A DNA stretch of 64,000 nucleotides from the NCBI GenBank assembly GCA_022579005.1, contig MU401465.1:62001-126000 (forward strand), read 5' to 3'. Positions 1 to 64,000 of this stretch are shown here, piece by piece (the first letter of the stretch is position 1; each line of letters starts with the position of its first letter). This DNA is from Poronia punctata. Taxonomy: Eukaryota > Ascomycota > Sordariomycetes > Xylariales > Xylariaceae. The notes below the pieces were generated by a model that saw only the letters and a program-made list of their open reading frames with translations, was not told the DNA's origin and searched no databases. Both the position numbers and the translations under genes were made by a program.

Positions 1-1466
1 AGAGAAGTAGTTGTCAAACTCCAAGCTTGAGAGCCTCCGCTGGGTCAAAGCTTCGGCATCAGTGGCATCTAGGGGCCACCATGAGTCCGGTAATCGAGTA
101 ACGTTCTCAACCGGGCTAGCACGCTCGACAAACACGCCATCTCGGGCGATAGGTTCGTATCTTTTCAGGCAGTAGAAGATTGCACACTCAGTCGCGGTGA
201 TGGGAACGTTTGGCCAGGTATCCAGCCGCCTTGCTTTTGTAGTTGTCGTCGTCGGGTCCGGGTCGACTCGGAGCATGGATACGGACCATATAAGGGTATC
301 GATATCCTGCATGCTGACCGTCCGGCTCGCGTCGGCCGTTCCATAAGTCGTCATCAAGACAGATCCTGGGGATGGGGCGAGGTTTCCCTTGGGAAGATGC
401 CCGTCGGGATTCCAGCCATCTAGATTATTGATTTGTAGACCATTAGGGAGCCGGAAGACAGTAGTATTACCGGCGACGAGACTGACGGAATCATTTTCGG
501 GGTCGGTCAAGGATGAGTACAAGGTTGCTTGCGTATGTAGGCGCTGCAAGGTCCGCGTGACATTGTGGCAGAGTGCGCAGACGGCCAGGGACTCATATGC
601 CGGCCAGGTGCAGTTTCCTGTCGGACAACTAAACGGGCTCTGCTGCGTTACTACATCGAGTGGTTCGTTGAGACCGTAGAGCACAGCAGATTGCATCGAG
701 AAGTCTGCATCCACAAAGACGCTGGTGACGTCGAGGTCCTTACCTTGGAAGAAACCAGTTAGCACCTGGTATTACCCATGTTTTTTCAAGACACAGCCAG
801 AAGAAGTCCTTACCATGGTCAAAGGGCATGAGGTCATTGGTATACCGGCTTCCTTTTGAGTACCTCCCTGCTCTTGTCACCGTCGTGTCGTCATCTTCGA
901 GTGCAACAATCCTTTGTCTCGTCTGAACAAGCTGCTGGGTGAAGGGGTCGACGACTAAGCTTATCAGGACGGTAAAGCTACCGAAGTAAAGAAGAGTCCT
1001 TTAGAAGCAAGGAATTAGAAAACGATTAGCGTGCTTGCAAGTTTGTGAGAAAATGATTGCAAATGAGAACGTATATATCACTGAATGAGGAATGAGGAAT
1101 GAGGCCGGAGACTCGCGCCTTCCCACATTCTGTACATAGTACATACATACTTCTTCGAAACTTCCACATCAGTTTCAAGCTTCCCAGAGGTCCACGGCTC
1201 GCATCGTCGACATATTCAAAGTCTATCAGACGCCGTGTCTGGCCGTTGAACAAGATCCATTTCCACTGACCCATAAGGTCTTCCACCGCGAACAAGAGGG
1301 ACGCCTTGCTCGCTGTCGACAAGATGGCCACGATCGTATTTAGCGTTACTCCGTGCCATGTAAACGTTGGTTTGCCGTCCTGGACCGCGAGCACAACGAT
1401 GAGAACCAGGAAGGATAATGTGGAGAAGCCTACTGCTAGGATATCTGTTATCCACGGCGATAGCAT
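1..1466 (-). CDS. DUF3176 family membrane protein, 3' part cut by window edge
   Basis: Three exons on the minus strand: 1466-1147, 998-814 and 743 to beyond position 1. The introns (1146-999 and 813-744) have GTATGT and GTAAGG donors, and the frame stays open across both junctions. The first exon gives an N-terminal membrane segment followed by the DG-K-P, TLN-x-I-V-A-I-LST and ASRGPLGSL blocks that I associate with the fungal DUF3176 family. Exon 2 adds a second hydrophobic segment ending VVDPFTQQ. Exon 3 has the family's CPTGNCTWP block and an extracellular-type Cys/Asn-rich stretch with likely glycosylation sites. Function is unknown for the family. The C-terminal part, where such proteins usually have a last transmembrane segment, lies outside the window. 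Family assignment rests on remembered motif patterns, not on a search. The start at 1466 is the first ATG of the open frame. Confidence 0.8.
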
Positions 1467-4400
1467 GACGCGCCCATGTAATGTATGCTTGTTAGAAAGA
1501 GCGTGTTGAAAAGAGCGTGTTGGAAAGAACGTGTTGGAAAGGACTTGTTAGAAAGAGCTTCCTGTTAATGATAGTCGCCAGCCCTACCAGAGCATAATGG
1601 ACTATAAATCGTCCAGCATCAGAGCTAGGTATATCAAGCTCCAAACTTTGCCGCCCTGGAAACACTAAACTACCTATCCGATACTATAAATACTTTAGGT
1701 ACGTGTCCCTGCTACCTTTTTAAGTTGGGAATACCTAGGTAATGTACTCGTACGATAGCTCATGACTATAATGCTTGTTTAGTGCGTGCTCCTGCTCGAG
1801 GTTACAGTGTACGAGTACAGGCGCCGATGCAACAGACTTGCCAGATATAGTTTAATAATTAAAAAGTTCCACGCGTGTAACTGGGGCCAGAAATCCGCCA
1901 GACCCTATCACAGCCGTAAGGGCCATTCAGCTGAAGTGATCTGCCGTCCCCCCTGCATCGCATAACTTATGCGAGTAAATTGTATTACCTACTCGTACTC
2001 GTAGAAAGATAGGAATCTGGCAAAATCCGGGGCCAAAAGTCCGCCAAACAATTTCATACCTAATGTTATTATTCTGAAACGATGTGCCGCACGCCTGCAT
2101 CGCATAACTTTACGCGATGCCGAAGTGCTTCGTTGAGGCCATCGCCAATGATTCATAGCAGTAACCATCCCTCAGAGACGAATTATGCTGTTGTCGCGTG
2201 TTGACGCTAGGTCCACTTGCATATGTGGAAGCTGAAAAGAATGTGGCATCTCACTTCCCCATATGTGGTAGGCCGCCCCACCCGAGCGAAACGGTAACAT
2301 CCGGTGGGCCCAGTCACCCTCCAGATTTCTCATTTAAAAGACAAAGACAGGGCTCCGGGCCGTCACGATTCCAGTCCCTTGTTTTCGCGCAACGGTAACG
2401 GCGACAAAGCTACGGCCTTGTAAAGCTCTGGTTTCTTGTCCTTCACTCCTTTCCTCCCAATTATGCCTCGTTTGCAACTGTATAGAGGCTCATAAGATGA
2501 CATAGTCGATATTCGTTTTAGCTCGCCGGTGAGCAACGCTGCTGCATTGTAACATAAACCCTAGCACCCACTTGTAGCATCGTCAAACTCGACTCTCCGA
2601 AGAGAAACACGACGGAAAGTGTGAGGAGCCCACCCAGCCGGAGGACGCGAAATATACGTAGATTTTTTCCACGAGCTCCTCTTCCTCAGCCTCATTGTCA
2701 GAATCCAGTGTGAGAAGCTCCATGCCCCTCCCTACGTCAGAGATCCAGTTTGTTTTCTTGGGAGATATCACGGGTTGTTTCTTGATTCTCTTCCTTGGTT
2801 CGAAATTTGCTCGGTCATGGGTTTCTGTTGCCCGGTAAGGGCACACTGCCGTCGGCCATGCTGACGGTAGGGTTGACCATGGGTGACGATAAGGTTGAAA
2901 ACATTCGGAATAATGCCGGATGAGATGAATTTCCGTATTGCCGTGAGGCTGCGCAAATATATATTTGTGCCTCCTGGTCCTACGTGCCAGCGTGGTTCAA
3001 CGTACGGTTTGTGTACGTAAACCTGTGCTGACTGATGTAGAGACCTTGATGATGTAGTGGGTAGAAGTAAGAACAAAAGAGGAAGTATCTCCAGGGCGTC
3101 GTCCTCCTCTCCTGCGCAGTCATTGACTGTTTGATCAAATGACGGGATTGGAGTAGATTCAGGCCCAGATCATGGCGGCCGAAGGTTCCTATTTCTTCAT
3201 GTTAGCTATAAACAAACCATTGGCGTTGAAATGAGACTGCCTACTGCGGCGGCATACTTACCGGAGTCGCACTCACGCGGCGGCGGACGACGTCGAACCG
3301 GCAAGCTAGCAACCTGTTTGCGGAACTGCTTGGATCCTAGGTTTCCTAACTCGGGTCGGAAATAGATCATGCATTAGTCTCAACCTCGGGGAATGGCAGC
3401 GGATCGTCGTTTTAACGCCCGCAGTAGATGATGAGATAAAGGGGAGGAATTCTGGTGTTGGTCTGAATGCCATGGTGTAGGATCTAGGTTTGGTAGGTCC
3501 TATGATCTCAAGCCGAAGACCTACTTCCTCTATTTGTAGAATCGCAACACATCCCTGTAGCAGCATTGGGTATGTGTGCCTCCCTAGTCCCTGGTGGCAA
3601 CCTGTTCACTCGTGCTAATCGAGGTGATCATGTTCCTCAATGGGCGGGTTATCCACTGGCTTCAGGGGCGGGTGAGTTTAAATAAGCCTCCTGTGGTATG
3701 ACATGGAGACTTGAGCTTTGAAAAGGTAGGAGAAGATGAGAGGGGAAGGGAGAATGGTGAGTAGGTAATTTTGTGGGAAAAGATAGAGGATATATACACT
3801 TATTTATAGTAGTGAGTGTCCTAGTAGCTGTGGGTAGAGAAACTCGACGCCTTCTAAAAAAATGGTGATTACGTGCTATTGTTTCTTTCCATATGTTTTC
3901 GATTGGTAAGAGTCATATTTCTGCTTTCCTCTTGCCCAATTGCCTGAACAGTAGCTGTTACTTCCAACTAATCTTGTCAAGCAATGTGGTTGTGACTCTT
4001 CAACTGTTTATCAAAGCCGTGTTCAAACAGGAGCAAGGCAGAATATACTGTATTTACAAATCAACTAACCTAGTGATGTGTGATAAATGCAGTCTTGTGA
4101 GATGATTGTTGATTTCAGACTATATATCATGCTCTCTTATATAACAGCCGAGAGTGTGGCCTCGAGGGTTTGTTCTAAAGTTATGCAAGTAAGTTATTTT
4201 GTGTCTAACTGCATTTCCTTGGCGTTGAGAGTTGCTGTTTATGTTGTACGTATTGAGATGATACACACGTGCAGCACTTACGCTGACAAGCGATGACATA
4301 TTGGCCTCTAGAGCCAGGTTAGCCAAGGATAACCAGTAGCCGAACAACGCCTAGACATTCCTATCTCAGCATAAAGACCTTTTCGAAAAGGAATTTGTGT

Positions 4401-5018
4401 TTGGTATTTGCCTCAACTTCACAATCCATCTCATCTTCCTCTCATCTCTACAAGTCTGGGTCTTACAACTGCTTTGGGATTCACTGAAACTACCACCCCA
4501 CCATATATCTTAGACTAGGCTACTACCTATGTTATAGAATGGTCTCAAGGTGAGCTTCAGGTATTTTCCGACTTCTATAGTATATTGATCTGCTGATTCT
4601 TCAAACAGAAATCGGGCAAACACAAACACGTGGTTGGTTTAGTTTGGCTCATCACTTTCTCCCTAGCCGGTCTTGCTCGTTTGCAGATGCCCTTAAAGTC
4701 GCGCATACTGTATGATGCCGGCCAATGTGTCTTGAAATCCGGGAAAAAAGCGTTTGCATCTAGGGGTAAAGTAGGTAGGTAAGTAAAACGATGACTCTAG
4801 GGGAACAACAACAGAGCGTTTCCTGTCTCCAAGTTAAACGTAGTTGTTTTATTAAATCAGTGGATGCTGTTAAGCGATGCCCAACTCATAAGGTTTTTGA
4901 TGATATCCAGCAAATAGGTAAGCACATGCAGGTAGACACGCTCAAGCCGGGCCATTATGTATGTCATAATCATGAATTGCGTCCCCCCCTCCCAAAACTC
5001 TATCTAAAATATCAATTG
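1467..5018. other. intergenic, no supported gene
   Basis: No frame here shows a recognisable domain or a convincing spliced model. It holds several copies of the octamer TACTCGTA or its complement (1745, 1810, 1990, 1996). Two overlapping minus-strand open frames at 2583-3076, one with an acidic run, are the only stretches with some protein-like character, and I could not join them into a gene. Confidence 0.6.
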
Positions 5019-5889
5019 TTACAGTTTAGGTTTAAGATGCTCGGCCTCCCATTTTTCCTTTTTAGCTCTAGAATCATCGCACCTCTTCAGGAGGCCGTCG
5101 TGTAGCTTCGGCCATCCTCCACCAACCGTTCGGATGTCTCTAGGACGGCCAGTCTTGGCGTTAATATAGGTTACCGAGCTTTTGCACTCGGCAACTATGC
5201 TTTGTTGTTTTAGGGAGAATACTTTTTGAAAAAAAGAGTCAGCTGGGTTATCTACTCGTAGCTACCTAGTATAATGGAAGCGAGTGAGAATCGAACATCA
5301 GGGAATCACTTACGAGATGTAGTACCGCCATTACGCGTAGGGTCCGCGATTTCAGGTCTGTAAGCCGCGATAAGCTGCACAAGCAACACGAGCGTTAGAT
5401 AACAGCAATCGAACCAGGTACTCCCTCCTCCATCTATCTAGGGACGGGAACAAACAAACGAACCGAGTCGGGATAAGTCACAGGTCTCCTCAAAATGACC
5501 TCGTGTTTCCGCACAGCCAATATGATGCTTCTGGCCTGAATCATGTCGTCGTATTCCTGCTGACTGAGGAATTCCTCGTAGCTCTCCATGACGCGGTAGA
5601 AGCAATTGTCGAAGAACTGGATATACTGCGCCCGCATCACGGCTCCAAGGGGGTCCTGGTCTTCGGCCCAGACCACCCCGCGCTCGACCATGGTCTTCGG
5701 GTCGTAGCCCATGGCCTCTAGCTTGGCGAGCGCATCCCTGCGCAGAGACGCGTAGGGGTTCTCGTTGGGATGGGGCTCTGGGGCGCCGGCGTGTGAGTAG
5801 GGCGAATTGTACGCCGACTCGGCCAAGCGTGACTTGATGACCTTGGCGCCGGCATCATCTGTCATGGTCGGGCTGAATCCTTGAACCAC
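5019..5889 (-). CDS. hot-dog fold thioesterase-like protein (229 aa)
   Basis: Spliced model on the minus strand: exons 5889-5464, 5374-5314 and 5221-5019, total 690 nt. The first exon carries the pattern D-Q-D-P-L-G-x-V-x-x-x-x-Y-I-Q-F-F typical of 4-hydroxybenzoyl-CoA thioesterase-like hot-dog proteins, followed by the strand ending RRPVTYPDS. The 61-nt second exon supplies the YRPEIADPTRNGG segment, and exon 3 supplies the SLKQQ-x-IVAECKS strand and the C-terminal GGGWPKLH helix, so the whole fold is accounted for. The first intron uses the unusual donor GTTCGT; the second uses GTAAGT and contains a TACTCGTA octamer. Substrate is unknown; the family hydrolyses acyl-CoA or acyl-carrier thioesters. 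The unspliced first exon runs to a stop at 5434, which would give a truncated protein, so the spliced form is preferred. An inner ATG at residue 9 is an alternative start. Confidence 0.75.
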
Positions 5890-6378
5890 CAGGCGTATGT
5901 AGAGTTGCTTGCGTAAGCGTTTAATTGGCCCTGTCCTTGTCCTTGTCCTTGTCCTCGTCTGCGGCTATTGTCGCATGGGTAAAAAGAAAGAAAGAAAAAA
6001 AGTAGGTATGATTCCGGGAAAGATCTAGAATGTTTTTGTTCATCTAGATATCCTATAATATAGATATTTATCTACACATGTACACGTAGGCAAGTTGTAG
6101 GAGATGCGATCACGGGAATTCAGTCGGCGCCCAAGGGGCTGAGGGCCCGGACGGTGAGGTGGGTTTAAGGTACGGAGGGAGTCCAATTCGTTTTCTGGAT
6201 TTGGCCAATCGGGCGCCTCATTATTGGACCCGTTTCCACGTCTCTGCGGCAACGAAGGCAGAATTCTCCTCCCTGACAACACTGTGATCGGACATGGGTA
6301 GCGCGCTTGTTTGTAGAGATGATCGCCAGAATGTTCGTCATCACAGCATTTGAGCGTTTACCGGGGCTGGCCGTGGCT

Positions 6379-6412
<34 letters not shown>

Positions 6413-7788
6413 GAGGAAGCTGTCAAATCGGTGTCCGACACTGAGCCTCAAAAGTCAATCTTTTATCGCTCATTGGTTGGGCTTAATTAAAAGCCACGAA
6501 AAGACCCGATGATACATTTGACAAGCGCCAGCCACTCCCGCGACCTTTGCGGAAAACTACTCGAACCTAAGGTAGGTAGGTTACCTAATTAATTACATCT
6601 GTTTACTCCCCTCCCCCTCTAATAGCGGTAGCAATCTAAAACCAATTTACACAGCCCGTGTCAGATTCTTCTTGTCCTACCCTCTGAATTGCCAACGCAT
6701 TGGACGCTAACCCAATCGTCGAGCGGACGCGGACACGTAGGCAAATGGGAAGCTCACACAGATACATATTACCTAACACAAGCACATGTCATTTTTAGTT
6801 AGTATCGTCACACGGTTTTACAATTAGCGCGACACTGTACACGTTATTGGTCCACTAGATACTCCCCACCTAACCTAGTACCTCTTGTAGGGTAAAGCCG
6901 AGGTTGGGATAGGTATTGGTCTAATTGAATATTTTGGAGAACCCCTTGGCTACAGTATTCTGGAAGGAATTATTATATATAAAAGTTGCTTTCATCCCTA
7001 TTTTGCGACACAGTTAATCTCCAACTAGGTTTTGTGTTAACTCTTATGGCGTGACAAGATCATTTCTGGTCCTGTTGCGGAGGTCTCGGTTTCCCAACGG
7101 TATTCGTCAAGACGGCCAATAGCAGTATGGCAGTCTGTGGACTCTAGAAACTCGAACGGTGAAGGCGATGTCAAATCTTGCGGCTTCTCACACTCACGAG
7201 TAGCTATTCTTATTGAAGCAATTCTATGCTTATCAAATACCTAGACGTAATCGTCACTGTATAGCCTCACAAAGTTAACAACAGCCGGAAATGCAAGACA
7301 CAGTGAGGAGCTACCTACTTTTAAAGGTCATATCATATTGCCCCGACCTGTTCGACAACAGTAATGCCACTTACTTGCTTATGTCGCTACTAACGTATAA
7401 ATTATAATCATACGGACATCATTAACTTCATTTCCCACGTTGCGGGTAACCCGACCCCGGCCGTTTAGTACGTCTGGTAATACCTATATGCTGGCGGTCC
7501 GCATAGTGCCAAGTCGAATTATCCCGAGCTGACAACCGTCGTGTTCCCCCTTTATTTCTCCGGCCTCAACTACCCACGGGTATGAAACATGTTTATTCAA
7601 TTCCCAATAGCGCCTTCTAAGTACACTTATATTGTTACCAGCACCTAATCTGGTCAAAATATATACAAGCTCGTATTACTCGTAAGTTATAACTACGAGT
7701 AGAGGTCTACATGCCAAATCAACACTACACCCAATGATAACAATATCCCATCATGAACAACCCAACCCAACCCAAAATACCTCACCAT
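5890..7788. other. intergenic, no supported gene
   Basis: Nothing recognisable as coding. It contains a short CCTTGT tandem repeat near 5932-5956, a 30-nt T run at 6380-6409, AGGTAGGT-type motifs near 6571, and a near-palindrome built from two inverted TACTCGTA octamers at 7677-7701. Confidence 0.6.
6380..6409. repeat. homopolymer (T)30
   Basis: Uninterrupted run of 30 T residues in intergenic DNA. It could be an ordinary mononucleotide repeat or, read on the minus strand, a poly(A) relic of a retroposed transcript. I saw no flanking gene-like sequence or target duplication to support the second reading. Confidence 0.85.
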
Positions 7789-9453
7789 TTACCCATCCCT
7801 CACAGCAGCAGCAGCAGCAGCAGCAGCAGGAGTCAAATACACCTTAAGCGGGGGCTTTTCCCAAAGGCCAAAAACCCGCTGATCATGCCACTCGTCACAA
7901 CTAGGATCCAGCCTCATATCAAAATGAAACAAAATCTTAGCCATGATGAGGCGCATCTCGTGATATGCCAGATTCCGACCAATGCAATCCCTCGGACCAA
8001 AGCTAAACGGCTTATGTATCTCGCGACGATCATTGTAGAAAGGCGAGGACGGATCGTTCACAGACTCGGGAAGCCATCGTTCGGGTAGGAATTCGTGAGG
8101 TCGGTGGAAGTTCATCTCGGACGTGTATGCTGAGAAGTGATGGATGCCCACGATTGTCTACATACGTTAAGAGAATTATTAACTTTATCCACTGCTTGCT
8201 TCCCGAATGAAATTGGTTATTAAAAAAAAAAGAGAGAGAGAAATATTTACCTTGGGCGGAATCATGATCCCGCAAACATCCATCGGCGTATCCCCCGGAA
8301 CAGTCCGCGAAAGCGCCAACGGCACAGGCGGGAACAACCGCAACCCTTCCTCAAGACACGCCAGCAGATAGGGTAACTTCGAACGAGTGTGCAAAAACGA
8401 CATCTCTTCATCCGAGGACCCAAACGCCTCCCGGACCTCCCTCGTCACTCGCCGAAGAGCATGCGGCGTCTTCAACAACCAATACGTCAGTCCGCTGAGG
8501 AGGGTAGCCGTCGTTTCCGACCCAGCCACCATGATGAGGTCCGAGTTGACGATAATCTCCTCGTCGCTGAGCTGATGGGCCTGGCCCCTCGAGCGCAGGA
8601 AATAATCCATAAAGTCGCCTCTGTCGGGCTGTTTTCGCGCCGTCAGACGCGTCTTGGCCATTTGTTCCACGTTGATTAGATGTCTCTTCTCGGCTTTACG
8701 CAGGAGCGGGGCGAGAAGGAACATTAGCACTTTTCCAAATATCTTGGATGCCCCGATAATCACAATGATGGGCGCGATGACGAATATCTTTTCGATATTC
8801 TCTAACCAGACATTCGACTGGCCGCTCTCGAGCCCGTGGAGGGACTCGCCGTATGCCAGGTCCGCTATGAGATCGAACGTGGTGAAGTTGTACCAGCGTA
8901 CCATGTTGGTAGGCTCCGCCGTCTCGGATACTTGGCGGAGACGCTGGATGAGGAGGTCGACATAAGTTGTAATCAGGGGCTCTTGTTGCGCCAGCGCCTT
9001 GTCTGAGAAAGCAGGCAACATAGCCCTGCGTAGGCGAAAGTGGTCTCGGGGGTTCGAGGCGATAATCTTCTTCGGGTTCATAGTGTAGCCCTCGGGATAA
9101 TGCTTAGGGAATTCGGCATGACCATGGCCGTATATGTCTTTCCATGCCTGGGGGTGGAGGAAGTAGACGACGTTGGGGGCCACACGCATCACCTCGCCGT
9201 ACTTTTCATGCATATCTCGAATAGTGACTTCCGAGCTCCCGCGCACCATGAGGAGATTCCTCAAGATGGGGAAAGCAATCCATAGCGGCGGCCCGGGGAT
9301 ATGGCGGAGCGGGTGGAAATAGAAGTTATATGTAATGCTATAACATTGCTTAAGAAGGACGGCCGTCACGAGTATTATCACAATACCGCCAGGGCTAGGC
9401 GCACAGCCGATAGTGTCTCTACCGTTGGCCAGGAATTCATGTATGAGAGGCAT
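7789..9453 (-). CDS. cytochrome P450 monooxygenase (523 aa)
   Basis: Two exons: 9453-8251 and 8157-7789. The 93-nt intron runs from a GTAAAT donor to a TAG acceptor and restores the sequence PPK-TIVGIHHFSAY. Features in order: N-terminal membrane anchor (about residues 25-40); FYFHPLRHIPGPP hinge; I-helix AGSETT oxygen-binding motif; ExxR in EEGLRLFPP; PERW motif at about 426-429; and the haem loop FSFGPRDC with Cys459 as the iron ligand. All catalytic landmarks are present, so this should be an active haem-thiolate enzyme of the ER membrane. The hinge style resembles fungal CYP65-type enzymes (isotrichodermin C-15 hydroxylase relatives) used in secondary metabolism, but the substrate cannot be read from sequence. 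The C-terminus carries a poly-Ala run coded by a CAG/GCT repeat. The SDR at 11727-12846 and the thioesterase at 5019-5889 lie on the same strand nearby. Confidence 0.93.
7803..7829 (-). repeat. (CAG)9 trinucleotide repeat inside the P450 3' end
   Basis: Nine CAG units on the + strand, read as GCT on the coding strand and giving a poly-alanine stretch eight residues long near the P450 C-terminus, after the last conserved strand of the fold. Likely length-variable between strains. Confidence 0.85.
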
Positions 9454-10155
9454 AGTATTGACACGTGACGCTATTACCAGACTTCAAAAAGAACCGCCAC
9501 ACACGGCCGAATAAAAGTTGAAAAGGAAAGTAATATGGACAGAAGGCCACACCATCAACGCTGTCAGGTACCTATATAGATCATGAACCTAGTTATATTG
9601 TATTGTCGAAAACGGCTCGTATACGTATGGGTAAGCGTCGTACCCGACCGCTATGTGCATGGGCCCATCGTTCCCGTTTCCTCGCATTAATTAATACTTC
9701 GTTTCCCACTCACTCAGAGTGTGCATCAGAAATAGCTAGGATCGTTTCCAACATCGCGGGCTAGACCGAAGGGGGGCCGCAGCTGGGGGGTTTCGTATCC
9801 TCGGTATCGGGCAATTTTTGTCATTCTCGCAAAATTAAACGAGATAAACGAGGAGAGCGAGGAGTTGGGGATAAAACTTGGCTGCGTCGTCCAAAGTAAT
9901 CTTCCCAAATGGGAATGGATCTAGAAGAGATACAAAGGTACCTAAGTAGGTAGTCTAGGTAATGTAGTTAAGGTTATTAGGTTAGATCTCGGTACTTTTA
10001 GCGAAATCATTGCGGCGGCCCATGTGTGCCGCTAACCCAGATAAGTCAGCAGGGGTGTTGGATATCTACCAAGCAGACCAATTCCACGCCGACTGTCTTT
10101 CGGTCTTTCGCTTTGATTCGCAACCACGGTACGTTTTACGTTAGTTGGTCTCGGA
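9454..10155. other. intergenic, no supported gene
   Basis: Region between the P450 start and the decayed kinase. It contains AGGTAGGT-type motifs near 9945-9965 and no coding signal I can support. Confidence 0.6.
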
Positions 10156-11336
10156 TTATAAATTATAACGTGCCATGAGAGCAGTGAATGAGGGGTCGGT
10201 GAGCAGCTCGTCCGCACTTGGGCGTTTTGAAGGCTCGTAGCAGAGCCCTTTCTGGAGAATGGATAAAACCCGGTCCCTCTCCAACTCGTCTGTTCTAGAT
10301 GGAAGGGCCTCGATATCGACAAAATACTTGAGAGACTTCTCTCCTTTCGGCTTTCGTGTCTGATCATACCAAGAGGAATCATCTCTCCCGTCTTGTTCGT
10401 AGTAGGAATCCTTCCATGAACTCGGCAGCGGTCCCAACGTGTCGACCCAGCTTTCCATTATTTTCGAGTCGCCGCACTCGAACAGGGGCTCGCCCTTGTA
10501 AAGGGCTGCGAAGATGCACATATAACTCTACATATCGCTGGCAAAACTGGGCTTTTGGTTGTGGTGACTCTCAGGGGCGCAGTATATGGCTGGATGTTGT
10601 CACGTTACGGGGAGATCCCCATCCCAAGGCACCGCCATTCCGAAATTGGCATTGACGCACGCTCCAGTATCAAAATCTTCGGCATCATCGTATTCTAAAT
10701 GTACGGAGATGCTACGATTCCAGGTGCGAATGGAATATATTCGGTCGTTGTTAAGTTCTCACCATTGTATTGACCCGCGACGATCCTGCCTATAGTTTTG
10801 GATATTCTGCTGTTCTGAGGAATGTTCTGGCAGAGATGGGGCCTGGAGAATGATTACGAGACAAGAAAGAACAACTCAGCTTAGAGCAAGCTGGTATGTA
10901 CCTAGTATATAGCACAACGGAACTTGAATCGTAGAGAAGTGCACTCATGAGTTCAAACCGCGCCATGCCATTCCTGCTACACATAGGTACCTACAAAGAT
11001 CTAGTCGAAAAGGGCGTCCCTTCCTCCTATAATCTACGCACTTTTCTATCTCTTTCGGTTGTTACTGCCAATCGTCCCCTAACCGAGGCATCGTGCTTGC
11101 CTAATTCCGCTACTCGTGCGTAATATCTAGTCCCCTTTCCGGTCTTCCATGTTGCGCATCTTGTTACGAGCAGAGAAGGATGTGTGGCAATTGTCAACGG
11201 TCTCGTATATTTGGACTTCCTTTTCACAAGCGACGGAAGGACGATGGATAGAAACACTCATGACCGCGTTTACCAAATCATTAACTAGCAGGTGGGGTGG
11301 ACCTTCCGCATGGACCGGAAGCTTATAACCAAACAT
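10156..11336 (-). pseudogene. decayed protein kinase-like gene
   Basis: Minus-strand remains of a fungal kinase-like protein. The 5' fragment (11336-11127) encodes a VACEKEVQIYE block resembling the N-lobe of fungal kinase-like proteins. The middle is scrambled over several frames. The 3' part (about 10740-10156) has FGMAVPW (DFG-loop region), AIYCAPES (APE motif), the F-helix region SFASDM, and the RPSADELL block before the C-terminus. Within this last frame there are two premature stops: TGA at 10602-10600, and TAG at 10530-10528, where kinases normally have Trp (TGG) in the D-M-W-S-Y context. Both are in frame with the final stop. The HRD-type catalytic loop is not visible. The gene is therefore very unlikely to be functional; an intron covering one of the stops cannot be excluded, but not both without losing the conserved APE block. 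Confidence 0.65.
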
Positions 11337-11726
11337 ACAAAGTCGTCTCTTTTCTTCAAACTCTTGTAGTTTTTCTCATCGGATTGTAAGGACAATCTCC
11401 AGCCCATCAAGAATCATGGAGATGGCCAGAATTGTGTAACTAATATCCAGTGGATGTCGGTAGGCAGGTGCGGCGGGCGGTGTGTACCTACCCGTATCCC
11501 CCTCGCAATGACTTCTATTCTTTCATTCCTCCATGTTGTACACGTACATTCCAAGGCACTCTGGTCCTCTACGTATAACATAAATCATAAGATGTGTCAA
11601 CCATGAAATCACAACGCCAGCGAGGATCGAGTACAACCGCGGCCCCTTCTCTTAAAGTAGATAACGTGTTCTGACTGGCCTTCCCCTGATTAAACACAAG
11701 TCACTGACACGATAGAAAGATTCATG
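11337..11726. other. intergenic, no supported gene
   Basis: Short stretch between the kinase remnant and the SDR 3' end. I see no feature in it. Confidence 0.55.
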
Positions 11727-12846
11727 CTAAGATTCGGTTGTAATCCTGTCCAAAATCTCCCGTGCACCAACAAAGGAAAACTCGGCCATGGTCTCTTCCC
11801 ACAGCCTTTCCGAGATTTCCCGACCCTCTTCAGTAGAGATAATGGGTGCCATACTGCCAAACAAGCCTCATTAGACATAAATGGAAGCAAGGAGGAGAAA
11901 TGACGAGAGAAACAAGGGTTACTCACGCGGTGGCCGATTGGAAGGAAAGAAACTGTCCATGAGTCTCTTTGCCGTGGTTGACGGCCGCATCGACAATCAT
12001 ACGAGCCCCGACCTCGGGACTATTCGCCATCAAGCGCTGCACTCGCACCACCATGGAACCCTTGAAGGTCTTTTCAAATTCCCTGTTGAACCCTGTGCTG
12101 TGCACGGCACCCGGCGAAACTGAGTTGATGACGGCTATAGACGGCGGCACTATACTCGCAAGCTTGCGGACGAAGAACTGTCCTAGAAGCTTGGAGACGA
12201 ACATGCGATCAGTCGGATCTACATTGCCCGGAGTACCGAGACCGCTCAGCAATGGTATTCTTTCTTTCTCTTTGAAAGACGTAAAGGCCGCCACTTCGGA
12301 CAAGTTGAACGTGATCCTTGGCAGTGGTCCGTCTTCGGCTTTTGATTTAGCCACTACCGGTAGCAGCAGGATGGATAGAAGTGCCGTGGAGATATAGTTG
12401 ACCTGTATAACCTCGTCGTGACCGGTGTGCTGGTTGAAAACCCGTTTGATTGGCGACCACATGCCGACATTGAGGATCACGATATCCAAACGGTCGAGGT
12501 CGCGTTCTGCCCGTTCGACGAAAGCGGTAATAGACTCGTATACGGACATATCGAGCTTCCAAACCTCAATGCGCTTCTCTGTAAGCCTCAGATCTGTCGT
12601 CAGCTTGGCTGCTGCGGCCTCACCCTTGTCTTCATCTCGGACGGCAAGGATAAGCTTGCTCAGGCCCAATTCCAATAGTTGCCGCGCTGTTTCGAAGCCA
12701 ACTCCAGAGTTTGATCCCGTTACGATGGCTGTTTTACCAGTCAAGTCGACATCACGGACAGGAACGGGTTTGTAGGTGAGTTGTCTATAGAAGTAGTTCA
12801 AGAAAGAGGCGGAGCGGAGCTGTAAGCCATCTCCGTCTGTGGCCAT
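11727..12846 (-). CDS. short-chain dehydrogenase/reductase, catalytic Tyr replaced (348 aa)
   Basis: Two exons: 12846-11927 and 11853-11727, total 1047 nt. The 73-nt intron has a GTGAGT donor and a CAG acceptor, and exon 2 supplies the final 42 residues (ending ILDRITTES). The NAD(P)-binding motif TGSNSGVG is at residues 43-50 and the D-M (adenine ring) motif follows in KLDMS. The usual NNAG is NVG. The active-site block that should read Y-x-x-x-K is M215-F-V-S-K219: the lysine is kept but the catalytic tyrosine is methionine (codon at 12204-12202). The serine position (NLSEVA) is present. The protein therefore has the SDR fold but may not be a normal oxidoreductase. The open frame runs upstream to 13221, but that extension is low in similarity to anything and the ATG at 12846 gives the usual SDR N-terminus. 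It could belong with the P450 in a small metabolic set; no synthase is present. Confidence 0.85.
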
Positions 12847-14855
12847 GGTGACGGCGAGGTAACGAGGCGAGTGAGAGAAAGGGTAGCTGGCAGTCGAATT
12901 TGATAGAGGGGTTGGAAATATCACGTAAAATACTGGAATTAGTATAATGACAAGAAACTGGTATATAACAAAGCGCCCTCTTGGTACAGTAGTATACACC
13001 CAAGGTTTCTTAATGGGTTGAATGGAGTCGACTTGGAAGATAAACCACCTAACAGGATCTAGTTGAAATGTTTGTAAGGATATAGGTATTATATACATGT
13101 AGTTTACAAGCCAAAGTAGATTCGAGAGATATCTGATACCGTTAGTCACTTGATAACTAATAACCGCCGTGCTTATGTAACCACTGGGTACTTTATATGC
13201 CTTGAAGGTTGCGATTATCAACTGAGCCCGCCGTAGTGCTTACTTACACCGGGCTGGCCGTGGTCATATTTACTTTACTCTTGGCCTTTTATAAGTAGGG
13301 CTTAGTCTAGATATAGGTAGCTTTAAAATTATAGGTATCTAGTCTATAAGCCAAGGCTGGGTATTTTTCCAACCCAAGAAAAACGCAAACGCTTGGCCAA
13401 CCAGTTACCAAACATAGGTACGTGTATCTAGTATGTAGTATCTTGCTTGAGTTTCTTTGCATTGTACGTGTAAATTTTTGCTAACCTAGGTACTTAATTA
13501 GTCTAGGTTAGGTGAGGTTAGGTTAGATTATAGCGTGATCATTCAGCCCTACGGTCGACTCCTCTACTCGTACTCTCACCGTCTTTGTCAGCGATAAGGT
13601 AAGGTAAGGTAAGGCAAAGGCGATCGCTACGAGGACATGTGCTTGGACAAGGGGTTGAGAAATGGTACGTGCGAGTATGTAAATGGGGTCCACTGTATAT
13701 AGACCTGCCTGTCAGTGCCGCTGCCGCTGCCGCTTTTCTTCCGGGTGAAAGGAAAGGAAAGGAAAGGAAAGGAATCGCGGTGGTGAGTTAGATGATGGTC
13801 AGTGCCACAGTAATCACAAAAAAAGAGGATAAAACCCTTTCACTTCCCACCTTGACAGAGAAAAGGATGTTTTAGTGTCTCAAGGTCTGAGTTAGATGTA
13901 GATGTAGGTAGGCATGCCGTCTTGTCTTTCAATCCAGCATGACCAAGAGCCGTTTTATCCTGATCAGATCCAAAACCAAGGAAGGGGTAGGATAGTATTT
14001 GTTAACAAAGAGTTTTCATGGTAAATATTAGGTTAGATATTTTGTAGGTATCTAGTGTACATATAAGGTAGGTTAAGGTAGGTAATTTAAACGCCACCTT
14101 TTCTTTTCTATAGCATAAAAATATTATCATGCCAAGTTCATAAAATGTTGCCCGATTATCTCGACCAGCTGGTATTTCGTAAATATATGCCGCCCCCTTT
14201 TCCCTGGGTTACACGTATATATTTCAACATCTTCTTTCTTCTTCTTCCAACAAAGGTAGGTCTGTTGTGAGGCTGGTTGTGTGGTGTAGTAGGTATCGGT
14301 AAGGAGAAAAAGGAGGGATGCTGACACACAAAAAAGACATAGGTAGATCTTTTCTCATCCAATACGTTATCCCATTACAGTGTCTGTGTGTGTTGTGGTT
14401 TTTCATCGTCCCACTTCCCATCAAATGTCCTCAACAAGACCCGGTTGTTTTCTGTGCGCTTTCTTGTTTCCCGCACAAAAGGGGAAAAAGAGATATTAGG
14501 TTTCTGTACGAATGCCCCGTTCTTAACAATTCGCTTTGTCCAAGGAGAAAATATTCGCTCGGCTCAAACATGATACATAGGGTTTGACTGCAAGGAAAGG
14601 TAATAAACAGAATGCAAGGCGGTACAAAGTAAACACAAACAAGAAAATCACCCAAGGGGTTGGTTGGCCAATCAAATACGCCAAGTAATGTAAACCCACC
14701 AAGCTGTGACGGCGGGGGAGCATGAAAGTATTCGTACATAGGGGAAACAGGAGGGGTTGTTACGTAGAGGATGTGTGTGAAGCGGTATAGTGTGATCAAG
14801 ATGAGCCGGCGGGTCTAGATCTTTATTAATGTGGTATTGGCAACAGTGGCATCTT
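12847..14855. other. intergenic with short tandem repeats, no supported gene
   Basis: No recognisable coding region. It holds pentanucleotide tandem repeats: GGTAA-type near 13594-13615 and GGAAA-type near 13749-13774. It also has a CTGCCG run near 13716-13733, clusters of AGGTTAGGT motifs near 13495-13525 and 14065-14085, and one TACTCGTA octamer at 13565. Confidence 0.6.
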
Positions 14856-17801
14856 TTAGTCGTCGTCACCCCAGTGCGGCATCGGCGAGTATACCTGTCC
14901 AACTGCGCTTAGTCGCACATGGCTCCGCTTGCTCTTCAAATGCGTGGCCTTGGGATCGGGCGAGAGCGGTTGCTGCATTGCGCTTGAGGGGTGGAGCATG
15001 CCCGAGGAAGTCGGGCTAGCCGATACCGCCGACGCCTTTTCCGGCCGCGGGGGCAGGGGCCACGATGGTGGCGGCACGGGGGGCTGTGGAAACCCGTCTA
15101 GCGCGCCGTCCACCGGTATGCGGAAGGCAGGTTGATGGTATTCGTCTTCCGGCACATCCTGTAGCCGATTGCCTCTCAATGGGGCCGTTAGGGGGCTGAT
15201 GGGGCTCGAATCCTTTCGACACTGCATGTTGTGATTGCTTCCACGCCGGCCCCCCATGTTCCCAGCTCCGTGCATACGCAGGCTGCCAGATGCGCTGTCA
15301 CGTCTGAATTGCATGCGGCTGGTACGTCGTTCGTTGACTATTAGGTCTTCCCCATCGCTGTCGTCCATGTAATCACTGGAGTCCACGTCTGGGTCGACCG
15401 CATCTACGTCGTCGTTAGGCCGATCAAAGTACATCATGGCGCCATCGTCCCGGGAGTCAAACGTTGTCGAGCTCGCGGATTCGGTAGCTGACGTGGCAGT
15501 TCCCTCAGTCACGTCGCTGTGGCTTGCTGTCGAAGGGACATCGACGTCGTGTAGATCCTTTTGCAAGCTCCTATACTGTTGGTTGCGTCGGAAGTCCTCT
15601 CGCGAGCGTGTCGTATACAATGACCGATCCATCCTCTGCCGGCCACTGGTCGTCAAATCGGCACGGTGTTCCGGTATCGTCGGTTCTCTACTTCCTCCTT
15701 TACTGCTCGCCGTATTCGATCTCTTTACGCTCCTGAGACTGCCCTGGTTCGAAATACTCGTCGGGCTCTTCTCATCCTCGGCTTCCGAATTGGCCTCCCG
15801 CATTTTTGCTCTCTTTTTGCGCAGTGCCGCCAGCAACATCTCCTCCTGTCTGGTCACCGCCATTAAGCGGGCATTATGAGCCTCTGTGGATCCGTTCGCT
15901 ATCGCATCTCTCTGAAGTGATTCTCGGGACTTGACATAGAATTCCACGCTCGCAGGCGATAATGGTGGCGTGGGTTCTGAAGATCTGGAGAAACGGGACG
16001 TTGCGTTGCTGTTCTGCCTTAAAAGGAACTTCTCCACATGTGTCGACGGCTCAGCCAAAGAAACCTGAGATGCGGCCTCGGCGGTGGAAGCTAGAGGCAT
16101 GAAGGACACCACTCTGGCTTCTTGGACTCCATATATCGATTGATGCGAGGATTCTAACGCATCCATCGTTTCTATAGATCTCGAGGAGGGTTGCCTATTT
16201 GCACCCGAGGATGACCCGATATGCGCCTGGGTGACGGTGGCCCCTGAAGACTGGCTCGAACGTGTGGTGTTATTAGATGGTGAGCGGCTAGAATGCGATC
16301 GGGTGGCAGTGTTGACACCCAGATGCTCGTCCAGTTGATTGAGCGAAGGTGTGAATTTTGATATGGCAGTATTCACGTGTAGACGGCCCGGCCTTTGATG
16401 ACTTCCGCCTGTATATGCCTTATCCGGGAGTATGACGTTTGAAAAGCTTGCTCGATGAGGCTGGGGCGCCGAAGACATCGACTCGGTCGCTTCATCATCC
16501 GAGGAGTCGGATAGTGATAAGACGCTGCTCTGCAATCGGTCCGACTCTAATAAACTCCTACTCGATGGTGATGCTTTCGAAGTGCGCGTGTGGCGGCTAG
16601 AAACACTACCAGCATAATCTTTTTGCGAAGAAGCGGAATGTACCTGAGCCGCCCTCGACGATTCGGCTGCCGAAGAAGTTATCCTGCTATCTTGGGAATT
16701 ATTCCGGGAGTGGCCCAAGTTCCCGGCCTGTCCATGCGACAAGGTCAAAGGTAGCGGCGCGATGAGGCTATGTGTGAATGTGCTGGGTGGTCTTATCCTC
16801 TGGCGGCTAGTACTGTGTTGTGGGGAAGCCGGTATATCCTCATGGTCGATCTCTCCCTCCGACTCATCCAACTCCTCCAGGTCCTCCTCATCCCTAAATG
16901 ACATCTTCTCGTAGTGATTATAAAGCTGATGCAGCCCAGTGGTGTCAGTGATGCCCCTAGATCGAGAGGGTCGTAACTGCTGTGGATTTCGTGTAGTCGG
17001 TTGCTGTTTCGTAAGCTTCCGCATAAACCTCCCCCCGGCCGTAGAACCAGACGGTAGAGGGCTTTCCAGTTGTTGCGACATAAAAGACGGCGAACGCGTG
17101 TCGCGGCGATCCTGGCTGGCCACGTCGTAGTTGTTTCGATGTTTGTAGCCTTTTGGCCGTAAGCGCGAAAAGTCCAGTCTAGAAGATTTCTTCTTTCCCT
17201 GTTGCGCAGCTAATGTGCCGTCCATGTCCAGAACCTCGCTAATCTTTGACCCTATGCCCTTCGCCATGGCCGAGTTTGACGTCTGCTGGGATATCGCAAG
17301 AGGCATCCTGGTCGGGTCATAGTGTGTATCGATTGTCGAAGAGGATGGCCGCCTGCCTAGGGTCGAAGCATTCGTCATTTGTCCGCGCGAGTCGTTGCCA
17401 ACCGTATATAGAGACGGCTTTGTGGTAAGTCCTTTCCTGCCAGGGCCATGGGCGCTCTGAACTTGCCGTGGAATAATGGCAGACTCTTCCTCCCAGACAG
17501 ACCTTCCATAGTTCGTCTCGGGTGTATCGTCGCCATTTTCTTGGTCGAAGCCGGTATCATGTGTTATCTGGCTTGCGTTGCTTTCGGATATCGATACGCT
17601 GATGCCGGCGGCAGAGGCTGTCTCCCAGGATCGAACATGATTGACGGCCAGTCTCGACGAACCAATATTAATACCGTCAGCACCCAGGACTCTTTGCGCC
17701 TTGGACAAGGGAGTGGAGATCGAGACTGTCGGTAATTCCTGCTTCTTGCTTGACCGACCCGGCACAGGGAATTTGAATTTGGACCTTATACCGCCACCCA
17801 T
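14856..17801 (-). CDS. large Ser-rich protein of unknown function (981 aa)
   Basis: Single uninterrupted frame on the minus strand. The frame opens at 17843, but the second ATG at 17801 is chosen because it starts the better-looking N-terminus MGGGIRSKFKFPVPGRSSK, and this choice is uncertain. Most of the protein is low-complexity and probably disordered: rich in Ser, Thr, Arg and Asp, with acidic runs (EEDLEELDESEGEIDHED in the middle, DVDAVDPDVDSSDYMDDSDG towards the end). One ordered-looking island, AVTRQEEMLLAALRKKRAKM at about two thirds of the length, looks like an amphipathic helix. The C-terminus is PHWGDDD. No enzyme motif, signal peptide or membrane segment is visible. It is possibly a signalling or cytoskeletal scaffold, by composition only. 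Its length and intact frame make it a real gene; I cannot name it. Confidence 0.8.
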   Translation of the reverse strand: MGGGIRSKFKFPVPGRSSKKQELPTVSISTPLSKAQRVLGADGINIGSSRLAVNHVRSWETASAAGISVSISESNASQITHDTGFDQENGDDTPETNYGRSVWEEESAIIPRQVQSAHGPGRKGLTTKPSLYTVGNDSRGQMTNASTLGRRPSSSTIDTHYDPTRMPLAISQQTSNSAMAKGIGSKISEVLDMDGTLAAQQGKKKSSRLDFSRLRPKGYKHRNNYDVASQDRRDTRSPSFMSQQLESPLPSGSTAGGRFMRKLTKQQPTTRNPQQLRPSRSRGITDTTGLHQLYNHYEKMSFRDEEDLEELDESEGEIDHEDIPASPQHSTSRQRIRPPSTFTHSLIAPLPLTLSHGQAGNLGHSRNNSQDSRITSSAAESSRAAQVHSASSQKDYAGSVSSRHTRTSKASPSSRSLLESDRLQSSVLSLSDSSDDEATESMSSAPQPHRASFSNVILPDKAYTGGSHQRPGRLHVNTAISKFTPSLNQLDEHLGVNTATRSHSSRSPSNNTTRSSQSSGATVTQAHIGSSSGANRQPSSRSIETMDALESSHQSIYGVQEARVVSFMPLASTAEAASQVSLAEPSTHVEKFLLRQNSNATSRFSRSSEPTPPLSPASVEFYVKSRESLQRDAIANGSTEAHNARLMAVTRQEEMLLAALRKKRAKMREANSEAEDEKSPTSISNQGSLRSVKRSNTASSKGGSREPTIPEHRADLTTSGRQRMDRSLYTTRSREDFRRNQQYRSLQKDLHDVDVPSTASHSDVTEGTATSATESASSTTFDSRDDGAMMYFDRPNDDVDAVDPDVDSSDYMDDSDGEDLIVNERRTSRMQFRRDSASGSLRMHGAGNMGGRRGSNHNMQCRKDSSPISPLTAPLRGNRLQDVPEDEYHQPAFRIPVDGALDGFPQPPVPPPSWPLPPRPEKASAVSASPTSSGMLHPSSAMQQPLSPDPKATHLKSKRSHVRLSAVGQVYSPMPHWGDDD

Positions 17802-20800
17802 TGTCGTTAACCAGCCAAAGTCAGCGGCATGCGATTGTCGCAATAAGCAGTGACCTTGCTACCCTGGTCCGTTTTCTGCGGTATTAGTAGCCCACGTAAG
17901 CGGCATAAAGCATCGCCTGAGGGACTTTATAAAAGTAGTCAGCCCATGCGCTCGAGAACAAAAACTCCCTCTAGGTCGACTGACCGGAAGAGTTGGATGC
18001 TTGCCCGCTGGACTTATACAAGTTCCTGGCGTCAAGTTCAATATCGAATTGGACGTCGGCCAGCGATTGGGTATGCGGGGGATCACGGGTGAGATGTTGG
18101 AAGTGATGAATCCCGTTGGGGGTTATTCAATTGAGGCAGTCGAGGGCTGGTAAGCTTTGACTGTGCAAGGTCATTGCACTAGGTATGTGGTCGATGCGGC
18201 GACTGGAGACGCAATTCGTTACACAGTAGTTTCCCCACGAGGCGCATCGGCGTCAATGAAACGCGGCACAAAAGATCTAGAAAGCACTTGAGAGCTCTCG
18301 ACGGAAATGCCCAAGGTATGGTCAGGGAGGGCCGCCCTTAGGTAGGTATATGAGAGACAAATATTGTCTGTCCTTTGAAGGATCGACTCCCCAGACTTCA
18401 GGGGGACCAGGGTACCGTACTCGTAGATATGTTGGACCTGATGGACACACCCCGGGCAAAGTTGGCGGGAATCGGAAGATCACTAGTGATTGCTAGCTAG
18501 CGACGCATCTCTTGCTAGGAAGAGGCAATAGAGTGGTGTTAGGTGTAAGAAAGGAAAAGAGGGAAAATAAGAAAATGCCCTTTTCCTAGATAGAATGAAT
18601 GCGCAGAAGACGCGCAGAAGTCGAGGGTACGTGTACCTACGAGTACAATCGCAAGATGAAAAATGGGGATTCAATCCGCACCATGTATGCGGTCAAGAAG
18701 GGGCTACAGCAGACTAGCGTCCATCTGAGATACTGTAACATGGTCAAATTCAAGTGCTAGTAGGTAGTGAGCAGGTCGTTCTTGCATTTCATTTCAAGAC
18801 GGCAGCGCGCGAACCCACTCTTGTACATCCTAGATAATCCTGCCAGGCCAAATGTCATTAGCCGACACCATCCAAGTACACACAGCACCTGGCTACGAGT
18901 ACATTTCCTACTACCTTTATTACTCCAAGGGACATGATACAGCGACGCGCATATAAGTACAAAACGATATGAGCATCCTCCCCAAGGGACGAGGTAAAGC
19001 TTCAAGATTCAAAAGATTAGAAGACTTGGGCTTGATGGAACGATTTTAGTGTCTATTCGACATCCTTGACGATGTTCACGAATTGGACGTTTGTTTATGG
19101 ACCGGATATGGTTTCTTTTTGATCCTATGAGGGCCGCCGAGAGCTCCTCTCGATGATCCATACCTAGCAGCCTGGTACCTACCTAACCTTAGGTACTGTA
19201 TTAGACGACGTCTGCCCGATATATGTCCTGGCATCCTGGTAAGAGATGGATATTCAAGTTACAGTCATAGAAAATCGGCTTTCTGTTTGCATTCTTCAAC
19301 TAAGTGCATCATATTTTTGAAAAATTGTTGATTTATGGCTGAGTGTTATGGAATGAGACCAGGTCATGAAAAAATAAAAATAAAAAAAGGGTTGGTGATA
19401 TTGGGACATGAGATACACGAACTGTACATACTGTAGACCCCTGAAGTCTGAGCATGTTCACCCCCCTGCTGCAGCGAACCCCTGCGGGCCTGCAACCCGC
19501 CCGCAGTGGATTGCCCGCAACCTGTGAGAAGACAGGAAAGCGCAACTACAAACATTTTTTCGGAATAATGTAGGTGCAGGTAGCCTATCTAAGATAGTCT
19601 ACACGTACACTTCTGTAAGATAGTCCCAAAACAATCTCAACCGTGCCCAGATACCCAGACTAGGTAAAAGCATCTACACAGTAGTCAACGTTAGGCAAGG
19701 CCATTATATTCTCACATCATAATTATTTGCATGTGTCTTCTTGGTTTGTAGAAAAGTCCCTGCGCGACTCAGTTCGGAAAGCTAGGCCTTTTTCCCTTTC
19801 GATTCTCACTGAACACTAGACTACTTTGTTGAAATCGTGTGCCGACACAGTATTTTCATTTCATATCGCCGGCGCACGGGAACTACCGCGCCATCGCCAC
19901 TGTTTTGGTGTGTTATGATGTCGTGCATGATCGGTGTAGTCGGCCTGCTTTGCTATACTAGACCATCCCCCTATGTTAGCGGGAAATCACATAACCTAGG
20001 TTAATACTCGTAGTAGACAGACAGCGCATTTCAATGAGATTCTTCTCTGGCGATGCCCCTCATGACGGACATGGCTTGCTTGGACCCAGTATCGCATACC
20101 TGTCTATCGCCAAATGATAGGTAAGTAGGGAGTGGGCATCATCGTTTCTCCAGTCTGATACCCAAACGAGGACCCCAAATTTCGTTAACAGGTTTTAGCG
20201 ATGTATGATATTCCGGAATACCGAGACACGTCTCATTTAGCTTCTCCCGAGAAGGCTTCATGCAGCAAGCCACCACGAGGCACAACGTATAGGTGACAGG
20301 TAACGCATGCAGATAGACCTTGATGGTGAACTTGTTTTTCTATGATATACCGTCGTAAGCTGCTATAATATGCAGTCTCATCTGACCAAAACATCAAGAA
20401 CTAAACTCGGACTACTGTAATACCTAAATCCCACCCTAATTATATGATAAGTGGCGTACTAGTAACTTAGTCGACTTCTGTTGCCCACTGTTTTTAGATT
20501 GGAGGCGCACCTCAAGCCGCCATCTGATGTCACATCTCATTCCGACAAAATCGACAGGTTGCAAAGTCTTCTAACGACTACAAAATTTTCTTAAAAGCTC
20601 ATCCTTTATTTTTCCTAATTCGCCGTCTTCCCCTCGTTCTTTTCTTTCTTTTCCAAACATTCTCAATAACTTGTTATCGTCGCCATCCACCATCCCCATT
20701 TGTTTATTTTCTTCTGGTTGTATACGTAAAGTCCTCATTACTCATGTAACCAATGCCAACAGTAATAGATTGCCGAATAGAGACGGAGGATACATGCCCT

Positions 20801-20906
20801 CGCAGGGTCCGATGTCCATCTATGGTTAGATGCTGCAAAAAAAGGTACAGGGCGTAAAGCAACCCAATAGTTATTATAGTCTTGGATTTAAAGCCTAGTG
20901 GAGAGG
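17802..20906. other. intergenic, no supported gene
   Basis: Upstream region of the 981-aa protein followed by about 2.5 kb without coding signal. TACTCGTA-type octamers occur at 18418, 18638, 18894 and 20005. Base composition becomes more AT-rich after about 20380 as the transposon island is approached. Confidence 0.6.
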
Positions 20907-20921
20907 ATCCCTAACCCCGTC
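20907..20921. repeat. 15-bp direct repeat, left copy (probable target-site duplication)
   Basis: ATCCCTAACCCCGTC, identical to 30476-30490. The right copy starts exactly where the (ATCA)7 tail ends, which is the arrangement expected for a target-site duplication of a retroposed element with a simple-repeat 3' tail. Confidence 0.65.
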
Positions 20922-21196
20922 AACCTTCCCTCCTTTTTAATTTTTCTTCTTAAAAAAGACCCACAACCTTCCTATTTTAGGACTATTACAGGCTTTATTT
21001 TTAAAGTCGTCGATAGTAGGTTGGTTCCGACTGCAAATGCTTAGTTGTTAAATATACAGCAGGCTTAATATACTTAATACTTAACGTTGCTAATACGACT
21101 GTGCATGCTAAAGTCGGCACTAAAACACTATAGTACAAAGGACCTAGGATTAACAGCAGCAATATTAAGCACGTATAAGGTTAAAAACAGCGCAGA

Positions 21197-21201
21197 ATAA
21201 G
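21197..21201. repeat. 5-bp target-site duplication ATAAG, left copy
   Basis: ATAAG directly precedes the left LTR and is repeated directly after the right LTR at 30070-30074, fixing both outer ends of the gypsy element. Confidence 0.85.
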
Positions 21202-21367
21202 TGTTATGCGCATTATAGAGATGCATTATATAGATACGTTACGTGACTTTATTACGTGACCTTATTAGTTTATAAACATAGTATAAATTAATCTAAAGGA
21301 TTATTTAGACCTTGCTTCTACTTTAGTTAATTTATTTTTATTTTATTATATTAACTTAATGCTATTA
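21202..21367 (+). repeat. 5' LTR of the RIP-destroyed gypsy element
   Basis: 166 bp, beginning TGTTATGCGC and ending GCTATTA. Aligns without gaps to 29904-30069; I count about 18 differences, all transitions and no transversions. Confidence 0.92.
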
Positions 21368-24300
21368 AAATAGTAGCTAGCAATACTGCTTAGTTAGCTA
21401 CACTATAACTATAACTATTATATAAGAGATAAGATTTTTATAGTATATTTTTTTTAAAAAGACTAAAGTAAATTAGTTGATATAATAAAAAATTAACTAA
21501 ACTATAAAAATACTAAATTTAAGAATTATAACAATATCCTAACGCTTTAATTATAGCACTATAAAAAATATACCTTAATTTAATTGTTTATTTTGTTTTT
21601 TGCAGCTTACTTTTTTTTTTTTTTTTGCAATTTTTTATTTATAACAATCTACTATGTTATATAAATTAAAAAATAGGAAAAAAAGCCCCTAATTTTACCC
21701 TTATTTAAAAAGAATACTTTAAAAACTAGTAAGCGCTATATATTATTAAAATAAATAAACTATTAAAATATCTTAATAAGCGCTATATACCTTAAACTAT
21801 ATAAATAGCAAAAATATTAATATAATTAAATAATGCATTGCTATTAACAAATTTTTAAAAAATATTAAAAATTAAAGTATTAATTAAGCTAAGCTTAACT
21901 TAAAAACAAAATATTTTAAAAGTATAGCAAATAAATACTTAAAACTTAAATTTAAACTAACGCCTTTTATAAAAAATAATAAATAAATACCTGCTTCTTT
22001 ACTATATTTAGTAAGTTAGCAAGTAAACAAATAAGCTTATAAGTTTAAAGTTAATAAACTATATAACTAAGCATTATAAACATATAAAGATTTTAATAAT
22101 AACTTATTAAACAAATAATATACTTTTTTTTAAAAAAAAACTACTTATTTTTAACTTTAATAAAACCTTATTAAATAATAGCTTAAATACTTTATTAGTA
22201 CTAAACCTATTTTATTAAACGTTAGCCCTTTATTTTATTAACGTTATAGCTATATTACTACTAATAAAAAAGTTTGCAAAACTTTAAAAATAACTACTTA
22301 TTAAGCTAATATAATAACTAGAACTATTAACAGTTTAATAAAAGTTATAACTTTAACTTAATAGCAATATAGCAAACTAACTAGCTACTTTAGTACTTTT
22401 TAATCTAGCTAAAATAACTAAAATAATAGCTATAATAATAAAAATACTTAAGTTTTTTAATAATTAAGCATAGCTTAGCAATAATAATAATAAGTTATAT
22501 AGCTAGAAAATTTAATAAGTTAGTTACTTTAACTTTAACGTTAATATATTATTTAATTAAAAAGATTATATTATAGTTAGTATAAATACTTATTAGCATA
22601 ATATGCTACTATTTAAAAACAGTATTAAAAAATATTTAAAAAATTTAGTAAAAGCTATAGTTATCTAAAGAAATTTCCTATAACTACTTTAAAAAAATAT
22701 ACAAGTATAGTAGGCAAAAAAATGCAAACTAGATTTTAAAAAAACAATGTTAGCAAACAACGTAATTATATTAAAAAAACTCTAAAATAAATTTTAAATA
22801 CTTTTAGCAAATGCCCTTGTAGCACTTTAAAATTTAAATAATATATTTAAAATAAACTAACTTTAAAATAGTATATTAATTTAATTATAAGCAGCTAAAA
22901 TTACTAAATATATAAAAGCGTTAGGTTTTAAAATACTTATTTAGCAATTAATATAAGTTTATAATATAATTTACTTATTTTTATAGTAACTAGTTATTAA
23001 ACTAAAACTAAGTATAGCATTTTATAAATACTTTAATTATTTAAAAAAGAAAGTAATAATATATAAATAAACAATTATATTACCTTTTTTAATAACAATT
23101 AATTAAAAGCTACTAAGTAGCTTTAATATAATCTTAATGCTTAGCTATATATATGCAGCTTAATATAACAATACTTTAAAAAAATAATAAGAAAATATAT
23201 ATTAAAAATATAATAATTATAATAACTATTAATGCTAAATAAATAAGTTATATAATAAAAACAATTATAATAATTATAATAATTATAATAATTATAATAA
23301 TTATAATAACTAATATAACTAAAATAAGCTATATAATTGTAATAATTACTATAATAAAAAACAAACTTTTAATTAATTTTGTAAACTATAAAATAAACAA
23401 TTTTTTTAAAGACGTAAATTTAACTATTAAGTTAAACAACTAAAACAATAAAATACTTAAAGCAAATAATAAGTTAATAAGGTATACGTAGTATATAATA
23501 AAGAAAATAAAAATTAAAAAGAAAATAAATTAAAATAAAATAGCTACTTTTTTTTAAAAAAGATTTTAAATAATAAAAACAAAGTTTATATATTACTAAA
23601 TAGTAATTAAAATATTAATAACTATTTATTAGTTCTTATAATTATTAGTAAACTAGCGCTTATACTAAAATATAAACGCACTTATAGAAAATATTAAATA
23701 GTGTTTTTTTTAAAAAACTAGTATATAAAGTACATAATAAAAAATTTTTATTATTAAAATATAAAACAATTACCGTTATACTATAAGCTAATAGTTAAAA
23801 ATTGTTTTAAAGATTTTACTAACTTAATAGTAGTATTAAGTAAAATTTTTTATATAAATAACAATTACGCTTTATATAAAAAAGTAATTATTAATATAAA
23901 GCTAAAAACAATATTAAGTTAAAAAATTTCTTTTAAGTATATATATACTAAATTATTAGCTAGATTTAAAAATTAATATAATATATTTATAATATGTACA
24001 GATTTAAAAGCGTTAAATATAATAGTAAGTAAACAGTTTCTTAACAAAATAAAAGTACTATATAAAGTTTATTAAGCACTTTAACTAATGCTATTTAAAA
24101 AAATAAAAAATATAATTAAACTAAATAAGATAGCAACTTTTTTAATACTACTACAAACTAGTATAAAGCTAGAAGTATATATTAAGATAACAGCATAGCT
24201 ATATTAAAACTTAAAACTAAAATTTTTTTTAAATATATTATAGTTTTATAAATATAGCGTTATATTATATATACTTAAATAATAACTATATATAAACTTA

Positions 24301-25188
24301 GCAGCTAAAGCAGCAATATTTATAACTATTTTTTATAAACATATACTACTAAAATAAAAGGTTACTATATAAACTAATATAATAGTTAAACTGTATATTA
24401 TAATAAATATACTAGTATAATATATAGATTTGCTAAATAAACATTACTTTAAATATAAAAAATATTTTATATTTTAAGTATTATTATTTAAACTTATAAA
24501 TGCTATACTAAATTATAAATTACTTAAGTTAGTAGTATATACTAATACTACTAATAAACTAATTATATTTAAAAAAAACTTAAAATTAAAAAATATTAAA
24601 GACTTAAACGTTAATAAAATTAAAAAGGTATACTAAACTAATGCTTACGCTAAAGTATTAGCTATATAATATAAAACAAGCTTTAATTAGTTTAATTTTA
24701 ATAATAATATACTAGCTTACTTATAAACAAAAATACTTAATATTTATAAAGCTTAGTTAATATTAGCTAAAAATAATTATAATATATTGCTATAACTAAA
24801 TATAAACTATAAAAATACTAAAATAAAACTAATTTGTTTAAAATATATTTTATTTATTAAAATAAAATATAAAGTTTATATATTTAATAAAAGGCTATAG
24901 TATATATTAAAGTTTATTAAAATACTAAAGCAATATAATATATAAACAAAAAAAGGTATTATATTAATGCTAAAAAAAGAAAAATTAAAGGTTAATTTTG
25001 TTAACAGTTAGCAAAAATAATAAATAAAAATAAAACTATACTAATTAGAAATTAAAAACTAATAAATTTTTAATAATACGTTTAATATACTATATTAATA
25101 AAAAAAACTATATTAAATAAAAAAACTTAGCTTATTTAAATGCTTAGTATTTGTTATATAAAAGATTATAAATAGTAAAAGAAAAAAA

Positions 25189-25659
25189 AAAGTTGTTATA
25201 AACTTACGTGCACTAAATAATATTAGCATTTTAAATATTTATTTAATGCTTTATTAAAACGACGTAATAGCTAATTTTAAAAGCAAAGCTTTTATAATAA
25301 TATATAATGCAACTTTTTTTTTTTATTAGCTACTAGTTTATATAAAATATAAAAATAAAATAGTTATTATATTACCTAAAAAATTAAAAGTATTAAGCGT
25401 TGTATTAATAAGATTTAAAAATAGCTTAGTATATATATAATAGTTTATAAACTAAAGGCTTAGACTTTATAAAGACTATTACTACGTATATATAAATAAT
25501 ATTGTTATTTTTAGCAACACTTAAAAAGAGCACTATAATTACTTTTATAAAATATTAAAGCTATTTTAAAATATCAGACTAGCTATTTTACTAAAAAAGT
25601 CTTTTTGCGTATACTTTATAGTTAAACTTTTAAATTTAAAAGTAAATAGTTTAAGTATT
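25189..25659 (+). pseudogene. reverse transcriptase remnant of the gypsy element
   Basis: Recognisable only as a skeleton in a single + frame broken by many stops. The block V-V-I-N-L-R-A-L-N is followed 96 codons later by Y-I-N-N-I-V-I-F-S-N-T, and then by V-K-L-L-N-L-K-V-N-S. The Asn pair replaces the two Asp residues needed for catalysis, each a single G-to-A change. No function is possible. Confidence 0.85.
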
Positions 25660-28600
25660 GCTATAATAAAATATTATACTAAAGTAATAGTAAAAATAAA
25701 AATGCTAAAAATATTAAAAAATTTTAAAATATATATTAAAATAATTATATAGCTAAGGAAATATATTTTATAGTTTTAATAAAAGCTTAAGCCTTTTTAA
25801 AAAAAAAACTATTATGTTAGCAAAAAGATAAAAGACTAAAAAATTGCTATAAAAAAAACCTTTTATATAAAAAAAATAAACGTTATAATAAATATTTTAA
25901 CTAATAAAATAAGAGATAGAAAGCTTTAACATTATATAAAAAAACTTGTGCAAGTTAAACTATTTAGTATACTAGGATTATAATAAACAAGTTTTCTTAA
26001 AAATAAACGCTTTAGCAAAACAAGGCTATAAAGTAATAATATTCTATATAGTAGATAATTCTTAAAATAAAGGATTTATATATATAAACACTATTAAACT
26101 AATTATATATTTAAGTAAAGTTTTAATAAAAGCAAAAAGAAAATATTACGCTATAAAACTTAAAGTTTTATGTCTTGTTTAGCTTTGTAAGTAAATATAA
26201 CTTTAATTACAATTTTTAAAATATTTAATTATTATTTTAATAAATTATTAAGCTATAAAAGGAATAGTAAATTAAAAAAATATAATAACAATAAATATTA
26301 TTAAAATAAACTTAAAGCTAGTCTAAGCTTTTATTTATTTTAATTAATATAAACTTAATATATGCTATATTTTAAATAAAGTTAATTTAATTTTAAATGT
26401 ATTATTAAGATTTTTAATAAAAGCGACCTTTAATAACAAGAAAGAAGCAAAAAAAAATAACAAAAACGTATTAAATAATATTATTAAAAAATTTGCATAC
26501 TTAGTATATAACGTATATATAATACTTAAATTTAAAAACAAGTTAATTAAAAGATATAATAACGATGTAAAAATAAAAAATATTTTTGAAAAGCTAGGTA
26601 CTTAAATAGAAATTATAAAAATAAAATTTGCTTAAAAGGATAGATTGCTATACTATATACTATATAAATAAAGCAATTGCTTAGTTATATTAAATAATTG
26701 CATAGCAAAACTATTTTATAAAGTATATAATAAAAAATACTACTTTAAAATTAATAAGATACTATATAATTTTAAAAGCTACTATATTAAAAATTTGTTA
26801 TAAAAATTAAAACAATACTTATAGTATTGCTTAGACTGCATTTAAAATTATATAAACTAAAACAAAATATTTAAATTATTGCGTTTAATAGTAGTTATAA
26901 GCATTTTATACTACACTATTATAATAGACTTTATAGTTAATATGCTTATTATATTATTTTAAAAAACCTTATAGCAAATACTAAGCTATAGTACTTATAA
27001 CTATTTTTTAATAGTTATATATAAGTTTAGCAAAAAAACACTACTTATTTTAAAAAATATTAAATATACTATAGCAAAATAAAAAACTATTTTATTAAAA
27101 ATGTTAATATTATATAAATAGGGCATACTATTAAAAATTATATTAAATAAAAACTTAAGATTTATATTAAAACTTTAGTAAACACTTTTTATTTATATGT
27201 TTATAAAACTACTTATGTTTATAGCATATTACTTATAAACTAATAGCTAGTTAAAATAAAAAAACTAAAACGTAAAAATTGCTATATAATACTATTATAT
27301 TACTTTAAATATTTTATAAATATTAATTATTATAACACTTTAATATGCTTTTAATAATTTTAAATAAAAAATACTAAGACAATTTCTTAACAAAGTAGTA
27401 CTAAAATTTAAGCTAAAAGATTTTATAATAATTTTATAAGTGCTAAAAAACGCACTAAACTTTAAAGTATATAGACGTTTATACTAAATTAAAGCATAAA
27501 TAGTAATTAATTATATAGCTGCTAATATAAAAATTAAATATAATAAAATAAAATAAAAAAGATATTATAACGTTAAAGATAAAGTATACTTTAAACTATA
27601 TAAGGGATATTACTTTTTTAGTAAACTTTTAAAAAAATAGTTATAATAAAGAGTTAGACTTTTAACTATTTTTAAAAAGGTAGGCAATTTAGTATATAAG
27701 CTAAATTTCCTAAGGCATTAAAAAGTATATTAAGTAGTTTTAGTAGCTTATTTATATTTTGTACTAAAAGGAATAGATTTATTTAATAAAAAAAAACTAT
27801 AACTAAGATAGGTATTTATAAACGGAGATACTAATAAATAAAAGTTATATAAGATTAAAAAGATAATTTTAAAATAAGTTATAAAGGCAGCAAACTAGGT
27901 ATTATTAAAATATTTAGTTAAGTAGCGCAGCTATTTTTTTATTTATAATATATAGTATTTTTAATATATACTAATGTAAAATGCTTTAAAAATGGTAAAA
28001 TAATATAATAAGAACTATAAAATAACTTTTAACGAGCTTAAGACTATAGTAAAAGATAAAATATACAGAAATGTTAATATTTTAAAGGAAATTTTATTAA
28101 ATAAATAGAAAACGGTAATAGTTATACTTAAAACTAATATATAAGTATACTTATAAGGTATAAACACTATTATATTAGTACTTAAAAGGTACTTAACTAT
28201 TTTATTATTAAAAATATTAACAACTTGCTAATTTATTTATTTTAATATTGCACTACTTTTATTTTTTTATATTATAATTAATTATGCATTATTTTAACGC
28301 TATATATTATTTTAATATATTATTAATATTATACTAATTATATTGTCTTGATAATAAGCTATTAAGTTAAAATATTTTTAAATATTTTGTTTTTATAAGT
28401 AGTAAACTTTAAAGTATTGCTAAAGTAGCAAAAAAAATATAATAAAGCGTATTAATAAGCTAAACTAATATTTAAAAGAATTTTTTTAAAAGCAATTATA
28501 TTAACTAATATATATAATATTTTTATAAAAAATTATTATAGCGTTAATAAGATATTATATAATGCTAAATAGCTAGCGCTTATGTATTAGGCAAACGTAC

Positions 28601-29887
28601 TATAAGATATTGCATTAAAAAAGTATTTTAACTATAAAAAGGTAATAAACTACCTTATAGTTTGTTAACTAAATAGTAAATAATTAAATAACTTGTTATA
28701 AGTAAATATATATATACTAATAAATTTTATTATATAATTAGAAGATAGAAAGTAGTAGGATAACTAGTTATAATTTATTATAATAAATATTAAACTAAAA
28801 CAATTAAAAGCCCTATATATTATAAAAAACGTATAATATAAATTAAAAGTAATGCTTTAAATAATAGTTAATATAATTAATAACGTAAGTTTAATTTAGC
28901 TGCTATATAACCTTGCTACTAAAGTTATATTATAATGTTAAAAATAGTAAGCAAATACTTAAAAACATAAGTATGCTTAGTTATTACTAATAAAAACAAT
29001 TAAACTAATTAAACTAATGTTGCTACTAAGAAGATAGAACAATCTTTTTAAAGTACTAACCTGTTTACTAAAAAGATTAATTGCTTACTTTAAAAAACTT
29101 GCGTTACTAGCTAAAACTATAGGTAATTAAATTAATTAAACTACTATATAAACTACTAAATATAAAACAGTTTAATTGTTAATAGCTAAATTTTAATTAA
29201 AAAAAGCTAAAAAATAATATAATAAAACTATGTAGATTACTAGCAAATTTATTAACAAGTTTAATGCTTAATAAGTAAAAAAATAAAAGCTTATAAAGAT
29301 TTTTGCTAAAATTAATAAATTAATTAATATAAAGATTAAATATAGCGTTAAGAAAGGCTTTATTAATAGCTTAATTTAGTACTATGTTGCTAATATAATA
29401 AAAGAAGTGCTTACTATATTTTTAAGCGCTTTTAATATCTTTTTATTTAATATATATATAGCAAAATTTTAAAAACTATAAAAAAAGCTTAATAAAGCAG
29501 TATAATATAATAATATACTAGCAGATAATATTATTAAAATTAAAAAAGCTTATAATAAGCTTAAAAACAAATTTAATAAAATAATTAAGCAAACAAATAA
29601 TAAGTTTAAAAAACTAGAAAATAAATTAGCTAATTAACTTGCTATTACTAATTAATTTACAAGATTACTTGCTATTACCTAACAAAAACTATAAGAAAAT
29701 ATTTTAAAGATAAAATTAAATATATTATTAGTTTACTAAACTAGCTTACTTAACTACTTTTAATTTATTATATTAATTAAAGAATTAAACTAACGTAAAG
29801 ATAATTGCTTTTATATTACCTAACTATATTAGCATTATTAAAATAAAAAGACTGTAAGATAAAAACAAGGACGTTTTTTTTTATGTC

Positions 29888-29898
29888 GGGGGGGGGGG
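29888..29898 (+). other. G11 tract, probable polypurine tract
   Basis: Eleven G in a row, five bases before the 3' LTR, in the place of the plus-strand primer. It survives in otherwise GC-depleted DNA because RIP acts mainly on C in CpA and a G run offers almost no such sites. Confidence 0.75.
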
Positions 29899-29903
29899 CA
29901 GTT

Positions 29904-30069
29904 TATTATGCGCATTATAAAGATGTATTATATAAATACGTTATATAACTTTATTACGTGACCTTATTAGTCTATAAACATAGCATAGATTGATCCGAAG
30001 GATTATTTAGACCTTGCTTTTACTTTAGTTAATTTATTCTTATTTTATTATACTGACTTGATGCTATTA
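29904..30069 (+). repeat. 3' LTR of the RIP-destroyed gypsy element
   Basis: 166 bp. Starts TATTATGCGC (the expected TG changed to TA) and ends GCTATTA, directly followed by the second ATAAG. Somewhat less AT-shifted than the 5' LTR at its right end. Confidence 0.92.
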
Positions 30070-30074
30070 ATAAG
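30070..30074. repeat. 5-bp target-site duplication ATAAG, right copy
   Basis: Matches 21197-21201. Confidence 0.85.
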
Positions 30075-30447
30075 ACCGACGTAACGCTTATACGCTTACG
30101 CTGCTAACAAGTTGTTAGCAACAACAATACATATACTGCTAGATTTTCCTTACTAAGGTTTTGCTAACAGTTATAGGGCAATAAGCGGCAATAAGCATAA
30201 TTTACTTGTAGCTATGTCCTAAAAAGAAGTAGACAGGCTATATTTTTGCAAAAGTTATACCTAGGCTTAATAAACCCCTACGCTAACAATAAGGCTGGTA
30301 TTTACACTAAGGCCCTTTAATTTACCTATATGTAGGTAGGTTGTAAGGGCGTTAGGCAGTGTTGCTTACCACGTCATTTACCCTTAAGGAGGTCGGGCAA
30401 TTGCATAGTATACATATGTACAATAGCCCCCATGACGTTTAAAAACT

Positions 30448-30475
<28 letters not shown>
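30448..30475 (+). repeat. (ATCA)7 tail of the outer retroposon
   Basis: Seven perfect ATCA units ending immediately before the right 15-bp direct repeat. Read here as the 3' tail of a non-LTR element; by itself it could be a plain microsatellite. Confidence 0.65.
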
Positions 30476-30478
<3 letters not shown>

Positions 30479-30490
30479 CCTAACCCCGTC
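30476..30490. repeat. 15-bp direct repeat, right copy
   Basis: Identical to 20907-20921, with different bases on both sides of the two copies. Confidence 0.65.
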
Positions 30491-33400
30491 TTGGTTAAGC
30501 ATCTATTTTACTATTATTAGCTGGTGGTTTAAGGTTAGACTGTAGATCATGTACTTCGTGCCAAGCTTTGGTATGAATGGTTAGCGGTTCGGCCGGCACG
30601 TTCGGGGCGCGCGTCTCGAAGAAAATGCCGGCGTTGTCGTCGTCGCCGTTGATTATTGATGATAGACATTTATGTCAAGATTGGACGTAAAACCATGTTT
30701 GCACCTGTCTATGTGCGGGCACGCGCGTGCTTGCGTGGGCATGTGCGACCATGGATGGGTAGGTGCAACATGAGCCTCAGGTGGGTGCATATGGAAGATG
30801 GGAAGGAACATGGTAGCTTGTCCCAAACCAAACATCCCCCTCTCATCAGAAGAGAAGAGGAAGATTCCAAATTCCGCACAGCGTTTCGCTGCGTAGCAAT
30901 TGCAACCTCGTGTCAATTTCTTCAGAGGTAGCCAGCCATATTGATCAAACAGAATATCGCACATACCTGCCTAATCAGAGCGTCTTTAGGGTTGCACTGG
31001 TCAGTCCGGATGGTTCTCGCCAACGGTCGGCACGACATTCGACAGCGTGTCCTACCTGAAATTTACCAGACACATTACCTGCGTTCATGTTTGAAAAAGA
31101 CTTCCGACGTCGTGCGACACACCTGTAATTAAATTACTTGGCGGCAATTGCTTTGGAAGCCTCTATATCTGCGACATGTTAAATTCTCCTTGATGCACAC
31201 AACCGGTATTAGTTGGAAGATGGCCACCCCGTCGGATTTATTTTCGATGTGCATTTTACTTTTGGTACCGAGCGGACCACTGCCGCATGGCTGTTGATGG
31301 TGTGTCAAATATAGGACGATTTCTTAAGCCGGATCATATGCGCATACATCGAGACATGCAATTTATTTATTTGTCCAAGGAAGAATCAAAACATCTGTCC
31401 TGGCCTGAGTACCTAGGTATTATCTTGCCCTCTCTTTCACATCAAAACATCAAGAATCCGTTTTGAAAAGCGGCTCTCATATCAAGGTACAAGACACATT
31501 ACGCATGTCAGATCCCCCACACGGCCTCGCTCGTATTATTTGCCCGAATGGTCGCACGAGAATCATAAAAGGGACTGTTATAGGGACCAGGTCTCCCTGA
31601 AATCAGCCATCCCTGGCCGACGATCGTGTTTCCTTGATCTCACTCGCAGTCCAGGCAATACCACATCTACTTCGACGCGGTTGTTTGATGTGGGGGCTGA
31701 TTCCTGAACGAGGTGTAGAGACACCCCGCGCCTTGTACGTGTGGTCAGGTACAACTCCATTCTTCTATTTTACATTTTACTGGTAGGTTTGGTACTCCTA
31801 GTTGGTTGCTTGGTTTACGAGTACAAATATCTTACACAGGCACACTGGAGAGAATCGTTGGAAAAGGGTTTTTGATGTCTTCATCCCCGTCATTAGTCCC
31901 GGCTTCTGAAACCAACCCCCGGCAACAGATCGCTATGATGACAAGCATTATCCATATATTCGTAAGTTCCGACGAGGTGCGAGTACAGTGTCAACTCTCG
32001 CGGCAACGGATGCCCTCTTTAGCGCCGCATAGCCCTGCTAACAAGGCTAACGATTCTCTAAAGCCTCTTGAATTCTCATTGGTGTCTCTTTCTAATTGCG
32101 ATGATTTCATTATCCTTTTTTATATTTCTTTTTTGAAAAATATTGTTGGGAAATTAAGTAAAAGATTTTCTGTCTTTCTTTGTCGTTTTGATAAAAGTTA
32201 CACTCTCAACTGTAACAAATAAAAATAACAGAATACAAAGTCCATGTCCACATGCCCGATATGGGAAGCAACGTGTTGGGCACTGTCTCATTGGTTTGTT
32301 GATCTGCGAGGACATACTCTGTACACGTACTCGTAGAGCAGGAAAGGAAAGGAAAATGATACGATGACGACTTCTGAACCGGTTGTGTCTTGCGGTCACT
32401 TATCAAATAAGGAGGGGACTCATTGACGACATGGAGGGTTTCGGGATGCCGAATATTTGCTAATGCCGATGACTTCCAATGTTGACTATTGCTGTTCTTA
32501 TGTTGCGGGAAAATACCATATCGATGTCGGTGCATTCAAGATCTCTTTCACAATATCGTGTTTTGAAATCTCCTATCATATGGAAAGGTCCGCAGTACTC
32601 TTACTTACATTGTCCCAACTTGTCGCTTACACGAGGTGGAGTAGATGCAACAGTCTCAGTAGAGACAGAGATATGCGCTGAACTCGAGATACGCCGGTGC
32701 GTCTCGGTCAAGGGCTAGGTAACTATCTACATTCTCGGCGGCGTCGTGTACGTTGGCCGGAGGCCGCTGAGCAAGACTAAAACGCATCCCGGCCAATCTA
32801 CTAAACGGCGAGGAAGTTCACCTGGTCACATCGGTTCACACGCGAGAGAAAAGAGACAGGTAGCTTGAGCGCCAAAATGTTTATCTGGGTTTATATAATT
32901 TTTTTTTGTTAGCGGCCTACGAGGGGGAGAGATGCTCCATGATGATGAGAGTGTGGCGGGTTACCGGACATGAGGGAGACGAGGTCTGCCTTGACGCAAT
33001 GTTACGATGGCAGCCACTCGGCGCCGGATAGAGGGGCGGTCGGCAAATGGTCACTTGACGCCGGTGTCGTCACGGCTTTTTCGAAGTCCCTCGAGCGGCA
33101 CTAGTCAGGAGGATTCCGTATTACCTTCTAAGCGACATCCTGATGTTGGTACGAGTATACCTAGTTGAATCGATAAGTATTAGTTTGGTAAGCACTCAGG
33201 CCCCTGTTGCCAAGGTTTAATGCTTCCATCGAGAATACGAGATGAATGTCATTCCCACGAGTAGCCCCCCGCCCCCCTTGACAGCGTATGTAAAGTAGCC
33301 AGGTGCGTGTGGTCGCCGAACTCCGAGTCGAAGAAAAGCTCACTTAGACAGCACGGTCACCCCCCCCCACCCGGGAAGAGATAATGGCTCTCGACGATAC

Positions 33401-33649
33401 CTTGTCTGCTGAGGAAGATACCTGGCAACTTATTGCATTAGAAAAGGGAAAGTTGGGGAGTTCATATCGAGCTACTTCTGGTCGTCGCCGTAAGACAGAG
33501 TTCATCTACCCGATGCCTCGCCAAGATAGTAAACGACATAGTTACGATACTTTACTGCATGGTCCACACATTCTGCTGGGCCGACCAGGGTGGATGAAGA
33601 TGTATTATCCCAGTTAACTGATTAGGCTGGGTAATTGGCAACACATTAT
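30491..33649. other. intergenic, no supported gene
   Basis: About 3.2 kb between the transposon island and GPI18. Composition returns to normal. A 77-codon + frame at 33384-33617 and several others show no recognisable domain. TACTCGTA-type octamers occur at 31816, 32328 and 33150. Confidence 0.55.
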
Positions 33650-35052
33650 CTACGCCGGGGGTAGAAACGATGAGAACAGGACACCCTGTATACTGGCGTA
33701 CATGACCATGAACACCACGGCATTCTTCCCAAACTTCTCTGTCTTGCTGTTACAAAGCATGTTTGCCAGCCACAAATACCACAGCGGATAACCTGATGCT
33801 ATTCTCGTGATGACTTGGACATGATAAGTTGTGATGGCAAGAGCCGCCAAGACTACCTGGGCAAATGCCATGGAGCGGAGAAATGCCGCCGCATGGCTAG
33901 AAACTGCCAAACTCATTGGCCCTGAGCGTAGAGTTTGAGGTTTGGAGAGAATCTCGATTCCTGACCTCGTGAGGAGGTATAACATGGGCGCAGCCAGGAG
34001 GAAGAGAGGTATATTCGGTAAAGTCCAGTAGCGGAGAAAACCGACATTCCTATACGATATCAGCAACGTGTAATATAATTATACCGACCCATTTGCACCA
34101 ACCAGTAATGTTCTTGGACAAAGGTATATATGCTAGGAATGCGCCTAGTACACCACGGCCGAAGGTCCGAGTCAGGCACATCGTAACAGTAAGACAGATA
34201 GGCGACAAGCTGAGGGACGATGAATCCGATGGCGATAGCAGAACCCCCAAGTAACAGAGCCAGACGTCTTCGGGCGCTACTGAAACTAGGGGGCTGCGAT
34301 AACTCGCGGAGAAGTTCAAAGGCGAAAGGAACACCGTTGAATATCCCGTTGCTGCGGAAATTGATGGCCAAGGCGAACCATAGACCGGCCGCGACTATGC
34401 TTACGTCGTGAGCTACGGTGCGCCGGTCGCTAAGGACCGCCTTTGCGAAGAACAAATGACCGAGGAAGGCCAAGAGCGCATGAGGGCTCTCGGAGAAGGG
34501 TGCGGATAGGAATAGCCCTGCTGGCGATAATATGTGAAGCAGCGCCGCGACGAAGGACAGCCGTGAGTTCTTGGTCACGGTCAGACCCAGCTTGTAAAGC
34601 ACCAACACCGACAACAGATGTGAGCTGGTGGTCACGGTGACACCTATAAGAGGCTCAAGTGTATCTTGATGCTCAATACCGAGACTCGTCACCGCTAGAA
34701 TTGTCGGTCAGCCACGATGATCTCTACTGGTGTATTCCTGGTTTCTTTTCTCACCTTTTGATATATAAGCTATGACGGTCGGCAAGCCGCTTGCAAAGGC
34801 CCATTCCTGCTCATACAGGTAGCCGCGCTTGGAAGCTTGAATGTAGTAGATGGCATCCCATCTCGTCAGCCTCGTGGGCAGGTCAAAGGCCGATTCGTGG
34901 GGCGTGGCCCTGTCCGCTGAGAGCAGAGTGCTTGATGTATCATAGGCCGGCCCAACTCCACTGCCGATTGCGATGGCAAATAAAAACGCTTTCCATGCGA
35001 AAAATGCGCAAGTCAACGATGGGAACGGTCGTGTGTAATCAAGGAAAGGCAT
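33650..35052 (-). CDS. GPI18: GPI mannosyltransferase 2 (PIG-V/Gpi18), 429 aa
   Basis: Three exons: 35052-34755, 34694-34103 and 34049-33650, total 1290 nt. The protein adds the second mannose to the GPI anchor core in the ER membrane, using dolichol-phosphate-mannose. Family features in order: N-terminal WKAFLFAIA membrane segment; the luminal RWDAIYYIQASKRGYLYEQEWAF block, in which the Asp of RWDAI is the expected catalytic-type acidic residue; multiple hydrophobic helices; SPAGLFLSAPFSESP; and NFRSNGIFN. Then comes [24 protein letters not shown], which is created by the second splice junction, and a hydrophobic C-terminal half. The second intron (34102-34050) uses the rare donor GTTGGT but yields exactly the conserved HYWNVGF sequence; a downstream GTATAA donor would insert six extra residues. 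An in-frame ATG three codons upstream (35061) is an alternative start. Confidence 0.92.
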
Positions 35053-37758
35053 TTTGTTCAATTACTCTGATTAATCGATTTCTCACCCGAATACGAGTGG
35101 CAACCTGATGTTACCTAAGTGTCATTTCGGTTGATTCACTAACTACTCGTACATCTCAGGAGTCGGAGTAGAAAGTGATACCATCCAGTAAAGGGAACCC
35201 CTGAAAGTGTACTCATCCATGATCTTTTTTGACGATGAGGCTCCTGCCCAATTCCCGAGTAGCAAGCCAAGTGGGGCATGTGGCTGGGCATGTGGCTGGA
35301 TCAAGCCTGGCGCCAATTGAACTTTATACCTATAATGCTGTGTACAATCCAATTCGTCACCGGAAACAGCATACCGAACTTGAGGAATAAAAAACCAACC
35401 ACCGCCGAGTCGCCGGGTCCTGCTCGGCAAGGGCGGACTATTGTTAAAAGCCTTGGTTGCTCGTCATTTTGCACCAATACCAACGCTCTCTTTTCGTACT
35501 AGGTACTGGGTAATACAAGTATATTACGGTGTAACTACTAATACTGACGAGTAGATAGGCCTCTCAGCAATCTCTCATGATGGGCATTGTTATTGACGTT
35601 GAGTTCCTGTCGAGTGAAATTACTCTGTAGTACAAATGACATACAATGTAAAAGCATGCCATCCTGTTTCCTATTGCTAGCTTCTTGACGTCGTGTTTGA
35701 TGCCTCGAAAGAGCCGAGGCTCCCGTCCCGCAACGTGACCAGTAAAGCCTCTAGTTTAGGTCGTTTGGCACTGCCACTTCGGCAACCAACTTCGAGCTAA
35801 GCACATACTAGCTCACGGCAACAGCGATGACCAGAACCGCGTAGAATCGTGACAACATAGATTTGTTAGCGTGTTTAATAGCTTGGTAGACTACTATACG
35901 CCGTCTTACCAAGTTGCATTCAATATCATTCTGAACGATGGCGGGATTACCGTTTTATGTACTGCTTCCCTTGTTAGTACATTTTCATAGATCGTGCAAC
36001 CTAACCAAAAGTCTGCTAGTCGGCCAGCCACGTCATATTCTTTGCAAAGATTATATTGATGAGAAAGGAGGTGTCAAAGTAAGCGGGCAGACGCAGAGGA
36101 AATTTGCGTTGCATTCCTCCTTATTATTGTTACCCATCCTCCTCTAGCAGATTCATGCCCCGCCAACGAAACAGATCTCATTTTCAGGCAGCTGTCAAAT
36201 GGACCAATCAGGGTTCACTAGATGCAACGAAACACTTGCGAAGTTCCATTGCGCTCATGCCATTTGGTGGCGGGCTATACGCTGCAAGCTAGTGGTCTAC
36301 CTGCTTCTTACCTAGCGACAAGCTAGAAGTCCTCAGCTTGGGCCGACCCTGCAGCATGGATTGTAATGAGAGTGGATCCTTCTCTTAAAATTCCGAGCTC
36401 CCGTGATGATGCCGTGAATACGGATACGCAGGTCCCACTGGCAGGTCGATCCAGGGCTCTCGATTTTTGAGTCTCTGCTACTACTTCAATGTTGCTTATG
36501 ACAATACACATTATTATACACGTATGTTTAGGTATACCGATCTTGATTTCCTCGTTACCTTGTGCATCTCTGCCTCCTCATTGCAACTTGTTTTACAACT
36601 GCTTCAATTCCTTGCTACGATATCCTGCCCCAGTGCCCCGACAGGAAAATATTAGTTCATGCATGCGTCGGAGACTCTTAAGACTCTATCCTGTTGCCTG
36701 CATACCTACGCGTAAATCTCCGACATACAGTACACCGATTTGTTTTCTCTCCACTCCATCGCTGGAGCAGAACCAGGGTGCCGGGGGCCATTTCCAACTA
36801 GCAATCTCTTCCGGATCGCAATTATAACGGTCCCGATTTCACCAGACCTTTTTTCTCCGCTGGTCGACGGAAACCCTCCAAGACTGGTTCAAACCCTTCT
36901 TTATTTCTCCTCATAGACCCGACCCCAAAAGACGTTGGCGTCTCCTTTTCTAGCACCTCCCCCTTTCCTACTGCTTGACCAGCCACCCTTCCTTGGCATT
37001 GTGAACTACGAGTACGGACAACAGCGATTTCGAGACCAGAAAAACTCAAGTGGCTGAAATCCATACCAGAGACGGGGCTAAGGTCATATGCATGTACGCC
37101 TTCGGATTACTCGTTTCTTTGGCGTCGTGACTCTCGCTGGCCCAATTCAATACGTGACGGATACAAAACGGGTAACGAGTCGCAAAAAAGAGATCTGCCA
37201 GAGATCTGAACCCGTTCGACAACCTTAGCAATATAATATCAGACCATTACCAACGCTTAGTTTAGGTTCAGGAAACCGCGATCTCAGCCCTAAATTAGTG
37301 GCTCCGGCGCCCACCCGCCGGCCGACTAGCTACTCGTTGGACCTTCGATCACATGTGCAAGCCAGATCGGCTTGCGCATTTTTGTTTGGCTCCATTTCCA
37401 CGAATGAATTGATCTTGTCGGCTCGGCTCCTAGTTTGTCATCTTCACTTTTCTTCTTCTCTTGGAGAGGGACGAAGAAGCGAGTTCAAACTCAGATTGTG
37501 ACATTCTTTCAATTCCTTTTACCAATGGCATTGGTTTCACCGTGATCATCCTCCGTAATATTGGCATTTCAAAATATACTCTGCCGCCTAGAAGGACGGC
37601 TTACCTAGCATCTATTCTTCCCTTCGTTGGGTTGGCTATCGTTTAAAACTTGCGACAAGAGTCTGGGGCTCACTGCGTGAGAAAGATTACGTTCGCTCCT
37701 GGTCTAAAATATTTTCGTTCTGGTCCAAGCAACGGCTTCGAGGCGACGTTTCCACGAC
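35053..37758. other. intergenic, no supported gene
   Basis: Divergent promoter region between GPI18 and the gene at 37759. Many small frames but none with a domain or convincing splicing. TACTCGTA-type octamers occur at 35144 and 37007. The last few hundred bases are pyrimidine-rich, as expected for a fungal 5' leader. Confidence 0.6.
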
Positions 37759-39657
37759 ATGTTCCTCCACTCTGGTGCTAGCTTACACGGTCACGAATTT
37801 TCGCCAAAGGGACCTCAAGTCGTCCATCAGACATACCGACAAAACTCTCTCTTGTGCTCAGGCCGTCCTTTGCCGGTCAATCGATCGCTGACATTTCCTA
37901 TTGAATCACCACCACATCCTGATCTTAAGAATGTCGCTGAGGGGAAAGAGCCCGGCTTTGGTATAGAGTCCATGGTCGGTGGGTCAGAGGACGTATCAGA
38001 GGTCGAGGAGTGCGAAGTCGAGCCTGTTGCTCTGCAAGAGGAGATGAGCGAAGACGCAGCGTCGTCCATCACTGGTATCGAAACAGGCACGATACGCCCC
38101 TTGGCCCAGACACGGACAGCCAAGGGTCATCGAACACGAACTAACTACATCATTGCACACCCTCCTCCGAAGCTGCGCACCAAGCAGAGAATCATTCACA
38201 TCCGTCCCAAGTTAGTGCTCCAGATGCAGCAAGTCTCCGTTGGGGAACGCCCTCAGCCCGTGATTGATGTCTACCCGTCATCCGCGGTCGCCGGCTCGAT
38301 CATTGCGCCGCTGCTGAAGCGTTTTCCCCGAATAGCGCCTCTCAAGAACGAGCTGAGCATTCACGATGTCATGCTTGTCAGGAGCGAAGATTACACATCA
38401 CGAGTCTCGGGATATGAGGGTGATGATGACGAGGAGAACCTGATGTCGCGCGAACTTCTTGCCATTCTAAGCCCGTCAAATGAGGAAGACAAGACAGAGA
38501 TTGTCATGGCGGAAGGGACCGCCTGGGTGGCTACTACCCGAGCTGGAAAGGGCGCTTGTTCCTACGAGTTCACCACGGTAGATTCTATGGGTACAACCAC
38601 TACCGCACGATGGGTTCGTAAGCGGGTTGTAGCGAGTTCGTTACCTGGCACACCAACTTCACCAACCTCGGACACATTACGAACCACTGCGTCGGATTGC
38701 ACATTTACTTTTAGCTTCATAGATCCCAAAACCCGCCGCCATCCGATCATCGCTACGCTCACGAGCACCTCGCTCAGCGTATCGGATACGTACACGGCCG
38801 TCTCGCCTTTTCCAGACCAGGATCCACCGGGATCTTCAAGTTCTTCCCGTGCAAATTCGCCATGTCGCGGCGAGGAAAACAAACCGGGGAAGTCGACTCA
38901 ACCAGTCGAAGAATGGCAAAGAGCGTTCATTTCCGTCTCGGCCATATGGGTGGCTCTTCGCCACGGTTGGGCACCCACTTTCCGCCCCGAGGACATGATA
39001 CCATCCCATGCATCGGCTGTCTCGCCTACTGCAGAGCGGGGTGTAAGCGGTCGAAAACGGTCTCAGAGCGCTACTGTTCGTTCTTCACCAATGACACCCA
39101 CTTCCCCGAGTTTCGACACTAGTGGCCGACGCAAGCCCCCACCATTGATTGGGCTTCGGCAGAATGAGATGCACTCGGCGAATACTGCGCCTAGACGAGC
39201 AACATCGACGGGTGCCTCTTTTATGCGGAAACGGATGGCAGCACAGGCAGAAAGCGATAAACAAGCTCCGGATGATTTCCAGATATCCAATCTCAACAGG
39301 CGGGCTTTCAGTGGAGATTGGAGCGTGGGACTCGCTAAAGGCGGACACGAAAATTCTCTGGCCGAGACGATGATGGATAGTCTCGATGTGTCATCAGAGG
39401 ACAACTCGGAAGGTGGTCAAAGCCCAGCCTTGGCGTCAGCTGCAACCTCTACAAGGCGCCGTGTCGTTTCGGAAATTTGCGCGGTTAACCACTTGTCGCC
39501 AGATTTGGCTGGAAACGGTACCGCACAACGTGGAGCGGCTCTCGCGGAAGAAGCCCGGTTTCCAAGACAAGTGGACGGTAGTGAGCCCAGCACCAAACGC
39601 AGATCTCGGAAGTGGAGGAGCATGGTAACCTGGTTCCGTAAGCTGTCGAAGCGATAG
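37759..39657 (+). CDS. conserved fungal protein of unknown function (632 aa)
   Basis: Single-exon frame. After a variable N-terminus there is an ordered-looking region (about residues 150-410). It includes KLVLQMQQVSVGERPQPVIDVYPSS, a segment near residue 240 with EIVMAEGTAWVATT, the strand-rich YEFTTVDSMGTTTTARWVRKR, and FTFSFIDPKTRRHPIIATLT. This is followed by VSAIWVALRHGWAP. I recall this order of blocks from an uncharacterised family widespread in Pezizomycotina, but I cannot attach a function. The rest (about 430-600) is Ser/Thr/Pro-rich and probably disordered, and the C-terminus is strongly basic (KRRSRKWRSMVTWFRKLSKR), which could bind acidic membranes or nucleic acid. No signal peptide or membrane helix. 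Confidence 0.82.
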   Translation: MFLHSGASLHGHEFSPKGPQVVHQTYRQNSLLCSGRPLPVNRSLTFPIESPPHPDLKNVAEGKEPGFGIESMVGGSEDVSEVEECEVEPVALQEEMSEDAASSITGIETGTIRPLAQTRTAKGHRTRTNYIIAHPPPKLRTKQRIIHIRPKLVLQMQQVSVGERPQPVIDVYPSSAVAGSIIAPLLKRFPRIAPLKNELSIHDVMLVRSEDYTSRVSGYEGDDDEENLMSRELLAILSPSNEEDKTEIVMAEGTAWVATTRAGKGACSYEFTTVDSMGTTTTARWVRKRVVASSLPGTPTSPTSDTLRTTASDCTFTFSFIDPKTRRHPIIATLTSTSLSVSDTYTAVSPFPDQDPPGSSSSSRANSPCRGEENKPGKSTQPVEEWQRAFISVSAIWVALRHGWAPTFRPEDMIPSHASAVSPTAERGVSGRKRSQSATVRSSPMTPTSPSFDTSGRRKPPPLIGLRQNEMHSANTAPRRATSTGASFMRKRMAAQAESDKQAPDDFQISNLNRRAFSGDWSVGLAKGGHENSLAETMMDSLDVSSEDNSEGGQSPALASAATSTRRRVVSEICAVNHLSPDLAGNGTAQRGAALAEEARFPRQVDGSEPSTKRRSRKWRSMVTWFRKLSKR

Positions 39658-41483
39658 GATTGCTGTCACAGCGAGGAATCTACGGCCATCGATATTAGTT
39701 TCGCGAGGGAAAGTCCACCGAGATATCACCAAATGGGTCCCTTTCGGCGACTGTTCCAACGCGGTATGAAAAGACGCATGAGTGTGGCTATGGAACCCCT
39801 AAGACTCGGCGCGGCCGGCCGCCTTTGCACACGTTGCTTCAGGCGTACGACGGATTCACATATATAAACCAAAACAAATACTTGTACATTATCGCACCAT
39901 CACGGCGTAAAAAAGGAGGCTTAGGACTTGTACAAAATATGTTGGCTACAGGGGGTCAAGGTTGGCTTAGTGGCCGGGACAAGGTATAAGCAGGTCCTCT
40001 TGGACAGGCCAGGTTATTGGAGCGTCGTGTTTTACTTTGTATAAGATATATAGAAAGTTGGGCAAAAGGTTCAGGGGTCCTGGATGGGTTGGAAGGGAAA
40101 TGGGGTCTTGGAAGATATTATTGGGAAGGTTGTAAAAACGACGGGCATTGTCTATATCTCTAACTTCCGTTACCTAGAATAAAACATTCGACGAACCTGC
40201 TTCTTGGTCACGTTAGCATTTCATGCACAAGAGGCGGACTCTTTACTACGGTGCTTATAGCTAATGTGTGTGCTATCCCACCCTCGTTGAAGATTTAAAC
40301 TTGAATAATATGTAGTATTTATCCATAAGAAAGGGACAACGATGACTTACAGTGTGTACAGTACCTACCTAGCAATGCATCTATTGTAAAAGTGGACGAA
40401 CATAGCGATACCGAAAGACAAGGTCTACGAATCTCTATTTACCTACATAACCCCCTAACCTAGTACATATGTGCAAAGGTTAAAAAGCCATCAAATGCCT
40501 AGGTTAGGTAAGTAATCATAACACTGTAAAGATATCTACCTCACCTAAAGGTTACTTTCGACCTCCTATCCTTACCTTGCGCGTTCACCTAGCACCCCGC
40601 ACCCTGCAAACCTACCTCTGGGCATGTGACGATCCTCTGTATAAACGGTCATGCATATTCTGCATTGTAGGGTATATAAGTCGGTAAGTGAGCCAGTCAG
40701 TCAAATTTGCAAAGTAAATTTTTGGGACACGGTAACTAACCAACAGAGAATTTTCATTAGACTAGGTACCTACTTACTTGATAACAAACGGAGTAGGGGG
40801 GAGGGGCTCAGTTTGAATATCAATACATAGAGAAAGCACACTTGGGCAGTGAATCAGAATCATTTACGTGCGTACGTGTAGATTAAGGTCACTCCGCGGC
40901 GGGGGGCGGAGTTTCCGATTATAGTAATATTTTGCGGGGCGAAAGGCTGGGGGATTATAACAAACCGGGGTTTAGAGAGATCGGAGTACGAAGAAAATGT
41001 TGTATGTATTATCCTTGGCATCTGATGATGGGATTTTTGGGAAGTCGGGCATTTTCTTATATATATAAAGAGCAGAGCAAAGACTTGTGTATTCCCTTCT
41101 TTTATACTTACTTGAAAGACAAACGGAACTAGGTTAGGCTAGGTAGTTTGTTTGTTTGGGGTGGTTTTATTTCTATACTAGGTACACGTAATTACATGTG
41201 CCGTGAGATATCTAACCTAACCTAGGTGAGAGCCCATACAACACAAAAAGGATTTAACCTAGGAACATTGCGAATCGAAAACCGGAAAGAAAGAAGAAAA
41301 GTTACCGGGGGTTGTGTGATTGATTGATTGATTGATTGATTGATATCATACCATACCAAGTTGATCTCGGCAAAGAGAAAACGGAAGAGGAGGGGATATT
41401 ACCTACCACTGACTACCTACCTAAAGGTATTCTTTACGCAAAAACCCACGCACGAGAGAGAGGGGGGGGGAAAGGAAAGCATA
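39658..41483. other. intergenic, no supported gene
   Basis: 3' region of the previous gene and promoter region of the MFS gene. It contains AGGTTAGG/CCTAACCT-type motifs near 40450-40510 and 41130-41225, and a (TGAT)7 microsatellite. No coding signal. Confidence 0.6.
41317..41344. repeat. (TGAT)7 microsatellite
   Basis: Seven perfect units about 140 bp upstream of the MFS start codon, probably in its promoter or 5' leader. Confidence 0.8.
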
Positions 41484-41583
41484 ATGGCTACCAGCACGAG
41501 CACAACAACAACAACCGCCGTGTTAGAGACGGAGACAGAGACGCAGATGGAGATGGAGATGGAACCGATCCGTCTACAGCCAG

Positions 41584-41617
<34 letters not shown>

Positions 41618-43191
41618 GAGGACGAGTACCGACGAAGAAGCTGGATCGGGAGTATTCACCGAAGTCAAGGAAAGATGGAATCATCCAAGGACCAATATCC
41701 CGCGTGTCGGCGCATGTTTCTATTCTTTCTTAGTCATGGGCGCGAATGATGCTGCTTATGGTGTAAGCTTTTTTTTTTTCCTTCTCTTTTCTCTTTTCTT
41801 ATTCTCCGCTTCCTTAGTTTAGAGATGATTGATTGCTAAAGGAATGAGAGATATAGCCACTTATCCCTTATGTGAGTTCAGTTCCCTCTCCCTTCCCTTC
41901 CCTTCCCTTCCCCTCAAAAAGGGCGAAAACTAAACTAAACCAGCTACAAAAATACTACCACCTCTCATACATCATCGTCTCCCTTCTCTTCCTATCGCCT
42001 TTTATAGGGTACACGGCCGCCGCCTTTCTAAACAACATCTTCCATCTGCACATCGGCCGACGCGGCGTCGCCATAGTTTCTTCATGCAGTCATCTACTCG
42101 CGTACGTCGTCATATCCGTGCATCCTCCTTATCCGGTCCTCGTCATCGCGTTCGCGCTCGCCGGGTTCGGCAACGGTGTCGCTGACGCGGCGTGGAATGC
42201 CTGGATCGGGAACATGGACCGCGCCAACGAGATGTTGGGTTTCCTGCATGGGTTGTATGGTGCCGGGGCTGTTCTGAGTCCGCTTATTGCTACTACGATG
42301 ATTACGAAGGCGCATTTGCCTTGGTATACGTTTTATTACGTCATGGTGAGTTTTGCGGCGCTCGAAAACTGGATGCGAATTTTTTTTTTTTTTTTACTAA
42401 CTGGCTTTGCTTTGTTTTTGCGACAAAGATCGGTCTGGCGGCTCTCGAGTTGGTCCTCACGGCCGCCGGGTTCTGGCCCGCGACGGCGCAGGAGTACAGA
42501 GAGTCCATCGCCCGTAGCTCGGATGCCTCGGGCGGGGGCGGCTTGAAAGAAGCGTTGTTCAAGATGCCCGGTGCCCGCGTCACGTGGCTATGCGCTGTGT
42601 TTTTACTAGGCTACGTCGGTATCGAGGTTGCGCTCGGTGGCTGGATTGTCGAGTTCATGATTCAAGTCCGTCATGGAGGCGCTTTCGAAAGCGGTATTAC
42701 GGCCACTGGCTTCTGGCTGGGCCTTACCATCGGACGGTTCATATTGGGCTTCATCACGCCAAAGATTGGTGAGAAGCGCGCGATCATGGTAAGTGCCTAC
42801 TCTCCTCTTATAGCCCTGGAGTAGTATCTTTAACTCATACCCGGTACAGATCTATCTACCCATAACCATGGGACTCGAAATCCTGTTCTGGCTCGTGCCG
42901 CAATTTATCGTCTCGGCCGTTGCCGTAGGTCTTCAGGGGTTCTTCATCGGCCCCTTGTTTCCCGCGGCTATCGTGGCCATGTCGAAGCTGCTACCGCGCC
43001 ATCTCCATGTCGGCGCCATTGGATTCGCCGCCGCGTTTGGTGGTAGCGGGGCGGCATTCTTGCCCTTTGCCGTCGGCGCCATCGCGCAGGCTAAAGGCGT
43101 GCAGGTCCTGCAGCCCATCATCCTTGCCTTGCTTGCGGCCATCTTTTTGGTCTGGTGCGGGCTTCCCAAGATTCAAAAGAAGGAGGAATAA
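41484..43191 (+). CDS. MFS transporter with a 15-nt microexon (465 aa)
   Basis: Five exons, all in phase 0: 41484-41762, 41857-41871, 41944-42345, 42429-42788 and 42850-43191. Total 1398 nt. The N-terminal 70 residues are cytosolic and low-complexity, with a poly-Ser run from a CAT/TCA repeat at 41584-41613. Then come about 12 hydrophobic segments. Motifs: NDAAYG before the first splice junction; PLIPY from the microexon; LQKYYHLSYIIVSLLFLSPFIGY; GRRGVA in the loop between helices 2 and 3; and AGFGNGVADAAWNAWIG. This order resembles the fungal MFS group that includes yeast Bsc6-type and fucose-permease-like proteins; the transported substrate is unknown. The ATG at 41484 is chosen over an upstream in-frame ATG at 41340, whose 48 extra residues are basic and look like leader. 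Intron 2 carries a CCCTT tandem repeat and a TAAAC-type branch site. Confidence 0.9.
41857..41871 (+). other. 15-nt microexon of the MFS gene
   Basis: CCACTTATCCCTTAT, coding P-L-I-P-Y. It is preceded by a TAG acceptor and followed by a GTGAGT donor. It joins NDAAYG to LQKYYHLSY in phase 0 on both sides; without it the conserved G-x-L-I-P-Y-L segment of this MFS group would be missing. Confidence 0.85.
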
Positions 43192-46100
43192 AGGGTCCCG
43201 AGGCAAAGGGCAAATGAGCTCTTATATGTCGACGACATGTCTAGACATCTACTGGAGTATATTTAGTTGAACATACGTGCATAGGCAGCGAAAGAATTTT
43301 AGATGAACTCTTATAACAAGGGCCGATGAGATTATCTGACTTTGCTAGGTAGTCGGTATTTCATATCCATAAATCAGTGAGATATCGTTTCATGTAGGCG
43401 TCCTGGCGCGATATGTTATCGTTTACAAGTTTCGACTTGTCCACAAACACAGTACGAACGCCATGTGCGTCGGTTTATGACTGCCTCCGAGGTCGGCCGG
43501 ACGCAAAGCGCCTGGTTCTTGATCGTCTACAGACCTGCAAGCGGTAGACTCGGCGCATACTGGATACGCGGAGCATAACCAACATGCGCCGCGGCATGCA
43601 TGCATTGCGCTATGCAGGACTGCCTGAAAAGCGGTAATTGTCTAGGCTGTTATTAAGTTGAACAATACAAAACACGTTCCATGCCCGGTTCTTCTCTATA
43701 GGCCATGTTATTGTCAACGTTATGGCAGTTCTCTGACTTGGGAACATCCAAGACGTTGTACCACATATCAATCCACGGTCATCTCTTTCCACTTTTATCT
43801 GCTCTCGACTTGAGAGGATTGATAAGCTATCAGTTGCACCGAGAGAGAACCCAGGTTTATCTTCCTGGCACGTGCTTGCGGGGGTGTTTGAGCCCTTCCC
43901 CAAAGCCGGCAACGGGTTCCGGGTGGTCCGTTACGTGGTCGACGTAACACTCGGGGAGAAGAAGGCTGGCTGCCTGAACCGGTAGGCCTCCCGCCTGATA
44001 GAAAAGCAAGATGACCGTCGAGGTAGTCGCTGGATAGTGCATGCTTTGACTCAACTGCGGTTTGATGCGGTTCGGCTGGATCCGTCTGTAACAGAGTTCA
44101 AAGCTGTACCGCCGGTTGTACTCGTAGTGGTGGCCGACCGTGGCTGATGCTTTGCGCGATGTAATACCTATGCCGTGCTGACTACCGCCCCATTACATAC
44201 GACGGGAAGGAATGCTTACCAGATATACTCATGTAAGGAGCTTGTCACGCGCATGACTCACCCACCTATTTGGCTCCCTACATCAACCGAACGCAGCGTT
44301 CCCCGCTCTCGAGGCCGCTGCGACCTACCTGGTAGGCCGAGGACAAGAGGCCGGAAAATCGGAAGTTTGTTTGAGCGGTTCGGTTCGGTTCGTAACCGCA
44401 CTAGACTCTATCCCGCGTGACTTTAGATGGTATAATATGATAATCTGATACGTGAGACGCGAATCGCAGGCATGTATGTAGTATGTGCGTGCGGATGGCT
44501 ACCGCTCCCGCTCCAAGAATCAAATCAGTCATGATCGATGGAGGTCATGCTTTATAAAGCTTCCAGGTAGGGTGTGTAAGCTGGCAACTCTCTGCCGTGT
44601 TGGTCCGACACTTGGTTTACCTCGTAGGCTCGGTCCATAACGGCACTCGTAGTTCTCCTTCTTTTACTCTCCGACTTGCCTTCACAGACGCTGAAGAAGG
44701 AGAAATTCATCATTTGTGTGAATGAGACGGGACAGGCTGGAGGACCGCTCTCGTGGATGAAACCGACAGTCTCAGTTCATGACACTGGAAACACATAATA
44801 AATGAACGGGGTCTAAATCCTGCACAAACACAGCTTTGCGTTATTGGCGGCGAAATAGGAATGTTGTTACATCTGCCGCATATGCGCACATGTAGGAAAG
44901 TTCGAACTTCGAAGGCCCCAGTCGGATTGCGTAAAGTAGGTACCTACTATGGTACCTACCTCACATAGTATCCTGATCAAGTACCAATCTAGAGGCTTGT
45001 TGCAAGGCCCAGCGCCATGACTTACCTAGGTAGGTACCATGTTTGTACGCCGTGACGGGATTTCATACGTATATCGAAGAAGCCTATCACATGTTTGTTG
45101 GTTCCTCTGTTGTTGTTCTGCCGGGAGAGAGAGCGAGTAGTTGCTGGTGTGTTCCTCCTTACTTGTTGCTTACTTACTTATGTAGACAGAGTGTAAAGTA
45201 AAGCCGGTACTGATTAACCTAATAGCCCTTTTGACTTGGGTTAGATAGATATACCTTTGTGTGTTGGGCAATAAATCCGTTAAAAAGTACGCGATGTGTG
45301 TACAGACATTATGTCATAGAAAAATCAGAAGGAAAATGGACAGTGTGACTTATTTTGGATAGGAGGGACGGCGTTGTGTGCTCGGCTTCCTGTCCGGCCA
45401 TATGGCAGTGCTGGTTCTGATAATTTAGGAGGGGAAGAGGGGTGTTGAGTGTATAAGGTGACAGTAAAGTTGCGACCAGTGCCCTCCTTTCGCACACTGT
45501 GCATCGCAAAGACAAAGACCCGCGCCAGAGAGACGGACAGTGAGTACTTGCCGGTAGGCATCTGCAGTGTGACGATTCAAGCTGATACCTACTTCCAAGC
45601 AAGGAGAGTGCCGATTACCTATTTGTATAAACAAACACCCAAGGGCTATTTCCATTCAACCTACTCACGAGACAGGCTTTCGAGACGACAACTTTCTGCT
45701 AGTCGTGGCCCAGTGCTCTTCATAATATCATTGCTTTCTAAACTAGTCGACAAACAGTGCCAAGTATCTACACTGCATATTATTATTATTATAGTGTAGC
45801 TACAGAGCCTCCTCCCCTCACAGCCTGCGCACCTCAAGGGTCGTTGTATGTATCTGCAAGGTACCAAGCCGTCTAAAAGTAGGTAGTCGAGTAGGTGGAC
45901 ATGATGATATCTCCTTGCCATTCTTGCGACCCCTTTCTACTCTAAACCTTGCTCGTGTAACGTCGTTCAAGCATTTTGCAGAGACGCCAACACAACGCTA
46001 ACCTAGGGTTTGAAGCAACCTCGCCCTCCAAGACAACCATCCCTACGTACGACGTCCCCAAACCGCATACCCCACCGATTCTCATCCCCAAGTCGTCCGG

Positions 46101-46559
46101 TCACCCGTCGGATAACCAACCTCGCCGATAAGAAGCCCGAGGCGACCTCTCCTACCGGCTGTCGGGGCATCCAAGAAAACCCCGTCAGTGTATCCGCAAG
46201 GGCTATTGAGGGGTAGATTGCGAGCAGGCGGTTGGGCTTGTAACTTGGCTTCGAATCAGCGGCTGAAGAGAAGGGAGGCGAAAGGGATTCCAGATATTTT
46301 AGTCGCGATCCCGACACTTCGCCACAAGAACTGGGTCGTCCATAAATTATCATCATATCCTGGTGCAGTCTGTCTGTGTCGCCGCACCTTCTTTTATAAA
46401 GTAATACATTGGTCAACTGCGTCCTTACTCGCTTCCAAACGCGCAAACCCTCTCGCTACCCCTGCCTTTCGAAACGAAATAAAATAACGAGACGGCTAGT
46501 CTAGCCTCCCCTGCTATCATAATCGCATATTCGGTCGCCAGACTGGTCGCATATCTGCC
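43192..46559. other. intergenic, no supported gene
   Basis: About 3.4 kb without a recognisable gene. It includes inverted copies of GGTACCTAC around 44936-44960, a TACTCGTA at 44119, and a minus-strand frame at 46003-46446 that I judge to be chance. The last 500 bases before 46560 are probably the BLM10 promoter and leader. Confidence 0.55.
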
Positions 46560-49500
46560 ATGGACGAAGACTTTGACCCATCAACGGCGCCTGCACTGAA
46601 CCTTGCCACTCACTTAGTCAACTCCCAATCTATTGGCGAGACCATATCTCGCGCGACATCGCCAGGCCTCCCCTCGGACGTTATAAATGATGCGACACGA
46701 CACCGACCCCGGACATTCTCATATTTCGAACTTCTACCGTATGATGTAGAAGAAGAGGCCCAGCGGGATGCCGCTTTACAGGGCATCCTGAAACATCTCT
46801 ATATTGCCATCAAGGCCGAGGACTTTTCTTCAGGTGCGGTGCATTGGACGCGCCAGCTACAGGCATGGCTATCTTTAAAGTTTGACATGTCGCGTGAGCT
46901 GCGGGCAAAGCTGGCGAAGCTTTACTTCCACCTTGCTTTAGCTCCCGGCCTAGACTCTTCCGAAGTTGACCGATTTTCGAGGATGCTGGTGACGTTGACA
47001 AGGTACGTCAGAGACATAATCATTACTTTAGTTGTTTTTCTCACCTTTATCGTCTTTTCGTCCACAATCCAGACTAACAGCGTTCTCACAGAAAGAAGAA
47101 TTTCCTCAAACCTCAGGTGGACTTGATCCTTGATTGGCGGCCGCTCTGGAAAGAAATCAAAGCGACCGTTCTACCTGCCGAGTCGCCGGCGCATTGGGCT
47201 TCGTTAAAGCGTGGTGGACTTAAGCATCTATGGAAACTATGTCTTCACTCCCAGGCTTATTTCGATCCAACGGAGCGGATCACGATTTTGGAGGAGATCC
47301 TACCATATTTTAGCACTTCCGATCTTGCCGATGCCTTTACCGCCATCGGGACCTTGAATTTCTTGATGCCGACGACGCCGGCGCCGCCTACCGACCCCCA
47401 TTCCCAACCATCCGACTTCCTCCCGACATTGTTCCATCTCTGGTCGTTGGTTGCGCGATCCAAGGCTGTCGATACCCATAGTCTCGACATCTCGTCCCGA
47501 TTAGCACGCGACTATCTGTCGTGCCTACACGTCCCCTTCGGCGAGCACGGTATATTTACACGCGAACAGTCCGACGTCATCTTCACCGCCATCCTTCGCC
47601 TGACGGAAATCCCTGTCGGCCAAGCGAACTCGCCTTATAGCAACATAGACCATCTAGCTGGCATCGGCGTGTTCTTGGAAAAGGACCAGAAAAAGCATCC
47701 GGTGACGTATATAATATCTCGGTGGATAGTCACCTCCCTATCACCCCACTGTCTGGATAAGGAGAGTTCGATCCTGAACAGCCTGGAGGGCCTACTAGAG
47801 TCGGTTGAGACATTCTTCCATCCATCCAACCACGGGCCATGGACTCGGATGCTGTCGCAGCTCACTTACTACCTGTCAGAGTTGTTCGTGTCTCGCTGGA
47901 ACAAGGAACAGAACAGCGAGTTGGACCTCCCACTCGACAGGCGGATCAACCCGGCCTTGAAGCAGCGGTTCGTCTTGTGTTTGCGGGAAGTCACATTCAT
48001 GGGCCTTTACGGCAAAGGCACATCTGTTACCAGCATGTACTTTGCCGCACTTCAGAATCTGACTTATCTGGAACCCGACCTGATGCTTCCCGGTGCTCTT
48101 CAGCGCTTCTACCCCAGTTTGCAAGGTCTCGTCGAAGTACACCGGACTACGTCCAGCCTGGTCGGCTTGCAGATGATAGCCAATGTGATGACGCGGCAAA
48201 AGGGTTTCAGGTGTCACGTCACCGCTCTATTAGCCCTCGCACTACCGGGTATCGATGCCAACGATCTAAACAAGACGCAATACACCCTCAACTTTATCCA
48301 AGCCGTGGCGTATAGTATCCCGTTTGTGAACCTAGCTAAAGAGAGTAGCAAGATACACGACACGAGCCTTGCGATGCAATGGGTACAGGGAGAGATGGAA
48401 CGGATGGAAGCTGAAGGACAAGACGTCAAGATCGACTACAAGAACGAGCTGAGTGATGAGGATGAGGCAGATATTGCCCGGTCGTCTACCGCCGGTTTTG
48501 GCGAGTTCGTGATAACTCTGCTCGGCAAAGTTTTCACGCTCTTGGAGAACCTTCCAGACTCGTCACATTTGAGATCTGGATCGCCGGAAGACAATATCAT
48601 CAACACACTGCCAGCAGCGCTGACGCCCGTCTTTGCCTCTCTGTCTCCTGAACTTTTCGACATTGCGCTAGAGAAACTGGCGACATTTGTGTCTTCGCAC
48701 GTCGTGCACCAGGCGCGTGATGCCATGGCATGGATCTGCAATGCGCTCTGTAAAGTAAACCCAGCTAAGACGCTCAAGGTTTTCATCCCGATGCTCGTTG
48801 TCAACATCCGTCACGAGATAGACTCGAACGGGGCTGCCTCGGACCGAAGCAGTGGCACCGAGATCCTCCCCCGAGACAGGGCACTTGTATGGCACATTAG
48901 CATATTGAGCATGTGCGTCGTGCACGTGGGAAAGGAGGTGCTCAATTACAAGAAAGAGTTGTTTGACGTGGCCGAGTATATGCAAGAAAAGTGTCGTGGG
49001 CTCCCGACTATTCATATCAGTAACTTCATCCATCACCTATTACTGAACCTGACGCACACTTACCCGCTCGATACTGCGCTGTACGAGCCCGACGTTATCG
49101 AGCGTGGCTTGGACATTGGCGACTGGGGAAAGCCGACCCCACCATCTGACCTCACCATTCGCTGGCATAGGCCTCTCCCCGAAGAAATACAATTCGCAGC
49201 CGAGCTGTTCGAGTCCCAAGCAGGTGGCGCCATGCGCCGACTGGAACTTCTCATGAGCGATGACCCGCCTGTAAGCCGAAAAGGCAAACATAAGGAATGG
49301 TCTGACGAGACGTCACGTCAGCTAAACCAACTTCGGCTAGTTCTCTCTGGTACCGCGGTCCTCTTCGACCCGAAGAGAGCGTCGGGGGGGCCCAACGGTC
49401 AAGAGATTGGTGATGTAATCATGAAGGATGGTGGGGAGGAAGACGACCCTCTGGCGGACAAGGATGAAGCGTCTCGGCCTCAGTACAAGTACGAAGCCGG

Positions 49501-52500
49501 ATACTTGCTGACGCCCGGTACGCCTCTCTATGACCGTATACACTCTCTTCGTGAAGACATCGGAAGGTTATTGTCGAGAACACACTCGTTTCTGAACGCG
49601 CATCAGGAAGACGACGTCTCATGCTTCACCGCACTCTATACAGCCTACCGGTTTTGGATCACCGACGTCGGATTCGAGAGATCGGCGCATCCGTTAGACC
49701 GCCTTATCCGAATCTATAAAGCAGACATATCCCCTTTCAAGATCAGTGGCTTGAGAAAACAGTATCCACGCCCTCTTCTCATCAAGCGAGCAGATGGTTA
49801 TCAGCAGCAGCGCGTGAAGCACAATGCGACAGTGCGCCACAGGAGCGAGCTGGACATACAATTGCTTCTCGACCTCGCCGAGTCGGCCGTATCTCCGTAC
49901 GCCGATGTGCGTCGAGTGGCACAGAGCGCTCAGGATGCTTCGATCAAGGTGCTAGTCGGGGGGCCACGACAAGTTATACCCGTCCTTTTAGAGCGGTTTC
50001 GCAAAGCGCTCGACGACATGGACCACGATCGCATCAAAGGCGCAATGTACACGTTGTTGTTCACTAGTCTTCTGAAAGAAACTATCAAGGATTGGCGATA
50101 TGCTCCAGATTTGGTGCGTCTTTACATTAGAACGGCTGGTGTGGACAAGGCTTCTATCCAGTCGGTTGGTAATACGGCTTTGCTTCATCTCCTTGAATTT
50201 GGCAAACGATCAGGGTCGATGGCCGTCGTGGACAGCGCCGTCGTGGATTCGATCCGACCTGACGAAGATGAAGACTGCATTGCGGCAATCGAAGCGAGAC
50301 GTGACTTTGTAGTGAGGCGTAGGGCCAAGATCGAAGAGAAAAAGGCAAGGCTAGGGTTGGAAATGACGGAACTGGCTAAAGAATCCCACTGGATAACGGC
50401 TAGTCGTTGTGCCATTTTTGCCACTAATCTCTCGATGCGATTCGAGACTATCGCGCCCCCTCAGTTCATCGAGCTCGTCGCCTCGGGCACGAACGATCCC
50501 CATCCCGGGCTGAGATCGACCTATCTCTCGGCCTTCTCCCTGCTGTTTGGTACCATTGAACAGAGAGCGATTTATGAGCACGACTACCACAACGTCCTCC
50601 TCGGCAAGGATCACAAGATTAACAAGGTTGTCGTTCCGGTCGAGAAAGGCGATGCCGAGTTTACGCAGAAGTACCTGGATAGCTTTGCCGATCCGGAAAA
50701 GGCCGAGTATCTCGTCGACGCCGGTTATCCAGGCTGGCTAGTATGGGGCAAGGAATTCCAAGCGTACCGGGCCAAATCGAAGAGGTTTGACGGCTACGAC
50801 GACCTCGAAAGGAGTGTCAGGAAGCAGATCGGCAAACTGCTCGATCGGGATTGGCTCTCCAAATTCTTCGGCCATCTGAAACAGGAGCCTAGGGACACGA
50901 CTGTATCGGACAGATTCCGGACGTCCAACGTCATGTTGCTCATGCACGTGTTCGACCTGATGCATGACGGCGTGACAGAGATCAACTTTGAGGACGTCAA
51001 AGAGCTCGTGGCCGAAGTGTACGGTGATGGCAGCGACAAGCATCAGCATCGAGCTACGGCTGAGATCCTAGGCGGCTTGCTCGCCGGCTTGGGCGATAGC
51101 CCGGCCGAGACCAAGGCGCAGGTGTGGGAGTTCGCGCTGTCGAAGCTAGACGCCATCTTCGGAGATAGTCTAACGCCGGAAAACCAGCAGTACTGGTTCA
51201 CGTTTTTGCGCTTCCTCATGGATAGCAAAGACCCCCGTCGTGCCCACGATCTTGTGACGAAACTTAGCTCGTTCCGGCTCGACATGCAGTCCAATGCAGC
51301 CTTCAAAGAGTCGTCCAAAGTCCAACTTCTAGGGCATCTAATTACCGATAGTGGCTGGCACTTCAGACACGAAAAGCCGATACTGGAGGACTTTTTAGCG
51401 CACATCGATCACCCATACCAGTCGGTCCGCGAGGCCATCGGACGCGTCATTGCCACCATATACCGCACCCGTTATCACGAGTCATTTGAGAATGTCGGCT
51501 CCCTACTGGAGCAAAACAAGGCCGACTCCAGCATCGGTATCCGACCTTACAAGCTGACGCCGGAGCTGGCGACGACAATACAAGACATTTTCAGCCGCAT
51601 CGAGAAATGGCGACATGAACGTACGCCGGGACAGCAGACGTCTTCTCCCTACACTTCGGGCTCCAAGACGGTGCTCGTGTGGTTGGACAACACGCTGTCT
51701 TCACAGGAGTGCACAGAGCTCATCCCTTTCTTCCCCGAGCCCTTCCTCGAGCAGCTACTGCATATGATGGATGTGAAGGAAGACCCCGATCTGATGCGGT
51801 TAGCATATTACGTCTATCGTCACCTGCCCAACATTCCTTTCCGGGCAGGAGAGGACGCGCCGTTGATTGCTGCGCTGATCCGCCTTGGCACGACGGCGCC
51901 CAGCTGGCATCAACGTCTGCGTGCGCTTGTCAACATGCAAGTCATCTACTTTAGACGGCTGTTCCTCATGGGCACTTCGCAGAGAGAGCTACTCTTCAGT
52001 GCGGTCGGTGATATGCTGTCAGACACTCAGCTCGAGGTGCGGACGGTAGCGAGCGCGACTCTCGCCGGTATGATCCGGTGCTCGCCCGTAGCGATTCGCA
52101 ACCCCATCATCGCTAGTCTAAAGACGCGTTTCGAGAAACAGCTAGCGCAAAACCCGGTGCCGAAGAGGATCCGCGGCACGGACACGCCTTCGGGCGAGAA
52201 TCAGGTCGTCATCAAGAGACACGCGGCCGTCTTGGGTCTCGGCGCGTTAATCGAAGCCTTCCCTTATGCTACGCCGCCCCCGAGTTGGATGCCCGAGGTC
52301 CTAGCTCGCTTAGCAAGGGCGAGTGATTCTGGAGTTGTGGGCAAGGCTTCAAAGACGATTTTGTCCGAGTTCAAAAAGACGCGACAAGATAGCTGGGCGG
52401 TAGATCAGAAGGTTTGTTACCCATTTCCCCATCTCCCCTCAAAAGTCCGTCCGTAGTCGGCACAGCTAACAATTATTTGTTCTTTAGTACTTTACCTCTC

Positions 52501-52550
52501 AACAGCTTGAGGATCTTGAAGGCGTCCTCTGGAAGAGTTACTTTGCATAA
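46560..52550 (+). CDS. BLM10: proteasome activator BLM10/PA200 (1941 aa)
   Basis: Three exons: 46560-47002, 47092-52411 and 52488-52550, total 5826 nt. A HEAT-repeat solenoid that caps the 20S proteasome and opens its gate; nuclear and cytosolic in yeast. The N-terminus contains FSYFELLPYDVEEEA and the first intron joins to KKNFLKPQVDLILDWRPLW, the best known conserved block of the family. The length matches Blm10 proteins. The acidic insert around DVIMKDGGEEDDPLADKDE is a disordered loop. The C-terminal region has the Blm10 HEAT block (ELVASGTNDPHPGLRS, SWHQRLRALVNMQVIYFRRLF). The last exon, 63 nt long with a GTTTGT donor upstream, encodes YFTSQQLEDLEGVLWKSYFA and the stop. The very C-terminus should carry the proteasome-gating HbYX motif; here it reads Y-F-A. 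The genomic frame without the last splice would end at 52456 and lose this tail. Confidence 0.96.
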
Positions 52551-53007
52551 AGAGATTAATTAGAGTTTGGGGTCAGACAGGCCCGAAAGATTGGCCGGCT
52601 CAGGAATGAACGCCATGGACAGCGACCGCAATCCGTAAATGATGGTGACCTGGTCTTTTTACAGAAGTGTCGTCGTCGCGCGATGATATCATCATACTAT
52701 CCAGCGAGATATATCGCAGCGTGCTTTGCTAGAAGCCCACCTTGTCGCTAGAAGTGCATTACGCGCTCTACGAGTACACCGATGCCACAGGTAATATGGG
52801 CAAAGCGGGACATAGTATATGTTGACTTTTGCCGAGATGAAGCCGGGATTTAATTTTATAACAACGGCTTCTCATGAGGTGGCAAATTCCATTTTTTTTT
52901 AGAATACAGCGTGTAGAGTTAAGTAGATAACAGAACGTTTCTTCATTCCAGTGATTTTTCATAACTCATATTGAAATATCATGAGAGACATGATCGGCGA
53001 CAGTATT
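52551..53007. other. short intergenic region between convergent genes
   Basis: 3' regions of BLM10 (plus strand) and the FAXC-like gene (minus strand). It contains a TACTCGTA-type octamer at 52769 and no coding signal. Confidence 0.6.
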
Positions 53008-54100
53008 TCATACTGGAAGTGGCTCGTACTCTGGAAAGTATTTCCTCTGGATCCGACAAGCATAGTCGACCAAGACGGGAAGACTCTTTACTTCAACTTG
53101 TGAATCTGGTCCGCTGTTTTTTTTTTTCATTTCATTAGCCAATTTCTTTCTTCTTTCATTCCTTGCTGCTTCCTTCCCTCTCCTATCACAAAAACAAAAC
53201 CAAAAAAAAGGAGGGTAAAAAACTTACGCAGTACAAATCAAAGCCGAACAAACGAATCCGAAAAGCGAAGCATCCGCATCCGTAGGATCATCTCCACCCA
53301 GAACCCAAAACGGCTCCTCTCCATCCTCTCCCTCTCCCTCTCCCTCTCCCTTTCTCTTTTGCTTGCTCCTCGAATCAAGTAATAAATCGGAAAAACTTTG
53401 CCAAATCTCCCCCCGGAACATGACAATTTCATCCGGGGCTAAACGACCCGTTCCTTGGCCGTGAAGGGTGGTTATTGTTCGCCTATATGCGAGGAGACCG
53501 ATGACGATGCGGATGGGATAGGGGATGGGGGAGAGCACGTGGTCGCGCATTTGGTGGTAGTTTTGGGTCCAGCGCTCCCAGGACTTTTTTTTTGGTCGGG
53601 TTAGTTACCGTAAGGGTGTGTATACATAAAGTACTAAAGTAGGTAGGTAAAGTAGGTATAGATGTGGGGGAAAAGAAAGGAAGGGTGTACAGTAAAGGAA
53701 GGAAGGAAGGGGGGGGGGAATGTAAAAATACATTGTAAAAAGCCAACTTATCCTCCAACAGCGCCCTCAGCGCTAAATCGCTTGCTCGCTGGATAGGTGA
53801 TAGACCGGCGGATAAATCGGGAAGGATGTCGGCTTCGCATAATGATTTCGTTATTAATGTCGAGTCGGACAGAACATGCACAACCGTCGAATTAGAAGAA
53901 GAAGGGGAAGGGGATAGTTGTATGTAGGGGATTTTCCCCCTAGGTGCGGAACGCGGTGAGCCGGCTTCTGTTATGTAGTCTGATAGACCGCCGAACCGCA
54001 GTCGGGCTTCGAGCTTGGTTACGTAGGGGGACCAGACGAATTTTTGGGGGGTTTTCCAGCCCCGGAAGAGGGTTATTTGGGGGTTTGGGGGGGAAGACAT
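53008..54100 (-). CDS. FAXC/metaxin-like GST-fold protein (276 aa)
   Basis: Three exons: 54100-53732, 53583-53228 and 53113-53008, total 831 nt. The first exon has a thioredoxin-like N-terminal half: TLFRGW, WSPYVTKLEARLRFGGL, APRGKIPYIQL and DSTLITKSL. This is the pattern of failed-axon-connections (FAXC) and metaxin relatives. Exon 2 carries the GST-C-like helical half: LALRALLEDKLAFYN joined to SWERWTQNYHQMRDHV, IPYPIRIVIGLLAYRR, LHGQGTGRL and GGDDPTDADASLFGF. The last exon gives LVDYACRIQRKYFPEYE. The usual family blocks are all present. A Glu-Gly/Lys-Arg repeat coded by a CCCTCT tandem repeat (53323-53349) interrupts the helical half. Biochemical role in fungi is unknown; mitochondrial or ER membrane association is known for metaxins. 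The first intron has a GTATTT donor and includes a G10 run. Confidence 0.85.
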
Positions 54101-55200
54101 GGTTTTTGGTAAGGGGAGGGAGGGTAAGGGAAGTTTTGGCTTTTTGGTAAGGGGTACGGGGGTAAGGGATGTTTGGATTTTGTTATGTTGGTATCGAAAC
54201 TATCTGCATGAGAAGTGAGGTAAGGGTAATTATATAAGTGTGGTGTCTTACGGACTTCGGATACTTTTACGCGTGGATAGATTAGGAACGTGTCGAGGGG
54301 TTTAAATGTACGCGAGATGCGTCGCGGATCCACGTGATGTCCTTTTCATGGGTTATTAATAGAGTACAACCATTCCTTGTTCATGTATAGATCTGAACTA
54401 TATGTTCATGCTAGCTTGTTTGAGAGCAATTAGATACTAGAGCGTTGATAGAAAATCGAAGAGTAATCTAGGATTGAGTGGGGTGGAGACGGAGGATTTA
54501 CCGCAGGTCGGACTTTTCAAGTTGTCCGGAAAGAGTCATCGCCGTGTGGGCGGGTTGGTAAGCATTGAATCTATAGTCTGACCTACCCGAAGTCTATCCG
54601 GCAACAGATTAGGTAGATTATACTATAAATAACTTATACACATATAGCAATTTAAATAAACCTACGGAAAAGCTGACGTCGTACTCGTAAATCCGCGAAT
54701 CTCGGCTCGGCGTACGTGGTGTGTTGACCGGCCGACGACGACATTGACGAGCTTTGTACCTAGGTATTCGGGCAATCCTTAGAATAATGGCTAAAGGGTT
54801 AATCCCAGTTGCAATTTTTAATTCTAGAGAATTTCCACCGTATCTATTTGTGACGATGAATACCTATTGCCGGCTTCTGAAGAAACAACTGTCGGCAGCT
54901 GCGGTATAGGAGGAGAGGAGGTCCTGCCGAAATTCCCGGCTTTTACTGGGGCTCCGCGGGGTTATATTTATTTATCTCAACAACCGCGTCGCGCTCTGTC
55001 CCGTATCTATCACCCAAAAAAATTAAAAAAATTCGTCTACTACAAAGTCTAAGCTCTTCCGCTTGATAAAACAATCAACTGATTTCACCTAATCGGGTAG
55101 TATCTCTATCAGTCTCTTTCCAGCATCTAAACAAAACAAACAAACAAACAAACCCCCGCCATAATCTACCCGTAGTAAAAGGTGGGGCAAACAAGAAAAG
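54101..55200. other. divergent intergenic region, no supported gene
   Basis: Promoter region shared by the FAXC-like gene (minus) and the PaaI-type thioesterase (plus). One TACTCGTA at 54682. A CAAA-type repeat near 55132-55154 lies just before the thioesterase start. No coding signal. Confidence 0.6.
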
Positions 55201-55692
55201 ATGGCCGAAAACAACAACACGGACACAACAAACACCTACACCGACGCGGAAAGAAAAGCGCACATCGAGAACCTGGTCCGCACAAACCTACCCAACTCCC
55301 CCATCTACGCCTTTCTTCTTTCCGAAGTACGCATCATATCAGCGACCAAGGGAAAGTTCCGCGCCCGTCTGACCCTAACCCGACGACACATGAATTCCGG
55401 CGGCGGGCTCCACGGCGCCGTGTCGGCCGCCGTTGTCGATTGGGCCGGCGGTATGGCCGTCGCTAGTTACGACTTGCGCCCCCGCACGGGCGTGTCCGTG
55501 GATATCCACGTGAGGTATCTGTCCTCGGCAAAAGAAGGTGACGAGATTGAGATTGAGGGCCAGGCGGATCGTGTCGGGGCGTCGGTGGCTTTTACGCAGG
55601 TTATTATTTCGACGGTTAATGAGGATGGGGACGTTGGCAGGGTTGTTGCTAGTGGGACGCATACCAAGTATGTTAGGCAGAGGCAGGGTTGA
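55201..55692 (+). CDS. PaaI/THEM2-type hot-dog thioesterase (163 aa)
   Basis: Single exon. The active-site block N-S-G-G-G-L-H-G-A-V-x-A-A-V-V-D-W is at about residues 62-78. It corresponds to the N-x-x-G-x-L-H-G-G...D signature of acyl-CoA thioesterase 13-like proteins, with the second Gly of HGG changed to Ala. It is followed by the strands VSVDIHVRYLSSAKEGDEIEIEG and the terminal GRVVASGTHTKYV. The family hydrolyses acyl-CoA esters as a tetramer; the substrate is not readable. The N-terminus has no clear targeting signal. It differs in type from the 229-aa thioesterase at 5019-5889, so the two are not a recent duplication. The gene ends about 0.9 kb from the left end of the intact retrotransposon. 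Confidence 0.88.
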   Translation: MAENNNTDTTNTYTDAERKAHIENLVRTNLPNSPIYAFLLSEVRIISATKGKFRARLTLTRRHMNSGGGLHGAVSAAVVDWAGGMAVASYDLRPRTGVSVDIHVRYLSSAKEGDEIEIEGQADRVGASVAFTQVIISTVNEDGDVGRVVASGTHTKYVRQRQG

Positions 55693-56617
55693 CGTGACCT
55701 TTTCGCACTTTGGCTTTCCAACCTTGCACTACTCTTTGGGTGGACACTGGAAAATAGGGTCTGGATCAGGGAGGATGGACGGGGTATCAAGAGATTTCGG
55801 CCCGCACGGATTGTTCTAGACTATGTACATAGAGACAAGGAGGGAAGAGTTCTCTAATCTTTTCAAGGCGGAAGCCTTAAACTATGAAAGAAACTCCCTA
55901 TAATATATACTACAACCTTTACGACCTAGGGGGTAAGTAGAAAGGGAGATGTCCCCTTTTCCGTTCGGGCTTCTTCCCGTCTATATTTCTGTACGCCGGG
56001 GGCGCGCCGTTTTCAGCAAGCCTCGCCTCGCACCTGGAGCCCCGGGCTTCGGCAGTTCTTCAAGATGACCAACACGAGATTGTAAAAGAGTTCATCGCCC
56101 GCGTTCACACTTCGAGGCTGGCTTAATATGTTATCATATGTCACTTTAATATCTCCAATACGTACAAGTCTAAGCAAGAGCTATATAGGTCCTAGCCATC
56201 TATATACCTACCTAGGTTACCTTCGGGGCGGAGATGCGGGGCTGATATAACACCTATAAGACAAAGTACCATGGCTATAAGAGAGGAGTGAGTACCGCCC
56301 CCCTATATGCGCGCACGAGCAAAATTTCCGAGCCAAGATAATCATTTTCGAGTTTTATCCCTGCTCGGGAGGTGGGGGAAATGCGAGATGTAAGGATTAC
56401 CGAATCAAGATATTGGCTCTGTTGGTTCGGCTCCGATTCTCCAACTTGTTATTTCCGGGGGAGGGGCCGATCGTCAATGGGCGAACTTGAATTGGTGAGG
56501 GTTTGAACCCATGATATAGATAACTGTCTGTTGAAAGGGATTATACATACATAAGTATCTGTAGATGCAAGGATGGTGCAGCTAACGGTAAAAAGGAGGG
56601 GGGTATAATGGCACATG
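55693..56617. other. intergenic, no supported gene
   Basis: Sequence between the thioesterase and the left LTR. No gene seen. The five bases ACATG at 56613-56617 would be the target-site duplication of the retrotransposon; the partner copy is beyond the right edge. Confidence 0.6.
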
Positions 56618-56777
56618 TGTCACAGTCTACACTGCCGGGGGGTCCGTAATGACTTATTGTTATTGCACAAGGAGGGAAGGTTTCTCTGAGAAGCAGAGGT
56701 CTCCTGTATCTACTTATATAGGCGTTTCGGTGTAGACTTGGCCTGTACACGTAGGCACCGAGACCGGAACCGTGACA
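56618..56777 (-). repeat. 3' LTR, 160 bp
   Basis: Begins TGTCAC and ends GTGACA, a 6-bp terminal inverted repeat with the usual TG/CA ends. Its first 41 bases match 63960-64000 exactly. It is followed on the inner side by a pyrimidine run, the complement of the polypurine tract. Confidence 0.92.
56713..56720 (-). promoter_or_regulatory. LTR TATA box (TATATAAG on the minus strand)
   Basis: TATATAAG lies about 52 nt upstream of the segment GTGCAATAA (56668-56660), where the transcript would start in a self-priming model. The almost symmetric TATATA could also act towards the + strand and drive the antisense gene 420 bp away; this is inference. Confidence 0.55.
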
Positions 56778-56780
56778 GTA

Positions 56781-56791
56781 CCCCCCTCTCT
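56781..56791 (-). other. polypurine tract of the intact element
   Basis: On the minus strand AGAGAGGGGGG, separated from the 3' LTR by TAC. It is the plus-strand primer position. Confidence 0.8.
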
Positions 56792-56795
56792 AAAT

Positions 56796-56815
56796 TGTAG
56801 CTGACCGCAGCTACA
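56796..56815. other. 8-bp perfect inverted repeat next to the polypurine tract
   Basis: TGTAGCTG and CAGCTACA separated by four bases (ACCG), so either strand can form a tight hairpin. It lies just inside the polypurine tract, at the start of the antisense gene's upstream region. It could be a structural signal in the genomic RNA or part of the antisense promoter. Confidence 0.55.
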
Positions 56816-57137
56816 CGTAAAAAATAAAAACAAGAAAAGAAAACAAGGCTGCGTTTCTTAGGAAAGAGCATTTGTGCAAAGGCAGGCATTTCGCGGCAGG
56901 AGCGCCTTTAAAACGGAAGGGGCTCGCTTTTGTAGCGCGACCGCCCCACAGGCACTGTTGTTTGTTGTTGTGCCCTTTAAATTCCCATGCCTGCGCTTCT
57001 GTTCCTACTCGCTCCCACTTCTCCTCCATCTTCACCTTTCCTCACCACCCTTCCGCCTGCAATCGGTCATCTTCAATTGTTACACCTTCAATCCCTCGCG
57101 CCGCGCCTCCAAGTCGGGGCTTTCTCGTCGTGGCATC

Positions 57138-57974
57138 ATGCCCGTCTACCATCCGGTCCGCTCGGCGGAAGAGATTTGTCTCCACTGCATTCGGACCTCG
57201 GTCAAAAAATACAAGAAAATGAAGCCGAGCCAGCGCGCCGGCAATATGCTCGAGATTAGCTGTTCCTTCGCCGCCAGTTCGTCTACGCGTTGCGAGCAAT
57301 GCGTCGAGCGCAAGGACACGTGTGAGGCAGTAAGTAAAAAGAAACAGAAAGAAAATCTTTGTGCATATCTAATAGGCCGCGTAGCCGACCGCGTGTGTGT
57401 TGGGAGACGCCCAGGATTTGATGGCGCTCTTGTCGTGGGTCACCGCGCTTTAGGAGAGCGACGATGACGACGATGATGAGGATTCTGAAGATTCTGAGGA
57501 GTTTTACGGTCCCATTTACTCCGACGATACCCGCCGAGCCGCCTCTGATGCGGTGGTGGAGCTGGTGGCCGCCTTCGAAAACATGGAGAAGATTGTTCGC
57601 TCGGAGCACGGTTTGGCTTCCGCAAAGAAGTCCAAGAGCGTATGTATCGCCCGTGACTCGTTGTCGTGTCGCCACTAATGATGTCATAGAGTGTGAAAAT
57701 TGCCTACCAGCAGTTTCTTCAGGGTCGCCGGGAGCTCGCCCTCGCTGCCAATCCGCGTCCGAAGAGCAAGAAGCGCGAGAGGCTTCTCGCTTGGTCCGAC
57801 ACGCAGTTGCTCCGCCTCCTCCCTGGCGACGTGGGAGCCGCTGGCTGGAAGAAGGCGAAGCGCCGGTTTCTCGCCGCCATTCGCCGGGCCGTGGTTGCTG
57901 ACGACCATTACGCGGAGGATATCGAGGACGTTCGGGAGCTTTTCGACGATGCGCCGCCAGCTGTTCGTTTGTGA
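57138..57974 (+). CDS. antisense three-exon gene inside the retrotransposon, Zn2Cys6-like six-cysteine protein (220 aa)
   Basis: Exons 57138-57329, 57454-57639 and 57690-57974, all joined in phase 0. The introns are 124 nt (GTAAGT ... TTTAG) and 50 nt (GTATGT, ACTAAT branch site, ATAG). Exon 1 encodes a short basic region between cysteines spaced C14-x2-C17-x24-C42-x9-C52-x2-C55-x6-C62. The order C-x2-C, C, C-x2-C-x6-C recalls a Zn2Cys6 domain with a longer first loop. Exon 2 begins with an acidic run (residues 65-80, ESDDDDDDEDSEDSEE) and continues as a helix-rich segment. Exon 3 has a basic stretch (PKSKKRERLL), then WKKAKRRFLAAIRR and an acidic end. The gene is tail-to-tail with pol, about 210 bp apart. 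A pyrimidine-rich leader precedes the ATG. I do not recognise a named family. Zinc binding and a DNA- or chromatin-binding role are inference only. Confidence 0.75.
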
Positions 57975-58187
57975 GGCGGGGAGCTCTGGTTGTGGTGGGT
58001 GTGGTGTCGGTTTGTCGGGGTTGGGCCGCTTTGGCTTTGATGGCGTCACGAGAGTGACCGGGGGGTGTGTCGTCGGCTTTCTAGAAGCAAAATAAGAAAA
58101 ATAAAAGGAATTCCAAAGATTTTTTAACAGAGAATTTAAAAGGCTGCACGGCGGCGTGTTCGGTGGTGGCGTGCTGGGGGCGTAAGA

Positions 58188-61100
58188 TTAGCTTGCTAGC
58201 GTCTCGGTTTCGTCTCGCGGCATCTGAAGCCATCTTGGTGGCCCTGGTTTGCTTGGGTTGCGCCGGTGGAACGCTACCATCTCGGCTTCGTTTCCTTCTA
58301 GGTTGCGCGCTGGTTCCCATGACGGCCGGTGGGGTGCTGGCCACTTGACTTTATACATCAGGCCCTTGGTTTTGTGCCGCTTGCAGTCAAGGATTTCGTC
58401 AAACGACCACCGAAGTTCTTCTTTCCCATCATATTCCACTATAACTATACCTTCTGCCTTGTCGTCGTAGGGCTTATTTAGCGCGTCCTGGCCGGGTAGC
58501 CCCTGTGTCGCTAGGCGGACTAACGAAGTATGAAATACCGGGAAGACTTCATATTGTTGAGGTAGGTCAACAGCAATAGCTCGTTTATAGACCTTAGTAA
58601 CATCAAACGGGCCTATCCATTTTTCGGCTAGCTTTGGCGACGGTTTTGAGGTGCGGAGGTGTTTTGTGCTAACCCAGACCTTATCCTTTTCCTTATATCG
58701 GATCGAGTCAACACGTGCCGCATCGGCAGCGTCTGCATAGCGAGTCTGGGCCTCGGCCATAAACGACCGGGCCCGAGTAGTTACCCTCTCGATTCGCTCA
58801 GCGACATTTGAAGCTGCTAGAAACTCATCCCGTTGGTTTTTCGTCCTGTATTCGGACGGGTCCGCCGCCGGTTCGGTGCCAAGTCGCGGGTGCCAGCCGT
58901 AATTTGCAAAAAACGGGCTAAGGCCGGTAGCTTCTGATGTCTGATTATTTGTCGCAAATTCGGCTAGTGGTAGCCAGTCTGCCCAGTCGTCCTGATAATG
59001 GCTGCAGTAGGCCCTTAGGTATTGTTCCATCATGGCGTTTACAATCTCCGTCTGCCCATCGGTCTCGGGGTGGTGTGCTGTAGAACGTGACAAGGTGACG
59101 GCTAGGCGGCGGTTCAACTCCTTCCAGAAAATCGAGACAAATTGTGACCCTCGGTCTGAAACTATAGTCTCGGGGGCGCCGTGAAGTCGGTACACTACCG
59201 AGACGAAGGCGTCTGCAAGCGTTGTCGCCATAGTGTCTTTAACAGGGATAAAGTGTCGCATTTTAGTAAGCCTGTCAACAACAACTAGGATGTGCTTGTA
59301 GTCAATTCCGTTTCGCCTGCACGTCGGTAGAGGTCCGACAAAATCGACAGATATGTCAGACCAAGGCCTGTACGGGACGGGTAGTGGTTCAAGAAAACCT
59401 GCTGGCGAGGTCCGTGAATTCTTCGTACGCTGGCAGAGGTGGCATCCCTTTACAAACGTCTTGACGTCGCTATTGAGTCGCGGCCAGGTGTACGTGCGTC
59501 TAACTAGGTCAATAGTCTTGAACCGCCCCGGGTGGCCTGCTGGCGATACGTTATGGGCGCGTGAGATCACCTCAAGCCTTGCGACGTCGTCATCCGGGAC
59601 AAAAACCTTGTCCTTGATGTAGATTCGTCCCCGTTTAACAGTGCAGTCTGTAAGGGCGCCTCGGAAACGTTTTCGTATCGGTCCTGAAAAGCGGCGCACC
59701 TCTGGATCTTCGATCTCGGCGATGATCTGAGGGACTAGCGGTGACCGTGCGTAGGCGTCATCGAGCACCTCGTCGATCGGGGCCACGTCGCTGGTGAGTC
59801 GCAAGTGTGCCGGTGCTCCATCACCACTGGCCCACTTGTCGGGTGTGAGTAGTACCCGAGATCTGTGCGCTATCCGGTCGTCGGTGGTGTCCGTTTTGCT
59901 CGCCGGCTTGTCGCCGGGCCGTCGGGAAAGTGCGTCAGGTACTGTGGCCTTTGTTCCTGGCCGGTACACGATCTGAAACCTGAAGTCGTTAAGGAATTCC
60001 GACCAGCGGACCTGTCGTTGATTCAAGAGCTTTGTAGTGGCGAAGTGCTGGAGACTCTTATGGTCGGTGATAACCTCGACAACGTCTTCACACCCTTGAA
60101 GTTCTGGGCGCCATTCTTCAAAGGCTTTAACGATCGCTAGGAGCTCTTTGTCATAAATCTCGTAGTTGCATTCAGCCGGGGTGTGTTTCGCCGAAAAGAA
60201 GGCGATTGGGTGTCGAGTGCCTTCGTCGTCGGATTGGTAAAGGACGCCACCCGACGCCCAGTCGGACGCATCAACTTCCACTGTAGTTTTCTTAGCAGGG
60301 TCATAGTAGGCAAGGACCGGAGCGGTAGTAAACGCTTTCTTAAGCGCCTCAAAGGCGGCAAGGGGCCGTTCGCCTAGCGAGCCCGGCCACTTTTCCTTGC
60401 TCATAAGTTCTGTAAGGGGCCGTGCTATTGCCGAAAAGCCTTTAATAAAGCGTCGATAGTAGTTCGCAAAGCCGACGAATCGCTGCAGGTCCCGGAGAGT
60501 GTCCGGTGGTTCCCAGGTCATAATAGCCTCGATCTTGGCAAGGTCCATGCTAATTCCATCCGTTGAGATAATAAGGCCTAGGTACTTAGTCTTAGTAACG
60601 CTAAATTCGCATTTTGCAATGTCGATTGTAAGGCCGGCTCTGATAAGCCTCGCTAGTACCTCGCGGACGTGTCGCCTGTGCTCCTTTTTCGAGTTGCTGT
60701 AGATAAGGATATCGTCGAGGTATGCTGTAGCATACTTATCTAGGATATCAAAGAGGACGTGGTTAATGTAGTGCTGAAAACTGCTAGGTGCCCCTGTCAT
60801 GCCGAAGTTTGCAACTAAGCACTCAAACAGGCCGAACCTGGTGATAAACGCCGTTTTCCACTCGTCCCCGGGGGCGATGCGCAAGCGATTAAAAGCCGCA
60901 ACGATGTCAAGTTTAGTGTAAAATTTTGCTTTACACAGGGCGTCTAAGGTCTCTCGGATTAGCGGGATAGGGTACCGGTTCTTGACTGTAACGTTATTAA
61001 GGCCACGGTAGTCGACGCAAACCCGTATACCCCCCCCTGGCTTTTTAGCTAGGAGGATAGGGGCGGCCGCCGATGAGGAGCTAGCGCGTATAAACCCCTT

Positions 61101-62195
61101 CGCCAGGTGATCGTCTAGGTACTTTCGGACCACTAATAACTCCCGGGGGGACATAGGTCGCGCTGCGGCGCTAGGGGGTTCCCCTCCAGGGACGAGGTCG
61201 ATCTTGTGGTCATAGGGCCGGTGAGGGGGAAGGGTTTCTGCGTTCCGTGGCAAGAAGGCGTCGAGTAGGTCATGATACTCGGCCGGTAGCCTGGCGAGTA
61301 CTTCTTTCTCTGTAAGGGGGTCTTTGCGTTCAAGAAATTTGTCGATGTCCTCGTCAGCCATTCGCCGTAAGGGGAGCGCTTCTTGCACCCAGTCATGGTA
61401 CGCCTTAAGCCTAGGTGGGAGGGACTGGGGTTCCGGAATGTCTTCGCCAGTGAGCAGTCTACGCAGAAGCACCGATGGTGTGTCGAGGGCAAGGCGCTCT
61501 ACTGAGCGGTGGTCGGCGGCCGCGCTATTATCTGGGATTTGGCGGAGGGCGTCCGTAATAGCCATAAACTTGGCAAACGGCATTGAATCGACAGTGGTGC
61601 CCTTTTGTCTCGCCGTCAGGAGGAAGGCGGCGGCATTAACAGAGAGGACTGAGGTCTGGGGTGTCTCGGGGCTAGGTCCAGCGGTATCCTGTTGTTGCGG
61701 CGTCGGGTCGGCTTCGGTCCGCCTTTCTGTCGCTACGTTATCCCCAATCGTGAGGGTGCCCTTCTGCCAGTCAATGACCGGGTTATGTTGGCGTAGCCAA
61801 GGGAGTCCTAGGATAACGTCGGTATCGCCTAACGGCCAGGCGTACAGTTCTAAATTTTTAATGTACCCCCTGAGCTGGTGCCGGATGGTGCAGCACTGGG
61901 TGACCTTCCCGGCTATTGTGCCATCGGCAAGGCGGAGAGTACGGGGGTAAGCGGTGGCGTGGAGGGTGAGGTTGTGAGTTTGCGCAAACGAGGTGTCAAT
62001 GAAACCATGGGGAGAACAGCCCGAGTCGACAAGGGTTCGACATGGGATCAAGGTATTATCACTGTTGGATACATGGGCATTAAAGCTGAGAGATGTATTA
62101 GGCCCTATAGACCGTATGTATAGGTAATTCCCTTTGGTTTCTTGAAACTTCGCGTAACGCCTCCGGCTGCGGCTCGAGCTAGAGGCTACTCTTTT
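58188..62195 (-). CDS. pol: pol polyprotein of the intact element (protease, RT, RNase H, integrase, chromodomain)
   Basis: Frame -1 relative to gag and open upstream into the gag 3' end, with no ATG of its own near the start, so it is read by frameshift. Domains in order, counted from the codon at 62051: aspartic protease LVDSG (D9-S10-G11); reverse transcriptase with VCVDYRGLN, LVANFGMTGAPSSFQ and YLDD at about 444-447; RNase H starting VEVDASDWASGG; integrase zinc finger H-x-H...C-x-x-C ending GCHLCQRTK; and the catalytic core with Asp in ISVDFVGPLP, Asp in IVSDRGSQF and Glu in DGQTEIVNAMMEQ. The C-terminal chromodomain (EYDGKEELRWSFDEIL ... YKVKWPAPHRPSWEPARNL) keeps the W-E-P block. All catalytic residues are present and there is no stop over about 1335 codons, so the enzyme is probably functional. 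Confidence 0.95.
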   Translation of the reverse strand, partial: KRVASSSSRSRRRYAKFQETKGNYLYIRSIGPNTSLSFNAHVSNSDNTLIPCRTLVDSGCSPHGFIDTSFAQTHNLTLHATAYPRTLRLADGTIAGKVTQCCTIRHQLRGYIKNLELYAWPLGDTDVILGLPWLRQHNPVIDWQKGTLTIGDNVATERRTEADPTPQQQDTAGPSPETPQTSVLSVNAAAFLLTARQKGTTVDSMPFAKFMAITDALRQIPDNSAAADHRSVERLALDTPSVLLRRLLTGEDIPEPQSLPPRLKAYHDWVQEALPLRRMADEDIDKFLERKDPLTEKEVLARLPAEYHDLLDAFLPRNAETLPPHRPYDHKIDLVPGGEPPSAAARPMSPRELLVVRKYLDDHLAKGFIRASSSSAAAPILLAKKPGGGIRVCVDYRGLNNVTVKNRYPIPLIRETLDALCKAKFYTKLDIVAAFNRLRIAPGDEWKTAFITRFGLFECLVANFGMTGAPSSFQHYINHVLFDILDKYATAYLDDILIYSNSKKEHRRHVREVLARLIRAGLTIDIAKCEFSVTKTKYLGLIISTDGISMDLAKIEAIMTWEPPDTLRDLQRFVGFANYYRRFIKGFSAIARPLTELMSKEKWPGSLGERPLAAFEALKKAFTTAPVLAYYDPAKKTTVEVDASDWASGGVLYQSDDEGTRHPIAFFSAKHTPAECNYEIYDKELLAIVKAFEEWRPELQGCEDVVEVITDHKSLQHFATTKLLNQRQVRWSEFLNDFRFQIVYRPGTKATVPDALSRRPGDKPASKTDTTDDRIAHRSRVLLTPDKWASGDGAPAHLRLTSDVAPIDEVLDDAYARSPLVPQIIAEIEDPEVRRFSGPIRKRFRGALTDCTVKRGRIYIKDKVFVPDDDVARLEVISRAHNVSPAGHPGRFKTIDLVRRTYTWPRLNSDVKTFVKGCHLCQRTKNSRTSPAGFLEPLPVPYRPWSDISVDFVGPLPTCRRNGIDYKHILVVVDRLTKMRHFIPVKDTMATTLADAFVSVVYRLHGAPETIVSDRGSQFVSIFWKELNRRLAVTLSRSTAHHPETDGQTEIVNAMMEQYLRAYCSHYQDDWADWLPLAEFATNNQTSEATGLSPFFANYGWHPRLGTEPAADPSEYRTKNQRDEFLAASNVAERIERVTTRARSFMAEAQTRYADAADAARVDSIRYKEKDKVWVSTKHLRTSKPSPKLAEKWIGPFDVTKVYKRAIAVDLPQQYEVFPVFHTSLVRLATQGLPGQDALNKPYDDKAEGIVIVEYDGKEELRWSFDEILDCKRHKTKGLMYKVKWPAPHRPSWEPARNLEGNEAEMVAFHRRNPSKPGPPRWLQMPRDETETLAS

Positions 62196-62197
62196 TT
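62159..62197 (-). promoter_or_regulatory. probable -1 ribosomal frameshift signal between gag and pol
   Basis: On the minus strand a run of six A (62197-62192, gag codons AAA AAA) is followed by GAGTA and then a stem GCCTC/GAGGC (62186-62182 with 62163-62159) around an 18-nt loop. Gag stops at TAG 62188-62186, and pol is open in the -1 frame across the A run. A slippery A run, a 5-nt spacer and a stem are the usual arrangement. The base before the run is G, so it is not the ideal A-AAA-AAG heptamer in phase. Confidence 0.6.
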
Positions 62198-63712
62198 CGA
62201 CTCGATCCGAGTGGTCGGTGTTGACCCTTTCGTTTTCTCTCGCGATTCCCTAGCCTTTAACAATCCACAGGACATAGCTAAGTGTCCTGGCTGACCGCAA
62301 TATCGGCAAAGCCCGAGTCGCTCGCGCCTCTCTTTCTCTTCGGCTGTAAGGGGGCCCCGGGGTCCTGTCGTTGTAAGCTTACTTAGGTCCATAGGGTCCC
62401 CTCGGGTATGATTGTTGGTTGATGAGGTAGGGTTGTATGCTGGGGCGCGGTGGTCTAGGCGGAAATCCCGGTCGGCGATATTGTTTGAAAGCTGTCGTAG
62501 AAGGTCTATCCAGGCCATAATGTTGTCGGGTTCAGGGCGACTTGTCTGTGAAACGAGGGCGTCTTGAAGTCTCTTGTTAACTTTAGCCCGGAGCTGTTCA
62601 ACCTGTTGCGAGGGGGTACGTTGGCTCTCGTCGGCGAGTCGGACGAAGGTAGAAATAAAGCTAGCAAACGAGGCATCGCCCTGCTTCAATTTTTCAAACT
62701 CCCGAACAGCCTCCGAGTAGACGTCGACAACGACGTAGGACGCATTTAGGTCCGCCAGCACATCGTTGTAGTCTTTCCAGCCGGCGGGCCACTTGGAGTC
62801 GTCAAAGGGGTTGCTCGACACCTGTTCGACCCGTGATCGGACTCGCGTAAACGCCGCACCGGAGAGGCTAGAGCAGGTAAACAGGATCCTATCTGCCGGT
62901 GTTGGGTAGCAGTCCCTATCCAGGGCGAATTTGAGTCCGAGTTGGCTGCGCCAGTTGACGTATTCCTCCTGTCGCTTCCTGTCATCCTTTTCTGATTCAT
63001 CAAAGGAAGGGGGGCTGCTAATTCGGTTGCGTGGTGGTCCTCCATACATAGGATATGCAGGCGAGACGGTGGCGCCAAGGGGGGATGTGACCTGGAACGT
63101 GGGAGCGGTAAGGTTGGGAGCCACAGGTGTGCCGGGTAGTGGGGCTGAGGCGGGTCCTTGTGGGGCGGCGCCAAGCCGGCCTTGCAACGTCGCTACTTCG
63201 GCTTGGAGCCGCGTGTTGTTCTGTTGTGCCTCGTTACGTTGCTGCACCGCTTGTTCTAGCTGAGCGGTAACAGTGTCTTTCTCGCTGATAGCATCTCGAT
63301 ACTGTCCCTCAGCGGTGGCGAAATTGTTCTGGAGCTCGGTGTGTTTTCCTTCTAGCTGTCGTCCTTCAAAGTGGAGTCGCTGGTTTGCCGCTTCTAATTC
63401 GCTTGCGCGTCGCCGGAGCTGCCCGAGTTGTTCGTTGTTTGAGCTCGCTTGTTGTTGTAATTCGGTAACTTGTTGAGACCCGCTTGCCACGACATCGTTG
63501 ATGAGCCGTAGGATCCTCGACAGCTCTTCGCTAGCCGGTCTGCTACGGTTAAGGTGGTTGATAAGGACGTGGTAGTCGGCATCAGGCTCATGAACAGTCT
63601 GCTGAAGGGCTGGGAAAGGGGCTAAGATTGCGCCGATGCTATTGGGCTGAGGCTGGGGCGAAGGGGAGGGGGTTGGTTGGCGGGACGGGGTACCGCTGGA
63701 TCCGGAGTCCAT
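62186..63712 (-). CDS. gag: gag protein of the intact element (508 aa)
   Basis: ATG at 63712 after a 247-nt leader. The N-terminus is Pro/Ser/Gln-rich. A long heptad-like region at about residues 78-178, rich in Gln, Leu and Glu, should form a coiled coil and is unusual in length for a gypsy gag. Residues 230-440 are the capsid region (includes WRSQLGLKFALDRDCYPTPADRILF and the FASFISTFVRLAD block). A CCHC zinc knuckle C469-x2-C472-x4-H477-x4-C482 marks the nucleocapsid. The C-terminus is Lys/Arg-rich and ends at the frameshift site. The protein packages the genomic RNA into cytoplasmic particles. The frame is intact. Confidence 0.93.
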   Translation of the reverse strand: MDSGSSGTPSRQPTPSPSPQPQPNSIGAILAPFPALQQTVHEPDADYHVLINHLNRSRPASEELSRILRLINDVVASGSQQVTELQQQASSNNEQLGQLRRRASELEAANQRLHFEGRQLEGKHTELQNNFATAEGQYRDAISEKDTVTAQLEQAVQQRNEAQQNNTRLQAEVATLQGRLGAAPQGPASAPLPGTPVAPNLTAPTFQVTSPLGATVSPAYPMYGGPPRNRISSPPSFDESEKDDRKRQEEYVNWRSQLGLKFALDRDCYPTPADRILFTCSSLSGAAFTRVRSRVEQVSSNPFDDSKWPAGWKDYNDVLADLNASYVVVDVYSEAVREFEKLKQGDASFASFISTFVRLADESQRTPSQQVEQLRAKVNKRLQDALVSQTSRPEPDNIMAWIDLLRQLSNNIADRDFRLDHRAPAYNPTSSTNNHTRGDPMDLSKLTTTGPRGPLTAEEKERRERLGLCRYCGQPGHLAMSCGLLKARESREKTKGSTPTTRIESKKE

Positions 63713-63915
63713 AGTGTGCTTCTAAAGTGTGTACTGGGGTAAGCGTGGTGGTGTCGTGGCGGTGTCGATGAGCAGGTGGTTCCTTGGCTCTGTGTCGGTG
63801 TGTCGTAAGTTTTACTTAGTAGGTGGCGGTGTAGGTGCAGAGTGCAAGTTGTTCCAGCGGCGAGTCCGTGGCGATCTATCGTAGGTGCGGTGTAGTAGAT
63901 GTGTTGGCTAAGGGT

Positions 63916-63937
63916 TTCATCAATAGTAATTGATGAA
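63916..63937. other. 9-bp perfect inverted repeat in the 5' leader
   Basis: TTCATCAAT and ATTGATGAA with a 4-nt loop, 12 bases on the gag side of the probable primer-binding site. It may stabilise the folded RNA used for priming or packaging. Confidence 0.6.
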
Positions 63938-63948
63938 GATTTTTTAAG

Positions 63949-63957
63949 GTGCAATAA
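63949..63957 (-). promoter_or_regulatory. probable self-priming primer-binding site
   Basis: On the minus strand TTATTGCAC starts two bases after the 5' LTR. It is perfectly complementary to GTGCAATAA in the LTR (56668-56660). No TGG start, as expected for a tRNA 3' end, is found here. Confidence 0.55.
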
Positions 63958-63959
63958 AC

Positions 63960-64000
63960 TGTCACAGTCTACACTGCCGGGGGGTCCGTAATGACTTATT
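63960..64000 (-). repeat. 5' LTR, only its inner 41 bp in the window
   Basis: Identical over the whole visible length to 56618-56658. The remaining 119 bp or so and the outer target duplication lie beyond the right edge. Confidence 0.9.

Follow-up and report, generated by a model that had tools for sequence, protein, structure and literature searches.

Extra genes lying antisense to gag-pol are known from LTR elements. In fungi, brtn has been described as the antisense gene of the Boty-like elements of Botrytis cinerea (Zhao et al. 2011, as cited in PMC8365987, PMC7264820, and PMC4227169); where PMC7264820 mentions it, brtn, also given for Sclerotinia, is counted among the antisense ORFs situated between pol and the 3' LTR, and a Monilinia transcript similar to a truncated Pol and to BRTN has been noted (PMC5987419). 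Plant elements harbor antisense ORFs for which regulatory roles have been suggested, and for Grande an own promoter and a nuclear protein are reported (PMC7264820, PMC11963269). Among viruses, the HBZ gene of HTLV is an antisense protein gene, the HTLV antisense promoter being located in the 3' LTR (PMC11963269, PMC7264820). We analysed a stretch of 64,000 nucleotides (hereafter the window; G000:C12:62001-126000) of the Poronia punctata genome, of which 45.05 Mb in 573 contigs were searched, and our preferred reading, to which we assign a probability of roughly 0.7, is that the window holds a recently inserted chromovirus with an antisense accessory gene that would be transcribed from its own promoter in a leader, spliced, and kept through transposition.

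The initial annotation knew of no described fungal case, for which the passages on brtn now supply a precedent: as here, the host is a fungal LTR element, its gag-pol includes a chromodomain (PMC4227169), and the extra gene, antisense to gag-pol, sits in the interval that separates pol from the 3' LTR (PMC7264820). This likeness is one of position and strand, taken from the descriptions rather than from sequence, and the failure of searches with the two candidate products (220 and 86 aa) to find a homologue is weak evidence in this respect. The plant ORFs are likewise similar in position and strand (PMC7264820, PMC11963269) but differ in several ways, since the Transposase 28 domain of the Retand/TRP28 antisense ORF (PF04195) found no match up to E 10 in the Pfam search of the present protein, the hosts are plants, and introns are predicted here, whereas the word "intron" occurs 0 times in the main texts of PMC7264820 and PMC11963269. 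HBZ belongs to a different virus lineage and is likened by description. The main text of a survey of fungal LTR elements (PMC3248453) contains neither "antisense" nor "intron", and the open-licence literature yielded no intron-containing fungal antisense case. Antisense passenger genes are already known from other fungi and from plants, probable splicing being the twist that does not appear in the passages on them. With a copy free of RIP-type damage, likely introns, and a first exon whose reading frame is conserved when set against diverged relatives, the locus offers a testable case.

The host element is a Ty3/gypsy chromovirus of 7,502 bp on the - strand (56618-64119, with 56618..64000 inside the window), bounded by a 3' LTR of 160 bp (56618..56777) and a 5' LTR (63960-64119, of which 63960..64000 lies in the window and 119 bases lie past its end). 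The two LTRs are identical at 160/160 positions, and a 5-bp target-site duplication, ACATG, was recognized by eye in the flanks; two LTRs with a short duplication are as expected of Ty3/gypsy elements. The gag ORF (62189..63712, -; 508 codons, TAG at 62186-62188) and the pol ORF (58188..62249, -; 1353 aa) are free of internal stops. In Pfam searches, pol shows the chromovirus order of protease, reverse transcriptase, RNase H, and integrase followed by a C-terminal chromodomain, the last as a weak match of 21.8 bits that lies below the curated cut-off of 25.1, and a Tf2-like SH3 domain is also present. The nearest relatives of pol are 72-79% identical over residues 380-1080, entries from Monosporascus and Seiridium having 73%, among the best 120 of 7,792 relatives. 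With identical LTRs, a duplicated target site, and uninterrupted gag and pol frames, the element is apparently intact, in agreement with its initial description, and recently inserted.

The region from the 3' LTR to the end of pol (56778-58187) carries on its + strand the blocks 57138-57329, 57454-57639, and 57690-57974, so that the position of the putative gene between pol and the 3' LTR, opposite to pol on the - strand, is as first described. All three blocks lack stops and connect in phase 0, which leaves the proposal of three exons and 220 aa standing as far as the reading frames go. Exon 1 (57138..57329, +; 64 aa) contains a cysteine pattern, CxxC...C...CxxC...C, seen by eye; exon 2 (57454..57639, +; 62 aa) includes an acidic run; exon 3 (57690..57974, +; 94 aa and the stop) is basic and, at low confidence in a single-sequence model, predicted to be helical; and AATAAA at 58100..58105 (+), 126 nt past the stop, is a possible polyadenylation signal. 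Codon use was scored with a model trained on gag, pol, and five long ORFs that lie elsewhere in the window, beyond the element, and were assumed to be host genes, and compared with 2,000 sampled length-matched wrong-frame windows from the training sequences, each of which was left out in turn. The joined 220 codons score 0.166 on this codon-use scale, a value that 0 of the 2,000 null windows reach, and this score beyond chance is carried by exon 2 (0.320, above every wrong-frame window; fraction above, 0.000) and exon 3 (0.162; 0.001 of null windows higher), exon 1 being unremarkable (0.025; 0.117 higher). Reading exon 1 as an unspliced ORF of 109 codons (57138-57464) is disfavoured, since extension lowers the score to -0.055, which 31% of wrong-frame windows exceed.

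Exon 1 draws its support from comparison. A search of the genome with this exon returned diverged, decayed relatives outside the element's family, three of which, named C38, C104, and C53 after their contigs, have DNA alignment scores of 115, 202, and 209 against a best of 37, 47, and 41, respectively, in 20 shuffles; a candidate on C109 was rejected (38 against a shuffle maximum of 36). The mismatches in exon 1, pooled over the three relics, fall on third codon positions in 86/190 cases, against 48/189 at first and 38/191 at second positions. Taken singly, third positions and the others differ at 32/63 and 33/126 in C38 (p=0.0008), 29/64 and 33/126 in C104 (p=0.007), and 25/63 and 20/128 in C53 (p=0.0003), all by Fisher tests that are not fully independent, as the relics may share history. 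The exon-1 frame also has the highest BLOSUM mean of the six frames in each of the three, although all are frame-broken and C53 has a stop in frame. They cover exon 1 only, C104 extending into the start of exon 2. The third-position excess and the preferred frame show that exon 1 has been conserved as a predicted + strand protein, and they are the strongest evidence that this exon is protein-coding on this strand. No pol was detected (1e-3) within 8.5-11 kb on either side of the relics. A 2-kb piece of DNA around C104, used as a query, matched itself only, in a search insensitive enough to miss the window too. A further match lies on C158 (E 0.04). The C53 relic (G000:C53:138003-139022) is followed by a piece of the family's LTR, 88% identical over 86 bases, and also by a different repeat, for which the genome has dozens of matches.

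These data bear on two explanations in which the + strand would encode nothing. The first, that a real, env-like third ORF lies on the gag-pol strand and casts the + strand gene as its shadow, could appeal to the length of a 265-codon stop-to-stop ORF (57286-58080, -) and to a 167-codon frame (57687-58187, -) that follows the pol stop and whose score of 0.080 is exceeded by 0.7% of wrong-frame windows; given the latter, the gag-pol strand is not clean of coding signal. However, 22% of wrong-frame windows score above the 265-codon frame (-0.042), the 167-codon frame faces the better-scoring exon 3, and within exon 1 the + frame is better conserved than those of the - strand in 3/3 relics, making this explanation very unlikely. 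The second, that the open frames arose by chance in a non-coding region from which nothing is made, has in its favor the ordinary codon use of exon 1 and the appearance of such frames in shuffled sequence, since a mechanical gene finder allowing up to two introns reached at least 220 aa in 1/300 dinucleotide shuffles with a branch-point rule and in 5/300 without it; ORF length by itself is weak evidence for a gene. The same finder never chose the 220-aa model, its best + strand models being one of 186 aa with exon 2 in a different frame (with the rule) and one of 275 aa with exon 1 extended to 57394 (without it). The codon bias of exons 2 and 3 and the frame-specific conservation of exon 1 speak against chance, which we hold to be more remote still. 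An antisense accessory gene on the strand opposite gag-pol thus appears to be real, and the original observation of such a gene in the element is confirmed in part, its detailed structure being another matter.

The consensus splice signals claimed for both introns are present in the second. Intron 2 (57640..57689, +; 50 nt; GTATGT...ACTAAT...TAG) shows a donor, a branch point, and an acceptor spaced as is ordinary in fungi, and both it and exon 3 are predicted from consensus signals and codon use. Intron 1 as first drawn (57330-57453), on the other hand, has no branch-point motif 6-40 nt before 57453, which makes an acceptor at that position doubtful. The most likely intron 1 is the shorter 57330..57384 (+; 55 nt; GTAAGT...CTAAT...TAG). 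Its acceptor and the branch A are 12 nt apart, its codon score is not coding-like, and its donor and CTAAT are common to C38 and C104, with gaps in between. The next AG, at 57414, is 42 nt from the branch A, keeps the same frame, and runs into the same stop. In dispute is the stretch 57385..57453 (+), either the tail of intron 1 as first drawn or the start of exon 2, at whose end stands an in-frame TAG (57451-57453). With 57384 as the end of intron 1, translation would run into this TAG, and the full protein would need the distal acceptor at 57453. The product would then be either the 220-aa protein, from the distal acceptor, or a truncated, cysteine-rich protein of ~86 aa, and the full protein may be neither made nor needed.

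Two variants of the preferred reading follow from this. It is tentatively conceivable, at less than even odds, that an ancestor possessed the entire gene and that the TAG at 57451 truncated it in the family of the window element, which amplified without the C-terminal part. In favor of this, the acceptor that falls 6-40 nt from the branch point is 57384, 57414 leads into the same TAG, and C104 resembles the frame on either side of the stop, across 57385-57500. In the frame of 57385, the disputed stretch reads VLTDAHDLMAHFSCVSALEESD in C104 against VLGDAQDLMALLSWVTAL*ESDD in the window. Over 57385-57450, C104 has no stop, and 8 of its codons are identical, 4 are synonymous, and 7 are non-synonymous, the other frames having 3 and 1 synonymous; over 57454-57500 the counts are 5, 3, and 3, with 0 synonymous in the other frames. 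Nor is the stop private to the window copy, as its position is TAA in 17/17 other copies examined. Against truncation, exons 2 and 3 keep a strong coding bias and have no other stop, so that the event would have to be recent, and CTTTAG could act as a distal acceptor. Somewhat less likely, and doubtful on the whole, is that the 220-aa, three-exon model is exactly right, with its acceptor at 57453. The phase-0 joins, the codon score of the joined protein, and the removal of the TAG are in its favor, and conservation is compatible with it, C104 having mismatches at 8/39 aligned columns in 57330-57384 and at 14/64 in 57385-57453; as the two stretches are equally similar, similarity to C104 alone cannot separate exon from intron. 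The missing branch point and the two earlier usable AGs after CTAAT argue against this model, as does, by a small difference, the synonymous count of 4 against 3 and 1 in the stop-free C104 frame.

Further copies of the element were found with an exon 3 query (E<=0.001) at 17 other places in the genome (L010-L026). By tblastn at 1e-3, pol is detected at 17/17, exon 2 at 17/17, exon 1 at 15/17, and exon 3 at 12/17, the exon matches being antisense to pol at every one, and in DNA alignments all 17 are collinear with the window, L020 in two pieces. In all 17 other copies examined, the region occupies the same site and strand, as the check that had been proposed asks of related elements. Comparing conservation among the copies, also proposed as a test, is not decisive, as they differ almost only by C>T/G>A: over 1,683 bp (56618-58300), 16/17 carry 489-668 such changes relative to the window and 0-16 other substitutions, and the rearranged L020 has 51 transversions and 406 gap columns. 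CpA and CpG are mutated about equally, unlike in Neurospora, where RIP prefers CpA. The differences are RIP-type mutation, of which the window copy is free, and among the copies looked at there are no intermediates between the two states. We rejected the 17 copies as evidence of selection, since they are one sequence altered by RIP-type changes and their common layout is not independent; what they do show is that the gene moves along with the family. Further family pieces, on C439, C284, C505, and C349, were left out of the substitution count, those on C439 (L035) and C284 (L036) being used in blast runs only.

How the gene would be expressed and retained can be outlined on the preferred reading, in which the chromovirus carries an accessory gene opposite gag-pol, between pol and the 3' LTR. 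The initial annotation had considered the LTR TATA box as a promoter; a promoter in the leader, the 360 nt that separate the 3' LTR from the ATG at 57138, seems to us more likely. The candidate part of the leader (56976..57137, +), which is proposed from its composition and is alignable to relic C53 over 57023-57137, has TTTAAA at 56976 and an unusually pyrimidine-rich tract at 57000-57089 (90 nt, 78% pyrimidine), a richness that 0.02% of the 90-nt windows in positions 1-46000 of the window reach. In filamentous fungi, leaders rich in C and T usually precede the start. The transcript would be spliced at 57330-57384 and 57640-57689, and exons 2 and 3 would be translated only if splicing skipped to 57453, the ~86-aa cysteine-rich protein being made otherwise. 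Reverse transcription of a genomic RNA of the opposite strand would leave antisense introns in place, and the gene would persist through transposition because its introns are present in the genomic RNA as their complement. The introns may serve as a strand label, in that only the antisense promoter, and not the genomic RNA, could give rise to a spliced message. Should the choice at intron 1 set the product, splicing control of the element becomes testable.

The cysteine-rich, acidic, and basic regions would suit a nuclear protein that regulates the element, as proposed for the plant antisense ORFs, a role that we regard as the most likely one, though at less than even odds. An improbable reading is that a chromovirus captured in antisense a spliced gene family of host type, with an alternative acceptor of intron 1 switching the element's regulator from a short, cysteine-rich form to a full-length one or back; C38, C104, and C53 would then be decayed members of that family, without detectable gag-pol nearby, and the antisense orientation would let the introns survive retrotransposition. 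The 220-aa query produced 2,802 candidates in the protein database, none at E<=10, and the 86-aa query no candidate; Pfam, NCBIfam, and PDB sequences gave sub-threshold matches only, and for known zinc-binding families (Zn2Cys6 or other) there was no Pfam match, only a sub-threshold one to Sigma70_ner (E 0.073). Single-sequence structure models have mean pLDDT values of 67 and 70 (exon 3, 70) and found no match in the PDB at E<=0.001, and with such models we claim no fold. There were no relatives among viral contigs, nor among plasmids with the exon 3 query.

The antisense gene was found in 0/2 other families looked at. Genome contigs contained one distant gypsy-type element, L038 (QHXS01000157.1), without a match to any exon; its contig is filed as an Acidobacteria MAG and is probably eukaryotic contamination. 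A second chromovirus-like family of the same genome (G000:C178:18859-21915) has an open pol frame of 1461 aa, without stops and 38% identical to pol of the window element; judged by eye, a few hundred bases lie between this pol and the apparent 3' LTR, and no exon matched in the 2.9 kb searched.

Several minor observations concern the LTRs and the start of the element. LTRs 100% identical to those of the element occur at three further places (G000:C402:4129, C368:8529, and C178:37798), others are 86-99% identical (40 of 102 candidates scored), and positions 221685 and 231736 of C38 look like solo LTRs with the duplications GATAC and CTCAC; the identical LTRs and the C38 solo LTRs suggest recent activity. 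In six mutated copies (C527, C114, C8, C112, C109, and C89), the LTRs are 86-92% identical and the 1,683-bp stretch beside and including the LTR is 68-71% identical, the short LTRs being less mutated than the adjoining stretch. The gag and pol frames overlap by ~60 nt in the -1 frame (62186-62250, -), with an A-rich run close to the gag stop. Directly after the 5' LTR, 63948-63959 (-) reads GTTTATTGCACC, which does not begin with TGG and of which 9 nt are complementary to the element's own LTR (position 110), making self-priming of the kind known from Tf1 possible at this site.
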